A DNA stretch of 64,000 bases, from the NCBI GenBank assembly GCA_019059635.1, contig JAGVRJ010000007.1, positions 2,108,001 through 2,172,000 of the forward strand, given 5' to 3'. The DNA is from Proales similis. Lineage: Eukaryota > Rotifera > Eurotatoria > Ploima > Proalidae. Below, in pieces: positions 1-64,000 of this stretch (position 1 is the stretch's first letter; every line of letters starts with the position of its first letter). Below the pieces are notes generated by a model that searched no databases, was not told where the DNA came from, and saw only the letters and a program-made list of their open reading frames with translations. The translations under genes and the position numbers were made by a program.

Positions 1-42
1 AACACACTGAGCAGCTCGTCGACATCCTCATCGTCCGAATCC

Positions 43-999
43 ATGTCCTCGTCGTCGTCGCCGTCAAGTCGGCAAAACAGTCAAGGCTCGAGCGATTGCG
101 AAGCAAACGATGGCAACAGCAGCAGCAGCAGCAGTAGTAGCGAATATTCGTTCGATAGCTGCCTGATTGCAATGAGCGCGCTTGACATAAAGCCAGTGTA
201 CAAGATCGGCGAGCTGATCGGCTCAGGTGGCTTCGGCGCCGTCTACAGTGGCGTGTTCGGGTCTGACGAGAGGCCGATTGCGATCAAAGAGATAAAAAAG
301 CATCGAGTAAACAGCTGGTACCGGCCGACAACCCTGAACGGCAAAGCAAAGCCGATGGAAATCGAGCTGATGCAAAGAGCGGTCAATTGCGACGGCTGCA
401 TTAAACTAATCGACGTCATTGAGGATAGAAGCTCCTATCTGATCGTCATGGAGCGTCCGAGCCGATCTATCGACATGTGGGATTACATAAGTCGCAACGG
501 GCCCATCAACGAGCGAGACGCGCGCAGCTTCTTCCGCCAGCTCGTAGCCAGCCTGATCAAGCTGAAAGCGCGCGGCATCATGCACGGCGACGTAAAAGAC
601 GAGAACGTTCTGGTCGATCTGGACACGCTCAGCATCAAGCTGATCGACTTTGGCGCCGGCGCCATTTGCGACGATTCAAACCAGGGCCGATTCAGCGAGT
701 TCCACGGCACTCGAGTCTACTCGCCGCCCGAGTGCGTGCAGAACGAGACGTACGAGGCCGGCGCCCTGACCGTCTGGTCGCTGGGCGTTCTGCTCTACAA
801 CATGCTCTACGGCGATATTCCGTTCACCACCGACGAGCAGATACTTGAATGCAACGTAGACTTCAGACGCTACAGGGACAGGTACCGGGCAAGCCCGAGC
901 GAGCAAGCGAACGATCTAATTCGGGCTTGTTTGAAATTTAAGCCGTCTGAGCGCATCCGGCTCGAAAACGTGATGCATCATAAATGGCTTAGTTTGTGA
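43..999 (+). CDS. PIM-like serine/threonine protein kinase
   Basis: A single-exon reading frame of 318 codons from the ATG. The frame is also open upstream to the window edge, so the true start may lie outside. Residues 1-45 are serine-rich (a CAG/AGC tract at 115-140 codes part of it). The kinase domain follows: glycine loop IGSGGFGAVYSG, lysine in IAIKEI, catalytic loop HGDVKDENVL, DFG motif IDFGAGA, and the PIM-type activation segment GTRVYSPPE, then WSLGVLLYNMLYGDIPF. The KDEN and RVYSPPE features are typical of PIM kinases, which are constitutively active and lack a regulatory domain. The usual HRD arginine is glycine here (HGD), while the catalytic aspartate is kept. Substrates cannot be inferred. 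The assignment to the PIM/PASK-like CAMK branch is firm; orthology to a particular PIM is not. Confidence 0.88.
   Translation: MSSSSSPSSRQNSQGSSDCEANDGNSSSSSSSSEYSFDSCLIAMSALDIKPVYKIGELIGSGGFGAVYSGVFGSDERPIAIKEIKKHRVNSWYRPTTLNGKAKPMEIELMQRAVNCDGCIKLIDVIEDRSSYLIVMERPSRSIDMWDYISRNGPINERDARSFFRQLVASLIKLKARGIMHGDVKDENVLVDLDTLSIKLIDFGAGAICDDSNQGRFSEFHGTRVYSPPECVQNETYEAGALTVWSLGVLLYNMLYGDIPFTTDEQILECNVDFRRYRDRYRASPSEQANDLIRACLKFKPSERIRLENVMHHKWLSL
115..140 (+). repeat. CAG/AGC trinucleotide tract
   Basis: Tandem AGC triplets, partly decayed to AGT, encode a polyserine stretch in the N-terminal tail of the PIM-like kinase. This is ordinary microsatellite-type coding repeat. Confidence 0.8.
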
Positions 1000-2025
1000 A
1001 CAAAGAGCCACGCATTCGACTATTCATTTCGCTCAATGATCAAACGTTCATCTCGCCCGGTGCCGCTACTAGAGAGGCTTCGATCAGCCTTTTTAACTAT
1101 AAATATGAACATAGAAACCTATATATATAAATATTGAACGACCGAACGAACGACCGCCGTCTCACAATCTGAGCCTTGACACCTCTCCGTCTCAAGTCAA
1201 GTGTTCACCTTGTTTTACTTTTACCTATTTGCCTTTTACTTTTCTTTCTTCTTCTTTCTCTTTGGCCTTTTTTTGCTGATTTATTCGCTCATTCTACTTG
1301 TCCGTGTTCTATATTTTCCCAGCCTCTTTCTTTTGCAATTATCAAGACCTCGTTTCATGTAAACTAAATCTCAGCGACAGCAGCAGTCAACTCTTTCATC
1401 ATTTTCCTTCTTTTATTTTTGGCTCGTCCACTTTCTTCGCATATAAACGCTTATATTCAAACACCAGACTGGCTCGTTGGTCTTTTTTTAGGCGCAGGCG
1501 AATTCTTCGATCGAAGCAAGCAGGCAAGAGGGAGAGAGAGACACTTGGCGCCCTAAGATGGCCAGGAGAATGTCAGCTCAGACTAGACGCTGATGTGGAA
1601 CAGCCGCCAAGTTCCTTTTGCTCAACTCTTCGGACGATGGAGGCCAGAATCTTGAGCACAGCTTCTGGCGATGGGTCATGAAAATGAAAATGGCGATGAG
1701 TTCGCTCATGAAAAGAATGAGGAACAATGCGAACACGTGCGAGCAAGAGTAGAGAGAGAGAGAGAGGGAGCAGGTCTTGTCTGCGATAGCGAGAACGAGC
1801 CGGCTAGACAGGCAAACGTGTTGCGAAAACGTGACACGTGAATTCGAACAGGTTGTGTGTGCCCGTGTGAACGAGATCACAACTAAATTTGCGCTACTCT
1901 GATGCGCGTATCTCAAGGCCAGGGCCGAAACAAGATTTCGAATTCAAGTGAGCGTATTTTTTTTTTATTGCTTTGCAAGACACCTACGTCACGTTTTCTC
2001 GAGCGTGCGCACAATGCAAGCTAGA
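1000..2025. other. Intergenic region between PIM-like kinase and SSU72
   Basis: The two flanking genes converge here. The sequence is rich in T and CT tracts, with a GA repeat near 1752-1766, and no reading frame shows recognisable homology. An AT-rich block at about 1098-1136 may hold the kinase 3' end. A minus-strand AATAAA (TTTATT at 1964-1969) lies 57 bases past the SSU72 stop and probably ends that gene. Confidence 0.6.
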
Positions 2026-2820
2026 TCAGTAGAATGCGACGGTGTGAAGAATCTGCCGCTTGATTTTGAGCTCGTAGTCTTGCAGGATGTCGTCTATTTC
2101 GTTTTCCATGTCGTCGGCCTGCTCAAGCTAGACTCGGCAATCAGAAGAATTAAAATGCTGCGCAATTGAGAGTAAAACTGGGCGGCACTCACGATTTGTG
2201 CGAGCTCGAGAAACATGAACGCGCCGAGCGTGGCGTCTTCATGGTTGTCGGCCACGTCTATGTTGATTATGTGAACCGGCTGGTTGAGACCAAGCTCTCG
2301 ATTGCTGATGTCTTTGTTTCGAAGAGTTGAGAGGCGACACGCTTGGCGAGGGACAGCTCGCTGGCTGGCTCACCTTCAATCACATGATCGAATATTCGCT
2401 CTTCGACCGTGAATATGACGTCGAACTGCTCGCCGCACTCTTGGAAGCGTTCGGGATGTGGCTTGATGCGGCGATTGCGCTCGAGCATGTGCAAGATGCC
2501 GTTCTGAGTGTAGAGGTTCTTGTCGCGCTGGCTCAAGTCGTTCAGCATGTGCTCGTAAGTGGTGCTAAAGTCGTAGATGTTGGGCGAGTTGAGCGACGGT
2601 CCGGGCAGTTTGACTTCTCTGCCGGTGCCGAACGACTTGATGCACAGACCTTTCTTCCTGCACGAACGAAATAGACCAGATCGAGAGGGCCACGAGTGCC
2701 GCGAGCTTACAGCATTATGTTGTGCGTTTCCATGCTCCGGTTCTGGTTGCTTGAGCAGACTACCGCGAAACGAAGCCGAACACGCGTCGGTGTCGATCTG
2801 CTCTCGTCCTCGCCGCTCAT
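2026..2820 (-). CDS. SSU72: RNA polymerase II CTD phosphatase SSU72
   Basis: Four exons join in phase (2711-2820, 2374-2657, 2193-2311, 2026-2127) to give 204 residues, close to the roughly 194 of animal SSU72. The N-terminal exon carries the C-X5-R phosphatase loop CSSNQNRS near residue 22. The next exon reads FGTG, LPGPS, YTQNGILHMLERN and KPHPERFQ, all hallmark SSU72 blocks. The later exons give QPVHIINIDVADNHEDATLG and the C-terminal HTVAFY. SSU72 removes phosphate from Ser5/Ser7 of the Pol II C-terminal domain and works with the cleavage/polyadenylation machinery. All introns have GT-AG ends and are 55-65 bases, apart from the third at 65. Catalytic residues look intact. Confidence 0.96.
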
Positions 2821-3500
2821 CTTCTCTTCCCTTTATCCTCTAAACAACAAGCAGTTTCAAACATAAGTTCCATGTTGCGCTCACAGACAAACAGACAGAC
2901 AGATAAACAGACGGACAGAGAGCCAGAGGCGCAGAATTTGAAAGAGGAATCGACGACTAGTTGAGCTGGTCAGAGCCAGTTATGCCCCCACTCTCACGGC
3001 TCTTGTCGTGTCTCTCTCTTCAGTCCTCTCTCTCGTGCTTCGTGTCTCTTTCTCTGCGTTGCTCTTGTGTGCTCGTCACATATTCCACAACCAACTCCTA
3101 TTTGCCTGATTTGCTTTATTCGGTTTGATATATTTAAAATAAGCCATGAGCCAGAAAATAGCAAGATTTGGTGCTGAGTGCAAACATAAACAAGAAGAAC
3201 GGGTTTGGGTTGAAGGTCGTGTTGAATGCCGCAGTTGCTCTGCTCCTACTGACCTTGATCGAATAGAAGCTTGAGAGGATGCGAAGAAGAAAGGAGGAGC
3301 GCTTTCCGCTGCTTCGACTGCGCTAATTCAACTAGCTCTGCTGCTGCTGCTGGGGCGGTGGTGAAGAAATGGATTGAAATCAAAACACGGACTGTCTGAT
3401 TGAATGGCTAAACTGAAACACGTCTAAATTCAAGCGGCTAGTGCTCTCTTCTGGATCAGTAAATCTTAGAAATCAAAGAAAGTGCATGAAAACGGCTGCT
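2821..3500. other. Intergenic region between SSU72 and DLST
   Basis: This holds the SSU72 upstream region and the DLST 3' region, both minus-strand genes. No coding potential was recognised. A minus-strand AATAAA (TTTATT at 3115-3120) is about 380 bases past the DLST stop, implying a longer 3' UTR than its neighbours if it is used. A pyrimidine-rich block lies at about 3000-3060. Confidence 0.5.
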
Positions 3501-5125
3501 CTACAAATCGAGCAAAAGCGTTCGCGGGTCCTCAACGGCCGACTTGATCTTGCGCAAGAATGTGGTCGCCTCTCGGCCATCGATCAGTCGATGGTCGTAT
3601 GTAAGCGCCACGTACATCATCGGACGGACGACCACTTGGCCGTTGCGCGCCACGGGCCGATCGAAGATGCCGTGCATGCCGAGAATGGCCGACTGCGGCA
3701 GGTTGATTATGGGCGTGCCGAACAGCGAGCCGAAAACGCCGCCGTTGCTGATTGTGAATGTTCCGCCCTGCATGTCCTCGATGGCGAGCTTGCCGTCGCG
3801 TGCGCGCTGGCCCAACGAGTTTATCTCCTTCTCAATGTCGGCGTAGTTCATTCGTTCGACGTTGCGAAGCACCGGCACAACCAGTCCCTGTTTGATAGGT
3901 CGGTCAGATTCAAACCAGCGATCGACGCTCAAAAGAAAGCTACCTTGGGCGTGGCAACAGCTACGCTGATGTCAACATAGTCTCTGTAGACGATCTCTTT
4001 CTCTTCGATAACTGCATTCACCACCGGCTGGTCCTGAAGAGCATAGGCGGACGCTTTGACGAAGGCCGACATGAAGCCGAGCTTGAGGCCGTGCTTCTTG
4101 GCGAACTGCTCGCCGAAGCTCTTGCGCAACTCGACCAAATTTCTGTTCAGTTGGCCTCAGTCAGCATTAGAGTGCAGGGCGATGCGAGAACGGTTGGCCT
4201 ACCCCATGTCGATCTCGTTGAATGTGGTCAGCATGGCGCACGTGTTCTGTGCCTGTTTGAGACGAGAGGCCACTGTTTGTCGCATTTTGGACATTTTCAC
4301 TCGGCTCTCGGCTCGATTGCCGCTGATTTTGTTTATGTCGATTTGAACGTTGCTGCTGCTGCTGGGGGCGGTGTATTGTGTCACTGGCACTTGGCTCACT
4401 GGCTGGCTGGAGGCCGGAGCTTTGGGCAACGGTGACACAGTCGGCTCTTGTTGTTTGGCTGCAGGAGCGGCCTCTCGCTTGGGCGCTTCGCTGGCTTTAG
4501 GCTGCGGCGGTGGCGGTGGAGGCGGTGTAGATGAAGATTCACTCGCGGCCGCCTGGGCTCCTGCGGCGCCTGGCCGTAGTTTTAGAATGGGCAAATGAGC
4601 GGTCACCGACGATCCGTCCTCGACCAGGAGCTCTTCAATGACGCCCGAGTCTGAGGAGACCACGTCCATTGTGGTCTTGTCTGTTTCGATTTTGGCAATC
4701 ACTTCGTCTCGTTGAACAGAGTCGCCTTTCTTCTTCAGGAAAGTGATGTCGCCCTCGGTGATGGATTCGGCGAATCCGGGCGTCTGCACAGTCACCAAAT
4801 CGGCTTAAACCAGACCATCAGTCTCATTCAATACTGAATCGAACAAGCAGCAAAAAAAAAACTTGTCTTTCTTACCCATTCGAAAGGCCGAAATGTGAAT
4901 TGGAGCAACACCGTGTCCAAGAGAGGCCAGAACTGGCGCCGGCAGCTAAATGAATCGACAAGTTCACTTCATCTTTGGATGGGTGTGTCAAGCGAGTTTG
5001 AGGCGTTTTACTTGACGACGAGTCGGAGCGATTGTCAGCTGATGGCCGAGCGGGCTTAAGCGAGCAGCGTGTCGAATTGAGCGGGCGGTGCTGTTTAAGC
5101 AGCCCAGGAACGATCGAGTCGCCAT
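3501..5125 (-). CDS. DLST: Dihydrolipoyllysine succinyltransferase, E2 of 2-oxoglutarate dehydrogenase, mitochondrial
   Basis: Five exons (5012-5125, 4876-4945, 4203-4803, 3944-4142, 3501-3887) join in phase to 456 residues, against 453 in human. The first 61 residues are basic, hydroxylated and free of acidic residues, as expected for a mitochondrial presequence. A lipoyl domain follows ([13 protein letters not shown], with the lipoylated lysine in ETDKTTMDV), then a proline/alanine linker with no E1/E3-binding subunit domain, as in animal DLST. The catalytic domain has [21 protein letters not shown] and the active-site motif [10 protein letters not shown] near the C terminus. The enzyme transfers succinyl groups to CoA in the TCA cycle. 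The ATG at 5125 was chosen because it gives a good presequence and a correct splice; the longer frame upstream lacks an ATG. Confidence 0.97.
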
Positions 5126-5712
5126 CTAATCGAGAAGAGGCAATCATTAGTAGGACGCTCACAGCTCTACATGGCTCTGCACTCTGTTTGCTTGGGTGTG
5201 TGTGTATGCGTAATGCTTTTGGGCGGAGAGTCGGGGCGAAGACGCTTGCAAGCACAGCTCGCTCTCAAGCCAGATTTAACTTGACATTCGCCGCCTTGGC
5301 TTTGCCATTTCAACAGAGCACCGACCGCGGACTGAGATAAGATCTACGATGAGAACCAGCTTGATCAGTCGCTCGAATGCCTTTGCCTCTTCTCCACTTC
5401 CTCCCCCCCCCTCGCCGCCGTCTCTAAACTCGATGTCTATTCACAGCGTAACCCACCGACACTGTGCTTCCTCTTTATTCAATTTCAAGTTGCGTGTTCT
5501 TAAGTGGTCAATATTGGTGTCAGATTTTCAATAAATGAATAAGCGAAAGTAAAATTTTTGTAAATAGATGATGAGCGTAGAATTGAGGGCTGAACGAACG
5601 CTCTGAAGGTCAATCTTGTTCGTTCTCTTGCTCTTGGGCAATCTTTAGACCTTGCGGACTAGATGCAGATGAAGCGATTTGAGGGATTGAAGAGAAGACG
5701 GCGGGCGACCTC
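5126..5712. other. Intergenic region between DLST and the dsRBD gene
   Basis: No gene was recognised. It contains a polyC/proline-like tract near 5401-5410, a plus-strand AATAAA at 5530-5535 and a minus-strand AATAAA (TTTATT at 5474-5479); the latter is a reasonable 3' end for the dsRBD gene. A possible extra final exon of that gene (acceptor near 5662, stop near 5610) also falls here. Confidence 0.45.
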
Positions 5713-6830
5713 TTACCTGCTGCAAATGAGCCGGAAAAAATTGAGCGCGTTGAAGGCGGCATGGTCGGCCGCTGCTCTCAGATCTGGACCCACGCCGTGG
5801 AATGAGATGATCGGCTGGTTTTTTATTTGCAGAATCACGTTTTCAGATGTTTCTGGTCGCGCATTACGATTAGAACGCAACATAAAGGCAGTGGTCGGCC
5901 CAAATTACCTGATCGATCCGCGTCGACTGACGCGAGCCGGTAGACACAAGGCTTGAGATTTTCCTCTTGGGCGAGGCAATGGAAAAAGGCCAGATTCATG
6001 CTCTGACGGCAAGGCGGACTCATTTCGACCAGGGTGCGCACCGACTGGCTTTTGCTGTCGCGTAGAGCAGTGAGATAGGTCGAAGTTCCTTTACGGCCTC
6101 CTTTTTCTTTACTCGCCTGAATGGCGCCGCTCTCCTTCGCCTTGTCCACGCTCATTCCGTTTTGCTGCGCAATTTCAAGCAAATCAAGTGCTGCTTGTCT
6201 TTTTGCCAATTTCTTCGACCGGCCTTCACCAGTCGCTTCAAACTTGCCGAACAGCGCGTGGCAAACAAATATGCGATCGTGCGGGGGCCCATACTCGTCG
6301 ATAAACTCGAACTCGGGCGGCCTGATGGAGAACTTTTGTCCGACTTCAATCAACTCGCCGACCGGATTCTGTTTGCCGTCGGCGCTTGTTGGCTCTGAAT
6401 CGCCCGGCTCGGTCTTGACTGGCACCACAGCGCCTGTCTGCCCTTCACTGCAGTCGTCCACCATTCGAATAAGAGCGTCCAACTTGAAGGCCAGCGTCGG
6501 ATTGGTTTGCTCTTGGATGGCTTTTAGCTTTAGAAGAGCGGCCATTGCTGACAAATGTTTGGCCTTCTTTTTGCTCGAGCCGCGGCCCTGGCTCACTATG
6601 TGGCCGAGACGAGCCTCGCAGACAAACGTCGGCTCGTGTATGGGCCCTTCGGTGCCCACTATTTCGTAGGCCGGCGCAGGCAGGCTGCCTTTGGTGCATA
6701 ACTCTTGAAGAACGCTCACCGGTGTCCTCATGCTCTTGTTGCATGTGTCGGCCAGCAGAGTCTCGACTTCGACCAGAGCGGCCTCGTTCAAGCTCAATTC
6801 ACGGCCGTCCATTCTTTTTTCTGTCTCCAT
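5713..6830 (-). CDS. TARBP2/PRKRA/Loquacious-like dsRNA-binding protein
   Basis: Two exons (5909-6830, 5852 down to 5713) give 353 residues from the ATG at 6830. Two double-stranded-RNA-binding domains are clear. The first runs from PVSVLQELCTKG through FVCEARLGHIVSQGRGSSKK to AKHLSAMAALLKL. The second runs from FEFIDEYGPPHDRIFVCHA through ATGEGRSKKLAKRQAALDLL. The C-terminal part (LAFFHCLAQEE, then SFHGVGPDLRAAADHAAF) matches a divergent third, protein-interacting dsRBD. That order is characteristic of TARBP2, PRKRA and Loquacious, the Dicer partners in small-RNA biogenesis. The stop at 5713 overlaps a GTAAGA donor, so an alternative ending with an extra exon to about 5610 is possible. Which member of the group it represents is undecided. 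Confidence 0.9.
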
Positions 6831-7083
6831 TGTGGATGGCCACCTGGGCAATTTGCTCAACTATCTACTAAGCGATCTCTATTTTGCATAAATTATTCGC
6901 TGCATTCCGTTTTGCCGATTGCACAATTAGAAATTCACAAGCAGCTCATAATCTGGATGTACAAACGTTATTTAACATCAGCTGCGGCCCTTCTTGTGAA
7001 GACTCAATGCCGACTTGGCAATCGCCCAATGGCCCACTTGGCAACCCCAAATTCAAAAGAGTCAATTTGCTCGTAAAATTGCG

Positions 7084-7089
7084 TTTATT
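7084..7089 (-). terminator. Poly(A) signal overlapping the TSR3 stop codon
   Basis: On the minus strand the hexamer AATAAA contains the TSR3 stop codon TAA (7085-7087). If used, the 3' UTR is only about 10-30 bases. Confidence 0.55.
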
Positions 7090-8067
7090 TTCCTTTCTTC
7101 TCCATTTTGCCTTCGTTCTCTGTCTCCTCGCCTTCCTGTTGCTGCTGCTCCTCCTCCTCGTCTTCGTCGTCCTGCTCGTTCTCCTCTTCCTCCATCTCGT
7201 CGTCGTCCTCCTCCTCCTCGTCCAGTTCTCTTTCATGTTGCGAATCGCCACTCTCCGAGTCAGAGTCCGTAAGGTCTCGATTCGGATTCCGGCCCAACCT
7301 CATCGGATCTAGAGTTGGTGAGAGTTGGTGAGGGGCTGTCGAGCACTCGCTAGATTGCGCTTACCGTCTTCCTTGGAGTTGTTTCGAATCCTCTCTTGTT
7401 CTTGTCGAATGAATTCGTTTTGCTTGGCGACCACGTCGGCACCGTCCTTGCACTCGGCGTACATTTCGAGCAGCTCTTCATTAACCTCGTAGAACGAGTG
7501 GCCCCATTTAAACTTGGCCAGAAGGCGCTGGCCGTGCTCATTGAGGCCGACAATGTAGAGAGCGGCCGCGTAGGCTTCGACACACGACAGTTTAGTCGGA
7601 CAGCCGTAGTTCACCGGATTGGTGGCCACCAAATACGGAAGCAGACGAGGATGAGCGCACTTCATTCGAGCGAACGGAGTCTCTTCAAGCTTTGCCCAGC
7701 TGCAGTCAACTACTCCGATACCGGCCGCCTCGACAATCGCTCGGTCGTCGGGTCCAATGCATTTGGTGGCCACCGGCGTGAGCACCACGCCGCCGAATCT
7801 CTGATTCAAGCGAAGAGTTCGAACAAATCCATAACGCGCCAGCTTGCGGCCCGAGCACTTTCGCGGATCGCACTGGTTCAGGTCCCACATGGCGAGGTCG
7901 TAGCCGAACTTGGCCTCGCTCTCCTCTTGGGCCTCGTCCATGCTCAGGCCCAAGCCGGTCTCGTCTGGGCCCGTCTCGCTCTCGCGTTCCCGTCGGTTCT
8001 CTTTTACTCTCGGCTTGTCCTTGCTCCGCTCTTTGCCTTTACGGTGACTCTTCCCTGATCTGTTCAT
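7085..8067 (-). CDS. TSR3: 18S rRNA aminocarboxypropyltransferase TSR3
   Basis: Two exons (7365-8067 and 7085-7308) join in phase to 308 residues. The core has the TSR3 blocks MWDLNQCDPRKCSGRKL, VLTPVATKCIGPDD, GVVDCSWAKLEETPF, RLLPYLVATNPVNYG and SCVEAYAAALYIVG. TSR3 transfers the aminocarboxypropyl group of S-adenosylmethionine to the hypermodified m1acp3-psi nucleotide of 18S rRNA during late cytoplasmic 40S maturation. The N-terminus is a short lysine/arginine-rich extension. The second exon codes a very acidic glutamate/aspartate tail of about 60 residues, a common but poorly conserved feature of TSR3 proteins. The ATG at 8067 directly precedes the basic extension. Confidence 0.95.
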
Positions 8068-8301
8068 TCTTCAAATTAACGTCTCCTGAAATCTGTCCAA
8101 CAACTTGATTTTTTTTCGAATAGATTTTCGCTTCAATGGCTGTTTAGGTCCAAACGCTTTCAAATTTCAATTCGACTCGTATTGATGCGCAAATTCAATT
8201 TTAATGAAAACAACAGTCTCAAGCCCAAGCGATTTAGGAAGCGGTCTCAAATAGAACAGAATCAAAACAACTTGGCAGCCCGGAAAGGCTTGCTGACGCA
8301 A

Positions 8302-11300
8302 TCATTTCTTTTTCAATTTCATCAAGTTTGGTGCCGATACCTTGACTTTGCCGGGCAGATTGCGAGTCAGGTCTTGATCCTACACCGAAGCGATTTAGTT
8401 TGATTGGCGAAGAAAAACAGAAACAAGGACGCACCTTGGACTGGCAGGCTTTGAGGAGATCGCGTTCTTTGCCGTTTGTCTCCTTGTCTCTGACGAATAT
8501 CTCGATCGCAGTTTTAACCGCCTGGCCCTTTTTCGTAGTGCCCGGATTCAGCTTCACTTTGTGCCTACGCAGCCTGTTAATGCCACCCGCCGTATGTGCT
8601 CATCTGACAATTACTTGTAGCTCTGAAGGGCAGTGTAAGGGGCGCAAACAGGCACACAGAAGAGCAGCTCGTCCTCGTCCACCGGCATTCCAGTCAGCGA
8701 GTCGATAACGCCGATCTCGTCGTCCTAAATCGGCCGAGTTGCCGTTTCAATAAAATTCTTGCCTCACTCATCTCAACCAACCTCAGCCGGCTTTATCTCC
8801 TCTTCGATTTCTTCGTCCCGCAAAGCTGCTCGCTCCTTTCAAAAGCGCACGTTAAGCAGAATTTTCTCTTGCAGACAAGTAGCTGGGCATTTACGCTCGC
8901 CGCTGCTCTGGCCGGTCTTTTCTCTGCGCCCTGAGGCGGTTTGCCTGTTTGGCTCTTCTCTTTCTGTCCCTTCTTTCCGGTTTTCTTCTCCACTTGCTCT
9001 TTGCGCTTGCCGCTCGACTGAAACAAAAGTAAAAAAAAACAACAACTCCGAGATTCACTCGGCTGATCGGCCTCGAGCGATATTTACCGCCAGAACTTGC
9101 ATGGCCAAGGCTCGGTCCTCTTCGTCCTGATCTTTGTACTTTTTCTTCATCTTGTTGAGACGAGCTTTCTGGCCGCGCTTGGGCGGCGCGCCCTTGCTCT
9201 TGCCTGCTTGTTGTTGCTCATTATCTTTGTCTTGGTCGTCGTTGTCGTCATCAATTTGACTGTCATCATCTTGCTGCTGCCTCGTTCGTGCAGCTTTTAC
9301 GCTCGACTCCACTGAAATGGATCCTAGTGCTCTGGCACGCTTCTCTGCTTCACTTTTGTTTTCAATTTTCTGAGCGTCAACAACAAAGCCGCGTCTGCAA
9401 TTCGACACCAAATTAATTGATTTACCTGATATCCGATCCGACAAGCGACGGCTTGTAGGAAGTGTCCGGGAACTCTTTCACTTCATCATCATCGTCTGAC
9501 TCTCTGACTGATGGCTTTTCATCTGGAAGCTGATTTCCTCCTCCATTGTCATCTTTATCATCATCGTCTTCGTCTGCATCTCGGCCCATTTCTAGTTGCG
9601 CGTCGAGCTCGTCCTGCGGTTGCTGCTCCTCTTCTTGCTCTTGGCTCTCTTCCAGGTTGAGTTGAGCGAGCTGATCGCTCTGCTCTTCTTCGATCGATTT
9701 CACTTTGCGTTCGTTCAAATGCCGTTCTACGCTCGACTCGTCCAGCTTGTACAGCACTCCCAGGCCGAATATGAGAACAGTCTGAGGCAAGAAGTTCTTT
9801 TTGCCTCGAATCATGAAGCTGCCCGTGGTCAAGTACTCGCCGGAGGGCGCCGTTTTCGACACCTATGCACATTGCGTTCATTTGCCGTCTCAGAAACAAA
9901 AAAATAGGTCGCAAAACTGCTCCTCACTTGGTCACTGTGAACCCAGTAGGCGTTAGTGAGCACCTTGGCTTCCCATGCCACACTATAGCAGACAGCCATG
10001 CAGCCGGCCTCGTTCAGCGTTTTGGGAGGCACTGGCTTTCCGCTCGGGTTCTTGATCACAATTGAGCTCGCCTAATCAAAAGGCGCTCAGTCAATCTGGT
10101 CGATGAGAGACTCGAGAACTTACTCCGTGCAGATCAGCGTGAACGTACAAATCGCCTGAATCGTCGAGCAATGTTGAGCAGACAAGACAAGACTGTTGGC
10201 AGGCGCTTACCTTGCTTGAGATAGCGCTTCACAATCAGCTCGTTTTGCTGCGCGTCGCGACCGCCGATGACCAAGTAGTTCTCCGAGCTGATGAACCAGT
10301 AGAACTTTTCGAACCTATTCAACTGGCCATTGAAAGCCAAGAGGCGCCAAGAGGAGACGAGCAGCCCACCAGAATGGCTTGCGCGCGCGCATTATCGTCT
10401 TGCTCTCCTTGCTCGCCGCCTTCAACAGCTCCATGGTTTTCTTCTCGGCCGATTTCATCGCTTTGCCGCTCGCGTCGATTGTCTTTTGCTCTTTGACCAG
10501 CGAAGACTTCTTGTGCTCGTAGTATCTGATGGCCAAGGTTTGTTGAATGGGCCCTTCTTTCTTCAACTGGCTGTTTACTTGCGCGAATTTCTGAACGCGG
10601 TCAGAGCGAGATCGATCTCCACCGGTGTCAGCTGTCCTTCATCGCTCTCCTCCTCCTCTTCTTCGTCTGGATTTCTATTTGCGTATGTGTGTGTGTGTGT
10701 GGATGTGATTGTTTTGGTTTTTTTAGTCTTATTAAGCAACAGAGCGAGAGCAGTAGAGACGTCGCTGATCATTACCCGAGTAGCAGAACGATGTGGTTTA
10801 TTTCAAGTTTGAGCTTTTGAATCGCTCTGGCCACCGCATTGCCATTTTCTTTCGCCTCTTCGATTATTTCGTTTATCTCGTTCCAATCGAGTTGATTGGC
10901 AATTGCACTGTTCACGAAGAATATGGCTCTATCGACCTAGACGCCAAAGTGAAGGCGAACGACTGCTAAGTTTCTCTCTTTTTTTTTTTTTATTTTCTCA
11001 TTTGGCGCCGACGCCGCGAGCGACAATCATTACAAAATGATTTGTCTTTTTGTTTGTCTTTTTCGGTCTGGCGACCACGCCAGAGACAATGAGTTTGACA
11101 GCAACTACCGACAGACCGACGACGACGACTGGCAGTCTTGGTGTGACGTCATTGCAAAGGAATGCAATTTGATGTTATGTAGAGATTTGCAAGACTCGAG
11201 CGAGCAATTAATCAAACAAACGGGAAGAGGAGAGCGCAACTCTATGCAAGCTGCCGCTACTGCTGGGTGTGTGTGTGTGTGCTAGTGTGGGTGTATGAGC

Positions 11301-14300
11301 ACGAGCGATGTGCGCCATTGATGTGCCAGTTAAAGCAATTGGTGTTGTTTAGTCGCGCACAAGACAATCAACTCATTCGCTTCGCTCGCTCATCAGGGAT
11401 TGAATTTAAGCGGCGGCGGCGGCGTCTAGCAGAAGATAATCAAGTTACCAGTTGCAGATTGTACTCAATCAATCGAGCCTTGGTTTCATCCATCGACTAA
11501 AATGTGCAATATCGCAATAAGGGCAGCACATAACGATCGAATAGGGCCTCATGTTGTTGTTGGCCGCGAAATGGGCGCGCACAAACCTGAGCGGTCTTGA
11601 GTTCCTCAATGCGTCTCTGATGATCTCGTCTTACATTCTCGAGCTTCTTAATCGCTTCCTTATTCTGTTGGCAATTGCCAAATGTCAGTGAATTGCGTTC
11701 ACTCGAGAGCCAGATCCAGAGTCGAACGGGCTATTCGGCACAACTTTATGCTGCCAGTGCAGCGGCCGCCGCCAGCCATAATCGCTTGGTGCCATCGCCA
11801 ATACCGCGATCCATTCCTATGTGTGTGTGTGTGTGTGTGCGGCAGCGATATTGACGGTGCTGGCTAATTACGATTGCAACCGCACCATGGCGTTAGGCAG
11901 CAGCGTTCGAATCAAAGTAAATAACAAAATCATTAAGCAATCAGCGCTTTTGGTTACGTCAGCATCATCTGCCTCAACCTAAACATCGGCACCATCTTTA
12001 CTTCATCTTCTTTGGGCGCCTAATCTCCTGCAATCTAGCGATTGCGCGTTCACATTTGCCTGCCTCAAGTGCCACTGTCCATGAAAAACATTTGCTCAAT
12101 ATTAGCTTTCACTTCTTCTTCTTCATCATTCTCTAATCCGATTTGGCCCGACTGATGATGATGATGAAATGGCGCTTGTCTAAGGCCTATTGACGACTTG
12201 CCGAGATGCACAACAATACAAGTGCCCCAAGTTTTGCCTTTCAATTCTCATGGCCCGCTTCCGTTCGACTCTAGATCTATTGTAAATGTCTACTGCCTTA
12301 TTGTATTTACCTGCTGCAGCTCGCGCAGTTCAATTCTCTGGCTCTCGAGCTTTGAGAAGAACTCGTCGACTGCCTAAGTATTCGCGCGTTTCAGAAGAGC
12401 GTGTCGATAATTGATTGTGAAAGCAAGAGAGCGTCGACGCTTGAAAAGGAGAGGCAAAAGCAGCCGAGCAAGCGGAAGCGCTATTTGTTTGGAGAATTAT
12501 GGCAATCGCGCAAATTATACGCTGCCTTCTTCTCTCTGCGCCTTCTGTTTTGCTTCTAAATCTCGCTTCTCATCGGCCCTCTCTCGCTCTGCCTACTTTT
12601 GTTCGCTTGGCCTCTCCTCTTATTCGTTGCGTCAATTATTTACTTTGTCGAATGAGTCGAACTCCAAGTGGTGGCTGCTTGATTGTTCGCCATGTTTGCC
12701 GAACAAGAACGGATGGAACTCTTCATAACTTGAAAAAATTGAGAAATCAACGCAAACGAGCAGCAGAATCGCATCGCTCAGGCTCGCTCTATGCTTCTGA
12801 CTGAGCCCAGTCAGTCAGTGAGTGACTGAGCCAATCGCTGAGCGAGTGAATGAGTCAGTGAGTGAGTGAGTGAGGATGTGTGCTTGTGGCCAGATTGTGC
12901 CTGCTTGCTTGCGTGTTGTTGTCTGATGCTGGTGTTGACGGGCATTCGACTCAAGGAAGTGAATATGCCAAATAAAAATGCTCAAATGCGAATGCAAATT
13001 GCTTGGCTCATTACTCGCCTGAGTGAGGAGAAAAAAAGAGAGGCGAAAGGCGTTGAACGTCAGCGTTGTTGTTCTCTCAATGTTGTCGATTTAATTTTTT
13101 CGCCATTTATTTTCGGCTACACAGAGAGACACGCACGTTTAGACAGACAGAGGAGTTAAGAGGAAAATTTGCCGTCGACAAGGAGCGCCCATGTCAATGC
13201 AATTAGAGCCGATTAGCCGGAAGAGAAGAGTGAGGGTAAATATGGCGAGCTAAATCACCAGCTTGTTGACATGATGACAACTGTGGTCTAAAGGCAAACT
13301 GAATGGAGAGCAAAAACGCGCAAGAGACAACGAGCGTGCAGCCAAGTGCCCTCGAAGCTGGACAAGCATGCGTCGATCGGGGCGGTCACCCAACGAGCGG
13401 CCAACAGAGTGAAGAGCAGCACGCCGAGGCAGCCAAAGGCATCAAAAGCGCCCTGAAGATTCCTTCGCTGGTCGGACGCTTCAAACCGAAAGCGGTGAAG
13501 AAGAAACCGGACGCGCTGGAGAGTAAAATAGAACGAGAGCTCAATCGGCCGATGCCCAATTTGCCCAAGGTCAAATTTGACGCCGACGGCGACTTTTTCA
13601 AAGACGCCACTGAATGTAAGCGCTCGGTCCAATCTAATCCGCTTGTGGGCACTCGGAGTAAAACTTTGCGTACAATAGTTGACTTGGAGAAACTGCGCGC
13701 CAATCAGGCCGACAGCCAGTCGAACAAAAGCAACAGCCACATAATCCGCCTCAGTAAATCGTGTGTGATCGACACACGTCAGCTCAAAAAGTTCTTGAAA
13801 CAAGCGTTCAAGTTCGCGTTCAGTCAAATCGGCCTGGCCGGCCTCGTGGTCGGCTATGTGATCATGGGCGCTCTGATGTTCATGAAAATAGAGAGCGAGC
13901 ACGAAAAGGAGAATCAGCAAAAGTTCGAGCGCAACCGAGCAGACTTTTATCGAAGTGTCAAACTCTCCGCCGAGTTCATGTTCAACGAATATTTAAAAGA
14001 GAACTTTCACGCCAAGTACAACGAATTTCGAAACGAAGAGATGCGAATGCGCGACAACGGCCAGCTGACCTTGCCCAAGCCTCTGAACGAAGCCTCCTGG
14101 TTCATCGAGCTCGACGGCGATCGCTTCAATCAGAAGGTGCAGGACCACTTGCGCAAGCTGCTCATGGAAAACGAAAAGATCGAGGACAAGGAGAATCCGA
14201 GCGTGCTGGTGCGCGAGGAAGTCTGGAACTACCCGAACGCGCTGCTCTACTCGGCCACGGTGATCACCACCATCGGCTACGGAAACATCACGCCCAAGTC

Positions 14301-16314
14301 GAACATGGGCAAAATATTCACCATATTCTACGCCATGATCGGAATCCCGCTCATGTTCATGTGTTTGACCAACACGGGCGATCTGCTGGCCGAAGTGTTC
14401 ATTACGGTATACTCAAAATGCATTCGCTTTGTCTACCGACGTCTATTTCGACACAAACTCCGCATGCCGTACTCGTCGGAGAAATTCCAGGAGAACAAGC
14501 AGAAAATGGTTTGTAGCAGTCGAATTGAGCACGCAATCGATGATTTTTATGCTGCGCGTCTTTTAGATGAACGAATTTGAAGAGGAGTACGACAACCCGA
14601 ATGATAGACACGTGCCTATCGTGGCCACGCTGGGCGTTCTGACCGCGTACATTTTCGCGGGCGCCGCAATATTCGCATTCACCGAGAACTGGAGCGTTCT
14701 GGACGGCGCCTATTTCTGCTTCATTACGTTCACCACAATCGGCTTTGGCGACTTTGTGCCGGGCAAAAACACGCTGGCGGCCGAGAAGCACGGCATGGTC
14801 GCCCTGTGCACATTGTACCTTCTGGTCGGCATGGTCATCATGGCCATGTGCTTCAAGCTCATGCAGGACGAGGTCGTCTCCAAGGCGCGTTGGTTCGGCC
14901 GTCGTCTCGGCATCATCGAGTGAACAAACTTGGTTGTCACATTCAATCCAGCGCTCTCTTTTCCTCCAGCTCTCTTCTCGCTCTGAATCTCTCTCACTCG
15001 CTCTGTTTGTTGTTCATTCAACTCAATGTGCGATTTATCTCTCGTCTCTTGTTGGTGAAATCGCGCTACCTATCTCTCCAACTCACATCATGTACATACT
15101 AGGCCCTACCTAAGTCTCTTATAAATATATACATAAACAGAGGCGGGGAAGCACCCAAGGAAACATGCAAACAGCGGGAAGAAGTGGGAAGAGCAAAAGC
15201 GAAGTTTACTTACGTGAGCACCTCCGTCTCGCCCACTTGGTTGGCGTGCTCCAGCCGCATTGTTTTGGTTTTCTTTTGTGTTATATATCCCTGGTCGGCG
15301 GCCCGATTAGTAAGCAGCAAATAAAAAAGATACGAACCAGCCTACTTTGCTTGTTTCGGTCTCTATCTGCTTCATGACGCTCTCGGCCTGCTGCATTGCT
15401 TGAAAAAGCTGGTCCAACTGGTCGCTGACTTGACCGATCGGGCACTTTTCGGCGAAACCGGCAGCGACCAGACAGTGCTCGATCAGGGGCGCACCATAGC
15501 CGAGAGTAGCCGTCAACGTTCGCTTTAGATCGTCTGTCTGCTTGGCTGCGCTTATGATCGACTCGAGCTTTTCTCTTCTAATGGGCTCGTGTGCTCGCGC
15601 CAATTCGACCGGATACTTCTCTCTGACTGCGAACTTGACGTCCGCGTTCTCTGCATCTGCTCTGGGCCTCAGCACCGCAATGATTGTGTACTCAAAGTCG
15701 GTGAGGCAGATGTTTCCCTGTTGGACAAGTGTGCGCATTCAAGCAGCTCGCAAACTCACAAACTCCGTTGGCTACTCACTCTGTCGTAGAGCTCGACAAT
15801 GAGATGATAGGCCGCCTCGCCCGATCCGAACTGCATGTCCACGATTCGATCGGCGCCAAGCTGATCCACTTTTTCCAGTCGCCGCGAACGCAAATGCTTT
15901 CTAAGCTGAAAATTTTTTTTGCTCAAAATTCCGTTGCGCGCTCTGTTGTGAGTGAGAAAAATGAAAGCGACCTTCATTGAGAAGCCGGACGGGATCAGGT
16001 TCTTTGGCCAATCGAACGAAGTGCCGTGAATGCGAATGCCCGATTCGATGAGAACGACCGCCTTTTCGTTCGGCCTGTGCCTCTGTAAGACGCTGATCGA
16101 CCTGCTCTTTAAGTATTTTCTGATTTACTTGTTGAACTTGATCAAATAGGTCTTTGTGTCGACATCGTAGACGTTGGCCACTCGAAGGCCGGTGAAACTG
16201 CGTCGATCATCATTGTTCTCAATGGACTGACGGTTCAGTTTCATGTTTGCCTTACTTGCGCTTGAGCTCAAAAACGGCCGCTCGAAGATCCAAGGCGTTG
16301 AATCGCTGCTTCAT
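8302..16314 (-). CDS. NEMF: Ribosome quality control factor NEMF (Rqc2 homologue)
   Basis: A multi-exon gene spread over 8 kb. The first exon (16256-16314) reads [18 protein letters not shown]. Exons down to 15214 complete the NFACT-N domain: [52 protein letters not shown]. After a 2.5-kb intron, the exon at 12644-12728 reads [12 protein letters not shown], and 12311-12373 reads [12 protein letters not shown]. Coiled-coil exons follow near 11586-11670 and 10823-10937, then the NFACT-R domain ([34 protein letters not shown]), an acidic region at 9055-9860, and the C-terminal domain ([28 protein letters not shown]). NEMF binds 60S-peptidyl-tRNA complexes, recruits Listerin and adds C-terminal tails. 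The exon phases across the long intron reconstruct the conserved [11 protein letters not shown] motif exactly. Exact boundaries of the middle exons were not all fixed. Confidence 0.93.
10686..10701. repeat. GT dinucleotide tract
   Basis: A short (TG)8 microsatellite in a NEMF intron. Confidence 0.8.
11266..11281. repeat. GT dinucleotide tract
   Basis: A second GT microsatellite within NEMF intron sequence. Confidence 0.8.
11671..12310 (-). other. NEMF intron with GT repeat
   Basis: This 640-bp intron lies between the AVDEFF exon and the [14 protein letters not shown] exon. It is about ten times longer than the usual intron here. It carries a (GT)10 tract at 11820-11839 and no recognisable coding sequence. 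Confidence 0.7.
12808..12874. repeat. Tetranucleotide GAGT/CAGT-type repeat
   Basis: Imperfect tandem copies of GTCA/GAGT units, for example GTCAGTCAGTGAGTGACTGAG and later GAGTGAGTGAGTGAGG, lie in the long NEMF intron upstream of the nested K2P gene. Confidence 0.75.
13303..14923 (+). CDS. Two-pore-domain (K2P) potassium channel, TWIK-like
   Basis: Two exons (13303-14508 and 14567-14923) give 520 residues. A long basic cytosolic N-terminus of about 170 residues is followed by a first membrane segment ([18 protein letters not shown]), a large extracellular cap of about 110 residues, and the first pore with filter TIGYGN near residue 322. The second segment is [17 protein letters not shown]. 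After an intracellular linker come the third segment ([16 protein letters not shown]), the second pore with filter TIGFGD near residue 459, and the fourth segment ([15 protein letters not shown]). Two P-loops in one chain define K2P channels, which set resting potential as dimers. The C-terminal tail is very short, ending 15-20 residues after the last helix. The subfamily is not resolved. The gene lies in a NEMF intron on the opposite strand. Confidence 0.95.
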
Positions 16315-16648
16315 TCTCTTCCTCCTGTTGCTCTGCTCTTTAAATTTCTTGCCCCGAGGCTTTGTGACGTCAAATGGAGTTTCTTGTCGCCTGATATCTA
16401 AATTTCAAATTCAAGTGCAATTCGTGATTGCTCTACGCACAGGTTTTGATCGAAGAAGTTTTATTTGCAACTCAAGTAGGAAAATTCAAGCGGCGCGTTT
16501 GAATTTGTCCATGCCAGCTTCTTGATGATTTCAACTCGGACCAAGTTGATCAGGGCGAAGAAAGCACGGCTCAACATTCAACAAAAGTCTTAAAGCTGCA
16601 CAACTACGAAAGAGCCAGAAACGCTGCAGCAGCATTTCGGCAAACATT
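16315..16648. other. Gap between the WD40 gene and NEMF
   Basis: Both neighbours are on the minus strand. A minus-strand AATAAA (TTTATT at 16460-16465) about 185 bases past the WD40 stop is a probable 3' end. That leaves about 145 bases as the NEMF promoter and 5' UTR. No further gene was seen. Confidence 0.55.
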
Positions 16649-17605
16649 TTAAAACGGATCATCATCGGTCGAGGCGTCGTCGGGCTGCTGATGCGAATAA
16701 GCGATGAATCCTTTCCTTTGTCCCGGCTCAAGGCAAATGCCTTCACTGCCAGTGGCCAAACTCCAGACGCCGATGGTCGAGTCAGACGAGACTGTGCCGA
16801 CTCGCCGGTCGTCTTTCAGGCCGATCAATTTGATTATGCTCTGCTCCTCGGTGAGCAACTCGACAGGCTTCAGCTCTCTTGCATCCCAGACGCGGACGGT
16901 CGAGTCGAGTGAGACTGAAGCGAACTTGCCGTTCTCAAGCACGCCCAACGAGTAGATGCTCTCGTCGTGGTGATCGAGCACTGTGGGCTCCTCGCCGTGT
17001 AGGTTCCAGACACGAATTGTAGTGTCCCAAGAGCCAGACACCAAATTGCCGTTGTCGAGCTGAATTAGACTAATTACGCCGTTTTGATGTCCCTCTAGAA
17101 CTTGGTCGGTTCGGCCACTTGTCAGGTCCCAGATTCTGATCTCTTGATCGTGCCCGCCCGAGCCGAGTCGGCCATCTCTCAGCTCGATTAGACTCGACAC
17201 GCCGCTTTTATGACCAGTCAAGGTTTGCACTGCTTGGCCACTCTCCAGATTCCACACTTTGATTGTTTTATCGTCCGAGCCGGACACGAGGAGTCCATTT
17301 TTCAACTGCGTCAGGCAGTTTATCGAGTCGTCGTGGCCGTTTAAAACTTTAATCTCGTCTCCTCTTACGGGATCCCAGATACGAATTGTATTATCCTCGG
17401 AGCCGGAGGCCAAGCATGCGTCGTTCAGCAAGTGAATGCAAGTAATTGTGTCATCGTGTCCTTCCAGGAGATGAAGGAGCTCGCCGCTGTTGGCGTCCGA
17501 TATTTGCAGCGTTTGCTCGCTCTCGGGCGTGACGAATATGCCCGACTCGTAGCGGATGCGCTGCTCTTTGATGATGCGTTTGTGCTGTGTAAGAGACTCG
17601 ATCAT
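16649..17605 (-). CDS. Intronless seven-repeat WD40 protein
   Basis: A single uninterrupted frame of 318 residues from the ATG at 17605. After about 35 residues it consists of seven nearly regular WD repeats of about 40 residues. Each has the pattern of a leucine-rich strand, NGxLxSGSxDxTIRVWD and a GH dipeptide, for example LLVSGSDDKTIKVWN and LVSGSWDTTIRVWN, so it should fold as one seven-bladed propeller. The C-terminus ends in an acidic tail (DDASTDDDPF). No other domain is present. The repeats resemble each other far more than is usual for conserved animal WD40 proteins, and I recognise no named orthologue. The function is probably as a protein-binding scaffold; no partner can be inferred. 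Confidence 0.85.
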   Translation of the reverse strand: MIESLTQHKRIIKEQRIRYESGIFVTPESEQTLQISDANSGELLHLLEGHDDTITCIHLLNDACLASGSEDNTIRIWDPVRGDEIKVLNGHDDSINCLTQLKNGLLVSGSDDKTIKVWNLESGQAVQTLTGHKSGVSSLIELRDGRLGSGGHDQEIRIWDLTSGRTDQVLEGHQNGVISLIQLDNGNLVSGSWDTTIRVWNLHGEEPTVLDHHDESIYSLGVLENGKFASVSLDSTVRVWDARELKPVELLTEEQSIIKLIGLKDDRRVGTVSSDSTIGVWSLATGSEGICLEPGQRKGFIAYSHQQPDDASTDDDPF

Positions 17606-18139
17606 TTTGCTTCTTCCTTTTGCTGCTTCCTCTCTTGATTTGCACTTTTTTTTTTCAATTCAAACAAACTCCAAGCATGTCTGGCCCTAGACAATTATGT
17701 AAAATCAAAGTGGGAGTAGAAAGGGAGAGAGAGAGATTTCTAAAAGGAAAAATAATAAATTTGCTCATTTTAACAAAAACGGCCATAAAAGCAAACGAGA
17801 TATTATGCATTCAAACGAGCTGTTCAAAGAGACATTTCATTAGATTGTTTGATTTGACATTAAAATTAGAAAAAAAATTATCGCGCTTAATTAGATGCTC
17901 ATTTGGAAAGTCTACGCAACGCAACAGAGAGAGAGAGAGAAACGCCAATCAACGAACCGCGTTACGGCATTGATTTAAAGAAGGCAAATAAAGAAGCAAA
18001 TTCATTAAAAAATGTTCACATTTCAAACCCGCCCAGAATTGTTGAGAATGTCACGATTATTGTGCAACGCGCCCACGAGCACACAAGTGGCTATTTATCG
18101 GCTCTGATTTCCTTGCCCACTTATCTTGTCTATTTTGGC
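17606..18139. other. AT-rich divergent intergenic region
   Basis: Upstream region shared by the WD40 gene (-) and METTL17 (+). It is notably AT-rich at 17700-17900, with GA microsatellites at about 17722-17735 and 17925-17940. The open frames here have no recognisable similarity. Confidence 0.5.
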
Positions 18140-20228
18140 ATGAGGCTACTGAAAAACAAGCATCTCGAGCTGGTCATAAACTTCTCCAAGGTAAGCCTCG
18201 AGCTCGAGTGATCGGTTCTTTGCTTGAATCCGTTCCGCGCGACCTTGCAAGCGCACGATCAGCACATTGCCGAAAAATGTGAAAATTGAAATCAGCGCCG
18301 AAGTGGAAAAGGCCCCGCTGTCCGAGCTCAAGAACCATCCGGGCAAATTCGAGCGGAAAACAATCAAGTTGCCGGACGGTCTTCGCCAGGCGATAAATTC
18401 GACCGTTAGCGGTTAGTAAACGCCCGCATCATGATCAAGTTTGGTTAGCAATTTGGTCTATCAGATCAAAATGTGAACGATCTGGACGGGGCAGCGACGA
18501 GACTTGCCGTCTACTTACGCGAGAGGCGTGTTAGACTAGAGCGGGGCGAGAAAGCTCGACTCAAAGAGCAGCTTCACCAAGAGCTGCAGGACAGATACGG
18601 TAACAGCCTCGATCAACTCCAGAATAGACCTCTCGCTCTATGGGCGTAAACCACAGACGAACAACAACTCGAGAAGAAGGTGGAGAGGGCGCTCGAGTCG
18701 AGAATTCATCGTTCGATCAATTTAAAGTAACTGGCGGCGAAACGCAACTAAACGCTGCTCAATTGACTTGGATGCGATAGATACGACTTGCGCGATTCGA
18801 TCATCTACTTGGCAAGTAGATTCGCTCCCGAGTATGCGGCTCTGGTTCAGATTTTGGGCGAAGTAAGTGAGAACAAGATCGTCAGTAATTTTTCGGCTCC
18901 CACTTAACATCGACTGCCAAGATTCAAAAGAGAGATCCAAAGTTCGAGCCGCGCTACACATTTGACTTTGGCTCAGGCACAGGCACTGCAATGTGGGCCA
19001 AACACTTTCTCTGGCCGGAGAGAATTGTCGAGTTTTTCAACTTCGATCCGAGTGTTTACATGAATCAAATATCGGAGCTCATTCTGAAAGGTTCAGCTTG
19101 TCTTCACTTGATCGCTTGTTCTCCCTTCTTAACCTTGGCGGCGGCGCGTTTCAGATAACAATCCGTTGAATGCCAACCGCTTGAGCGGAGTTGTCTACAA
19201 GCGAAACTTTCCCAAAGGCCACGAGGTTGTCGCCAGCCGCCTCTGACCAATCTCAATCCTCAGACAGACACTTCTAGCTTAGGAAGAGTTCGACTTGGTC
19301 ACTTGCAGCTTCGCGCTATTTGAGTTGGAAAATCGACGAGCCCGTCACGAGTGCCTTGGCAACTTGTGGGCCAAGGTGAAACCAGGCGGCTATCTGGTAG
19401 GCATATCGAACATTGCCAAAGTGAGTACCAAACTCATCGCCTTTCGACAGGTGTTCGCCGAGGAGGGCACCAAGCACGGCTTCATGCTCATTAACGAAGT
19501 GCGCAGGAATTTTCTTCAGGTAAAGCCAGTCATCCTCAAATGGTCTTAAAAGCAGTTCAAACTGGCCTTCAAAGCTGATCAAGAGCCCTGCCTGCAATGG
19601 CGGCCAAATATTCTCGCCTGTAAGTGTGGCCCATTCAGTTTCAAGTATTCTCCTAGACGACCAAGCATCGTTTAATCCAAGTGTCCTCATCACTTTGACT
19701 GTCCCATGCACGAACTGAATTCGATTTGTCGCGCGTTTGTGAAATATTTTCCACTCCAACTCGACCAGACCAAGATCAGAGTGAGTAAAAGTAGATTGAG
19801 TCAGTTTGCAAAGAATTCATTGAACGAATTGAAGCGAGACGGACTCGAGTTTCCCTACTGCTGGATAACGCTGAGAAAGCCGACCTCAACAGGTTTGCCA
19901 TTTATTTCAATCCAACTCATTTGACAATCACTTGACGAGCTCAGATGAGAGTGTCACGCCGTGGCCGCGCTTTGTCTATCGACAGCCGAGCTCGAATCAG
20001 GCAGTTTGCCACAGTTGGCTTTGCTGTCCCAACGGCAACATCGAGCACATGATCTCATCACGCAATCGGTGCAAGTAAGTCCCAGCAGCCTCTGTAACTC
20101 ATTGACATTGAACGCTGAGCGGCCGTTTAACCAAAAGGCGAGTGCGAAGTCTGACCAAGTACTCAAGCATGGGCGATTGCTTGCCCGTTGAGATTGTTGA
20201 TCACCAAAATAATAAACAAAAGGCTTAG
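18140..20228 (+). CDS. METTL17: Mitochondrial ribosome assembly methyltransferase-like protein METTL17 (Rsm22 family)
   Basis: At least eleven short exons start from the ATG at 18140. The middle reads SIIYLASRFAPEYAAL and then the nucleotide-binding core FDFGSGTGTAMWAKHF, followed by EEFDLVTCSFALFELEN and KPGGYLVGIS. Downstream are the cysteine motif CPHHFDCPMHELNSIC (exon from 19669) and CHSWLCCPNGNIEH near 20010-20045. These match the four cysteines that bind a 4Fe-4S cluster in METTL17. The protein associates with the mitochondrial small ribosomal subunit during assembly and supports mitochondrial translation. The end GDCLPVEIVDHQ matches the conserved GDLLPV terminus. The N-terminal exon is short and not a strong presequence, so the exact start is less sure. 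It is followed by NAE1 only 103 bases on, same strand. Confidence 0.92.
20211..20216 (+). terminator. AATAAA inside the last codons of METTL17
   Basis: The hexamer lies ten bases upstream of the METTL17 stop codon, within the coding sequence. It is the only consensus signal before NAE1 begins 103 bases after the stop. Confidence 0.5.
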
Positions 20229-20330
20229 AGCGGCATTTGAAGTATTTCGTTTCAGAATTGGGTCGTGATTGGCCCAATTGACTGGGTTTGATTGAGCTCA
20301 TATTCAAAAGGAGAGCAAGTTTGAGCAAGA

Positions 20331-22720
20331 ATGCTGGCGGCCTGTTCGAACGTAGAGAGACGAGAAGAAGAACTGAGCAGCGAGAAGACGGCCAAATATG
20401 ATCGGCAGCTGCGGCTCTGGGGCAACCATGGGCAGTCGCATTTAGAGAACGCGCGAGTTTGTCTCATTAACGCGAGCGCAGCCGGAACTGAGACGCTCAA
20501 GAGCGTGATACTGCCCGGAGTGGGTTCTTTCACAATCATCGACGACAAGATCGTCACCGAGCAAGACCTAGCAGTCAAGTAAACTCTCTGAGAGTGCAAT
20601 TCTGTGCTGAGTTTCAATTCACACTGGCCGCATTTTGAAGCTTCTTTGTCACATTCGACTCCCTGAATCAGGTCGGCTTCTTTATGCTGTCTTGTTCTTC
20701 TCTTTTTCAATTTTCTGCTTCTCGGCAAACAGAGCCGAGCCAAGGTCTGCACTCAAAATCTGTGCGAACTCAATCCGGACGTGGAGGGCGACTATTTGGA
20801 AGAGGTTCACCTCGCGACATTCATTCTAGCTGGCGTTTGTTAACTTGAAACTTGAAGAGTATTGAACGCTTGCTTGAGAATCGGCCCGAGTTTCTCAACA
20901 ATTTCAATCTTGTGATCGCCACCGATCTCAAGGAGAAGTAAATTTAAACCTCAGTTTAGTACAGCGGCCGTTGAACTTGTCAATTCGTGCCAAGGCAACT
21001 GAACAAGTTGGCCGAGCGCTTATGGACCGAGTCGATTCCGTTTATATTTATCCGTTCGTGCGGCCTCTTCGGCTATATCCGGCTTGTGTCACGCGAGCAC
21101 AAGGGTGAGCGCTGTTGAGCTCTGCTGAAATGTGCTCTCAACGAGCTTTTACGTGTTGGCAGTTATTGAAGCCCATCCAGACAACGAACTTGCCGATTTG
21201 AGACTCGACCGGCCGTTCGATGAGCTGAGGAGCTACTGCGATTCGTTTGACCTTGAGCGTATGGATCAAAAGGAGCACTCTCACATTCCCTATTTGATCA
21301 TACTGCACAAGTTTGTTGAGAAATGGAAATCGCAGGTTAGCCGATTGTTCCAATCCATCTCGAGTGAATGTTGAACACTTTTTTTTTGAAGCACGACGGC
21401 GAGATTCCGGCCACGTACAAAGAGAAAGAGCAATTCAAGCAGATGATCCGCACCGGTAAGAGTTGACAGTTGATGCGTTCGTTCAGGAGCTTCAGACTTC
21501 AGGTTGTCAAGGTCTTTTCAAAAGCGAGACAGAGATCGCAAGCTTCGAAGAGAACTTTGACGAAGCGCTTCGAAACGTTAACAGCAGCATGATCAAAACG
21601 AGAGTAAGCCTCAGAGAACTCCGGACCGAACTCGTAGAGTTGTTCTGCTGACTGCTTTGGCTGATTAGATACCGAGCCAGACTCTCGAACTGTTCAAGGA
21701 CGAAAAATGTCTGAATCTGACGCCCGAGGTGAGCAAAGGCTACTTGGACTCGTTGACTCGTGCTCTCAACACCACACTGGCAGAGCGATGTGTTCTGGGT
21801 GATTGTTCGCGCCATAAAGGAGTTCACCGAAAACGAGGGCCAAGGCCAGCTGCCGGTAAGCGCTCGTTTCATCGCTCGTTGAACACGCCGTTGAACGTTC
21901 GAATCGAAGCTTAGAGGCTCCATTCCGGACATGGTCTCAGACTCGGACAAATTTGTCGCATTGCAGAACATTTACAGGAACAAATCGCAAAGTGACGTGA
22001 ACGCCGTTCTCTCCCGAGTCGAACGCATCCTTCTGAACCACAACAAGCCGTTTGACTGCGTGAACGAGCAGCTCGTCAAGACCTATTGTAAGCTGATTGC
22101 TGCGCCATACGACTGAGCAAAGGAAAAATTGAAAGCAAAAAAAAAGGCAGAAACGCGGCAAATTTGCAAATGATTCGCTTCCGCTCTTTGAGTGAAGAAC
22201 GTGACCCGCAGACGTCACGATTCGGTTCGCTAATTGGTTTGTTGCTTTGAGAAACGTTCGCCGCTTGGACTTGACTTGGAAAACCTGACAAAAACTAGAA
22301 CAAGAAGGCGACGGCGGTGATTTGGCCTTCTACTTGCTCATCCTGGCGGCGGAGAAATTCTTCAACGAACAGGGTCGCTATCCGGACAGCGACTCGGACT
22401 CGATGGACGTCGAAGTGAACCTGTTCAAGCGAACAGTGAATCAGCTGCTTGCCGACCACCAAGTGAACGTGTCGATCGGCGACGAAATGATTCAGGAAAT
22501 GTGAGTGCAACAGACCAGAGCGATTGCTTGGACGGTTTTTAATCGTCGCACGACTTCTAGATGCAGATACGGAAACTGTGAGCTGCACTCGGTGAGCGGC
22601 TTCTTGGCAGGCTGCGCTGCTCAAGAGGCGATCAAACTGCTCACCAAGCAGTTCGTTCCGTTCAACAACACGCTGGTCTACAACGCCATTACTCAGAGCA
22701 CGACCGTCTACGAATTGTAA
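20331..22720 (+). CDS. NAE1: NEDD8-activating enzyme E1 regulatory subunit (APPBP1/ULA1)
   Basis: Roughly eleven exons. The start reads [18 protein letters not shown], the hallmark of the E1-like adenylation fold, followed by [21 protein letters not shown] and [15 protein letters not shown]. Later exons give [77 protein letters not shown] and finally [18 protein letters not shown] and [10 protein letters not shown]. It forms a heterodimer with the catalytic UBA3 and activates NEDD8 for cullin modification. This subunit lacks the catalytic cysteine by nature. Introns are 50-70 bases. The ATG at 20331 lies just before the conserved start, so little N-terminal ambiguity remains. It converges with MINDY3. 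Confidence 0.96.
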
Positions 22721-22807
22721 TGCCGCCACAAAGTCTTCCTGCCCCACAAATCCAGCCAAATCAATCAATTTCTCATTGGCGATCTCTCTCTCTCTCTCTT
22801 TTTTCCA

Positions 22808-22867
22808 TTTATTTTGCGTAGAAAAGGAGCAGCGTATTCTAATTAACTAATGAATTAAAATAATAAA
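22808..22867. terminator. Overlapping convergent poly(A) signals, NAE1 and MINDY3
   Basis: The minus-strand AATAAA (22808-22813) serves MINDY3 and the plus-strand AATAAA (22862-22867) serves NAE1. Each lies beyond the other, so the two 3' UTRs should overlap by at least about 60 bases. Confidence 0.6.
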
Positions 22868-22915
22868 ACCGAATCAAAGAGAATTCGAACAGAATCTGCG
22901 AAAGAGGCCATCGAC

Positions 22916-24705
22916 TCAATTGAGCGAGGGCGTGCGACTATCGTCCCAATCGATCTCAATTGTGGGCCATTTGGTCTGCAGACAGCTTTTGATCGAGTTT
23001 ATGTCCAAACACGGCTGATCAGTAAAGTCAATGAGTCGCGCTTGGCCGCTGGAATAGCGCACCTCGTTGTCGGCATTGGATCGCGCCAGGCCGTTGTAGT
23101 GGTAAACGCGAAAGCGATCCGGAATGGCCGCTTGGTCCGAGTCCGGGAAGAACTCGTTGAGGAAAGCTGCTTTGGTGATAATGCCCAGACTCTCCGAATC
23201 CAATTGACTTCGAACGGCGTCCACACTTGGATCGAACGTGTCTCAGCTCACACAAGCATTCGGCAGCCTCAAGATTCAATACTCACTATTCTTTGTCGGT
23301 GAGCAAGTCGAGTGACTCCATAAGCTTGTCTAGGTCATCACTGTTGACGAAGCCATTGCCTAATTCAAGATCGAGCGGGTCAGTGCGTCGCCAACAAAAG
23401 TGTTCAAGTTAGAAAAGTACCACTGGGATCGAATCGCGAAAAGGTCATCAAAGCCTTTTGCCGGCTCGAATCGTTTTGCTGAATGAGGCTCATCTCCTGT
23501 TTCAAGCGGGTTTCGCACATTTAGAGAGTTGAGCCAAGTTAGAGGCGAGTGGATAGACCTGTGAGAAAAAGACGGTGAAATGCGTTTCGGACGCCAGCAC
23601 CCAGATCGGGTATTTCGGATTCTTCAGATTCCAGCCGACCTTCGAAACTTGGCTCAGTGCGGTTCGCTTTTTCGAATGAAATTTCTTCTATTTACTTCGC
23701 AGTAGCGTAAATGCTCCATGATAGTCAGAAAGCCGATGCTTGACTGCCTCGGAATGCCCTGAAGTTCTAGAAAGAGTGCGCGACGGGTTAATGCAGAGTA
23801 AAGGATCGTGAGAGACGGAACGATGGACTCACTGAAGCCTTCGAGCGATTTCTCGTCGTCGAACACGTGCGAGGTGGCCAAGCCGCACAGCATCAGATTG
23901 GTCAGCGTTTGACTTCCATGACCGTGAAGAGGGTCGATCAGCGGCTCCATGCTCTCTTCGAGCTCTTTTTCTAGCAAACTCAAGCCCTTGAGGAAGAGTG
24001 CTGATTGGGGAGCGAACGATTGACAGGCCAAGCGATTACTTTGGTCAGAATGATTGAGTAGAGAAAGCACAAGACTCCGTACTCTTGCTTGAGCATGTCT
24101 ACTTTGGTGGTCAACTCTGCCTTCAGCTCGTTGAGCGTTTCAAAACGACGAAACCGCAGCAGCTTGCTGAACGCGTCAAAGTCGAGCTTGGGCCTTTTGC
24201 TTTCGCTCTGCTCGATGCCTTGGTGGAGCACAAGACACTTGGACATTTGACTCGACGAGACGTTTATGAATATGTTCAGCAGGGCGTCAATGAAACGCGC
24301 GTCAAGTTCTTGGCCTTGAATTTCGATTGCATTCAACATGTTTAGCTTTTGCCGGCTAGCAGATGTGCCAACGCCAGGACCCACCGGACAGCTGGCGCCA
24401 ATTCTGGTCAGACGATGCACCGAAAAGTAATTCTTTGAGCAGATATGCCTGAACGCCGACAATCACTGAGCACGGGCCGCCGTTGTTCTGCAACAGAGCG
24501 CTCGGCTCGTGTTGTTGCTTGAATATGAATCCTTTTCAGAGAAAATGTAAAAACGGCGCCCACTGGTCAAGCAGACTCGTGTACCTTGAGACCAGCGTTC
24601 AAATACATCTTGCTTGATCTCGTCGCCCCAGACTAGCGAGGCGAGCTCTCGGGCCTCTGACAGCTCCTCTCCCCAAACTTCCATTGTCGCCTGAGAAGCA
24701 TTCAT
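22916..24705 (-). CDS. MINDY3: Ubiquitin carboxyl-terminal hydrolase MINDY3 (FAM188A)
   Basis: About nine exons. The N-terminal exon reads ASLVWGDEIKQDVFERWSQG, then RFYIFSEK, and after a splice the catalytic-cysteine motif NNGGPCSVIVGVQAYLLKEL. Middle exons read YGVLCFLYSIILTKV, PLIDPLHGHGSQTL and GFLTIMEHLRYCEV. The C-terminal exons give FRVYHYNGLARSN and the conserved end LQTKWPTIEIDW and SLN. MINDY-family enzymes cleave K48-linked polyubiquitin chains. MINDY3 carries EF-hand-like sequence between catalytic halves, visible here as the exon near 23290-23440. Two candidate starts exist, 24705 and 24684; both precede the conserved region. Confidence 0.93.
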
Positions 24706-25186
24706 TGCGCGCACTCCCTCTTGTCCTCTCTCGTCGTTTGTCTGCGAGCGATCGACATTTGCGATTAGTCTCTCGCTGACTAATTTAAGCAGATGGCGAC
24801 GTCGTTTTGTCTGCGGTTCCAGACCATTTGCCAATCCTCTATGCTTTCTTTTAACAGACCCGATTCTAGTCCAAAGCTGCACTTGGCAAACTTCAGTGTG
24901 GCTATTCCCAAGGCGATTGAGACGAATGCCATCGAAAATCGAGTTCAAACTCTGCACAGATAAAGTAGAACGCTGCAAAAGTCGACCACGCCAGGAAGCC
25001 AGGAAGCGAATGGATTTCGATTTAAAATTTCAGCCTTGGGACAGGAAACCGAAAGAACTGGAGAATGGAGAAATTCAGGAAAAGACAAGCCGAGAGGGGA
25101 GAAGAGCTCTAGCCGAGTGCGTACTGCATGTACTCGAGTCGGAGACGGCCAGTGGAGCGAGTTAGAAAGGCCAAGTAAGTTTCGAC
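24706..25186. other. Divergent upstream region of MINDY3 and ANAPC7
   Basis: About 480 bases between two divergent starts. The MINDY3 frame stays open upstream to about 24978 but contains no further ATG, so it is treated as non-coding. No TATA-like element was convincing. Confidence 0.5.
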
Positions 25187-27433
25187 ATGTGTGAAATGCA
25201 ACGAATGGTGGACCATCTGGAGAGCCTGTTCGAAGCCGGCCTCTACGAGGATGTGAAAGTGGTTGCCGACCTGGCGCTTGCCTCCTCTCACGCATGCAAA
25301 CTGCAGAGCAAAGAGCGCTACGTGATATTCTACTACTACGGCAAGGCGGCGTTCGCTCTGAAGGAGTACAAACTGGCCGAGAGCGCGCTGAGCAATGCGC
25401 TCGGCGCCACAAGGCCAAAGAGCAAACCCAAAGTCGCGGGCCTGCCCGACACAGACACCGACATTGACATAAAGTACCACTTGCACTTGTGCCTGCTCAA
25501 CGAAAAGAAGACCCAGGAGGCGTTCGCAATGGTAAATTCCAGCACAACTCGGTCGAGACGATTTGACGCTTGAACGCGCAATCAAGTTGGACAGCATTCC
25601 TGCCAAGCAGCGCTGTCCCAAAGTTCTCATGGCCCTGGCCAAGCTAAGTCAGCAGCTGATGAACACCAAAGAGGCGATCGCCCTCTTCAAGGAAGTGCTC
25701 AAGTAGGTGCCAGCAGTCGCGCACCACTTTCGAACGAGCTAACCGCCTTGTCCAATAGGCAACACAAGTGTTCGGTGGTGGCCATCGAGGCGCTTCTCAA
25801 CCTTGGCGTCAAATTGGACGAAATAAACAAAATATGCGCACCGGCTCACAACGAAATGTAAACTCAAGCAAATCAATTCTCCGACCTCCATAAAATCAAA
25901 TTGTTTTTCAAGTTTAAGCGCTTTTCTCAAAGGCAAATCGCAGCTTATCGCGCGTCAGTATAAAGACGCAACCAGGACGCTCGAGACTCTCGACTCCAAT
26001 GTAAGCATCTCTTTCGCCTGGCACAGTTCGAGCCTCTAATCCTGGTCGGTGGTATAAGCTACAGGCACACCGCAGCAAAGAGGTGCTCTGTTCACTTGCG
26101 TACAGTTTTTATCTGAACGGCGACTACAAACGTGCGATTGAAACCTTCGACAAAGTAATCCAGCGTCCCAAGTGCTCGTCAAGTCGCCACTGAAAATTGA
26201 AATTTCAGCTGCGTCAAGCCGAGCCAAACTACACAGACAAAATGGACATTTACGCCTATTTGCTGTTTGTGGACAAGTCCGACTCGGACAACCTTCCCGT
26301 TCTGGAGAGGTAAACCGACTCGGACCGATGTGACCGATATTCTCACACACTCACTCGATTGCACAGGCTGGCCAACGACATGCATCAAATATCGGTGACC
26401 ATCCCGGAAACGTGGATCGCCATCGGCTACTACAGTCTGAAGAAAAAGTCGCAGAAGGCTAAATGCTTCGCCGAGAACGTGAGCGCTGCGGCCACCGTTG
26501 CTGTCTGCGATATAGATAACCGTTGAATTGTGACAGGCATTGCTGATCGAGCCGGACAACAGCCAGGCGCTGTTGCTGCGAGCGATCGCGCTCAACAAAC
26601 TCAAGGGCTTTAACGAGGCGGCCGTAACGTTCCGCGAGGCGACCAGAGTCAACATGTACTTTTTCGAGGCGTACAAAGGACTTGTGGAAGCGCTACTCAG
26701 CCTGCATCACATAAAAGACGCCATTCAGACTGCGACCAACGCAATCAAACTAATCGGCTCCAATCCGCGCACATTGGCCGTAAATGCCCTCAAATTCTTG
26801 TCCGTCCGCTCTTGTCTCTCAGACTTGTTTCGATTTAATAGCTCTACGGCGAAGCGCTCAGTCGCGACCAGGTCAATCCGGAAAAGGTTTGTCCCAATTC
26901 TGCCCCGTTATTGCGCAGCGTCCTTAATCTCCGCACCCGTAGTCAAAAGCGTATTTGTACAAGGCGATCAAAGGCGCGCCGTCTAACCAGGAGTCGGTCC
27001 TGTGTCTAGTGCGCGTCTGCATGACCCTGCAGCAGTTCAGCGAGGCGTTGGAAGTGTAATAGATCGCTTCGTTCTCTCGCGCCCGCTTTCTAATTCTCCA
27101 ATTCTAGACTGGGAAAGTATGTGAAGAGCAACCCGTCGAATCCGCGCCTCATGCACATCTACTCCGAACTAATGAAAAAGTGCGGCAAGTCCGAGGAGGC
27201 TCTCATTTACATGAACAAGGCGGCCAGGTTAGTTGAACTCCTTTTCCTGCTCGATTCTCGTCAATCGCTTCAATATGCGTCAAATTTGAAGCATGGACCC
27301 GTCAAACGGTCTGATCAAGTCGATGCTCGAAAAGGCAGAGCAGAGCATCGAAGCCACTGCTGTCCTAAATCCGAGCACTTCGGCTGAACACAACGACGAG
27401 CATCTCCAGGAGAGCAATTTCCACGTCATTTAA
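25187..27433 (+). CDS. ANAPC7: Anaphase-promoting complex subunit 7 (TPR protein)
   Basis: Around ten exons of tetratricopeptide repeats. The first exon reads MVDHLESLFEAGLYEDVKVV and YVIFYYYGKAAFALKEYKLA, matching the ANAPC7 N-terminus. Later blocks include KMDIYAYLLF, IPETWIAIGYYSLKKKSQKA, LIEPDNSQALLLRAIALNK, FNEAAVTFREATRVN, FEAYKGLVEALLSLHHIKDA, and NPRLMHIYSELMKKCGKSEEA. ANAPC7 is a scaffold subunit of the APC/C E3 ligase TPR lobe that helps bind coactivators and cell-cycle substrates. Its start is either the ATG at 25187 or the internal one six codons later (MVDH), which aligns better with known starts. The C-terminus lacks the long acidic tail of the vertebrate protein. Confidence 0.9.
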
Positions 27434-27553
27434 TCAGCAAAAATTCTCACTTCAAAATGAAATTTGAAACCAATCAGCGACATTTTGAAAGACCTGGCTG
27501 GCTCATCAATTTCAAGACACGATTCAATCGCTCAATACGTCAATCGATCGATT

Positions 27554-27587
27554 AATTGGCTCATCGATTTCGGTTCGATGACCAATT
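27554..27587. repeat. Inverted repeat followed by a T run
   Basis: The arms AATTGGCTCATCGA and TCGATGACCAATT pair with one bulged base around a seven-base loop. A run of six or seven T follows within about 12 bases, at 27599-27605. Confidence 0.7.
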
Positions 27588-27663
27588 GACTGATTGGCCT
27601 TTTTTACTAAAAATAAAAAGAATCAAATTTCTTATATTAAAGATCAGAGACGAGCTTTAAACA

Positions 27664-27717
27664 GACTGGCAGTTAATCAACTCGAAGTGATAGCTCACTT
27701 CGTTTAAGTTGCCAGTC
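27664..27717. repeat. Two-part hairpin upstream of SNRNP40
   Basis: An outer perfect 8-bp stem (GACTGGCA with TGCCAGTC) surrounds an inner perfect 8-bp stem (CGAAGTGA with TCACTTCG) closed by the loop TAGC. The spacers between the stems are unequal and partly complementary. It ends 60 bases before the SNRNP40 ATG. Confidence 0.75.
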
Positions 27718-27776
27718 AAGGAATTTTCCCGCATTTTCGCCCTCCATCTGATAAACTCGTTTAGAACAAAAAGCGA

Positions 27777-29132
27777 ATGATGAGCGCCGGAGTGAAGCGA
27801 AGTGGCGATGAGGGAACTGTCACCTCACTTGTGCCGATCAGCAAAAAGAGCAAAAGCGAAATGGTCGCCTATGCTGCCAAATTCAACCGAGTAAGTAGCA
27901 TTGCCTTTTTGTGTGCTCCGTGAAAAGGATTTCACATTTCGCCGTTCGAAGAATGAACTTCGCCGCTCTTCGCTTTTCGCGCCCATCGTTCAACTTGCCG
28001 GCCACGAGGCCGAAGTGTTTTGCTGCAAATTCAGTCCGGACGGCGCCGTGCTGGCCACTGCTGGCTTCGATCGTCGCATATTTCTCTGGAATGTCTATGG
28101 CGAATGCGAGAACTGGTCCACTCTAGTCGGCCATGGTGGCGCAATTCTCGATCTCAGATTCAATCAAGACGGAAAGTAAGTGTCGCTACCAAGGCACAAT
28201 CAGCCAGCCGAGCTAATTTCATCTCTTTCAAGTGAAATTGTCACATGCGGCACAGACAAATTCATTTTTATTTGGGACATGCACACTCTCGAACGAGTGA
28301 AAAAGATCAGAGGACACCGTGAATTCGTCAATTGCGTAGATGTGGCTCGCAACACGCCCAATTTAATCTGTTCGGGCTCAGACGACTCGACAGTCAAGAT
28401 ATGGGATCGTCGGAAGAGAGGCGACGCCATCGCCTTGAACTCAGAGTTTCAGGTTTTGGCTGTCACTTTCAACGACGACGCCAATCAAGTGATCTCGGGC
28501 GGCATAGACAACTGCGTCAAAGTTTGGGACGTTCGAAAAAAAGAAGTCATTTACAAACTGCAAGGTCACGTGGACAGCGTAACAGGCCTAAGTCTATCTC
28601 CGGACGGTTCTTATGTTGCCTCAAACGCGATGGACAACACAGGTAGACAAATTTCTGTCTGTTTGACTCCAGTTGAACAAAACATTCAAAATTCTTCTTG
28701 TCTGACTGGTCGTGTAAAGTGCGACTGTGGGATATAAGACCATACGCGACCGAAGATAGATGCGTCAAGTTGATTCAAGGCCATACACATAATTTTGAAA
28801 AGGCAACTAGTTTCTCCTTTTTCCACTTGTCATCTGATGTAATCAAAGAAGAACTTTTTAGAATTTGCTTCGGGTCGCCTGGTCGCCTGACGGACAATTC
28901 ATCTCAGCTGGAAGCGCAGACAAGTATTTGTACATCTGGGAAGTGAACGATGGCCGAATAGCCTACAAGCTGCCAGGACATACTGGCTCGGTTAATGACG
29001 TCGACTTTCATCCCAACGAGCCAATAAGTAAGATATCAACCTCCCTAAACTATTTCCTCGCTAAAAAGGTCTTATCTGGTCGTAGTTGTCTCTGGCTCAA
29101 GCGATCGAAAGGTTTTTCTAGGTGAATTATAA
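27777..29132 (+). CDS. SNRNP40: U5 snRNP 40 kDa protein (WD40)
   Basis: Six exons starting at the ATG at 27777 (a second in-frame ATG follows directly). After a short basic N-terminus come seven WD repeats. The diagnostic blocks are LAGHEAEVFCCKFSPDGA, ATAGFDRRIFLWNVYGEC, FQVLAVTFNDDANQVISG, GIDNCVKVWDVRKKEV, GHVDSVTGLSLSPDGSYV, SNAMDNT, HNFEKN, AGSADKYLYIWEV and YKLPGHTGSVNDVDFHPNEP. The final exon adds IVSGSSDRKVFLGEL. This is the Prp8-binding WD40 subunit of the U5 snRNP. The length, about 350 residues, is normal for the family. The stop at 29130-29132 is about 60 bases before an AATAAA at 29191. Confidence 0.95.
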
Positions 29133-29435
29133 TACAGAAGCACCCAGAAATGCTTATAAAACTGACCAAAATACTAACATTCTTGATGTAAATAAACTTC
29201 TTGCTTGAAAAAAATGCAATATTGGGTTTCGATCAAATATTTGTTCGAGAATGTTTGGAATTATTTTTTTTTTTGCATGTTGCTGCTTAAGATAGATTGC
29301 ATGTGCATTCATATGGGATGGCCCTTTTTCAAGGTCAAATTTAACGCATAAATATGTAAGTCAAGCTCTTCCAGATAGAATAAGTCAAAACAAAATGGTA
29401 GATTCCTGTTAAGGTCAATTTCTGAACTGCCGCAG
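29133..29435. other. AT-rich gap after SNRNP40
   Basis: Contains the SNRNP40 poly(A) signal (AATAAA at 29191-29196) and a T run near 29264-29275. No ATG-led coding sequence connects to the remnant that follows. Confidence 0.5.
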
Positions 29436-30486
29436 AGTTGGTATCAAGATCAACACCTTCTCTAAAGCGGCGTCCGAGATGGTCGCCTCTAACATGGCAA
29501 CCTGTACTTATATTGATCCGACCAAGGACATGATTCGAATCAGCTACCCGTCCGAGCCCATTCTCGCAGAAGGCTCTTTTGCGGTGATGCTTGCATCAAA
29601 AAAGAACTTGGGCGACATGCTGCAAACTCTCTACAATATTACAATACGCTCTGTTGTCAATGAGCAGGGCGCTAAAGGAGAGCTGGTTGCCAAACTGGCG
29701 CTGGTCATCGCTTTTGATCAGGCTTGTCAATATGTCCCGGAGCAAGTCCTACACAGCTAAGTCGCTCTTGTTATTTCGTAATTCCCCCACCATCCGCACA
29801 TTACTAAAGTCCACCCTCGATCATTTAATGTAACCAAGATAGAGTCGACATAGTCGACCTCATTGTCCCGATCTGCTTCAGCTTGGAAAATTTTGACAGG
29901 CTCAGCTGCTTGCTGGTGCAGGTCAAGAACGAGTCGGCCAAGTTTCATGTCTCTCTCAGGGAGCTCTATCACGATCTCAACCCGGTCATGTGCCGATTGC
30001 TGGCAACCTCTTGCGCAGACTCAGCGTCATTCCAAAATGAGCCAAAATCGAACTCGACTGTGTAAACGATCAAGAAGAAGCGTCTATGGATCTGGCCGCC
30101 ATTTGCGAACATCTTCACAGTGCCAAGAGCGCTGAAAAGTTTAAGCAAGAGAATGCGCAGGCCTACCACCTATGCTTGAGATGGACCAAAAAGCGCCAGC
30201 TGGCCATAAGTTCTACCGAAATAGTTGACACACTACTAACCGACCCCGCACTCAGCGATGTAGCGCAGGTGCTTGCAAAGATATCAAAGAGCGATCGGAT
30301 TGACCCTTCTCTCCTACTAATGAATCCGGATGCGAGTGAGGCAAAGGCCTATGCGCCTATCAAGTTTGGCCCGTTTCCGAATAGGCAGAAAAAAGTAAGT
30401 TGGACAGTTTTGAAGACCATATAGAATTCTCTCTAAATGACCGTTTTTCATCAGATGTTGTCCGAGATCTCAACTCGAGCCTCCTA
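29436..30486 (+). pseudogene. Remnant resembling CRN/RHS-like PD-(D/E)XK family proteins
   Basis: Three blocks in three frames. Block 1 (29436-29760) reads SEMVASNMATCTYIDP and SYPSEPILAEGSFAVM. Block 2 (29844-30065) reads VDLIVPICFSLENF and LSCLLVQVKNESAKF. Block 3 (from about 30060 to 30486) reads MDLAAICEHLH and onward, and includes a normal GTAAG intron near 30394. The YPSEPILAE pattern followed by LIVP and QVKN matches, from memory, large fungal and protist proteins related to Crinkler and retrotransposon-hot-spot (RHS) proteins; QVK would be the Q-x-K part of a PD-(D/E)XK nuclease fold. No ATG-led N-terminal part exists between SNRNP40 and block 1. The change from block 2 to 3 has no credible intron and suggests a frameshift. 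It could still be a poorly resolved live gene. Confidence 0.4.
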
Positions 30487-30652
30487 AAGTTAAAGACAAA
30501 CAATGACAGAGAATAAACCTATTCGCATTTTCCCATTTCGAACTTGACAACGTTGACTACTTGCTTTTCAGTGCTTTTTGAATCTTTGTTAGACCCAAAA
30601 CTACTCATTTCTGAAACAAAACTCAAATTTCGACTTTTACTTTATTTCTTTG

Positions 30653-30658
30653 TTTATT
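30653..30658 (-). terminator. Poly(A) signal overlapping the NOL6 stop codon
   Basis: On the minus strand AATAAA includes the NOL6 stop TAA (30654-30656). A second minus-strand AATAAA lies at 30641-30646. Confidence 0.55.
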
Positions 30659-33600
30659 TGAGTTTTGTTGCGTTTTTTAAGTTTACTGATTTTACCAGTT
30701 CGCCGCCTAGAACTTTGAAATCTTCAATCAAAACCTCCAAGTTGATTTCAAGTTCCTGGCCTCCTTCGACAAGCATTCGGTCGATTACATTATTGGCCTT
30801 GGCCTCGAGTGGCTTTAAAGAGCCAGGCTTGAACACTACGAACACTCTCGTAGCTGCCTGAGGGTCGTACATGAACAGAGCCAGGTGATCGTAGGCTTGG
30901 CGAAGTTCATCCACAAACAATGCCACTGGATCAAAATCGACTACTGGCAGAATTTCTTTCTCCAGATTGCTCTCTTCCATCGGCCGATAATGCGGCAGAA
31001 AAGTTCCGGGAGAGATGTCAACTCGACGATAGGCTTTGGCGCAGTACGATACGTTAAGCTCAATAACCACATCGAAACGATCCTCGCGTGGTCTGAACAC
31101 GTCCTTGAAGCCGTCAAGCGAGTCGAAGCTGCTCAACGATTTCCTGAGTTTGCCCACCGAGCTCTTTGCCTGCATCACAGTCATGCACAACTGCTGGATT
31201 GTTGGTTTCTCGCGGCTCCACAAAGACGCCTTATCCTCGTCGAACGGTGTTAGAACGAACACGGCCGGCAACTCTGCTCGCTTTTCAATGAATTCACTTT
31301 GAATGCTCAGTATTTGATCGCCTGGTCGAGTCATTTTCGATTTATGTCACTCGTTTGATCAAATTATCTAATAATCACTTACGCTTGAGTTCACCGTTGA
31401 AGTTGACGAGCATTATTTGGCTCTTCCAGTCGAAACTGCTGAGCAAGTCGAGAAACTTGAGAAATGCCAGCGACAAGGTTCTTTTAGACAAAAGTTATTT
31501 GGATGATCGACCCTCAATCAAGAGCAGCCAACATACTTGGGCGGCTCGGGCATTGAGACGAACAGGTAAGCGCAAATCAAATCGACAAGTTCATCCTCAA
31601 AGTACTCGAGAAGAAACTGGGAGGAGAGCCATCGCTTGGCTAATCTGCAAACAAGGCCGTACGCTTCATGCTTTTGTGTGAGCCTTGTGTCTCGAGGTAA
31701 GAACAAGCGAGCAGAGAGCGTGTGAACGAACTGAGCCTGCTACTTACGCATTTATGGCGCTGTTGAGCTTGGGCAAGTGGATTGTGAATTTCTCGTAAGC
31801 GACCGACTTGGCCGTGTCCTGGCTGACCAGAATGCCGAGCTCGTTGGGTCTGTTTCGAAGACAGAACAGCTCCTGCATGCATTTCAAGTGAATTTTAAAC
31901 ACATAGCCGGCGAAGAGCACATGCAGGTGTTCAACACTGGCAAGAGCAGTTAAACCGTGCGAGTCGCGAAGAATCTCGGCCATTTTCATGTAGAGCGCAG
32001 CTTTCAGGCGTTTCATGCATTCGAGGTCCGGTGGCCATTTGCCCGCCGATTCCATCAGACAGAGAACGTCAAGCGAGGGCGTGAACGGTGCAAGTACCGG
32101 CCCCAGTGGATACTTGGGCACGAATTTGCGGCCCATTTTGGCCCTCATGTTCTTCGATGCACTTTGCTCGTATTTGAAGGTGCAAGGCAGAGGCGGAAAT
32201 GTGTCCGTGCTTCTGAATGTGGCCGAGACGCCTTGAAGTTTGACTATAGAAAGCGGCAGGCCACTCATGTTGTTCAAGACTCTTGCCAGCCTCTCGAACG
32301 CTTTTCCGGCCTCGGCAAGCAGCTCGTCGCCCGTACCATAGTTGTCTATGATGCCTTTGGGAAGCGCCAGCAGACTGTTTTGGTATTGGTCACAACAGTG
32401 AACGCTGGACTCGGCCAACTCAAGGTGAAGGTTGAGCAAATATTTGACGATGCGCAAAAAGACGAGTCGTTTCTCCTGCGAGTTTTTCGCCTCGAACAGA
32501 ACCGCCTCGCGAATAGTGGTGTCCTGGAATCGTCTCAACTCAGCTCTGCTACCCCAGAAGCGTCTGAATTGGGCGCTAGCCTTTGCCTCGTTGCTCGCCG
32601 GACCTTTGATCAGAACATTCGACAAGTTCTCGTTGAACAAAAGGCCCATCTCAACTGTCTTGTCTCGAGTTTGGCACTGCGGGGCACAAGTCTTTACGCT
32701 CCATCGCTGCTCTCGATCTGGCTTAGTGTGAAGCAGCCGCAGTCGATCATCTAAGCCCTGGCTCACAATCTCTTCGACTCTTTCAAGCGCTAGCTCGAAC
32801 GAGTCGTCAAGAGAATCAACAAGCCGGTTCTCGCGCTCCTTTTTGCTCCGGTCTTGACTGGCCGAGTCGAGCTCGATTCGGATCACCGCATCGAACCGGT
32901 CGTGCATTGAAATTTGTTTGATGAACACTTCTTGGCACGCGTCAGACTGATCGAGCAGATTGACCGACAGCTTGGCCTCGTGTTGAATTCGTAAAAAGTC
33001 AAATCGGCTCATTCGAGCGGCCAGATTCAAATGGCCTGACGAGTCGATGAACACGACCGGAAATTGAGTTTGAAACGCTTTCAAATCGGCTGAGCTGCAT
33101 AAACTCACTCCGGCCTGAGTCCAACTGGTCTCGGACAAGGCCAGAAAGCTCATTCGGATTATTTGCAAGATGCTCATGCTCGCATTGATCCGGCGCGTTT
33201 GCAACAAATAGGCCATGAACTGGCACAGAAGCAAGTGATCAAACTGCTCGCTCATGGAGCGCTTCTCAAGCCAGAGCTCAAGAAGCTGAATGGCTGCTCG
33301 TAGCGCTGGCGATGCATTCAAATCGAGTTTGCTCTCAAGCTCTTGGTAGTTGTCAATCAAACGGAGTTCGCGCAGGCAATTTTGATTGTAGCGCGGTGTG
33401 GCCGGCTCGTTTTCCAGCTCAAGTTTACTCTCGAACTCATAGCCGAACGCCTTGCTGAACCACTCCCGACGCACGTTGCTCTGCGCCGGGTGGAAGCGGG
33501 CCGCTCTGAAGCTGTCCGACGAAGGCGCAAAGCTGAGACGAATCTCGAGCTTGTCTTCCGGGTATTTGACCGTCAGCAGCGGCTGGTATGCACAGCCGAC

Positions 33601-34261
33601 TGTTACAAAGTCGAATTCGCACTTTGAATAGCATTTCATCGACATGAGCTGCACACATACATGCGAGGCGTAAAGGGCTCGTTTGGCCAACAGACGATAG
33701 TTGAGGTAGTCCCTTTCGGTGAAAAGGCCGTTTGGAATTTCGGCAGCCATTTCGATCACATCGAACGGCTTGTTGAGCAGAGTAGCCAGACGAAAGCTTC
33801 CGATCGTCTCAACTCGCTTGGGCGGATGGAAGTCGTAGACGGCCTCTTTGGCAAACTGACTGCACACTCGCGCGAGCGGCACAGCCACTCCGGCGCTCTT
33901 GAACCGCGTGCTCACGTCGTTTACTTTGTTGTCCAGCACCGACTTGAGTTTGATCAAGTTCTTCTTCAATTCGTTGCTGAGCTGCTCAATTTTAGCCAAA
34001 CGGCCGGCAGGAACGTTCAGTTCGGCGACGATCTCATCCAACTTTAGTGAGCGAGCACCGAGCGTCATTTGGCTATACTGCGCCCCCAAGAGATTTCTGA
34101 CTCACCTGCATTCGGAGAAGATTGGAGCTGTAGAGGCCTTCGATGTTGTTCATGTTGTAGAGTTCATTGTCTTTGAATTCGTCGGCATCTCGCTTCACTC
34201 TTTTGGCAGCACTCTGAGGCCTTGCTTCTTCACCGCTCATATTTGCTCCTTCCAACTTCAT
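30654..34261 (-). CDS. NOL6: Nucleolar protein 6 (Nrap/UTP22), SSU processome
   Basis: Six or so exons, with one long exon of 2.3 kb at about 31744-34080. The first exon reads NNIEGLYSSNLLRMQ, matching the HSSLLRLQ start of animal NOL6. The long exon contains YLNYRLLAKRALYASHVC, PATPRYNQNCLRE, VVFIDSSGHLNLAARM, FRRFWGSRAELRRFQDTTI, LPLSIVKLQGVSATFRSTD and AGYVFKIHLKCMQE. The last exon gives DVFRPREDRFDVVIEL and VDELRQAYDHLALFMYDP. NOL6 is a structural component of the UTP-C part of the small-subunit processome and is essential for 18S rRNA maturation. The ATG at 34261 is the first of two; MSGEE eight codons later could also serve. Confidence 0.96.
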
Positions 34262-34834
34262 TCCAATTATTCACTCTTTTTCTCTCTCTCTCTGTTCTCT
34301 ATTCGCTGCCTTTCTCTCTCTTTTTTTTTCAAAATTCTTTCAAACGAACCATGTGCGTGCAAGCATTGAAATTATTCGCGCTTCAAGTCAAACGCAAATT
34401 TGTCTTTTTCCTCTAAGCGACCAATTTGAACGGGCAATTAAACTGAATAGCAAACAGCGTCTAGCTGCTCGCTCTGACTGTGGCATCAGATTTGGCGAAT
34501 CTGATCTTGAGAACGAATGAGGCCCGTTGACGGACGGGGACGGTGGGACCGAGTCGACAAGTTCGAAAGGAAATTTAAATCTGCCGTGCAAGTTGCTGGA
34601 TGCAGAGGGAGAAGACAGGAGAAGAGCAAGTGTGTAGATCGGCTTCGAATTTGCGCTTAGGACAGGAAAGAAGCGAGCGCAGTTATACGACGGACGAGCC
34701 ATAGCCACAAGCGAGTGTTCATTCATTTATTAAGCCGAAGCGCATTTCAGTCTCAAACATTGTAAAGCAACTACTCGACCCGGCTGAGGAGATTAGCGGC
34801 AGTAAATTGCGACTAAAATTATTTCAATTGCACA
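34262..34834. other. Divergent promoter region of NOL6 and CSE1L
   Basis: About 570 bases between divergent starts. It holds a pyrimidine repeat (34274-34330) close to the NOL6 start and no recognisable coding sequence. Confidence 0.55.
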
Positions 34835-37800
34835 ATGTCAGTGAAAATGGAGCTGAACGAGAACACGTTGAACGAGCTGGCCATGTGCCTTGAGAAGACA
34901 ATGAGTCCGATGACGGACGTGCGGCGTCCAGCTGAAAAGCTTCTGTTCGACATGGAAGCGCAGCAGAACTACGGACCGGCGCTGCTTCTGATTTGCAGTC
35001 GCCAGGAGATGCCCATGCAGATCAGAGTGGCTGCTTCGATTATATTCAAGAACTTCATAACGCGCAACTGGCCATGCACAGCCGAGAACGAACTGGTCGA
35101 CAAGATCAGCACTCAAGACCGCCAGGCGATCAAGGCGTCCATCAGCGAGCTGATGCTCACCAGTCCGGAGCAGATTCAGCGTCAGCTGAGCGAGGCCATC
35201 ACCAACATAAGCAAGGAGGACTTTCCGGACAAATGGGACAATCTGCTGCCCACGCTAGTCGAGCGTCTCGCCTCCGGCGACTTCAACATGATCAACGGAG
35301 TGCTTCGAACCGCACATTCCATATTCAAACGCTACAGATATGAATTCAAGTCAAACGAGCTTTGGAAGGAGATTAAGTACGTACTGGGCGTATTTGCCTT
35401 GCCGCTCACCGAACTCTTCAAGAGCCTGCTCGGCCTGATTGAGAAGCACTCGAACGAGGCGCAGACCATGCAGACAATAATGAGCTCGGTCCTGCTCGTC
35501 TGCAAGATATTCAGGAGCTTGAACTCACAGGACTTTGCCGAAGAGTTCGAGAACAACATGGCCATTTGGATGGAGAGTTTCCTGTCGTTCTTGAGCTACG
35601 ACAATCATCTGCTGCACGTGCAGGGCGAAGAGGCCGGCCTCCTCGAGCAAGTCAAGTCTCAGATCTGCGACAACATTTCCTTGTTCGCGCAGAACTACAG
35701 CGAAGACTTTGGCGACTACTTGCCCAAGTTCGTCTCGGCCGTCTGGAACCTGTTGATCTCGACGAGTCTGGAGACAAAGTACGATCTTCTGGTGAGCAAC
35801 GCCATTCAGTTCTTGTCGACTGTGGCGTACAGGCCGCAGTACAGGGCGCTGTTTGAGAACGAAGAGTCATTGAAAAGCATCTGCGAGAAGATAATCATTC
35901 CTAACCTGTTCTTGCGCGAAGTCGACATCGAGATATTCGAGGACAACCCGGAGGAGTACATCAGAAAGGACATTGAAAAGTCGGACAGCGAGACGAGACG
36001 TCGCGCCGCCAGCGACCTCGTCCAAGCGCTCAGCTCGCAGTTCGAAGCTCAAGTGGTCACCATATTCAGCGCCTATGTCAACGCGCTCATTCAGGAGTAC
36101 TCGGCCAACCCGCAAAAGAACTGGCGCCAGAAGGACGTCGTCCTCTTCCTGGTCACCACTCTGGCCTCCAAGGGCCAAACCAAAAAGGTTCGTTTCTCAT
36201 CTTTTTTCTCGTTCTTGCCTAATCACTCAACTCTTCACCGTTCGGACAGTTCGGAACCACCAAGGCCAGCGAGCTGATAAACGTCAACGATTTCTTCTCG
36301 TCGACCATCATGCCCGACCTGATGGACCAGGACGTGAACAATTTCCCGGTGCTCAAAGCAGACGCCATTCGCTACATAGTCACTTTCCGTCAGCAAGTAT
36401 GTTTGCGACCGGCTCATCTCGGCTCACAACCGTTTCATGAGGTTCCTTTTTCAGCTTCCAAAAGAAGTCCTGCTCAGCTCGATCGGACAGCTGAATCGCT
36501 ATTTGAAGAGCTCTGTGCCTGTGGTCAACACATACGCCTGTCACGGCATCGAGCGAATTCTCACTGTCAAAGCAAATGGCAAAGACAATCTGTAAGAGCA
36601 AACTGGCGTCCAGTCCAGAGCTGAATGATGAAAAATTGACTAAAAATAGGATCACGAGTGCGGATATGGTTCCGTTGCTGTCACAGCTCATACCCAACAT
36701 GCTTGAGCTCATTCAGCCGGTCAGCGGAGAGAACGAATACGCCATGCGAGGTTGGTCGTCTGCTCAATTGTCCTAAACTCAGATGAACTCTTGAACAACA
36801 AAAAAGCCATAATGCGAATCTGCGCCGTTGCTCAGGAACGAGTGGAGCCGTTTATTGATGTGATCACCACCAAGCTCATCATTCTGCTGAACGCCATCAG
36901 CAAGGTAAGGCACATTCGACCTCAATCTACGCTTGTCCGCTCTCTCAGTCGCGTTCGAACGCACCAGAACCCATCGAAGCCAAACTTCAACCACTACCTG
37001 TTCGAGACATTGGGCGTTCTCATCCGAGCTGTGGGCAAAAACCAGGCGCTCATCGCCAAGTTCGAGAGCAACTTGTTTCCAATTTTCAACACTGTGCTTC
37101 AGCAGGACATTACCGGTAATGAGCAGCAGCTTTTCACACTCATCTGTTTCTGACCAACGCCGATCGCTTCAGAGTTCATCCCGTACACGTTCCAGCTGCT
37201 GTCGTTGATGCTCGAGCTGCACGATCAGAACATGCCCAGCGTCTATGTTGAGCTGTTTCCGTTCCTGCTCATGCCAGTGCTGTGGGAGCGACCCGGCTAC
37301 ATTCCGGCACTGGCCAGACTCTTGCAGGCCTACATTGAGAAGACAGCGAACAGCGTCGTCTCAGAGAAGATTGTGAGTAGAATCGCTCTCGCCTCCAATC
37401 GCCAGCTTGACTGATTCGCTTTGGCATTGAAGGTGCCAGTGCTGGGCGTATTCCAGCGTCTGATCGCCTCCAAATCAAACGACCACTTTGCGTTCTGCAT
37501 TCTAAACAGCCTGGTCGAGAACTTGCCAAGGTAAAGCGTTGCCCAGTCCAAATTAGCCCCGAGCACTTGATTCACAAACAAGCCAACAGCAACATTCTGA
37601 ACCAGTACATAAAGCAGATACTTTTGCTCATGTTCCAGCGTTTGAGCAGCTCCAAGACGTCCAAGCTCGTCAAGAGTAAGTCGGCCAAGTGAGCTCCGAT
37701 TGTCTCCTCCTAATCCTTTTCAACAGACATGCTCGTCTTTTTCTCGCTCTTTGCCTACAAGTACGGACCCAACAGCCTGATGCCGCTGATTGAAGAGCTT

Positions 37801-38396
37801 CAGAACGGGTAGGCTGACAGCAAATGTCCCACTTGGGCCTCGGGTCTCAATAATTCCCTCGTATCAGAATGTTCCTGATGGTGCTCGAGAAGCTCTACAT
37901 TCCAGATCTGCAGAAGGTCGGCGGCCAGACAGAGAAGAAGATCTGCGCTGTGGGCGTGAGCAAAATTCTCACCGAGTGCACAGTGCTCTTCACCAACGAA
38001 GCTCATTACAAGATCTGGTAAGGGCCGATCGCCCACTCCACTGGTTCACTTTGAGTCAGAAACATAACCATCCGAAGGGTCGCTCTTTTGGAAGCGCTCA
38101 TCGCCTTGTTCGAACTGCCCGAGGACACGAGCACGCCAGACGACGAGCACTTTGTCGAAGTGGACGACACTCCCGGCTACCAAGTCTCGTACAATCAGCT
38201 TTCATCGGCCAACCGAGTTGAGCCCGATCCGTTCCGAGGGCAAATTCCCAACGTGAAGCTCTTCCTCTGCAAGAGCCTTGAAGCCTTGTCCAAGTCTATA
38301 CCGGGCAAATTGCCGCAGCTACTGGGCCAAATGAATGCGGACTGTGCCAAACATCTACAAGTCTACTTGACCGAGTCCCAGGTCCAATTGGCTTGA
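34835..38396 (+). CDS. CSE1L: Exportin-2 (CAS), importin-alpha recycling factor
   Basis: A first exon of about 1.35 kb is followed by roughly nine shorter ones. The N-terminal importin-beta region reads DVRRPAEKLLFDMEAQQNYG, AASIIFKNFITRNWP, ITNISKEDFPDKW and GVLRTAHSIFKRYRYEFKS. Then come NLFLREVDIEIFEDNPEEYI and RRRAASDLVQALSSQFE, the strongest CAS signatures. Downstream exons read YIVTFRQQ, FNHYLFETLGVLIRAV, FQLLSLMLELH, and FFSLFAYKYGPNSLMPLIEE. The protein is built of HEAT repeats and exports importin-alpha from the nucleus with RanGTP. The ATG at 34835 is followed by MEL four codons later, the more usual start in the family. The stop is at 38394-38396. Confidence 0.97.
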
Positions 38397-38840
38397 ATTC
38401 TCTAGACCGACAAAGAGAACCGCTTTTTCGATATTCCACATTTCGCCACTTTGCGCCTTTATTTCTTCTCTTCATTCCTCTGCTTTATTTAAATTTACGT
38501 CTGTGCGTGTGTGTGTGTCTGTGTGCGAGAGAGAGAGAGAGAGCATGCTTTGCTCTGAATTGGCGATGAATGGTCGCGCAATCAATTTGCAAAGTAACAA
38601 GCAAACAAAAAGACTAGAATTGAGTGTAAAAATAAAAAAGGAATTCTTAAAATTAAATAATTGATTCGCCCAGTTGAGTTAGAGGGCGGCAGACTTGTTT
38701 GAGGTCATCTGCGCTTTTAGTCGCCATGGTTACACAATTCTCGCTTGTTCTTGCTCTCAGCGAGATGAGTCTAGTCCGAAAGGGTGACAAGCAGCTGAAT
38801 CGAGTTGGTGTCGGCGATACGGAACGGCCTTTCGAAGAAA
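38397..38840. other. Gap between CSE1L and KATNAL2
   Basis: Contains GT and GA microsatellites (38505-38543) in the CSE1L 3' region and an AATAAA at 38631-38636 that probably ends it. KATNAL2 begins about 200 bases later on the same strand. Confidence 0.55.
38505..38543. repeat. GT and GA microsatellite
   Basis: A (GT)n tract passing into (GA)n in the CSE1L 3' region. Confidence 0.8.
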
Positions 38841-41407
<2,567 letters not shown>

Positions 41408-41454
41408 ACGGCAGAGGCCACACTCGATCAGAGCGGCGTTAAGGTTTCTGTTCG

Positions 41455-41489
41455 AATAAAATGGCGGCCAGAAATTGCTCACATTTATT
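41455..41489. terminator. Paired convergent poly(A) signals, KATNAL2 and STK33
   Basis: The plus-strand AATAAA at 41455-41460 (48 bases after the KATNAL2 stop) and the minus-strand AATAAA at 41484-41489 lie within 35 bases of each other between the two convergent genes. Confidence 0.6.
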
Positions 41490-41689
41490 ATAAACTCGAG
41501 TGTTTTTACTAGTTTGAAGAGCGCGAGAACACCAATGACTGTCTACAAATAGGAAAAAAATTCGAAAATAAAGAGGACAGGCGTTAAGTAGAACGTAAGC
41601 GATAGGAGCCGTGGAAAAAAAATTTAACAACAACACAGACGAGACAAGACGGCCACGAACAAGGCGACGCTTGATGTCGGCCACTTTGC

Positions 41690-43601
41690 TCAAGAGAGAG
41701 AGAAGTCGTCGTGAAATAAAGCAAATACAAAATAGTGGAGATAAGAGCCGGGGGCCAAAGAGAGCCGCTCGCTTGGACTCAATTTCTTCGATTTGAGCGC
41801 TGATTGTAAATAGAGACGAGAAAGGTTAGAAAATGGACGAGGAGGAGATAAGCGAGTGCTCACCCGTTCACTGCTACGAGTCGTGTTACCGGTGTGGGAT
41901 GAAGAACGCATTGAGCGTTCAGAGATCTCGCTCGACACTTTCTGTTTAAGAGTGGGGTGAAGACTAGGCTGGCGTGGCGTGTCTGTGACCAGCTTACCCT
42001 CAAAGGCTTCGGGTCAATGCGGCTTGAAGAGTCATAGCGGTCGTCGTCATCGTCGTCTTCAAGCTGGTTATTATTCAGTTTGTCTTGCTCCTTGAGCATT
42101 TCGAACATGAGCTCCTGCGCGTTTCCTATTCTATGCGGCATCTCGTCCAACTTTTTATTCTTTTGGCGCGAATTTGATCGGTTAGACCGAATGAAACACT
42201 CTGTGCAGCTGCTTACCAAGAACCACGGATGTTCGAGAAGCTCACTGGAGGTTATGCGATGCGAAGTTTCTGTCTTCATCATTCGATTAAGGCAATCTTT
42301 GGCTATTGGCATATCAAAGCCCGTCAGACGTGAGCGATCGAGTGGAAGCAGTGAAGCAAGTAAAAACCTTCAGGACTTAGACGCTGGTAGTTTTTGGTGC
42401 CGGTGTTTATCTCGCCCCGCTTTATTTGCTCTCTCAGCTTGTGCTCGTGGTCAGCACTGAACGGCCAATGACTAGTTAGCCTAATCGAGCAGCAGCAAAT
42501 TTCTTAGTCGCACTGCGTCTCGCAATCAAATCAGCCACTTACAGGATGAACATGATTACGCCGAGCGCCCACACGTCACATGATTGACCGTATGATTTGT
42601 TCTTTAGAATTTCGGGCGCTTTCAAAGAAGCATGACACAAGTTCATTAAGAGTTAAATCGGCCCGATTGCGTACCCATATAGAGCGGTGTGCCGCAAAAG
42701 TCCTCGAACATTGAGTCCGTACCGGGTGTTTCTCGTTTACTGCTCAGTCCGAAGTCGGTTATCTTTGCGAAAAGCGAAAAAGTTCAATTTTAGTGCAAGC
42801 AAACAGTTAAGCGAGAGAGAGAGAGAGAGGGAGGGAGGGAGAGAGATAAAGAGGGGGCGGCCGTTTGAATCACCTTTATGAGATAAGATCGCGTCTCGGG
42901 ATCATAATCCTTGATTAGAATGTTCTCAAGCTTGAGATCCCGATGAGCAATGTCTACTTGGTGCAAGAGAATTGTTTCTTGGTGCCAAGACAGAAGGAGT
43001 CAAATTTTAAAAATAAACCGTTTCGATGCAAGTGGCTGATGGCGGCCACTATTTGCTTCATGATGGAACGCGACTCGTTCTCAGGCACTGGACCGTGCTC
43101 GCGGATCCATTTGGCCAGCTCACCGTACTCGCACAGCTCTGTGATCAGGTAGAGCTTCTGCTTTCGATTAATTTGGCCGCTATTCAAATTCAACGCTCAG
43201 AATGCATTGGGCAGCTCACAAGTTTACCTTTTTGCTCTCGTAGACCTCTTCGAGTCGAATGAGGTTCTCGTGAGTGACCGATTTCATGATCAGAACTTCA
43301 TTCTCAAAGCTAATCGACGAAGTAGGAATCGACGATGACACTTTACTGCTGCCTTTCTGCAGATGGGCGTTTAGTCGAAGCAAGGAGAAGCCGAGTCGAT
43401 AGGAGGAACCTTTTCTTTGTTGATGATCTTCATGGCAAACTTGGCGCCGTCGTCTCTGCCCAACAGCTCATAGACAACGCCGAAACTGCCCTGGCCCAGC
43501 TTGCGGCCGAGCTCGTACTTGGCGAATATGGCGTCCTCGTTGTCGATCCTGAAGTGGCTTATGCTGCGTGGCGCAGTCGAAAGGCCGTTCGACTTAAGCA
43601 T
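41690..43601 (-). CDS. STK33: STK33-like serine/threonine kinase
   Basis: About eight exons from the ATG at 43601. The kinase domain starts YELGRKLGQGSFGVVYELLG with the ATP-binding lysine in KFAMKIINKEK. Next are KLYLITELCEYGELAKWI, the catalytic loop HRDLKLENILIKDY, DFG in KVTDFGLS, CGTPLYM and PEILKNKSYGQSCDVWALGV. The end of the domain is CLNRMMKTETSHRITSSELL. This order and the LGRKLGQGSFGVV/ICxDGEL-type blocks point to STK33 of the CaMK group, which in mammals is needed for sperm flagella. After the kinase the chain has an aspartate run (LEDDDDDDRYDSSS) and a serine/arginine-rich tail whose last exon (to 41690) is least certain. Catalytic residues are intact. Confidence 0.85.
42811..42856. 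repeat. Purine-rich GA/GGGA tract
   Basis: A (GA)n run passing into GGGA units inside an STK33 intron. Confidence 0.8.
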
Positions 43602-45754
43602 CACTCTTCTTTTCCTCAGTCGGTCAACATGCGTGTGTGAAACCGGCTGAAATTTAAATGAACTTTAAAAAACGCTTTCGCAAATTAGGCTCTTTTTGTG
43701 GCAACAAATTAAATTGAAACAAAAACAAAAAGAGCAAGAGGCCGCTCAAAAGCTGATGAGTTAGAACTCTTGCGTATTCGGGCGCACTCGCTCGCTGACT
43801 CAAGCACTAGCTCGCTCACGTAGCCATTCAAAGGCGCCCAGCAAACTTGAAAGATAGAAGTGCGTTATCAACAGCGCCGACTTCTAGCAGCTCCCAACAC
43901 TCATCATAATAGGCTTCGCTTTATCGCCACTCAACGGGATTGGGAGGGGGGAGGGAGAAAAAATAACAAGCGACGAGCCGCTCGATAACAACAACGGCCG
44001 TCGCCAGCCTATCATCATGGTCGTCGTCGAGAAGGCTCACATTTAAATAAGTGCTCGACAACCATCTACGGCCACTGATAGTTGTTTGTGATCTTTACAA
44101 CCAGCGATTGGGCGGTGCGCCGCTCATTAGGGCCAGTCGTCAGTCGTCTCAATCCACTTGGCTGAAGTTGCAAGGTTTGCCGCAGTGGCAGGGCACTTTA
44201 AAAAACGCTTTCGCCCCTGACAACCGAGACTCACTCATTATGCTCTGCGCGCACTTAGAGCGGCGATAATGTTGGCAATTAACTCTGGTTGCGTTTTAAC
44301 TTTCTTATTGCCGCCGCCTGCACGCCTTCATCACATCGGTATTGTCGTCCAACTCTCGGCATTGTCGGCGGTCGTGTTCTAAACCTGAGCCAACACGCAC
44401 ACACACACAAGCGAATAAATCTTGATCGAATCGCTCCTCATAATTATTTTCTGCTAAAACTCAAATCTAAAACAATGAAGAAGCGTATCGCACGCTGCCT
44501 AGTTGACTGCTGGTAGCGTTGCACGCATTCGCAATAAATTTATTAAATTACTCGGATTCATCATGAAATATTAATTATCAAGAGCGTTCGCCCGAGCGTA
44601 GAGTCCGTACATTATTAGCTGGCGGGCTGCTGCTGCTGCTACCGTCGCTTAAATAAAAAATGGTGCCATTCTTTTCTCTCAATTAGAATTTTAATCAACT
44701 CCTAGAAAGAAAAAATCTTTATTTCGTTTGAAAAGTGTTTCTGACGCCCGGCGGCGGCTAATTTGCGCAATTGGCTAAGCTTGTACTAGGCATGAATAAG
44801 CAACCAGACGAGAGGAGAGGGCAAGTCAAAGAGCGATCGTCTACGGCTTACAAGCTGTTTGTCAAAATGATTGTTTGCTATTAAACGAAGCCAATCAAAT
44901 TTGGCTCATGAGTCGAATTAGGGCCTTTCGGGCATCGCCACTGCTACTATCCGTTTCGCGGCTCGAAACCCGTACAGAGTCAACGCAATCGCGGAGTTGA
45001 TCGCGCCCGACTGCTTACTTTCGAAGCAACAGAATTGCCTCACCTGTTGCGTTTCAAGAGTCGAGCCTGGCCCAGCCTTGGGCTGCTTTTCCAGGCACGA
45101 ACGTTTTGTTCTAGACCGAGCTGGACACACTATCTGACAAGTAACAGTTTTTCGGTTAGCTCGACTTGACCGATATGCTGATCAGATTTCTAATCTCTCT
45201 CCAGTTCGGCTTGTAATTAAAACGAAGAGAGAAAAGGGTGTAGAGCGCGCTTTATTGTTGTTGTTGTTGAATTGGCCAAAGACGTGGCGACCAAGCGTCC
45301 CGGGCATCGACCTCGTTTCGTTTCGCCATCAAGCCGAGAGGTGGCCTCCTCCTCCAACTCTCTTCTCCCTTTTCTGTCCGGATTTTTTTTCTTTTCATTT
45401 CTCAAACTAACGAACGCGCGCTTCAACAGCTTGAGTTCAAGCCAAGCCTGCATCTGCCCGGCCCGGCTGCGTTTCTGCACGCCTGACTCTGATCTGTGTC
45501 GACTCTTAAAATAGACAAGCAACAACCAATGTTGCGAACAGTTGTCTCCAGATAGGAATATTCAAATCAGCCGTTCGGCTCGGCTAACAAATTCATGTTC
45601 GAGATTACTTGAGACATTGTTTGGGCATGGACGCGAATAATTCGATTGAGCCCAAGTGTTGTTGCTCGATGGCCGCATAAATTTCAATACCGTCTGACAC
45701 CACGCTCCCCCTCTGATCCTCTTTTTTACTTAAGAGGCCGGGCTGGGGACGAAG
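43602..45754. other. 2.1-kb gene-poor gap
   Basis: No protein-coding gene was recognised on either strand. It contains three features that look like transcript ends: the perfect palindrome AATAAATTTATT at 44533-44544 (a poly(A) signal on both strands), a minus-strand signal at 44718-44723, and a minus-strand CTTTATTG near 45250. A lncRNA or an unrecognised rapidly evolving gene cannot be excluded. Confidence 0.5.
44533..44544. terminator. Palindromic bidirectional poly(A) signal
   Basis: AATAAATTTATT is its own reverse complement and so gives AATAAA on both strands. No recognised gene lies on either side within 900 bases. It could equally be chance in an AT-rich patch. Confidence 0.35.
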
Positions 45755-47125
45755 ATGACTTGGGCTTGCATTATGTCTTCAAACTTTCTCAATCGCTTTC
45801 GAAAAATCTCCGGCACTGGGCTTGAGACGCTGAGCGCCGAGCATTTCTCGCAAATATGGAGCCACTACGACAAAGACGGTTCGACTCTGCGAATCTTGGC
45901 CTCTCCTCTCTCACTCTCAGCACTTTTCTTCAATTTTGTTTTCATCAAGGCAACGGGCTGATTGAATCGGCCGAGCTCGATCTTTTCCTTTGCGACCTTG
46001 TCTCCCGGTCAGAGCAGAATGGCCTGAAAAGTAATTGCTCACTTGTGCCCGAGTCAGCTCTTGTCCAACTCAAGCAAGCCATCTTGGACGCATACGATAC
46101 CAACTGTGACGGTTGGACTTGGCTTCCTCTGGGCATCTAAAGGCCTTTTGCAGACTTTTGCTCGAATTAGGCAAGTTGAGCGTCGAAGAGTTGGCCGAGC
46201 TGTTGCCTTTGGATCAGCAGTTTAAACTCATCATCCAGAAAAAGCTGTCGAACGCTGTCTACGCCGACTTTATAGCCGTGAATGCTTTAATTCAAATGAA
46301 CTTTGCCGTTTTCTCAGATTCCTGTCAAACAGGCGCTGCTCAAACAGATCTGGAACGAGCTCGACAATGACAAGTCCGGCTACATCGAGATTGAAGAGCT
46401 CGAGCAGTTTGTGGCGAGGCTGTTCGCTACGCAGCAAATCATTCTCAGTCGGGCCCAGATTGAACAGTACACTCGAGTGACGGTACTGCTCTGTAACGCT
46501 CACCGTTCTAGATGTTCTTTTGAGAAAAATTTTATTCAAGCTGTCAATGTTCGATCGAAACGCAGACGGAAGACTGGAGCTGTCCGAGTTGATTCGGTAT
46601 TTCTAATGAGAACGAATCCTTTGGCCGTCATGTTGAACTGAGACGTTTTTTAATCAAGTCTGCTGCCGTCGAATGAATGCAGCAAACTGCACGAATTGGT
46701 CGGAGTAAGTTGAATATTAGTCGCGTCTTTGGCGATCGGCCTTTTCAACTTGGCCAACGAGCAGACGCTGAACAATTTAGACGAGAAGGACTTGGACGAG
46801 CTGTTCGCGCGCTACGATCAGGTTAGAGCGAGCCGTCATGTTCACAACCGAACTAACTTGTTTGGCCAAGGACGGAAACGGCTTCCTCGAGAACAGCGAG
46901 CTTGACGGCCTAGTCCGGGACATCCTGCGCATGGACAGAAAAGTGAGAGCTTGTGCTGGCATCAAACGTCCATTCACTCTTGTTTGAAAGGAGTTTACAA
47001 TCAACGAGTTCAATTCGGTAAAAGAGATTGTGCTAAGTGCGGCTGATTTGAACTCGGACGCGCGAATCAACAAGAACGAGCTGAGACTGTTCATTCTGAT
47101 GCTCAAGAGCAAGACGAGACGCTGA
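45755..47125 (+). CDS. Hexa-EF-hand calcium-binding protein, calbindin/calretinin-like
   Basis: About eight short exons encoding six EF-hands. The loops are DKDGNGLIESAE, DTNCDGKLSVEE, DNDKSGYIEIEE, DRNADGRLELSE, DQDGNGFLENSE and DLNSDARINKNE. The segments between read FLCDL, LAELLPLDQQFKL, FVARLF, LIRLLPSNE and LVRDILRM, the spacing typical of calbindin, calretinin, secretagogin and insect Calbindin-32. Loop 6 has alanine in place of the invariant glycine, so it may bind calcium weakly; the others keep the coordinating residues. These proteins are cytosolic calcium buffers or sensors, often in neurons. Two in-frame starts lie close together (45755 and 45773). The closest animal paralogue was not resolved. 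Confidence 0.88.
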
Positions 47126-47174
47126 ACCAAGGGAGAGCGAAACAAAGCGGAGAGTGTGCACAGATGTTGAGTAA

Positions 47175-47189
47175 AATAAACGCTTTATT
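47175..47189. terminator. Back-to-back poly(A) signals between convergent genes
   Basis: The plus AATAAA (47175-47180) and minus AATAAA (47184-47189) are separated by three bases. They lie 50 bases after the EF-hand gene stop and 90 bases after the CFAP53 stop, so one 15-base element appears to end both genes. Confidence 0.65.
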
Positions 47190-47278
47190 CATCTCATGTC
47201 GTTTTCAATTGACGCTGCTCAAGAATGAATGGAAACCGCAGAGGAAGAGAGAGAGACAGACAGACAGGGCAGAATTTT

Positions 47279-49189
47279 TCAGACGAAACGAGTTCGCTGG
47301 CCTCTGATGGCCGCCTGCTGAATCTCAAGATCTTTCATGGCGTCGATCAGCTTGCGCTGGTAGTTGCGCTCCGCGTTTGAGTAGCTGGCCTCTTCGATTC
47401 GATTCGCCTCGAGCATCTTTAAATGCGCAAATTTGGAGACTTGGATTTGTTTTGGAGATGAATTCTATTTACCGCCTGCTTCTCTGCACTGTTGTACTGA
47501 ATCTGATGCCTCAAATCGTTACTGTAGTTTCGATTGCGCTCAGCGCGTTGCATTCGCTCGGCGCGCTCTTGCTCTTTGTAGTGTTCGATCAGCCGTTCCA
47601 TTTGAATGCGTTCGACTTCTAGCTCTCGCTGACGCTCTTGGTTTCTTAGAACTAGACAGCGACAGTGGTCAGAGCCTGCCCTGTGTGGGAAATGTGCGCC
47701 ACTTACTCTTCTCCTCGATTTGCATCCTTCTCTCTTTTAGCACCTGATCGAGCAGCTTCTTACGCGCCAGCTTCTCGGCCCGCCACTGTTGAAGACGCTT
47801 CTGCATCTGCTTCTCGACCTCTTCGTTTACGATGGCCTCCAGTTCTCTTTCTCTTCTCTTCTCCTCGTCGTACATTGCCTGTAGATATTCTCTGTACTGC
47901 TTCTGTTCTTGGAACAGCTCTTTCTTAAATTAGAGAGAACAAAGCGGTCAATTGCCAGACGCAGCCAACGCATTTCGATTCTGACCGAACCTTTCGTCTG
48001 GCCCGTTCCTCGTCCTCGTCCTTGTACGATTGAATCGACTCTTCGAGCGCTTTCAGATCGAAGCTCAACTCTTCCTGGGCTCGACGCGCCTCCACCATCA
48101 GCTTGGCTCTGTCAAAGTTGTTCAAGACGCGACTCGGTCTTGTCTGTGCTTCGTTTTTAACTCACCTGACGCAGATGTCGAGCTCGGCGCGCCTCTGCGC
48201 TTGGTCCTTTAGCTTCTGTTCGTAGGCCATTTGCTTCTCGAGTTTTTCCACGTTCGACATTTCTTGCTTAAATTGGCCAACGCGCTTTAGAAGAGCAGGC
48301 AACGAGACACAGAGGGAAGAGTCCTACCCGGAGTCGAGCGTTCTCGATTCGCAGCCGCTTTTCTTCTTCCTTTTGACGCTCGAGCACTTGCATCTGCTCG
48401 CGCAAGAACTGCGCAACGTCTCGATTGCGGCTGGCCTGTTCGAACGCTTCTCGCTCTTCGCGTTCCTTTTTCGCTTGAATGTCTTGGTCCCAGAGCTGGG
48501 CGAAGAACGCCTCCTCTTTGAGCCGGTCGCGTTCACGATCAATCTTCTCCTCAATCTGACGCATGTGCTCGTCGGCCATTCCGGCTTGCAGCAGTTTGGA
48601 CTGAAACGTTCTCAGCTCGTCGCTCTCTGCCCGCCACTTTTGGTCGAGTTTCCTGGCCACGAACTCGGCCTGCTCGGCATCGCGTCTGTCTCTTATCTCC
48701 TGCGCTTTGCGTCGCAGCTGAGCGGCCCGCTCCTCTGGCTTCACTTGACTCGCCAACAGCTCTGATTCGTACTGGTCCTGTTCGGTCACGAGCAGCGATT
48801 TGAGCCTTTTCAAAGTCGATAAAGGACCTGAACGCCTCTCACATGTGTGTGTGCGTTACCTTTGCCTGCGCTCAAACAGATTGTAGTCGTGCTGGTTCAT
48901 GACCTCGGCCACTTTGATGCTGATCTGCTTTTCCTTGGCGCGGCGGTCGGCCGCGTCGAAAAAGTCCATTCGCAGTTGCTCTTCGAAATTAATTTGATTC
49001 ATCGTCGTCAACGCCTCACGCTTCTCGTTCATCTGCCTGTTCCTGGTCACAATGTTGTCATTGTTTCCACTACGAACCGGCCTGGCAATCTTCAACACGC
49101 AACTTAGAGTTGAGCAACTTGGAATCAAGCGGCGGCTAACTCACAATCGCAAACTGCTGCGGATTTGGTCCGGCGATCTCACGCATCAT
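47279..49189 (-). CDS. CFAP53: Cilia- and flagella-associated protein 53 (CCDC11)
   Basis: About seven exons coding an almost continuous, charged coiled coil. Recognisable CFAP53 blocks are EVMNQHDYNLFERRQR, LKRLLVTEQDQYESEL, KAQEIRDRRDAEQAEFVARK, LDQKWRAESDELRTF, FFAQLWDQDIQAKKEREERE and NYSNDLRHQIQYNSAEKQA. These correspond in order to the human protein. CFAP53 is a microtubule inner protein of axonemal doublets and is needed for motile cilia and left-right patterning. The first exon (ATG at 49189, with an adjacent ATG at 49186) reads MREIAGPNPQQFAI. It joins in phase to IARPVRSGNN, matching the human VVIVRSKP region. Confidence 0.9.
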
Positions 49190-50530
49190 CTACCGGCTCT
49201 CTTCTCCTCTTCTCAATTAAGTTTCTTCGGCGATCGCAGCCAATTTGTGTATGAGGCGTATAACTCGCTTTAGTTTGCGTCTTGCTGTTGCCATGGTGAC
49301 CACCATTCTCCCCTTCTCCCTCTCTCTCTCTCTCCCCCGTTAAGGACTTCTTTCCAACTTGTCTTCTGATTAAGACTTGCTCGTCTCCAAATCCAAATGC
49401 GCTTTAATTCAAACTACTTTGCAACAGTTTATTTCAACAGGCCCTAAACTGTCCAAACCAACCAATAGTTAGATTTTCGATTTTTTAACAAAATTGAGGC
49501 AAACGTTTGGAAAGATTGCGAGCATGTGACCGAGACAATTGGTGGCAATAGCCAAAAGTCCAAGCATTGTGAGGCCAGGATAGGCATAGAGCCCGGCAAA
49601 TGAGAGTCGTCGATTAGATAAGAAAATTGGGGGCAAGCAAAAGAAACGGCACGAGCACTGCTACAAGTGCTCTATCAAAGCATTCTCCCTCCTTTTCACC
49701 TCTCTCTCTCTCGCTCCCCTCCTCTCTCTCTCTCTATTGGTCCCATTGTCTTTTCTTTTCCACTTATCCTTTCACTCTCTAAAGCTTTCGCTCGATGGCT
49801 GCCGCTGACGCACGCTTCTTTTCGCGAGCAGGCTTGATAAGAAGGCTTGAGCTGCATCTCCTTTCGCATTAATTCTAATTAACCACTTTTCTCGTTCGTT
49901 TCTTTTGCACTGTTCGCACTGGATTGCTTTGCCAAGCATGTTAATGAACATTGAATGGAGAGATCGAAAAACACTGCCTGAAGGTAATGAAGCGTTTGGC
50001 GTACTTGCTGCCGATCGTCGTTGGCATTTGCCTCGTTTACAGCCGCTAAGATCGAAACCAAGATCGACTGCAGATTAGAATAGCTGATGTACAGACTTGA
50101 AATAATGAAAAGTGTTGCGCGTCTCTATCATTCCGTGAGCCTCTACTGAAAAGTTACTCAAAGAAGAAGAAGAAGCGGAGAAGGAGAGTAAGCGCTAAAA
50201 TATAATTTATTATTCTGACCGCTCGCTAGCGCGTCTTGCTTATTTCGCTGTAAATTAATGGAATATGAACGAGTGAGCGGGAGAGAGAGAGAGAGAGAGA
50301 GCAGAAGCATTGACGACCCAACCAACGAGTCATAATGGAACATTTCGGCCCAGAATAAAATTCGCATTTGACTCACATTTGCGCTAGTTGAATGCATTGC
50401 AATGCAGCTAACAGGTCGCACTCTGGTTTGATTCTAGTTCTCCGTTTGTGCTCCCTCTGTGTGTCTTGTCCTAATTGTCAGACTTGCTTTAGATCAGGCG
50501 ACGGTCGAGCCAATTTAGATCGACGATATA
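49190..50530. other. Divergent upstream region of CFAP53 and SLMAP
   Basis: About 1.3 kb without recognised genes. It contains CT microsatellites (49311-49339 and about 49691-49735) and a GA microsatellite at 50281-50302. Possible 5' UTR exons of SLMAP could lie here, but nothing marks them. Confidence 0.5.
50281..50302. repeat. GA microsatellite
   Basis: A pure (GA)n run of about 20 bases upstream of SLMAP. Confidence 0.8.
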
Positions 50531-53002
50531 ATGACCGTAGTGATGGAGGAGGACGCCTTCTCTGCTTCCCTGTCGTCGCTGTCGACACTCTCGCCTCAGT
50601 CGCACTTTGCTTCCATGCTCGAGCCTCGGGACACGTCCTATTCCTCAATGGCCAACGACCTCTCTACTTCGCCATGCTCGCAGCAGTCTAATCAGGCCAA
50701 CCACTCGCAACTTCAACAAAACGGCTACGGACTGACTGCGGACGCCTCGGACAACTCTCCGTTCGCCGTGTTCATATTTCGCACAAACGCCAACTCAAGC
50801 AGCGGCGTGTCAAACAGCGCTGAGCCGTTCGAAGAGCGACGCATCGGTCTGGAGAAGCCGTGCAAGATCGGCCGCTCGGTGGCCAAGGTGAAGCCAGAGC
50901 CCAACAATGCAATATTCGACTGCAAAGTGCTCTCTCGTAATCACGCTCTCCTCTGGTACGAGAACTCAAAGGTCAGCTCTCTCCGTCCGTCTCTGCTGCT
51001 CAAACTGACTCACTCTGTTCTGTTTTCTAGTTTTACCTTCAAGACACGAAAAGTTCAAACGGCACATTCCTGAACGGCAATCGCCTTGGCAAGAGCAACG
51101 AGGACAGCGCACCCTTCGAGCTCAACTCGGGCGACATAATTCAGTTCGGCGTCGACGTCACCGAAAACACCAAAAAGGTCACTCACGGCTGCATCACTGT
51201 CGAATGTCGGCTCTATCACCGGTCAGGTGTAGAGGCGATTAGCCGCACGTAACTTGCCCTCCGCTGTCCGCCAGCCTCAATCTCTCTAAGCGAACGCTTC
51301 TTGAATAGACGAGACACAAACAAGATCGACGTGCAGTCGCAGGAGATCTATCAGCTCTCTCTGTTCCTGCAGGAAGCGCTGATGAGAGAAGAGCTGCTGC
51401 ATCAGAAGCTGGAAACATTGCAGAGTTTCGTCGAGCAAGCCAAAGGAATGAGCGAGAACGGCTGGCTGGTAAGCACAACCTCATTGGCCCTCCTTCTCTA
51501 CCCGGGCCGCTCTAATGCAACCGTTCATGTAGACTTTGATCGAAGAAGATCGCCTCTTGTCGCGCATCGATTTCCTCGAAAAGCAGCTGTCGCAAAAAAG
51601 CAAAGTAGTCGCTAGCAATCGAGTCTCTAACTTGCGCTCATTTGTTTTTTTTTTATTCGAAGCAACAGACTCCGGACTGTGTGGACGAGTGCGTACAAAC
51701 TCTGCGCGACGAAAAGCTCCGCGTGGAACAGAATGCCAAGGTGACTTGTCTTGCTGCCAGTGTTTGCTGTGTAAATGCCTCTGAAACGAGAAACGAAACA
51801 GAAACGAATGGAAGAGCTTATCGACGAGAAGAACACATTGAGCGTCGAGTTGGATCAGACAAAAGCGCAATTCGAGTCAAAGAGCCAGGAATGTGAGACG
51901 CTGCAGCGTTCGCTTGAGGAGACAAAAGAGAAGCTGCTCGAGCTGGCCGAGAGGCATCAGAACACGCTGCAGGAGATGCAAGAGGCCAGCGCACAGGCGG
52001 ACGAGAAATGCCTCAAGCTGACCGAACGCATCGGCGAGATTGAACAAGAAAAGAGACAATTGGACGAGCGTCTGGCCAAAATGGCCGAACACGAGCAGAG
52101 CTTGAACGCCCAAGTTGAGTCGCTCATCGCCGAACGAGACTTTCAAGAGAAGCGAGTGCAAGGCATGTTGGCCAAGATCGACGAGTACAAAGCCCAACTC
52201 AGCCAATCCGTTCAGACGCCAAAGTCGGACGCAACTAGTCAAGAGCTGAAGCAAGAGAAAATCGGTAAGAGCCTCTCACTTGATTCCGCTATTCAATCAT
52301 GGCGTTTGCTCAATCTTTGTTGACGTCATTAAAGAGTTGAACGAGCACGAGCTGGATGAACCCAAGTCCGTTGAGCCTGACGAGCAGCTACTGCGTCAGC
52401 AGGTCAAGTCAGTCGAAGAGGAGAACGCGCGACTGATCGAGCAAATCGCAAGTTTAAATTGTAAGTCTGAGCTCAAGGAGATGTTTGCACGGCACTCGTT
52501 TAAAACAGCTACCCAAGTGAACATTGCTCAACATCAGTCGGACAAGCTGAGCGCTGAATTGAGAAATGAGCAACTCACTTTAGAAATTGAACGAGTGAAG
52601 AATGAGAACGATAGAAACGAGAAGCTGCTCGACGAATTGAAAAGCCAAATTGAACAGCTAAAATCTAGACTAAACGAGCAAACTGAGCAAACGCACGATT
52701 TCATGACCAAGGACTCGAGTGAGCAGGCTCAGTCGGCGCCCGCGACGAACGCGTCCGGCGTTGAGCAGCCTCAAGTGAATTCAGCCGAAAAGCCAGAGGA
52801 AGAGCAAACGGCCCACGAGTTGTCCACTTTAATCAAAGACGAGCCAGATGAGAGCAAAGAACTCGAAGCGAGGCTGGACGAGCTCTCGCTTCGCGCCAAC
52901 ATTGTCTCCTACGTGTCAGCGGTTCCACTCATCGTTCTTGTGTTCGCAGTTCTGGTCGCCTTTTATCCAACTCTTTCGTATCTAACCGTCACGGACCGAT
53001 GA
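50531..53002 (+). CDS. SLMAP: Sarcolemma membrane-associated protein (FHA, coiled coil, tail anchor)
   Basis: About eight exons. A serine/glutamine-rich N-terminal tail of 75 residues precedes the FHA domain: KPCKIGRSVAKVKPEPNNAI, FDCKVLSRNHALLWYEN, FYLQDTKSSNGTFLNGNRL and SGDIIQFGVDVTENTKKVTH. The phosphothreonine-contacting residues (GRS, SRNH, SSNGT) are intact. Then come EIYQLSLFLQEALMREELL, EDRLLSRIDFLEKQL and a long heptad-rich coiled coil. The C-terminus is a tail-anchor helix, VSYVSAVPLIVLVFAVLVAF. SLMAP is a STRIPAK subunit whose FHA domain binds autophosphorylated MST/Hippo kinases and restrains Hippo signalling. Membrane anchoring places it at ER, nuclear envelope or centrosome. 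The ATG at 50531 is the first in frame; MEED four codons on is an alternative. Confidence 0.95.
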
Positions 53003-53319
53003 GTCGCATGTCGCAAACCAGCCGCTCGTCTGTACATATAAGTTAAGAACCCGTAGCCCATCTGCGCTCGCCTTTTACCACACCCCTAAGAACGTAAACA
53101 CCAGCGGCAACGGCGAGTGCACCACAAACAGCGGCTCCACAACCATCAAACTTTCTAAACATTCTCGAATGCTTTAAAATAAATATATTCACCAAAGCGG
53201 AGGTCAAAATGGCTCGTCGGGAAAATGTTGAAGGAAGCTGGTTAATTATTTGAATTCGGGTCTAAAACATCATCAAACAGCCGGTTCTAGAGCAGGCATT
53301 TCTCGCGGACGGCACTGGG
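53003..53319. other. Convergent 3' gap, SLMAP and ABCB6-like gene
   Basis: An AATAAA at 53178-53183 probably ends SLMAP. No minus-strand consensus signal was found between the ABCB6-like stop and SLMAP. Confidence 0.5.
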
Positions 53320-56300
53320 CTAATTTATTGTGCCGGTGACGTCATAAAGCTTGCTCACGGACCAAAGCTTTTTACTCGAGTCGGTCAGAACGAGGCAAGC
53401 CCGATTTTCACACAAGGCCTGAATGATCGAATGGACCTCTGTCCATACGTGCCTCTCAACTCTCGTCTATTTGCTCGGTTCAGTTTGATCTTGCTCTGCT
53501 GGCTTTAGCTTTCAGTTTTACCTGATCAACAATTACGAAGGGCGTGTCTCTCAGCCAGGCTCGTGCCAGTTCGATTTTTAGCTTAACCACGGCGGGCAGA
53601 GTGTTCTCTCGGCTCAGCACTGCGTCGAACGAGGTCTCAAACTGCTTGATTATCTCGTCGAGATTGGCATTCTTGGCTGCCGCTTTGATCTTGGAGAAAT
53701 CGAGCTTTTCGTCTAAATCGATTGCCGTCTACATCAGTTTGACTGGCATGATGACTTGTTGAGCCGCTACCTGGAGAGCCGTAGGAAATGTTGAAGAGAA
53801 AGCTCTCGTCGGCAATCACCGACGCGCCGTTGATAAGCGTCAATTTATCCCGAATAGACGACGCTTCGATCTGATCGAGGGCCAGTTTCACTTGAAAAAG
53901 CAAAGAAAAAATACAAAAGCAGCAGACGCAACTTACTTCAATCAGGTTCTGCTCGTCGAATTTGATCGAACCAGGCATTTTCATTTCGATCTGTTTGAAC
54001 AGTGCTGCGACGAGGAGGTCGCGGTCGTGGCCTAGTCAATCGTCCTGGGTGAGCACGAGCCCCGAGCTGACGAGCCCTGAGCGCACTTACCTGACAGGCC
54101 GCTCAAGGCAACCGACTGGCCAGACTCTATCTGAAATGAGAGTTCGCTCAGCTCGCCAAGAGACACGTTCTCAAATTTAATGCGTCCGCTGGTCAATTTG
54201 AACGGCCGAGAGCGGAGCAAATTATTCTCCAAACTAGACTGGTCCTTTAGCTCGTCCATGAGCCGAGCCGTGTTGTTGTACGCGTCCTTCATGTCTCTTG
54301 TTCATAGAGCGCGATTAAATTGTCGGAATAAGATGCCGTTCGAGCAATGCCTCACTGGTAATAGGCGCCGAACGAGTTGAGCGGGAAGTAGATGCGGAAC
54401 ATGAAGCAAATGTAAAAGATAAAGTCGCCAATGTGAAGTCCGTCCTCGTTCTGTGAGATGAGCCAGCTCAAGTAGACAAAGCCGGCCAGGATGCTCGTGC
54501 TGGTCGTAAAGTTTTGCACAAGTCGAGTGACAAAGTCGCTCCTCTCGATCGCAGTCTCTTGGTCCTTTTTTTTTGGTCAATCGACAGTTCTGGGGGATCG
54601 AAAAGACCAGTTACACTTACCAGCAGATGCTTCAGTCCGAACAGACTGCGATTTGACTCGAGGCCGATCGAGTTGTAACGCTGAGCCATGGGCGCCCAGC
54701 TCAGCGTGCTTCTCAGCTTCTTGTCGAGTTCCTGTCTCATCTGCTCGACTTTGGCCTGTCGATGTCGGGCCTGCTTGCCCACCACTCGGGTCAGTTCTAA
54801 ATACAATCGGTTAGAGTTCTGAATTTCCATGGCTCGAGTTGCGCGCTTACTGGTGAAAACGAACACGGAGAGGAAGACTAGAATTCCGAACCACATGTTG
54901 AGCTTCCACGTGAAGTAGACGATCGCAATCAGCGAGTCGAGCAAAATGGGCAATATCTCGAACATTGAGTGCCAAATCAGCTGGTCAGCAGCCTTCACAT
55001 TCTTTTTGATCTGATTCACCGAGTCGTCTATATAGGCCGACTCGTGCAACAGCAGCGGCTTTCTCAGCTCCGAGTGGATCATTCGGGCGAACAAAGTCAA
55101 ACGAAAGCTTGTCTTAACGTGCCGCCAGCAGAAGGAAAGCAAATTGTGCACAAAGCTCAAGTCGAGAAATAAAACGATCACCAGACCGAGCAGGATGCCG
55201 ATCGGAAACTCGATTCTCTGAGCCACTTGGCCACCGTCCTGGGTAATGTTGGACAGCTTGCCAGACTTGAGCTGATTGACTGTTGTGAAACGTGAACCAT
55301 CCAGTCAGCCATGTGTCAATGCCTTCAATTCTAAAGCGATGGCTTACCTGTCAGCTTGAGAAAATAGGGCACCGCCACTCCTGTGAGCCGAAGCGAGAGC
55401 ATGAGCAGGAAACTTGCGATCGCAGCGAGCACTACACCACTCTGCTCAGAGGCAGTGGCTAATAGGAACTTCAATACTCGCTTTAGACGCCTGAACGGGC
55501 CTTCGCTGGGCTGAGCGGCAATCTATTTCGATTCGATTTAAGCTGGCTTATTAAGGCGACCAGGCAGTTAAATACCATGAGGCCGTAGCGACGAAGAGGC
55601 ACGCCCGGCGCATACAATGCAATCGCAAATAGGCCCATGGATGCAAAGTAACGAAAGAGCCAGAGGCCGAGGCGAATCTGATTCTCCAGACTGTTCGACT
55701 TGTGTTTTACTTTCGGACTTGTGTGCGAAGAGTCGAGGACGAGTTACCCGTTCAAATTCCAGAACCAGTTGTCGCTGCTGAACGAGACCAGGGAGATGTT
55801 TTGGTTGAGGAATACGAGCATCCAGAATATCTGTGCGCGAGCAGCAAGTGTGACGAAATCGTCATCATCGAATTGATATCAGTCAGAGACGAAATAAAAA
55901 CGAAATAATTTTCAAAGTCACACAGACCAGCACGATTAGGCCATGGCCACGTGACGGAATGCTCGGCATTGTCTTGTTGCTCTCGATGTAAATCAGGCAA
56001 AGTGAAATGATCCAGCCGAGCGAGCTCAGCGAACAGTTCAGGATCAGGTAGCCGTAGAACTAAAGAGTTGCACAAATCGATTGGTTGACGGCAAGAGGAA
56101 CGAGCCAAGGAGCCCTGACTACCTGGTTCTTGTGGATTATGGTGGTCTCGGCCGCCAGTCTAACCGAGCTCTCCAGCAGCATGAGCCAGGTGAGCAAATA
56201 TTGCAGCTTGAGATAGAAGCTGCGGTTGAGATACTCGCGCTCGACGCTGTATGAATATTTGCTGGCAGGCGAGGGGCGCTCTTAGTAGGAAGGCGACTAC

Positions 56301-56464
56301 TCAGCGAAGAAAAGGCAGACTCACCCGTAGAACCATATTTGAACGAGTCCGAACAGACAGACAAAGGCGAACGGCACCAAGTCAATCAGGGAGTAGAAGA
56401 AGCACTGGGTGAAGCCGTGGTCGAGCCACACCTGAGCGAACGAGTCGTTTGGGGCACAGAACAT
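53320..56464 (-). CDS. ABCB6/HMT1-like half-transporter with degenerate ATPase domain
   Basis: Around ten exons from the ATG at 56464. The N-terminus (VWLDHGFTQCFFYSLID) matches the ABCB6 start, followed by an extra membrane domain (TMD0). A six-helix ABC membrane domain follows, with SELRKPLLLHESAYI, FEILPILLDSLIAIVYF, LNMWFGILVFLSVFVF, and DFIFYICFMFRIYFPLNSFG. The nucleotide-binding domain begins IKFENVSLGELSELSFQIE. However, Walker A reads ALSGLSGHDRDLLV (no GKST), the Q-loop reads TLINGASVI, the signature is LSRENTLP instead of LSGGE, Walker B is FVIVDQ without the catalytic glutamate, and the H-loop histidine is replaced (LVLTDSSKK). The chain stops early after the H-loop region. All these segments are joined by in-phase GT-AG introns, so the frame is intact. 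ABCB6 relatives export porphyrins or metal conjugates; this one should not hydrolyse ATP alone. Confidence 0.85.
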
Positions 56465-56606
56465 GGTCTGTTAAGCTAAATCAGATCGGTGAGAGAAGCA
56501 CAAGTGTCGCGCTCTAATGCAAATCTGAGTACTCATTTGACGAACGAACGAGACTACACACGTAGTCGCAGTTTGACAAGCGAGTGCACCGTCTGAGCGA
56601 TCAAGC
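56465..56606. promoter_or_regulatory. 142-bp divergent promoter, ABCB6-like gene and COG4
   Basis: The two start codons face away from each other with only 142 bases between them, so the genes must share or abut core promoters. No TATA box is apparent. Confidence 0.5.
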
Positions 56607-59460
56607 ATGAGTGCGGCCGAGAGCACCAGCAAAGCGAACGATCTCCAGCAGGAGTACGAAGCTCTCTATGCCAAAGAGGTGAGCTACTCCCGTCCGCTCG
56701 GCCCCTGTCTCTGTGGCTTCTAACTCCTAGCCGCAGAAAAGGTTGGACAGCGAACTAGAGGCGCTTCTGAGCAACCAGCGGCCTTTGCAACTTAAGTTCG
56801 ACTCTCTCCAGCACACCTGGTCAGTGCAGTTGGCAGCCCGTTCTGGCCTCTCGTTCTCAATACTGGCTCGTAAATTAGCGAAAATCTGACGCTCATCTTT
56901 CATGACGCCCAGAATCTGTCAAGCATGATCAACTTCACTAGCCAGCTGGCCGACCAAGTGAGCAGCAAAGTCAGACAGCTTGACTTGGCCAAGGTAGGAA
57001 CCCGTGTCCCAGCCAGTCGGGGACGGCATCTCGATCTCACCGATCTCAAATTTAAAGGGCCGCGTGATGAGCTGCGTAAAACGAGTGTCGGACATTCTCG
57101 ATCTGAAGGCGTGCACTGACGGCGTAAAGGAGGCGCTTCAAGAAGAGGACTATGAGACGGTGAGTCACTCGCTGCTCTTCGTTTAGATCGTTTGAGCATA
57201 TTTGGCTGAATCAAGGCGGCTAGACACATTCACAAGTATTTGAGCTTGGACAAAGAGTCACTCAGACTCGGCTCGGAAATAAACGATCCGAGCGAGAAGA
57301 ACTTTTTGGACCACTCGTTTGATCTGCTGCAGGAGTCGAAAGAACGACTGCAGCGAATTGTCAACGAGCGCTACGATGCAGCGGTCGACCGCGACGAAGT
57401 GCCCGAAATGGAGCGTTTCTTTAAGATATTTCCACTGATCGGCCTGGCCGAGAGCGGCCTGCTCAAGTTCTCTAACTATTTGTGCAAGCAAATAAAAACG
57501 ACCGCGGACGAGAACTATCGGCAGCTGGTGAATGCGCAGCCGAACGCGGACGTCAGATGGAGCGTTCAGTTTGCTGACGCGTTGATGATCCTGTTTGAGA
57601 AAGTAGCTCGCACGATCGAAGCCTACCAGCCGCTGATTCAGGCCGGCTACGGACAAGGGCACATGTTCACATTCATCAGAAACATCCAAGGCGAGTGCGA
57701 CTCGCAGAGCAAGCGCATATTCCGTCAATTCAAGCAGATCAGACAGGTGGACGAGCTGCTGCGCAACGTGCGTCAGTCGGTCGGCATGAGCGCCTACTCG
57801 CGAATGAGCAGCAGTTCGGGCGGCGCAGCACGAGACGAGCGCCTCGATCCCAGACAACTGGACGAGCTCCTGACCGAAATGACTCTTATCAGCGCTCGCT
57901 CTCAGTTGTACAAAAACTTTCTAATTCGAAGCATAAAGCAAGACGCCGAAGCTGGCCAGACCGACGAACTCAAGTACGATCAGATTGCAGTGGACAGATT
58001 CATCAACCAGTCCGAACTCGAGCGTGCTGTTCAAGAGCTAATCGGACAGTACACAACTTTGGAAAACTATTTTATGAGCGAAAATGTGACCAAAGCGATC
58101 CAGGTCGACTCGATAATCGGCGAGTCGCTCACCTCCAGTGTGGTCGACGACACTTTTTTCATCATCAAAAAGTGCATCAAGTTGGTTGCAACTCCATTTT
58201 TGGTCTCTCGATTCCTCTTAATTTGTGGCCAAAGGCGAAGCTTATGCACCGACAATGTGAACGGCTGTTGCGCCATGCTCAACAACTGCTCGTCGCTGCT
58301 CGAGTCAAGCTACAAAGAGCAGTTCTTGAGCAAATTGAAACTGGGCTACGCCACTGGCTTTGATATAACACAGGCGATTCAGCGCCGATTTCAGAACGCG
58401 GCCGAACAAATCGAAAAGCAGGGCACCAATTTCCTTGTAATTTCTTTTCCCTCTCTCACTCCTGGTCCTTGTCTCAGGGTCTCTTTAATTTCCATTTTTA
58501 GGTCACATTGAACAACATTGAACGCTCAATCGAGTGTGTCGACTCGCTCAAGAGCTCGTTGAAAGAGGACATTCAGAAGCTGTTCGGGGCCGAGAGCGAC
58601 ACTTCCAAGCAGAAATTAAGCGTAAGTCTCCTGTCGGCTGCCTCGTTCACTTGGTGACCGTGTCATTGTTTGAACAAAGGCGTGTCTCGATGAGCTCGAG
58701 TCTGTATCAGCTCGGCTCAAAGAGCTCCAGCAGTTCGGATTCGATCAGCTCAACTCGAGCGAAATTAGACCCAAGATAAAGCAATGGTGCGAGGCGTACG
58801 TCAGTACAAGTCACAAAATAGACGAGGTAGGCGCCTCAATCTGATTGCCTGTTGACAAACTCGGCTCCAGCGATGGGCGAAAATCACGCAAAAATGACTG
58901 AAGGAGGAGCTCGACGACTACGAGACCAATGACCCGTTTGTGCAGAATTTTATTCGAAACATCGACCAGATGTTCAAGGCGCTTAAGGACAATCTCTCGG
59001 AAAAGAATCGCGAAGCGTTGACTGCCTCGTTGGCCAATGAGATTGCCACCTACCTCGAGCGAAGCATTCTAAAGTGCTCTTTCTCCAAGGTGAGCAATCT
59101 AGCAATAGTCCGAACCAACTCGCGATCTGATCACTTTTGAAGCACGGTGGCCTCCAACTTGACAAAGAGCTCAGAATGCTCACCAACTATTTGACCAGCC
59201 TGACCTCTTGGTCGGTGCGCGAAAAGTTCACCAGATTGAGTCAAATGAGCATTTTGCTTTCGCTCGAAACCCTGCCGGAGCTGTTCGAGTATTGGAACTC
59301 TCCAATGGCCATCACATGGCGTCTCACTCCGAACGAAATAAGACAAGTTTTATATCTAAGGTCAGAGGACGATGTTATTTATCTGCTTTTTTCTCCGCTT
59401 CAATTCTTTGCTTTCAGGAGTGACTTTAGAGCCGACGAGATCAGAGCTCTCAAACTCTAA
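56607..59460 (+). CDS. COG4: Conserved oligomeric Golgi complex subunit 4
   Basis: About nine exons, one of 1.0 kb. The N-terminal region has [37 protein letters not shown] and [19 protein letters not shown], matching the COG4 signature blocks. Then follow [50 protein letters not shown], and [18 protein letters not shown]. The C-terminus reads [37 protein letters not shown] and [18 protein letters not shown]4 belongs to lobe A of the COG tethering complex for retrograde Golgi traffic and binds SNAREs and Sly1. A serine/glycine-rich loop near 57800 is lineage-specific. The start at 56607 is close to a divergently transcribed gene. Confidence 0.96.
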
Positions 59461-59571
59461 TTCAATTTGGTCCGACTCGACCTTCCTTAATTTCCCATTC
59501 GAATATTCTTTACACGCCAGCTGGTGACGAGAGTCAACGCACAAAAATGCAATTTTGATCGAAATTAGAAA

Positions 59572-59635
59572 AATAAAAAATGGTGGATATTGAGAAGGAG
59601 CCAAGTTTTAGCGTTTGGGCCAAATGCGTTTTATT
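59572..59635. terminator. Convergent poly(A) signals, COG4 and IFT172
   Basis: The plus AATAAA at 59572-59577 and minus AATAAA at 59630-59635 lie between the convergent stops at 59460 and 59731. They point towards each other without crossing. Confidence 0.6.
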
Positions 59636-59730
59636 GATTAGAAAAGCCAACGAATAAATGAACTGATTCAATACGAGAGTGAAAGCATTTTGTATTATCC
59701 AGCTCGGGCGGCTCTCTCTCTCTCTGACGA

Positions 59731-62700
59731 TTAGTTGTCAAAGTTGTAGATCGGATTCGGTGTGGTTTGGCACCAGGTGCCCAAATAACGCACACAGTCC
59801 ATGGTCTCGTCGCTCTTGAGCATCTGTTCATTGTTGAATGCTGAGGTTTTAGCGGAGCCGCTCGATCTTAAGTCCGTTTGTGGCCAACTTACCCTCGATG
59901 CCATCAAGTACTTGTTCCAGTCCTCCACGTTTGCAGCCAGTCCGTCAGCAAACTCAATTCTCTTCTCCAAGACCGGATAGCCTTTGTAAAACAGGGCGAT
60001 TGAAAAGTCGCTTGGTCGCGTGAGCTTGTCTGCTGAGTCTAAAACTAACCGGTGATGACACAAGGCGTCTCGCGACTATCTGAACTGGGCGTGATCAGCG
60101 AGGCCTCGTAGCAGCCTCGCTCGTCCGTGTTGAGTGACGGATCGACTTTTTTATTCATGCTTATGGTTATCACCCAGGTCTTGACCTCTTCGTGCTTCTC
60201 GTCCTGGCAAAAGTGATTCGATCTGATTAAAGCTGATCAACTGCAGCAGACTTTCCACTCACCGTCAGATATTTGCGCTCGGGCAGGTTTATGTCAAAAG
60301 GAATGTCAGTGGCGGTGAGCAGCTCATTCTCCATCACCTCGCCGCTGCCGTCGTCGATGGCGTCTGCCAAGTCAATGTAGCGATTGAGGAACAGAAACGC
60401 CATGTTGTCCCATTTCACTTTCTGGCACATGAGACCGGCCTCGTAGAAGGCCTTGTCGGCCGGAATGATGTCTGTGTGGCGTAGAAGTGAAATGGACAGC
60501 TTGGCTGCAATCGGATCAAGCTGCTCGTTGCCCGCGCAGCTGCACCGCATCGCGTTGTAGTGTGTGATCAACAGAAGCTGTCTGAACGCCTCTTCGTCCC
60601 TACCAGCTTTGGCCTCACGCAGGTTTTTCACCAGACTGAACAGAATGTCACGCAGATTCGACCATTCTGTGTAGTGCCTGCTCGACTCCAAACTGTCCAA
60701 TCGACTGACGTCGTAGAACAGCTTTTTGTAAATGTTGAAGTTCTAAAACAAAAGAGCGATTTAGATCTAGACGGCGGCGGTGGTTAGATAGTCTTTGCTT
60801 TTCGCATCACAGACCTCTTTGATGGCCGGCGCGCCGTATTTCTTGTAAAGTTCCAGCGCTTCAATCGACTTTCCTTCCTGAATGAGCAGGGCAGCATATT
60901 GGGCCACGAACTTGTGCAAGACGTTCTCGCCCTAAATTGTCAATAATTAAATTGACTGAGACGAAGACGAACTTGAAGAAGCAGACCTGTTTCTCGGCCA
61001 GGCTCAGACACTCGTCCCATTGCGAGTTTTTGGCGTAGAGCTCAAGCGCAGCCATTGCGTCGTAGTCGGCCACTGCTCGAATGTCGCCGCTTCGGTGCAA
61101 ACTCTGCTTGTACATCTCCTCGACGTAGGGCACGAGCGATGGGTCGAGCTGCTCGGCCACTCGCTTCGCCTTGCCCCATTCTTCGGCGCTGACAAACGCG
61201 TCCACGCACTCTTTGACCAGATCGGCTTTGAGGTAAATCTCGGCCGCTTGAATCGCTTTGTTCTGCGCAATCAGGCGAGGTCCGATCGTTTGCGCCACCA
61301 TCTGGCTCTTGTGCTCGGACAAGAACTTTTGCGAAATGTCGGCCGCCTTTTGTTTACATTTTCTCATCAACTCGCCGTTCGCTCGACGAAATCTGTTTAC
61401 TCACTCTAAGCCAACATTTAAGCGCCGTTTCGCGGTCAATGTTCTTGGACGGCACAATCTTTATGTAGGAATCAACGGCCTTGGAGTACTCGCCTGACTC
61501 TTCCCACTTGGCCGCTTGCTCAAGCAAGCCTTCCATTCCACTTTTGTTTTTTTGAGCATTTAGAGAAATTGATGCGTCAGGTGACGAATATGTTCGACGA
61601 CTTACTACTGACTCTTGTCTGACACTTGCATGTCGTACTCTTCTTTGAGGGCGTCCAGCTTGTTGGGCAAGTATTCCTTGCAGACACGCAGCGCATCGGG
61701 CCACATGTCGTTGTCTTTGTAGAGCTTGACTGCCAGCTCGGGCCTCTGCGCTCGGAGCAGGAACGATTCAGCTTTGGGATAGTTGCGCTCATCGAATGCC
61801 ATCTTGGCTTGGCCGATGAGAATATCGCCGATCAGCGACGGGTCGTACTTCTCGGCCACTCGTTGAGCATTGTCCCAGTCGCGGTTGTGCACGTACATGA
61901 GCACGGCCTCCTTGGGCTTTTGGGCTTTAATGAACTCGCCCTCGGCTTCGGCATACCGACCCTCGTCTTCCAGGAACAGCGCGTATTTGGTGTGCAAGTT
62001 CTGCTGCACTTCGCTCGATCCATTTCGTGCCAGTTCAAAGGCAAACTCAAACGCACTTGAACATGGAGAATGAGTCAAACGGAAACTAATTTGAATGAGA
62101 ATCGTCGACTTACCCGTTCTCGATGGCGATCTCAATCGCCGAGTTGAGGTGGTTCAGTTTGGTGAGTAGACGAATGGCCGCCTCGCCTCCGATCACTTGC
62201 GCCCACAAATAGGCGATTTTCTTGGCAGCAACCGGACCGCCGTGGGTCTTGGCCACACGATAAGCGTCCTCCCAGCTGTCGATTCGTCTGTACATGTTCA
62301 CCGCAGCCTCCCAGCTCTGGCCCTGCACATAGTAGCTCTCGGCCTGTTTCAGATTGCCAGCCGCCTCCAGCTCCTTGGCCAGTAGCGCGTGCGTTTCGAC
62401 CAGCATGTCCGGATAGTATTCTTTCACAAGTCTGATCATGCTGTCGTAGTTCTTGATCCGCTTGTACATTTGAATCGCCTGGTCAGGATTGTCAATGGTC
62501 GTGTACAGCCTTTACGGAATGCGGATGCCTTAACTTGCTCTATCTGAAACTGATCAATTCAAATCTTACTTTTCGGCGTCCTTGTATCTGCCCTGCTGCT
62601 CGAGTATGTCTGCCTGGTCAGAGTAGAGCGTGATCACTTCCGCTTTGCTCAGGTAGGAGGTGGCGATCTAACTCGAGTTGAATTCAGCTCCTCTGAGATG

Positions 62701-64000
62701 TGCACGTGAATGGACTTACCTTGAAGGCCCGCTCCCACTTTCCTGCCTTGTTGTACATCGAGATAGCCTCTTTGGCGTGGTTGGCTTTCAGGTAGAACTT
62801 TTCGGCCACCTCGAACTCTTGAATGCTGGAGAAGTGATCGGCAATCTGCTTGTAATAGCCAAGCACCGAGCTGCTCTCCTGTGTAGACAGCAGCTCGACG
62901 GCTTTTTTCCACTGCCGCGAGTTGATCGCCGCCTCTATCGCTTTTATCGATTGCCTTGAGTAACAGGCCAGGAGTTTAAGAAAAACTGCTCGGCAGAGTG
63001 GATGGCCAGCTTTGCCTTACCCGGCCTCAATGTAGTGATTTATGGCCGCATCGTACAGTTTCTGCGAGGCCAAATGGTCGCCCCATTCGGCTTCGAGAGC
63101 GACCACTTCCTGCGGTGCACATTGACGTGCCAGCTCAATCGCCTTTCCGAACGCTTTGCCTGTCTTGTAGCATTCAAGAGCCTTGTACTCTTCGCGCACC
63201 TTTTCAAACAGCTCGCCCGCCTTTATATGCGCTCGTTGATCATTTGCTTGTCGGTGAATGCGCGAGATTCACTTACGCTCTCGTACAGTTCCGAGTTGAT
63301 CAAAGTGCTGGCGATTCGCTTCACGATCTCGTTGTCGTGAATGAGCTCTCGGCTGGCCATGACGATGCGCGAGGCACGAATGGGCACATTGGCTCTCAAG
63401 TAGAGATTGATGGCCGACAGCATGTCGCCTTCTCTCTCTTTGACTGAGGCGGCCACTTCGTGCTGTTCGGTCTCATTCAGCCATTGCAAGTAGTTCTTTT
63501 TCATTTTGTCCAAATTGGGATGCCCTTTGGCCTCGGCCAGCTCGATCGCCTCTTCCCATTTGAATAGGCCGAGATACATGTCGATCGCTTCGTCGATCGC
63601 CTGGTTCTCTAGAAATATGCTCTCGGCGCTCTTGAAATTCTTGTCCAGCTGAGCCACTCTGGCCTTGACCTGGTAGAGCTTGTTGTTTCGATCCTGACAA
63701 TGTTCACGCTCTGATTCAATTTCGAGGCTCTATTTTGTTTCAGAGTCAGTGCTTACCGATTTCTGGCTCTGACTTGCGATCGAGTTGGTCTCACGCAGGT
63801 ACTTGGCCTTGGACACATCGCCCAATGCTGCGTAGCATCTTCATTTCGCATTATTTATTTGATTATAAAATTTGATTATTTGTTCAAGTTAGAGCAGATC
63901 TAAGGAGTTGAGTGGAATCTACCTCTCCGCAACGGTGAAATGCCGGCTCTCGAGCGCCACTCGGGCCAGAGCCTTCCACATCGCTTCGGTCTCCTCAGTA
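59731..64000 (-). CDS. IFT172: Intraflagellar transport protein 172, C-terminal part (runs off window)
   Basis: At least sixteen exons of TPR-like repeats, with the 5' part beyond the right edge. The C-terminal exons read [66 protein letters not shown] and [10 protein letters not shown]-like sequence (here [11 protein letters not shown]), ending in a conserved WCQTTP block. Upstream are [40 protein letters not shown] and [21 protein letters not shown]. These match the C-terminal half of IFT172, the large peripheral IFT-B subunit needed for ciliary assembly and for the turnaround of trains at the tip. The N-terminal WD40 propellers are not in the window. Introns are 50-70 bases. The frame is intact throughout. 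Confidence 0.95.

Follow-up and report, generated by a model that had tools for sequence, protein, structure and literature searches.

The window analysed here, a 64,000-nucleotide stretch (C7:2108001-2172000) of the genome of Proales similis, a tiny marine monogonont rotifer, carries an ABCB6-like gene on its minus strand, predicted from the genomic sequence alone and running from 56464 to 53320 (Table 1). Its 14 exons join into one 787-residue frame with no internal stops through 13 introns of 30-97 nt, all of them GT-AG, in agreement with the in-frame joining claimed in a preliminary description of this DNA. The weakest splice assignment is that of intron 11, where an alternative upstream acceptor leads to an in-frame stop; the acceptor chosen gives a gap-free alignment with the Q-loop region of ABCB6. 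Intron 4 (55747-55718) is the smallest of the 13, at 30 nt. Some 140 bp (56465-56606) separate the start codon from the first ATG, as read from the sequence, of a divergent COG4-like gene; it is possible that the ABCB6-like gene and this Golgi-trafficking gene share a promoter in that interval. On the downstream side, the plus-strand neighbour at 50519-53002 reads as SLMAP-type from its sequence, with a long coiled coil and a C-terminal hydrophobic anchor, and its FHA match scores 17.6 bits, under the cut-off of 20.7.

Table 1. Features of the ABCB6-like locus, in window coordinates.
Feature	Position	Strand	Basis or remarks
Whole ABCB6-derived pseudo-ATPase gene (putative)	53320..56464	(-)	14 exons, 787 aa; exon model, human ABCB6 match, PF16185
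TMD0, residues 1-212	55576..56464	(-)	With Cys3, Cys21 and sequon NDS at N6
TMD0 exons	56464-56325, 56261-56123, 56059-55928, 55830-55748, 55717-55576	(-)	
Linker and core TMD, residues 213-560	54242..55522	(-)	Exon model, domain identities
Linker and core TMD exons	55522-55348, 55279-54851, 54796-54621, 54564-54356, start of 54296-54091	(-)	
Degenerate NBD, residues 577-787	53320..54193	(-)	PF00005 27.7 bits, cut-off 25; motif alignment
Degenerate NBD exons	Remainder of exon 10, 54031-53937, 53870-53771, 53712-53522, 53466-53320	(-)	
Former Walker A GLSGHDRDL, residues 608-616	54015..54100	(-)	Interrupted by intron 10 (54090-54032)
Former signature to Walker B	53522..53599	(-)	LPAVV 53599-53585; VIVDQ 53536-53522
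COG4-like gene part, divergent neighbour	56607..58511	(+)	PF08318 235.7 bits over 57210-58508; start 56607 read from sequence

ABCB6 is a metal and porphyrin pump. The membrane part and architecture of the Proales gene had been likened to ABCB6/HMT1 in the preliminary description, an assignment that profile, structure and tree comparisons now uphold. The N-terminus of the predicted protein matches MTABC_N (PF16185; 192.3 bits, E 1.3e-56), and its top match among solved structures is human ABCB6 (7ekl, residues 2-767, E 2.9e-52), the best match other than ABCB6 having an E of 1.6e-27. The ABC_tran match (PF00005) is weak, PF06472 scores 15.5 bits against a cut-off of 24.4, and PF00664 was not reported at E<=1. 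Like ABCB6/HMT-1 of human, C. elegans and bdelloids, the Proales protein has the order TMD0-TMD-NBD, a TMD0 of the MTABC_N type and an N-terminal cysteine pair; C3 and C21 occupy the columns of human C8 and C26, which form a luminal disulfide in the human protein. The sequon at N6 is an N-terminal N-glycosylation site, and the human ABCB6 N-terminus is glycosylated (PMC4410673).

Unlike ABCB6/HMT-1, the Proales protein has lost the A-loop, Walker A, Q-loop, signature, Walker B glutamate, D-loop and H-loop. The comparison was made with eight intact ABCB6 proteins, seven of which cover the H-loop column, in an alignment that used 10 of 18 ABCB6 relatives, the others being partial or near-relatives of included rows. 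The intact Walker A, GPSGAGKST, is replaced by GLSGHDRDL, and the A-loop tyrosine by E. At the Q-loop Q becomes G, the signature LSGGEKQ becomes LPAVVKL, and at the H-loop H becomes D. Walker B changes from LLDE to IVDQ, keeping the aspartate and losing the glutamate, and the D-loop changes from SALD to TRVE with a deletion of two residues, which comes after VIVDQ and spans intron 13. Past the H-loop column the Proales protein has 19 residues and that of Brachionus rubens 32, in comparison to 56-78 in the intact rows (n=7), so that the Proales tail is 37-59 residues shorter than in these seven. The losses described earlier for Walker A (no GKS/T), the Q-loop glutamine, the Walker B glutamate (VIVDQ) and the H-loop histidine, along with the early truncation, all recur in this alignment. 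Loss of LSGGE also stands, but the replacement then named, LSRENT, aligns with GERGLK just before the signature, and it is LPAVV that takes the signature position. Likewise, the span given for the domain, 53320-54150, holds most of the NBD, which actually begins near 54193, at residue 577. None of the features that mark an active ABCB6 (Walker A, signature, Walker B glutamate, Q-loop and H-loop) is retained in Proales. The residues that hydrolysis requires are thus missing from the predicted protein, which strongly suggests that hydrolysis is lost; all nucleotide binding has likely gone as well.

An artefact of gene model or assembly that masks an intact NBD would also produce such an alignment, and the reliance on genomic sequence together with the ambiguous intron 11 acceptor could be held in its favor; it is, however, barely credible. 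A scan of the three minus-strand frames of 53000-56800 found no G..G.GK[ST] and no LSGG, and hence no hidden P-loop exon in that interval, and the introns are just 30-97 nt. Exons restoring GKST or LSGGE, which the preliminary description had named as the finding that would count against it, are thus absent from the genomic scan of this interval. The sole GK[ST] in these frames is a GKT at 53522, at an exon end and out of frame, while one SGGQ (54786) and two AHR (55838, 55388), all in the part encoding the membrane domains, fall out of frame or where an intron ends. Furthermore, a degenerate Walker A, Q-loop and signature are found in all three protein records from Brachionus, which also argues against an artefact.

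A protein database search scored 7998 candidates and returned 13 matches at E<=0.001, of which the three best were these Brachionus proteins (B. rubens, 806 aa; B. plicatilis; B. calyciflorus); the other ten, ABC proteins of other kinds, were left out of the analysis. TMD0 searches with a B. rubens query and a bdelloid query added 15 more ABCB6 proteins from Adineta, Rotaria, Didymodactylos and metagenome sources. A precomputed PF00005 label is carried by none of the three Brachionus proteins and by 13 of the 15 other relatives, the two without it being the short records P0016 and P0024; in the bdelloid relatives the NBD is intact. The Brachionus proteins (P0001-P0003) resemble that of Proales in their degenerate NBD and conserved TMD0, with 30-33% identity to it, but their motif columns are filled by other replacement residues. 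Walker A reads GCSAYEIKK, GCSPLEIKK and GCTSHEIEK in the three proteins, and the signature FDPEELL, FTPEELL and FTQEDLI, so that the former P-loop differs even between Brachionus species. Walker B reads IINE and the H-loop residue is N in the B. rubens and B. calyciflorus proteins; unlike Proales, these two lose the Walker B aspartate and keep the glutamate, and they have a two-residue Q-loop insertion and a longer C-terminus. Walker B, D-loop and H-loop lie outside the coverage of the B. plicatilis record, which stops short of Walker B. The two-residue deletion after Walker B is common to Proales and both Brachionus records that cover the site and is seen in none of the eight intact proteins, which favors a single loss before Proales and Brachionus split. 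The database names of the three Brachionus proteins ('ABCB7-2' for B. rubens, 'sub-family B member mitochondrial', and one unnamed) make no mention of lost motifs. In the B. calyciflorus record (P0003), residues 1-187 are labelled PF00078 (reverse transcriptase) and fused to the ABCB6 relative, and part of the TMD is missing; both are probably gene-model errors. Mean AlphaFold pLDDT is 61.4 for the degenerate B. rubens protein and 61.2 for an intact bdelloid control, and the top Foldseek match is human ABCB6 (E 3.9e-28), which at such pLDDT adds little over sequence.

A tree of 17 rows, including 12 of the 18 ABCB6 relatives and three ABCB7/9/10-like genes of Proales, grouped the monogonont proteins together (100/100) on the ABCB6 side, with long-branch warnings; the ABCB6 rows were separated from the three ABCB7/9/10-like outgroups at 93/94, a value that was not starred. 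In trees built from single domains, monogonont and bdelloid proteins were joined at 98/94 on TMD columns and at 75/86 on TMD0 columns, and NBD columns left this grouping unresolved (AU p 0.289). Monogonont monophyly from TMD0 columns only had 75/80. NBD branch lengths were 1.22 for the monogonont stem, 2.11 for Proales and 1.6 for Brachionus; the bdelloid stem was 0.18.

The preliminary description had also called for a search for a second, intact ABCB6. No such gene with a TMD0 was found in the assembly (32,716,893 bases in 15 contigs): the PF16185 profile matched only the ABCB6-like gene itself, and among the 57 matches of a canonical bdelloid ABCB6 query none outside that gene touched query residues 1-243, the TMD0. 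The searches ran exon by exon, the bdelloid query with 52 of 69 candidates scored and the three strongest matches classified, so the absence of a second ABCB6 is strong, not absolute; an intact ABCB6 lacking TMD0 could conceivably be among the remaining matches of this query. The BUSCO score of Proales similis is 95.7% (PMC11954553). The three strongest intact relatives lie on contigs C11 (ABCB9/TAPL-like), C12 (ABCB7-like) and C2 (ABCB10/8-like), the names of those on C11 and C2 being a reading of their sequences, and none of them was accepted as an intact ABCB6 paralogue. Among the best 60 of 187 matches, the C12 NBD piece has its top scores with transporters that carry two NBDs, like ABCB1/ABCB19; among half-transporters it reaches 282.8 bits with ABCB7 and 221 with the best ABCB6 entry. 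Two ABC_tran matches at G000:C2:1575480-1575899 and 1581370-1581789, both of 121.4 bits and about 5.9 kb apart, may reflect the recent duplication in tandem of a different ABC gene.

The distribution of constraint along the protein differs from that of intact relatives. Between human and Adineta, both intact, identity is 47/202 (23%) in TMD0, 161/321 (50%) in the TMD and 139/197 (71%) in the NBD; between Proales and B. rubens this usual order is inverted, with 103/204 (50%), 91/325 (28%) and 51/202 (25%), TMD0 being highest and the NBD lowest. TMD0 is thus conserved more than the NBD between Proales and Brachionus, unlike in ABCB6/HMT-1. Within Brachionus the order of TMD0 and TMD is not inverted (B. 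rubens and B. calyciflorus, TMD0 135/162 or 83%, TMD 243/291 or 84%, NBD 158/230 or 69%). The zero windows at 1-25 and 376-400 are due, in part or wholly, to the B. calyciflorus record, whose N-terminus was trimmed and which lacks a stretch of the TMD.

Substitutions in the degenerate NBD were compared with null models that take a living protein as their starting point, allow no stops and apply a single mutation scheme, and in which changes before and after the loss are indistinguishable. In the differing NBD columns of Proales and Adineta, the BLOSUM score was -0.04 in comparison to a neutral -0.80 (sd 0.12), and hydropathy correlation was 0.52 in comparison to 0.18, with 0/200 nulls as high in each case. 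Across four NBD comparisons (Proales and B. rubens, each with two intact references) no null in 200 reached the observed BLOSUM value, and for hydropathy the numbers reaching it were 0, 0, 0 and 1. On total alignment score the result for Proales is less striking: against the two references, nulls equalled its NBD in 21 and 3 of 200 cases, and its TMD in 0 and 85 of 200; no null equalled the B. rubens NBD. Between B. rubens and B. calyciflorus, under a null assuming 27% GC that also served for the pairs named next, the NBD aligned over 230 columns with no gaps, and the differing columns had a BLOSUM of +0.69 (null -0.48, sd 0.20; 0/300). B. rubens and B. plicatilis (144 columns) and a control pair of intact bdelloids likewise had 0/300 nulls as high. 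TMD0 of B. rubens and B. calyciflorus, with few differences, was not clearly above neutral (values as high were reached in 15 and 96 of 300 simulations). GC3 in the Proales NBD exons is 0.645, where 0.467 (sd 0.033) is expected from intron composition (0/2000); the values for TMD0 and TMD are 0.74 and 0.73. Codon bias in the NBD is below that of both. The synonymous-codon score of the NBD, 0.099, falls within the range of 0.074-0.320 from five intact reading frames of other genes, the same frames on which the score was trained.

That the gene is kept by selection and is not decaying had been proposed from the sequence alone, and the constrained, degenerate NBDs of Brachionus are the strongest new evidence for it. 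The rival reading, a unitary pseudogene in slow decay, could point to the NBD path between B. rubens and B. calyciflorus, which is about twice that of TMD0 (0.44 vs 0.24; bdelloids show the reverse), to the abnormal end of the B. plicatilis record within the NBD, and to the odd N-terminus and missing TMD part of B. calyciflorus, these anomalies of the two records being read as gene-model errors. Against it, 787 codons run without stop or frameshift, the chance that 211 neutral codons contain no stop being 2e-5 to 5e-5; substitutions preserve chemistry, GC3 is kept and the B. rubens protein record is full-length. The disabled frame and neutral substitution pattern that define a pseudogene are not seen in the Proales gene; decay is unlikely on these patterns, and a slowly decaying unitary pseudogene is a very improbable account of the locus. 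Motif-specific loss was not significant in Proales: 6/25 invariant motif columns and 34/104 other invariant NBD columns are kept (p=0.28), the corresponding test giving p=0.09 for B. rubens and p=0.04 for B. calyciflorus. Since motif columns are not lost significantly more often than other invariant columns in Proales, the whole NBD seems to have been released from catalysis and held to its chemistry. With the motifs lost, the gene intact and the same state in Brachionus, a former pump has probably been kept for a different job.

In an ABC dimer, one NBD contributes Walker A and Walker B to each ATP site and the opposite NBD contributes the signature. With neither Walker A nor signature in the Proales NBD, no complete ATP site could form in a homodimer or a heterodimer. 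The idea of a heterodimer partner, raised in the preliminary description, is therefore disfavored in its active-transport form, in which the protein would be a subunit of an exporter driven by ATP hydrolysis in an intact ABCB7-, ABCB9- or ABCB10-like half-transporter. Intact genes of these three kinds are present in the assembly (the ABCB9 and ABCB10 names by sequence reading), the pseudo-NBD is constrained, and TAP and TM287/288 are heterodimeric ABC exporters with one degenerate site. In these, too, catalytic residues of an ABCB-type NBD are partly lost; nevertheless, Walker A survives in each of their subunits and one of the two sites is complete, whereas the Proales subunit contributes neither Walker A nor signature to any such site, and both composite sites would be broken. 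The C-terminal 43 residues of C. elegans HMT-1 are needed for self-interaction and cadmium resistance (PMC6077975), with self-pairing the only kind of pairing tested for them, and most of this stretch is gone in Proales, which also weighs against an ATP-driven heterodimer. Such a partnership is unlikely.

An ATP-independent channel, carrier or flippase working through the retained membrane domains is also improbable. CFTR, an ABC protein working as a channel, is a precedent, and eight hydrophobic segments exceed the threshold in Proales, four lying within TMD0 and the other four early in the core TMD. However, no segment over threshold was called past residue 419 in Proales or 423 in B. rubens, unlike Adineta and human, each with one core-TMD segment past the corresponding point, and identity in the core TMD is 28% between Proales and B. 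rubens vs 50% between human and Adineta. Moreover, an aromatic residue at human W546 is a feature of active ABCB6 (PMC10514269); this column holds Ser in all four monogonont proteins and W, F or Y in the five intact rows printed.

The account we favor, with somewhat better than even confidence, is that the Proales gene, the only ABCB6/HMT-1 orthologue found, probably lost its ATPase before Proales and Brachionus (Monogononta) diverged, in an ancestor that both share, and has been kept as an ATP-independent membrane protein led by TMD0. Between these genera TMD0 is conserved best, followed by the chemistry of the remaining protein. In human ABCB6, TMD0 is an independently folding unit that is itself targeted to lysosomes, ATP hydrolysis does not require it, the core alone remains at the plasma membrane, and K629M allows ATP binding and blocks hydrolysis (PMC4410673). 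By analogy with human and worm ABCB6, TMD0 would place the Proales protein in the endolysosomal membrane, where its most likely function would be as a scaffold, adaptor or receptor acting through TMD0 independently of ATP, the TMD and folded pseudo-NBD perhaps serving as a structural or docking platform. SUR1 and SUR2 are ABC proteins that are not transporters, and their TMD0 serves as a hub for interaction and targeting, as does that of TAPL. The principle proposed for Proales would be that of TMD0 in SUR1/SUR2 or TAPL, minus ATP-driven transport; unlike the Proales protein, an ABCB6, SUR1/SUR2 belong to ABCC and TAPL is ABCB9, and the NBDs of SUR1/SUR2 and TAPL bind nucleotide. Overall, the earlier interpretation stands as to ABCB6 descent, loss of hydrolysis residues and selection; its signature alignment does not, and an active heterodimer is weakened.

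What is new here is a degenerate ABCB6 kept in Proales and Brachionus, with TMD0 as the best conserved domain and no second ABCB6 TMD0 found in the Proales assembly. Judged by titles and the openings of abstracts, none of the papers listed in literature searches deals with a degenerate rotifer ABCB6, subscription-journal papers on rotifer ABC families lying outside this scope, and the search for a pseudo-ATPase or pseudoenzyme ABC transporter returned no match. There is perhaps an even chance that the single ABCB6 of monogononts represents a new class, a half-transporter pseudoenzyme that does not bind nucleotide, with TMD0 as the functional unit and a folded NBD as a structural dock; if true, it would be a natural separation of the TMD0 function of ABCB6 from its transport function. 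With the ATPase given up and TMD0 kept, these rotifers offer a natural experiment in which the role of TMD0 would be one apart from ATP-driven transport, and no protein interacting with human ABCB6 TMD0 had been found, according to the authors of PMC8313675. Loss of heme synthesis was considered as a cause of the ABCB6 loss and rejected: of the eight enzymes of the pathway four were searched, and all four (ALAD, UROD, CPOX and FECH) have matches in the Proales genome, so the loss seems not to follow from one of heme synthesis. A probable heme maker thus seemingly manages without ATP-driven ABCB6, which bears on the need for ABCB6 in porphyrin import.
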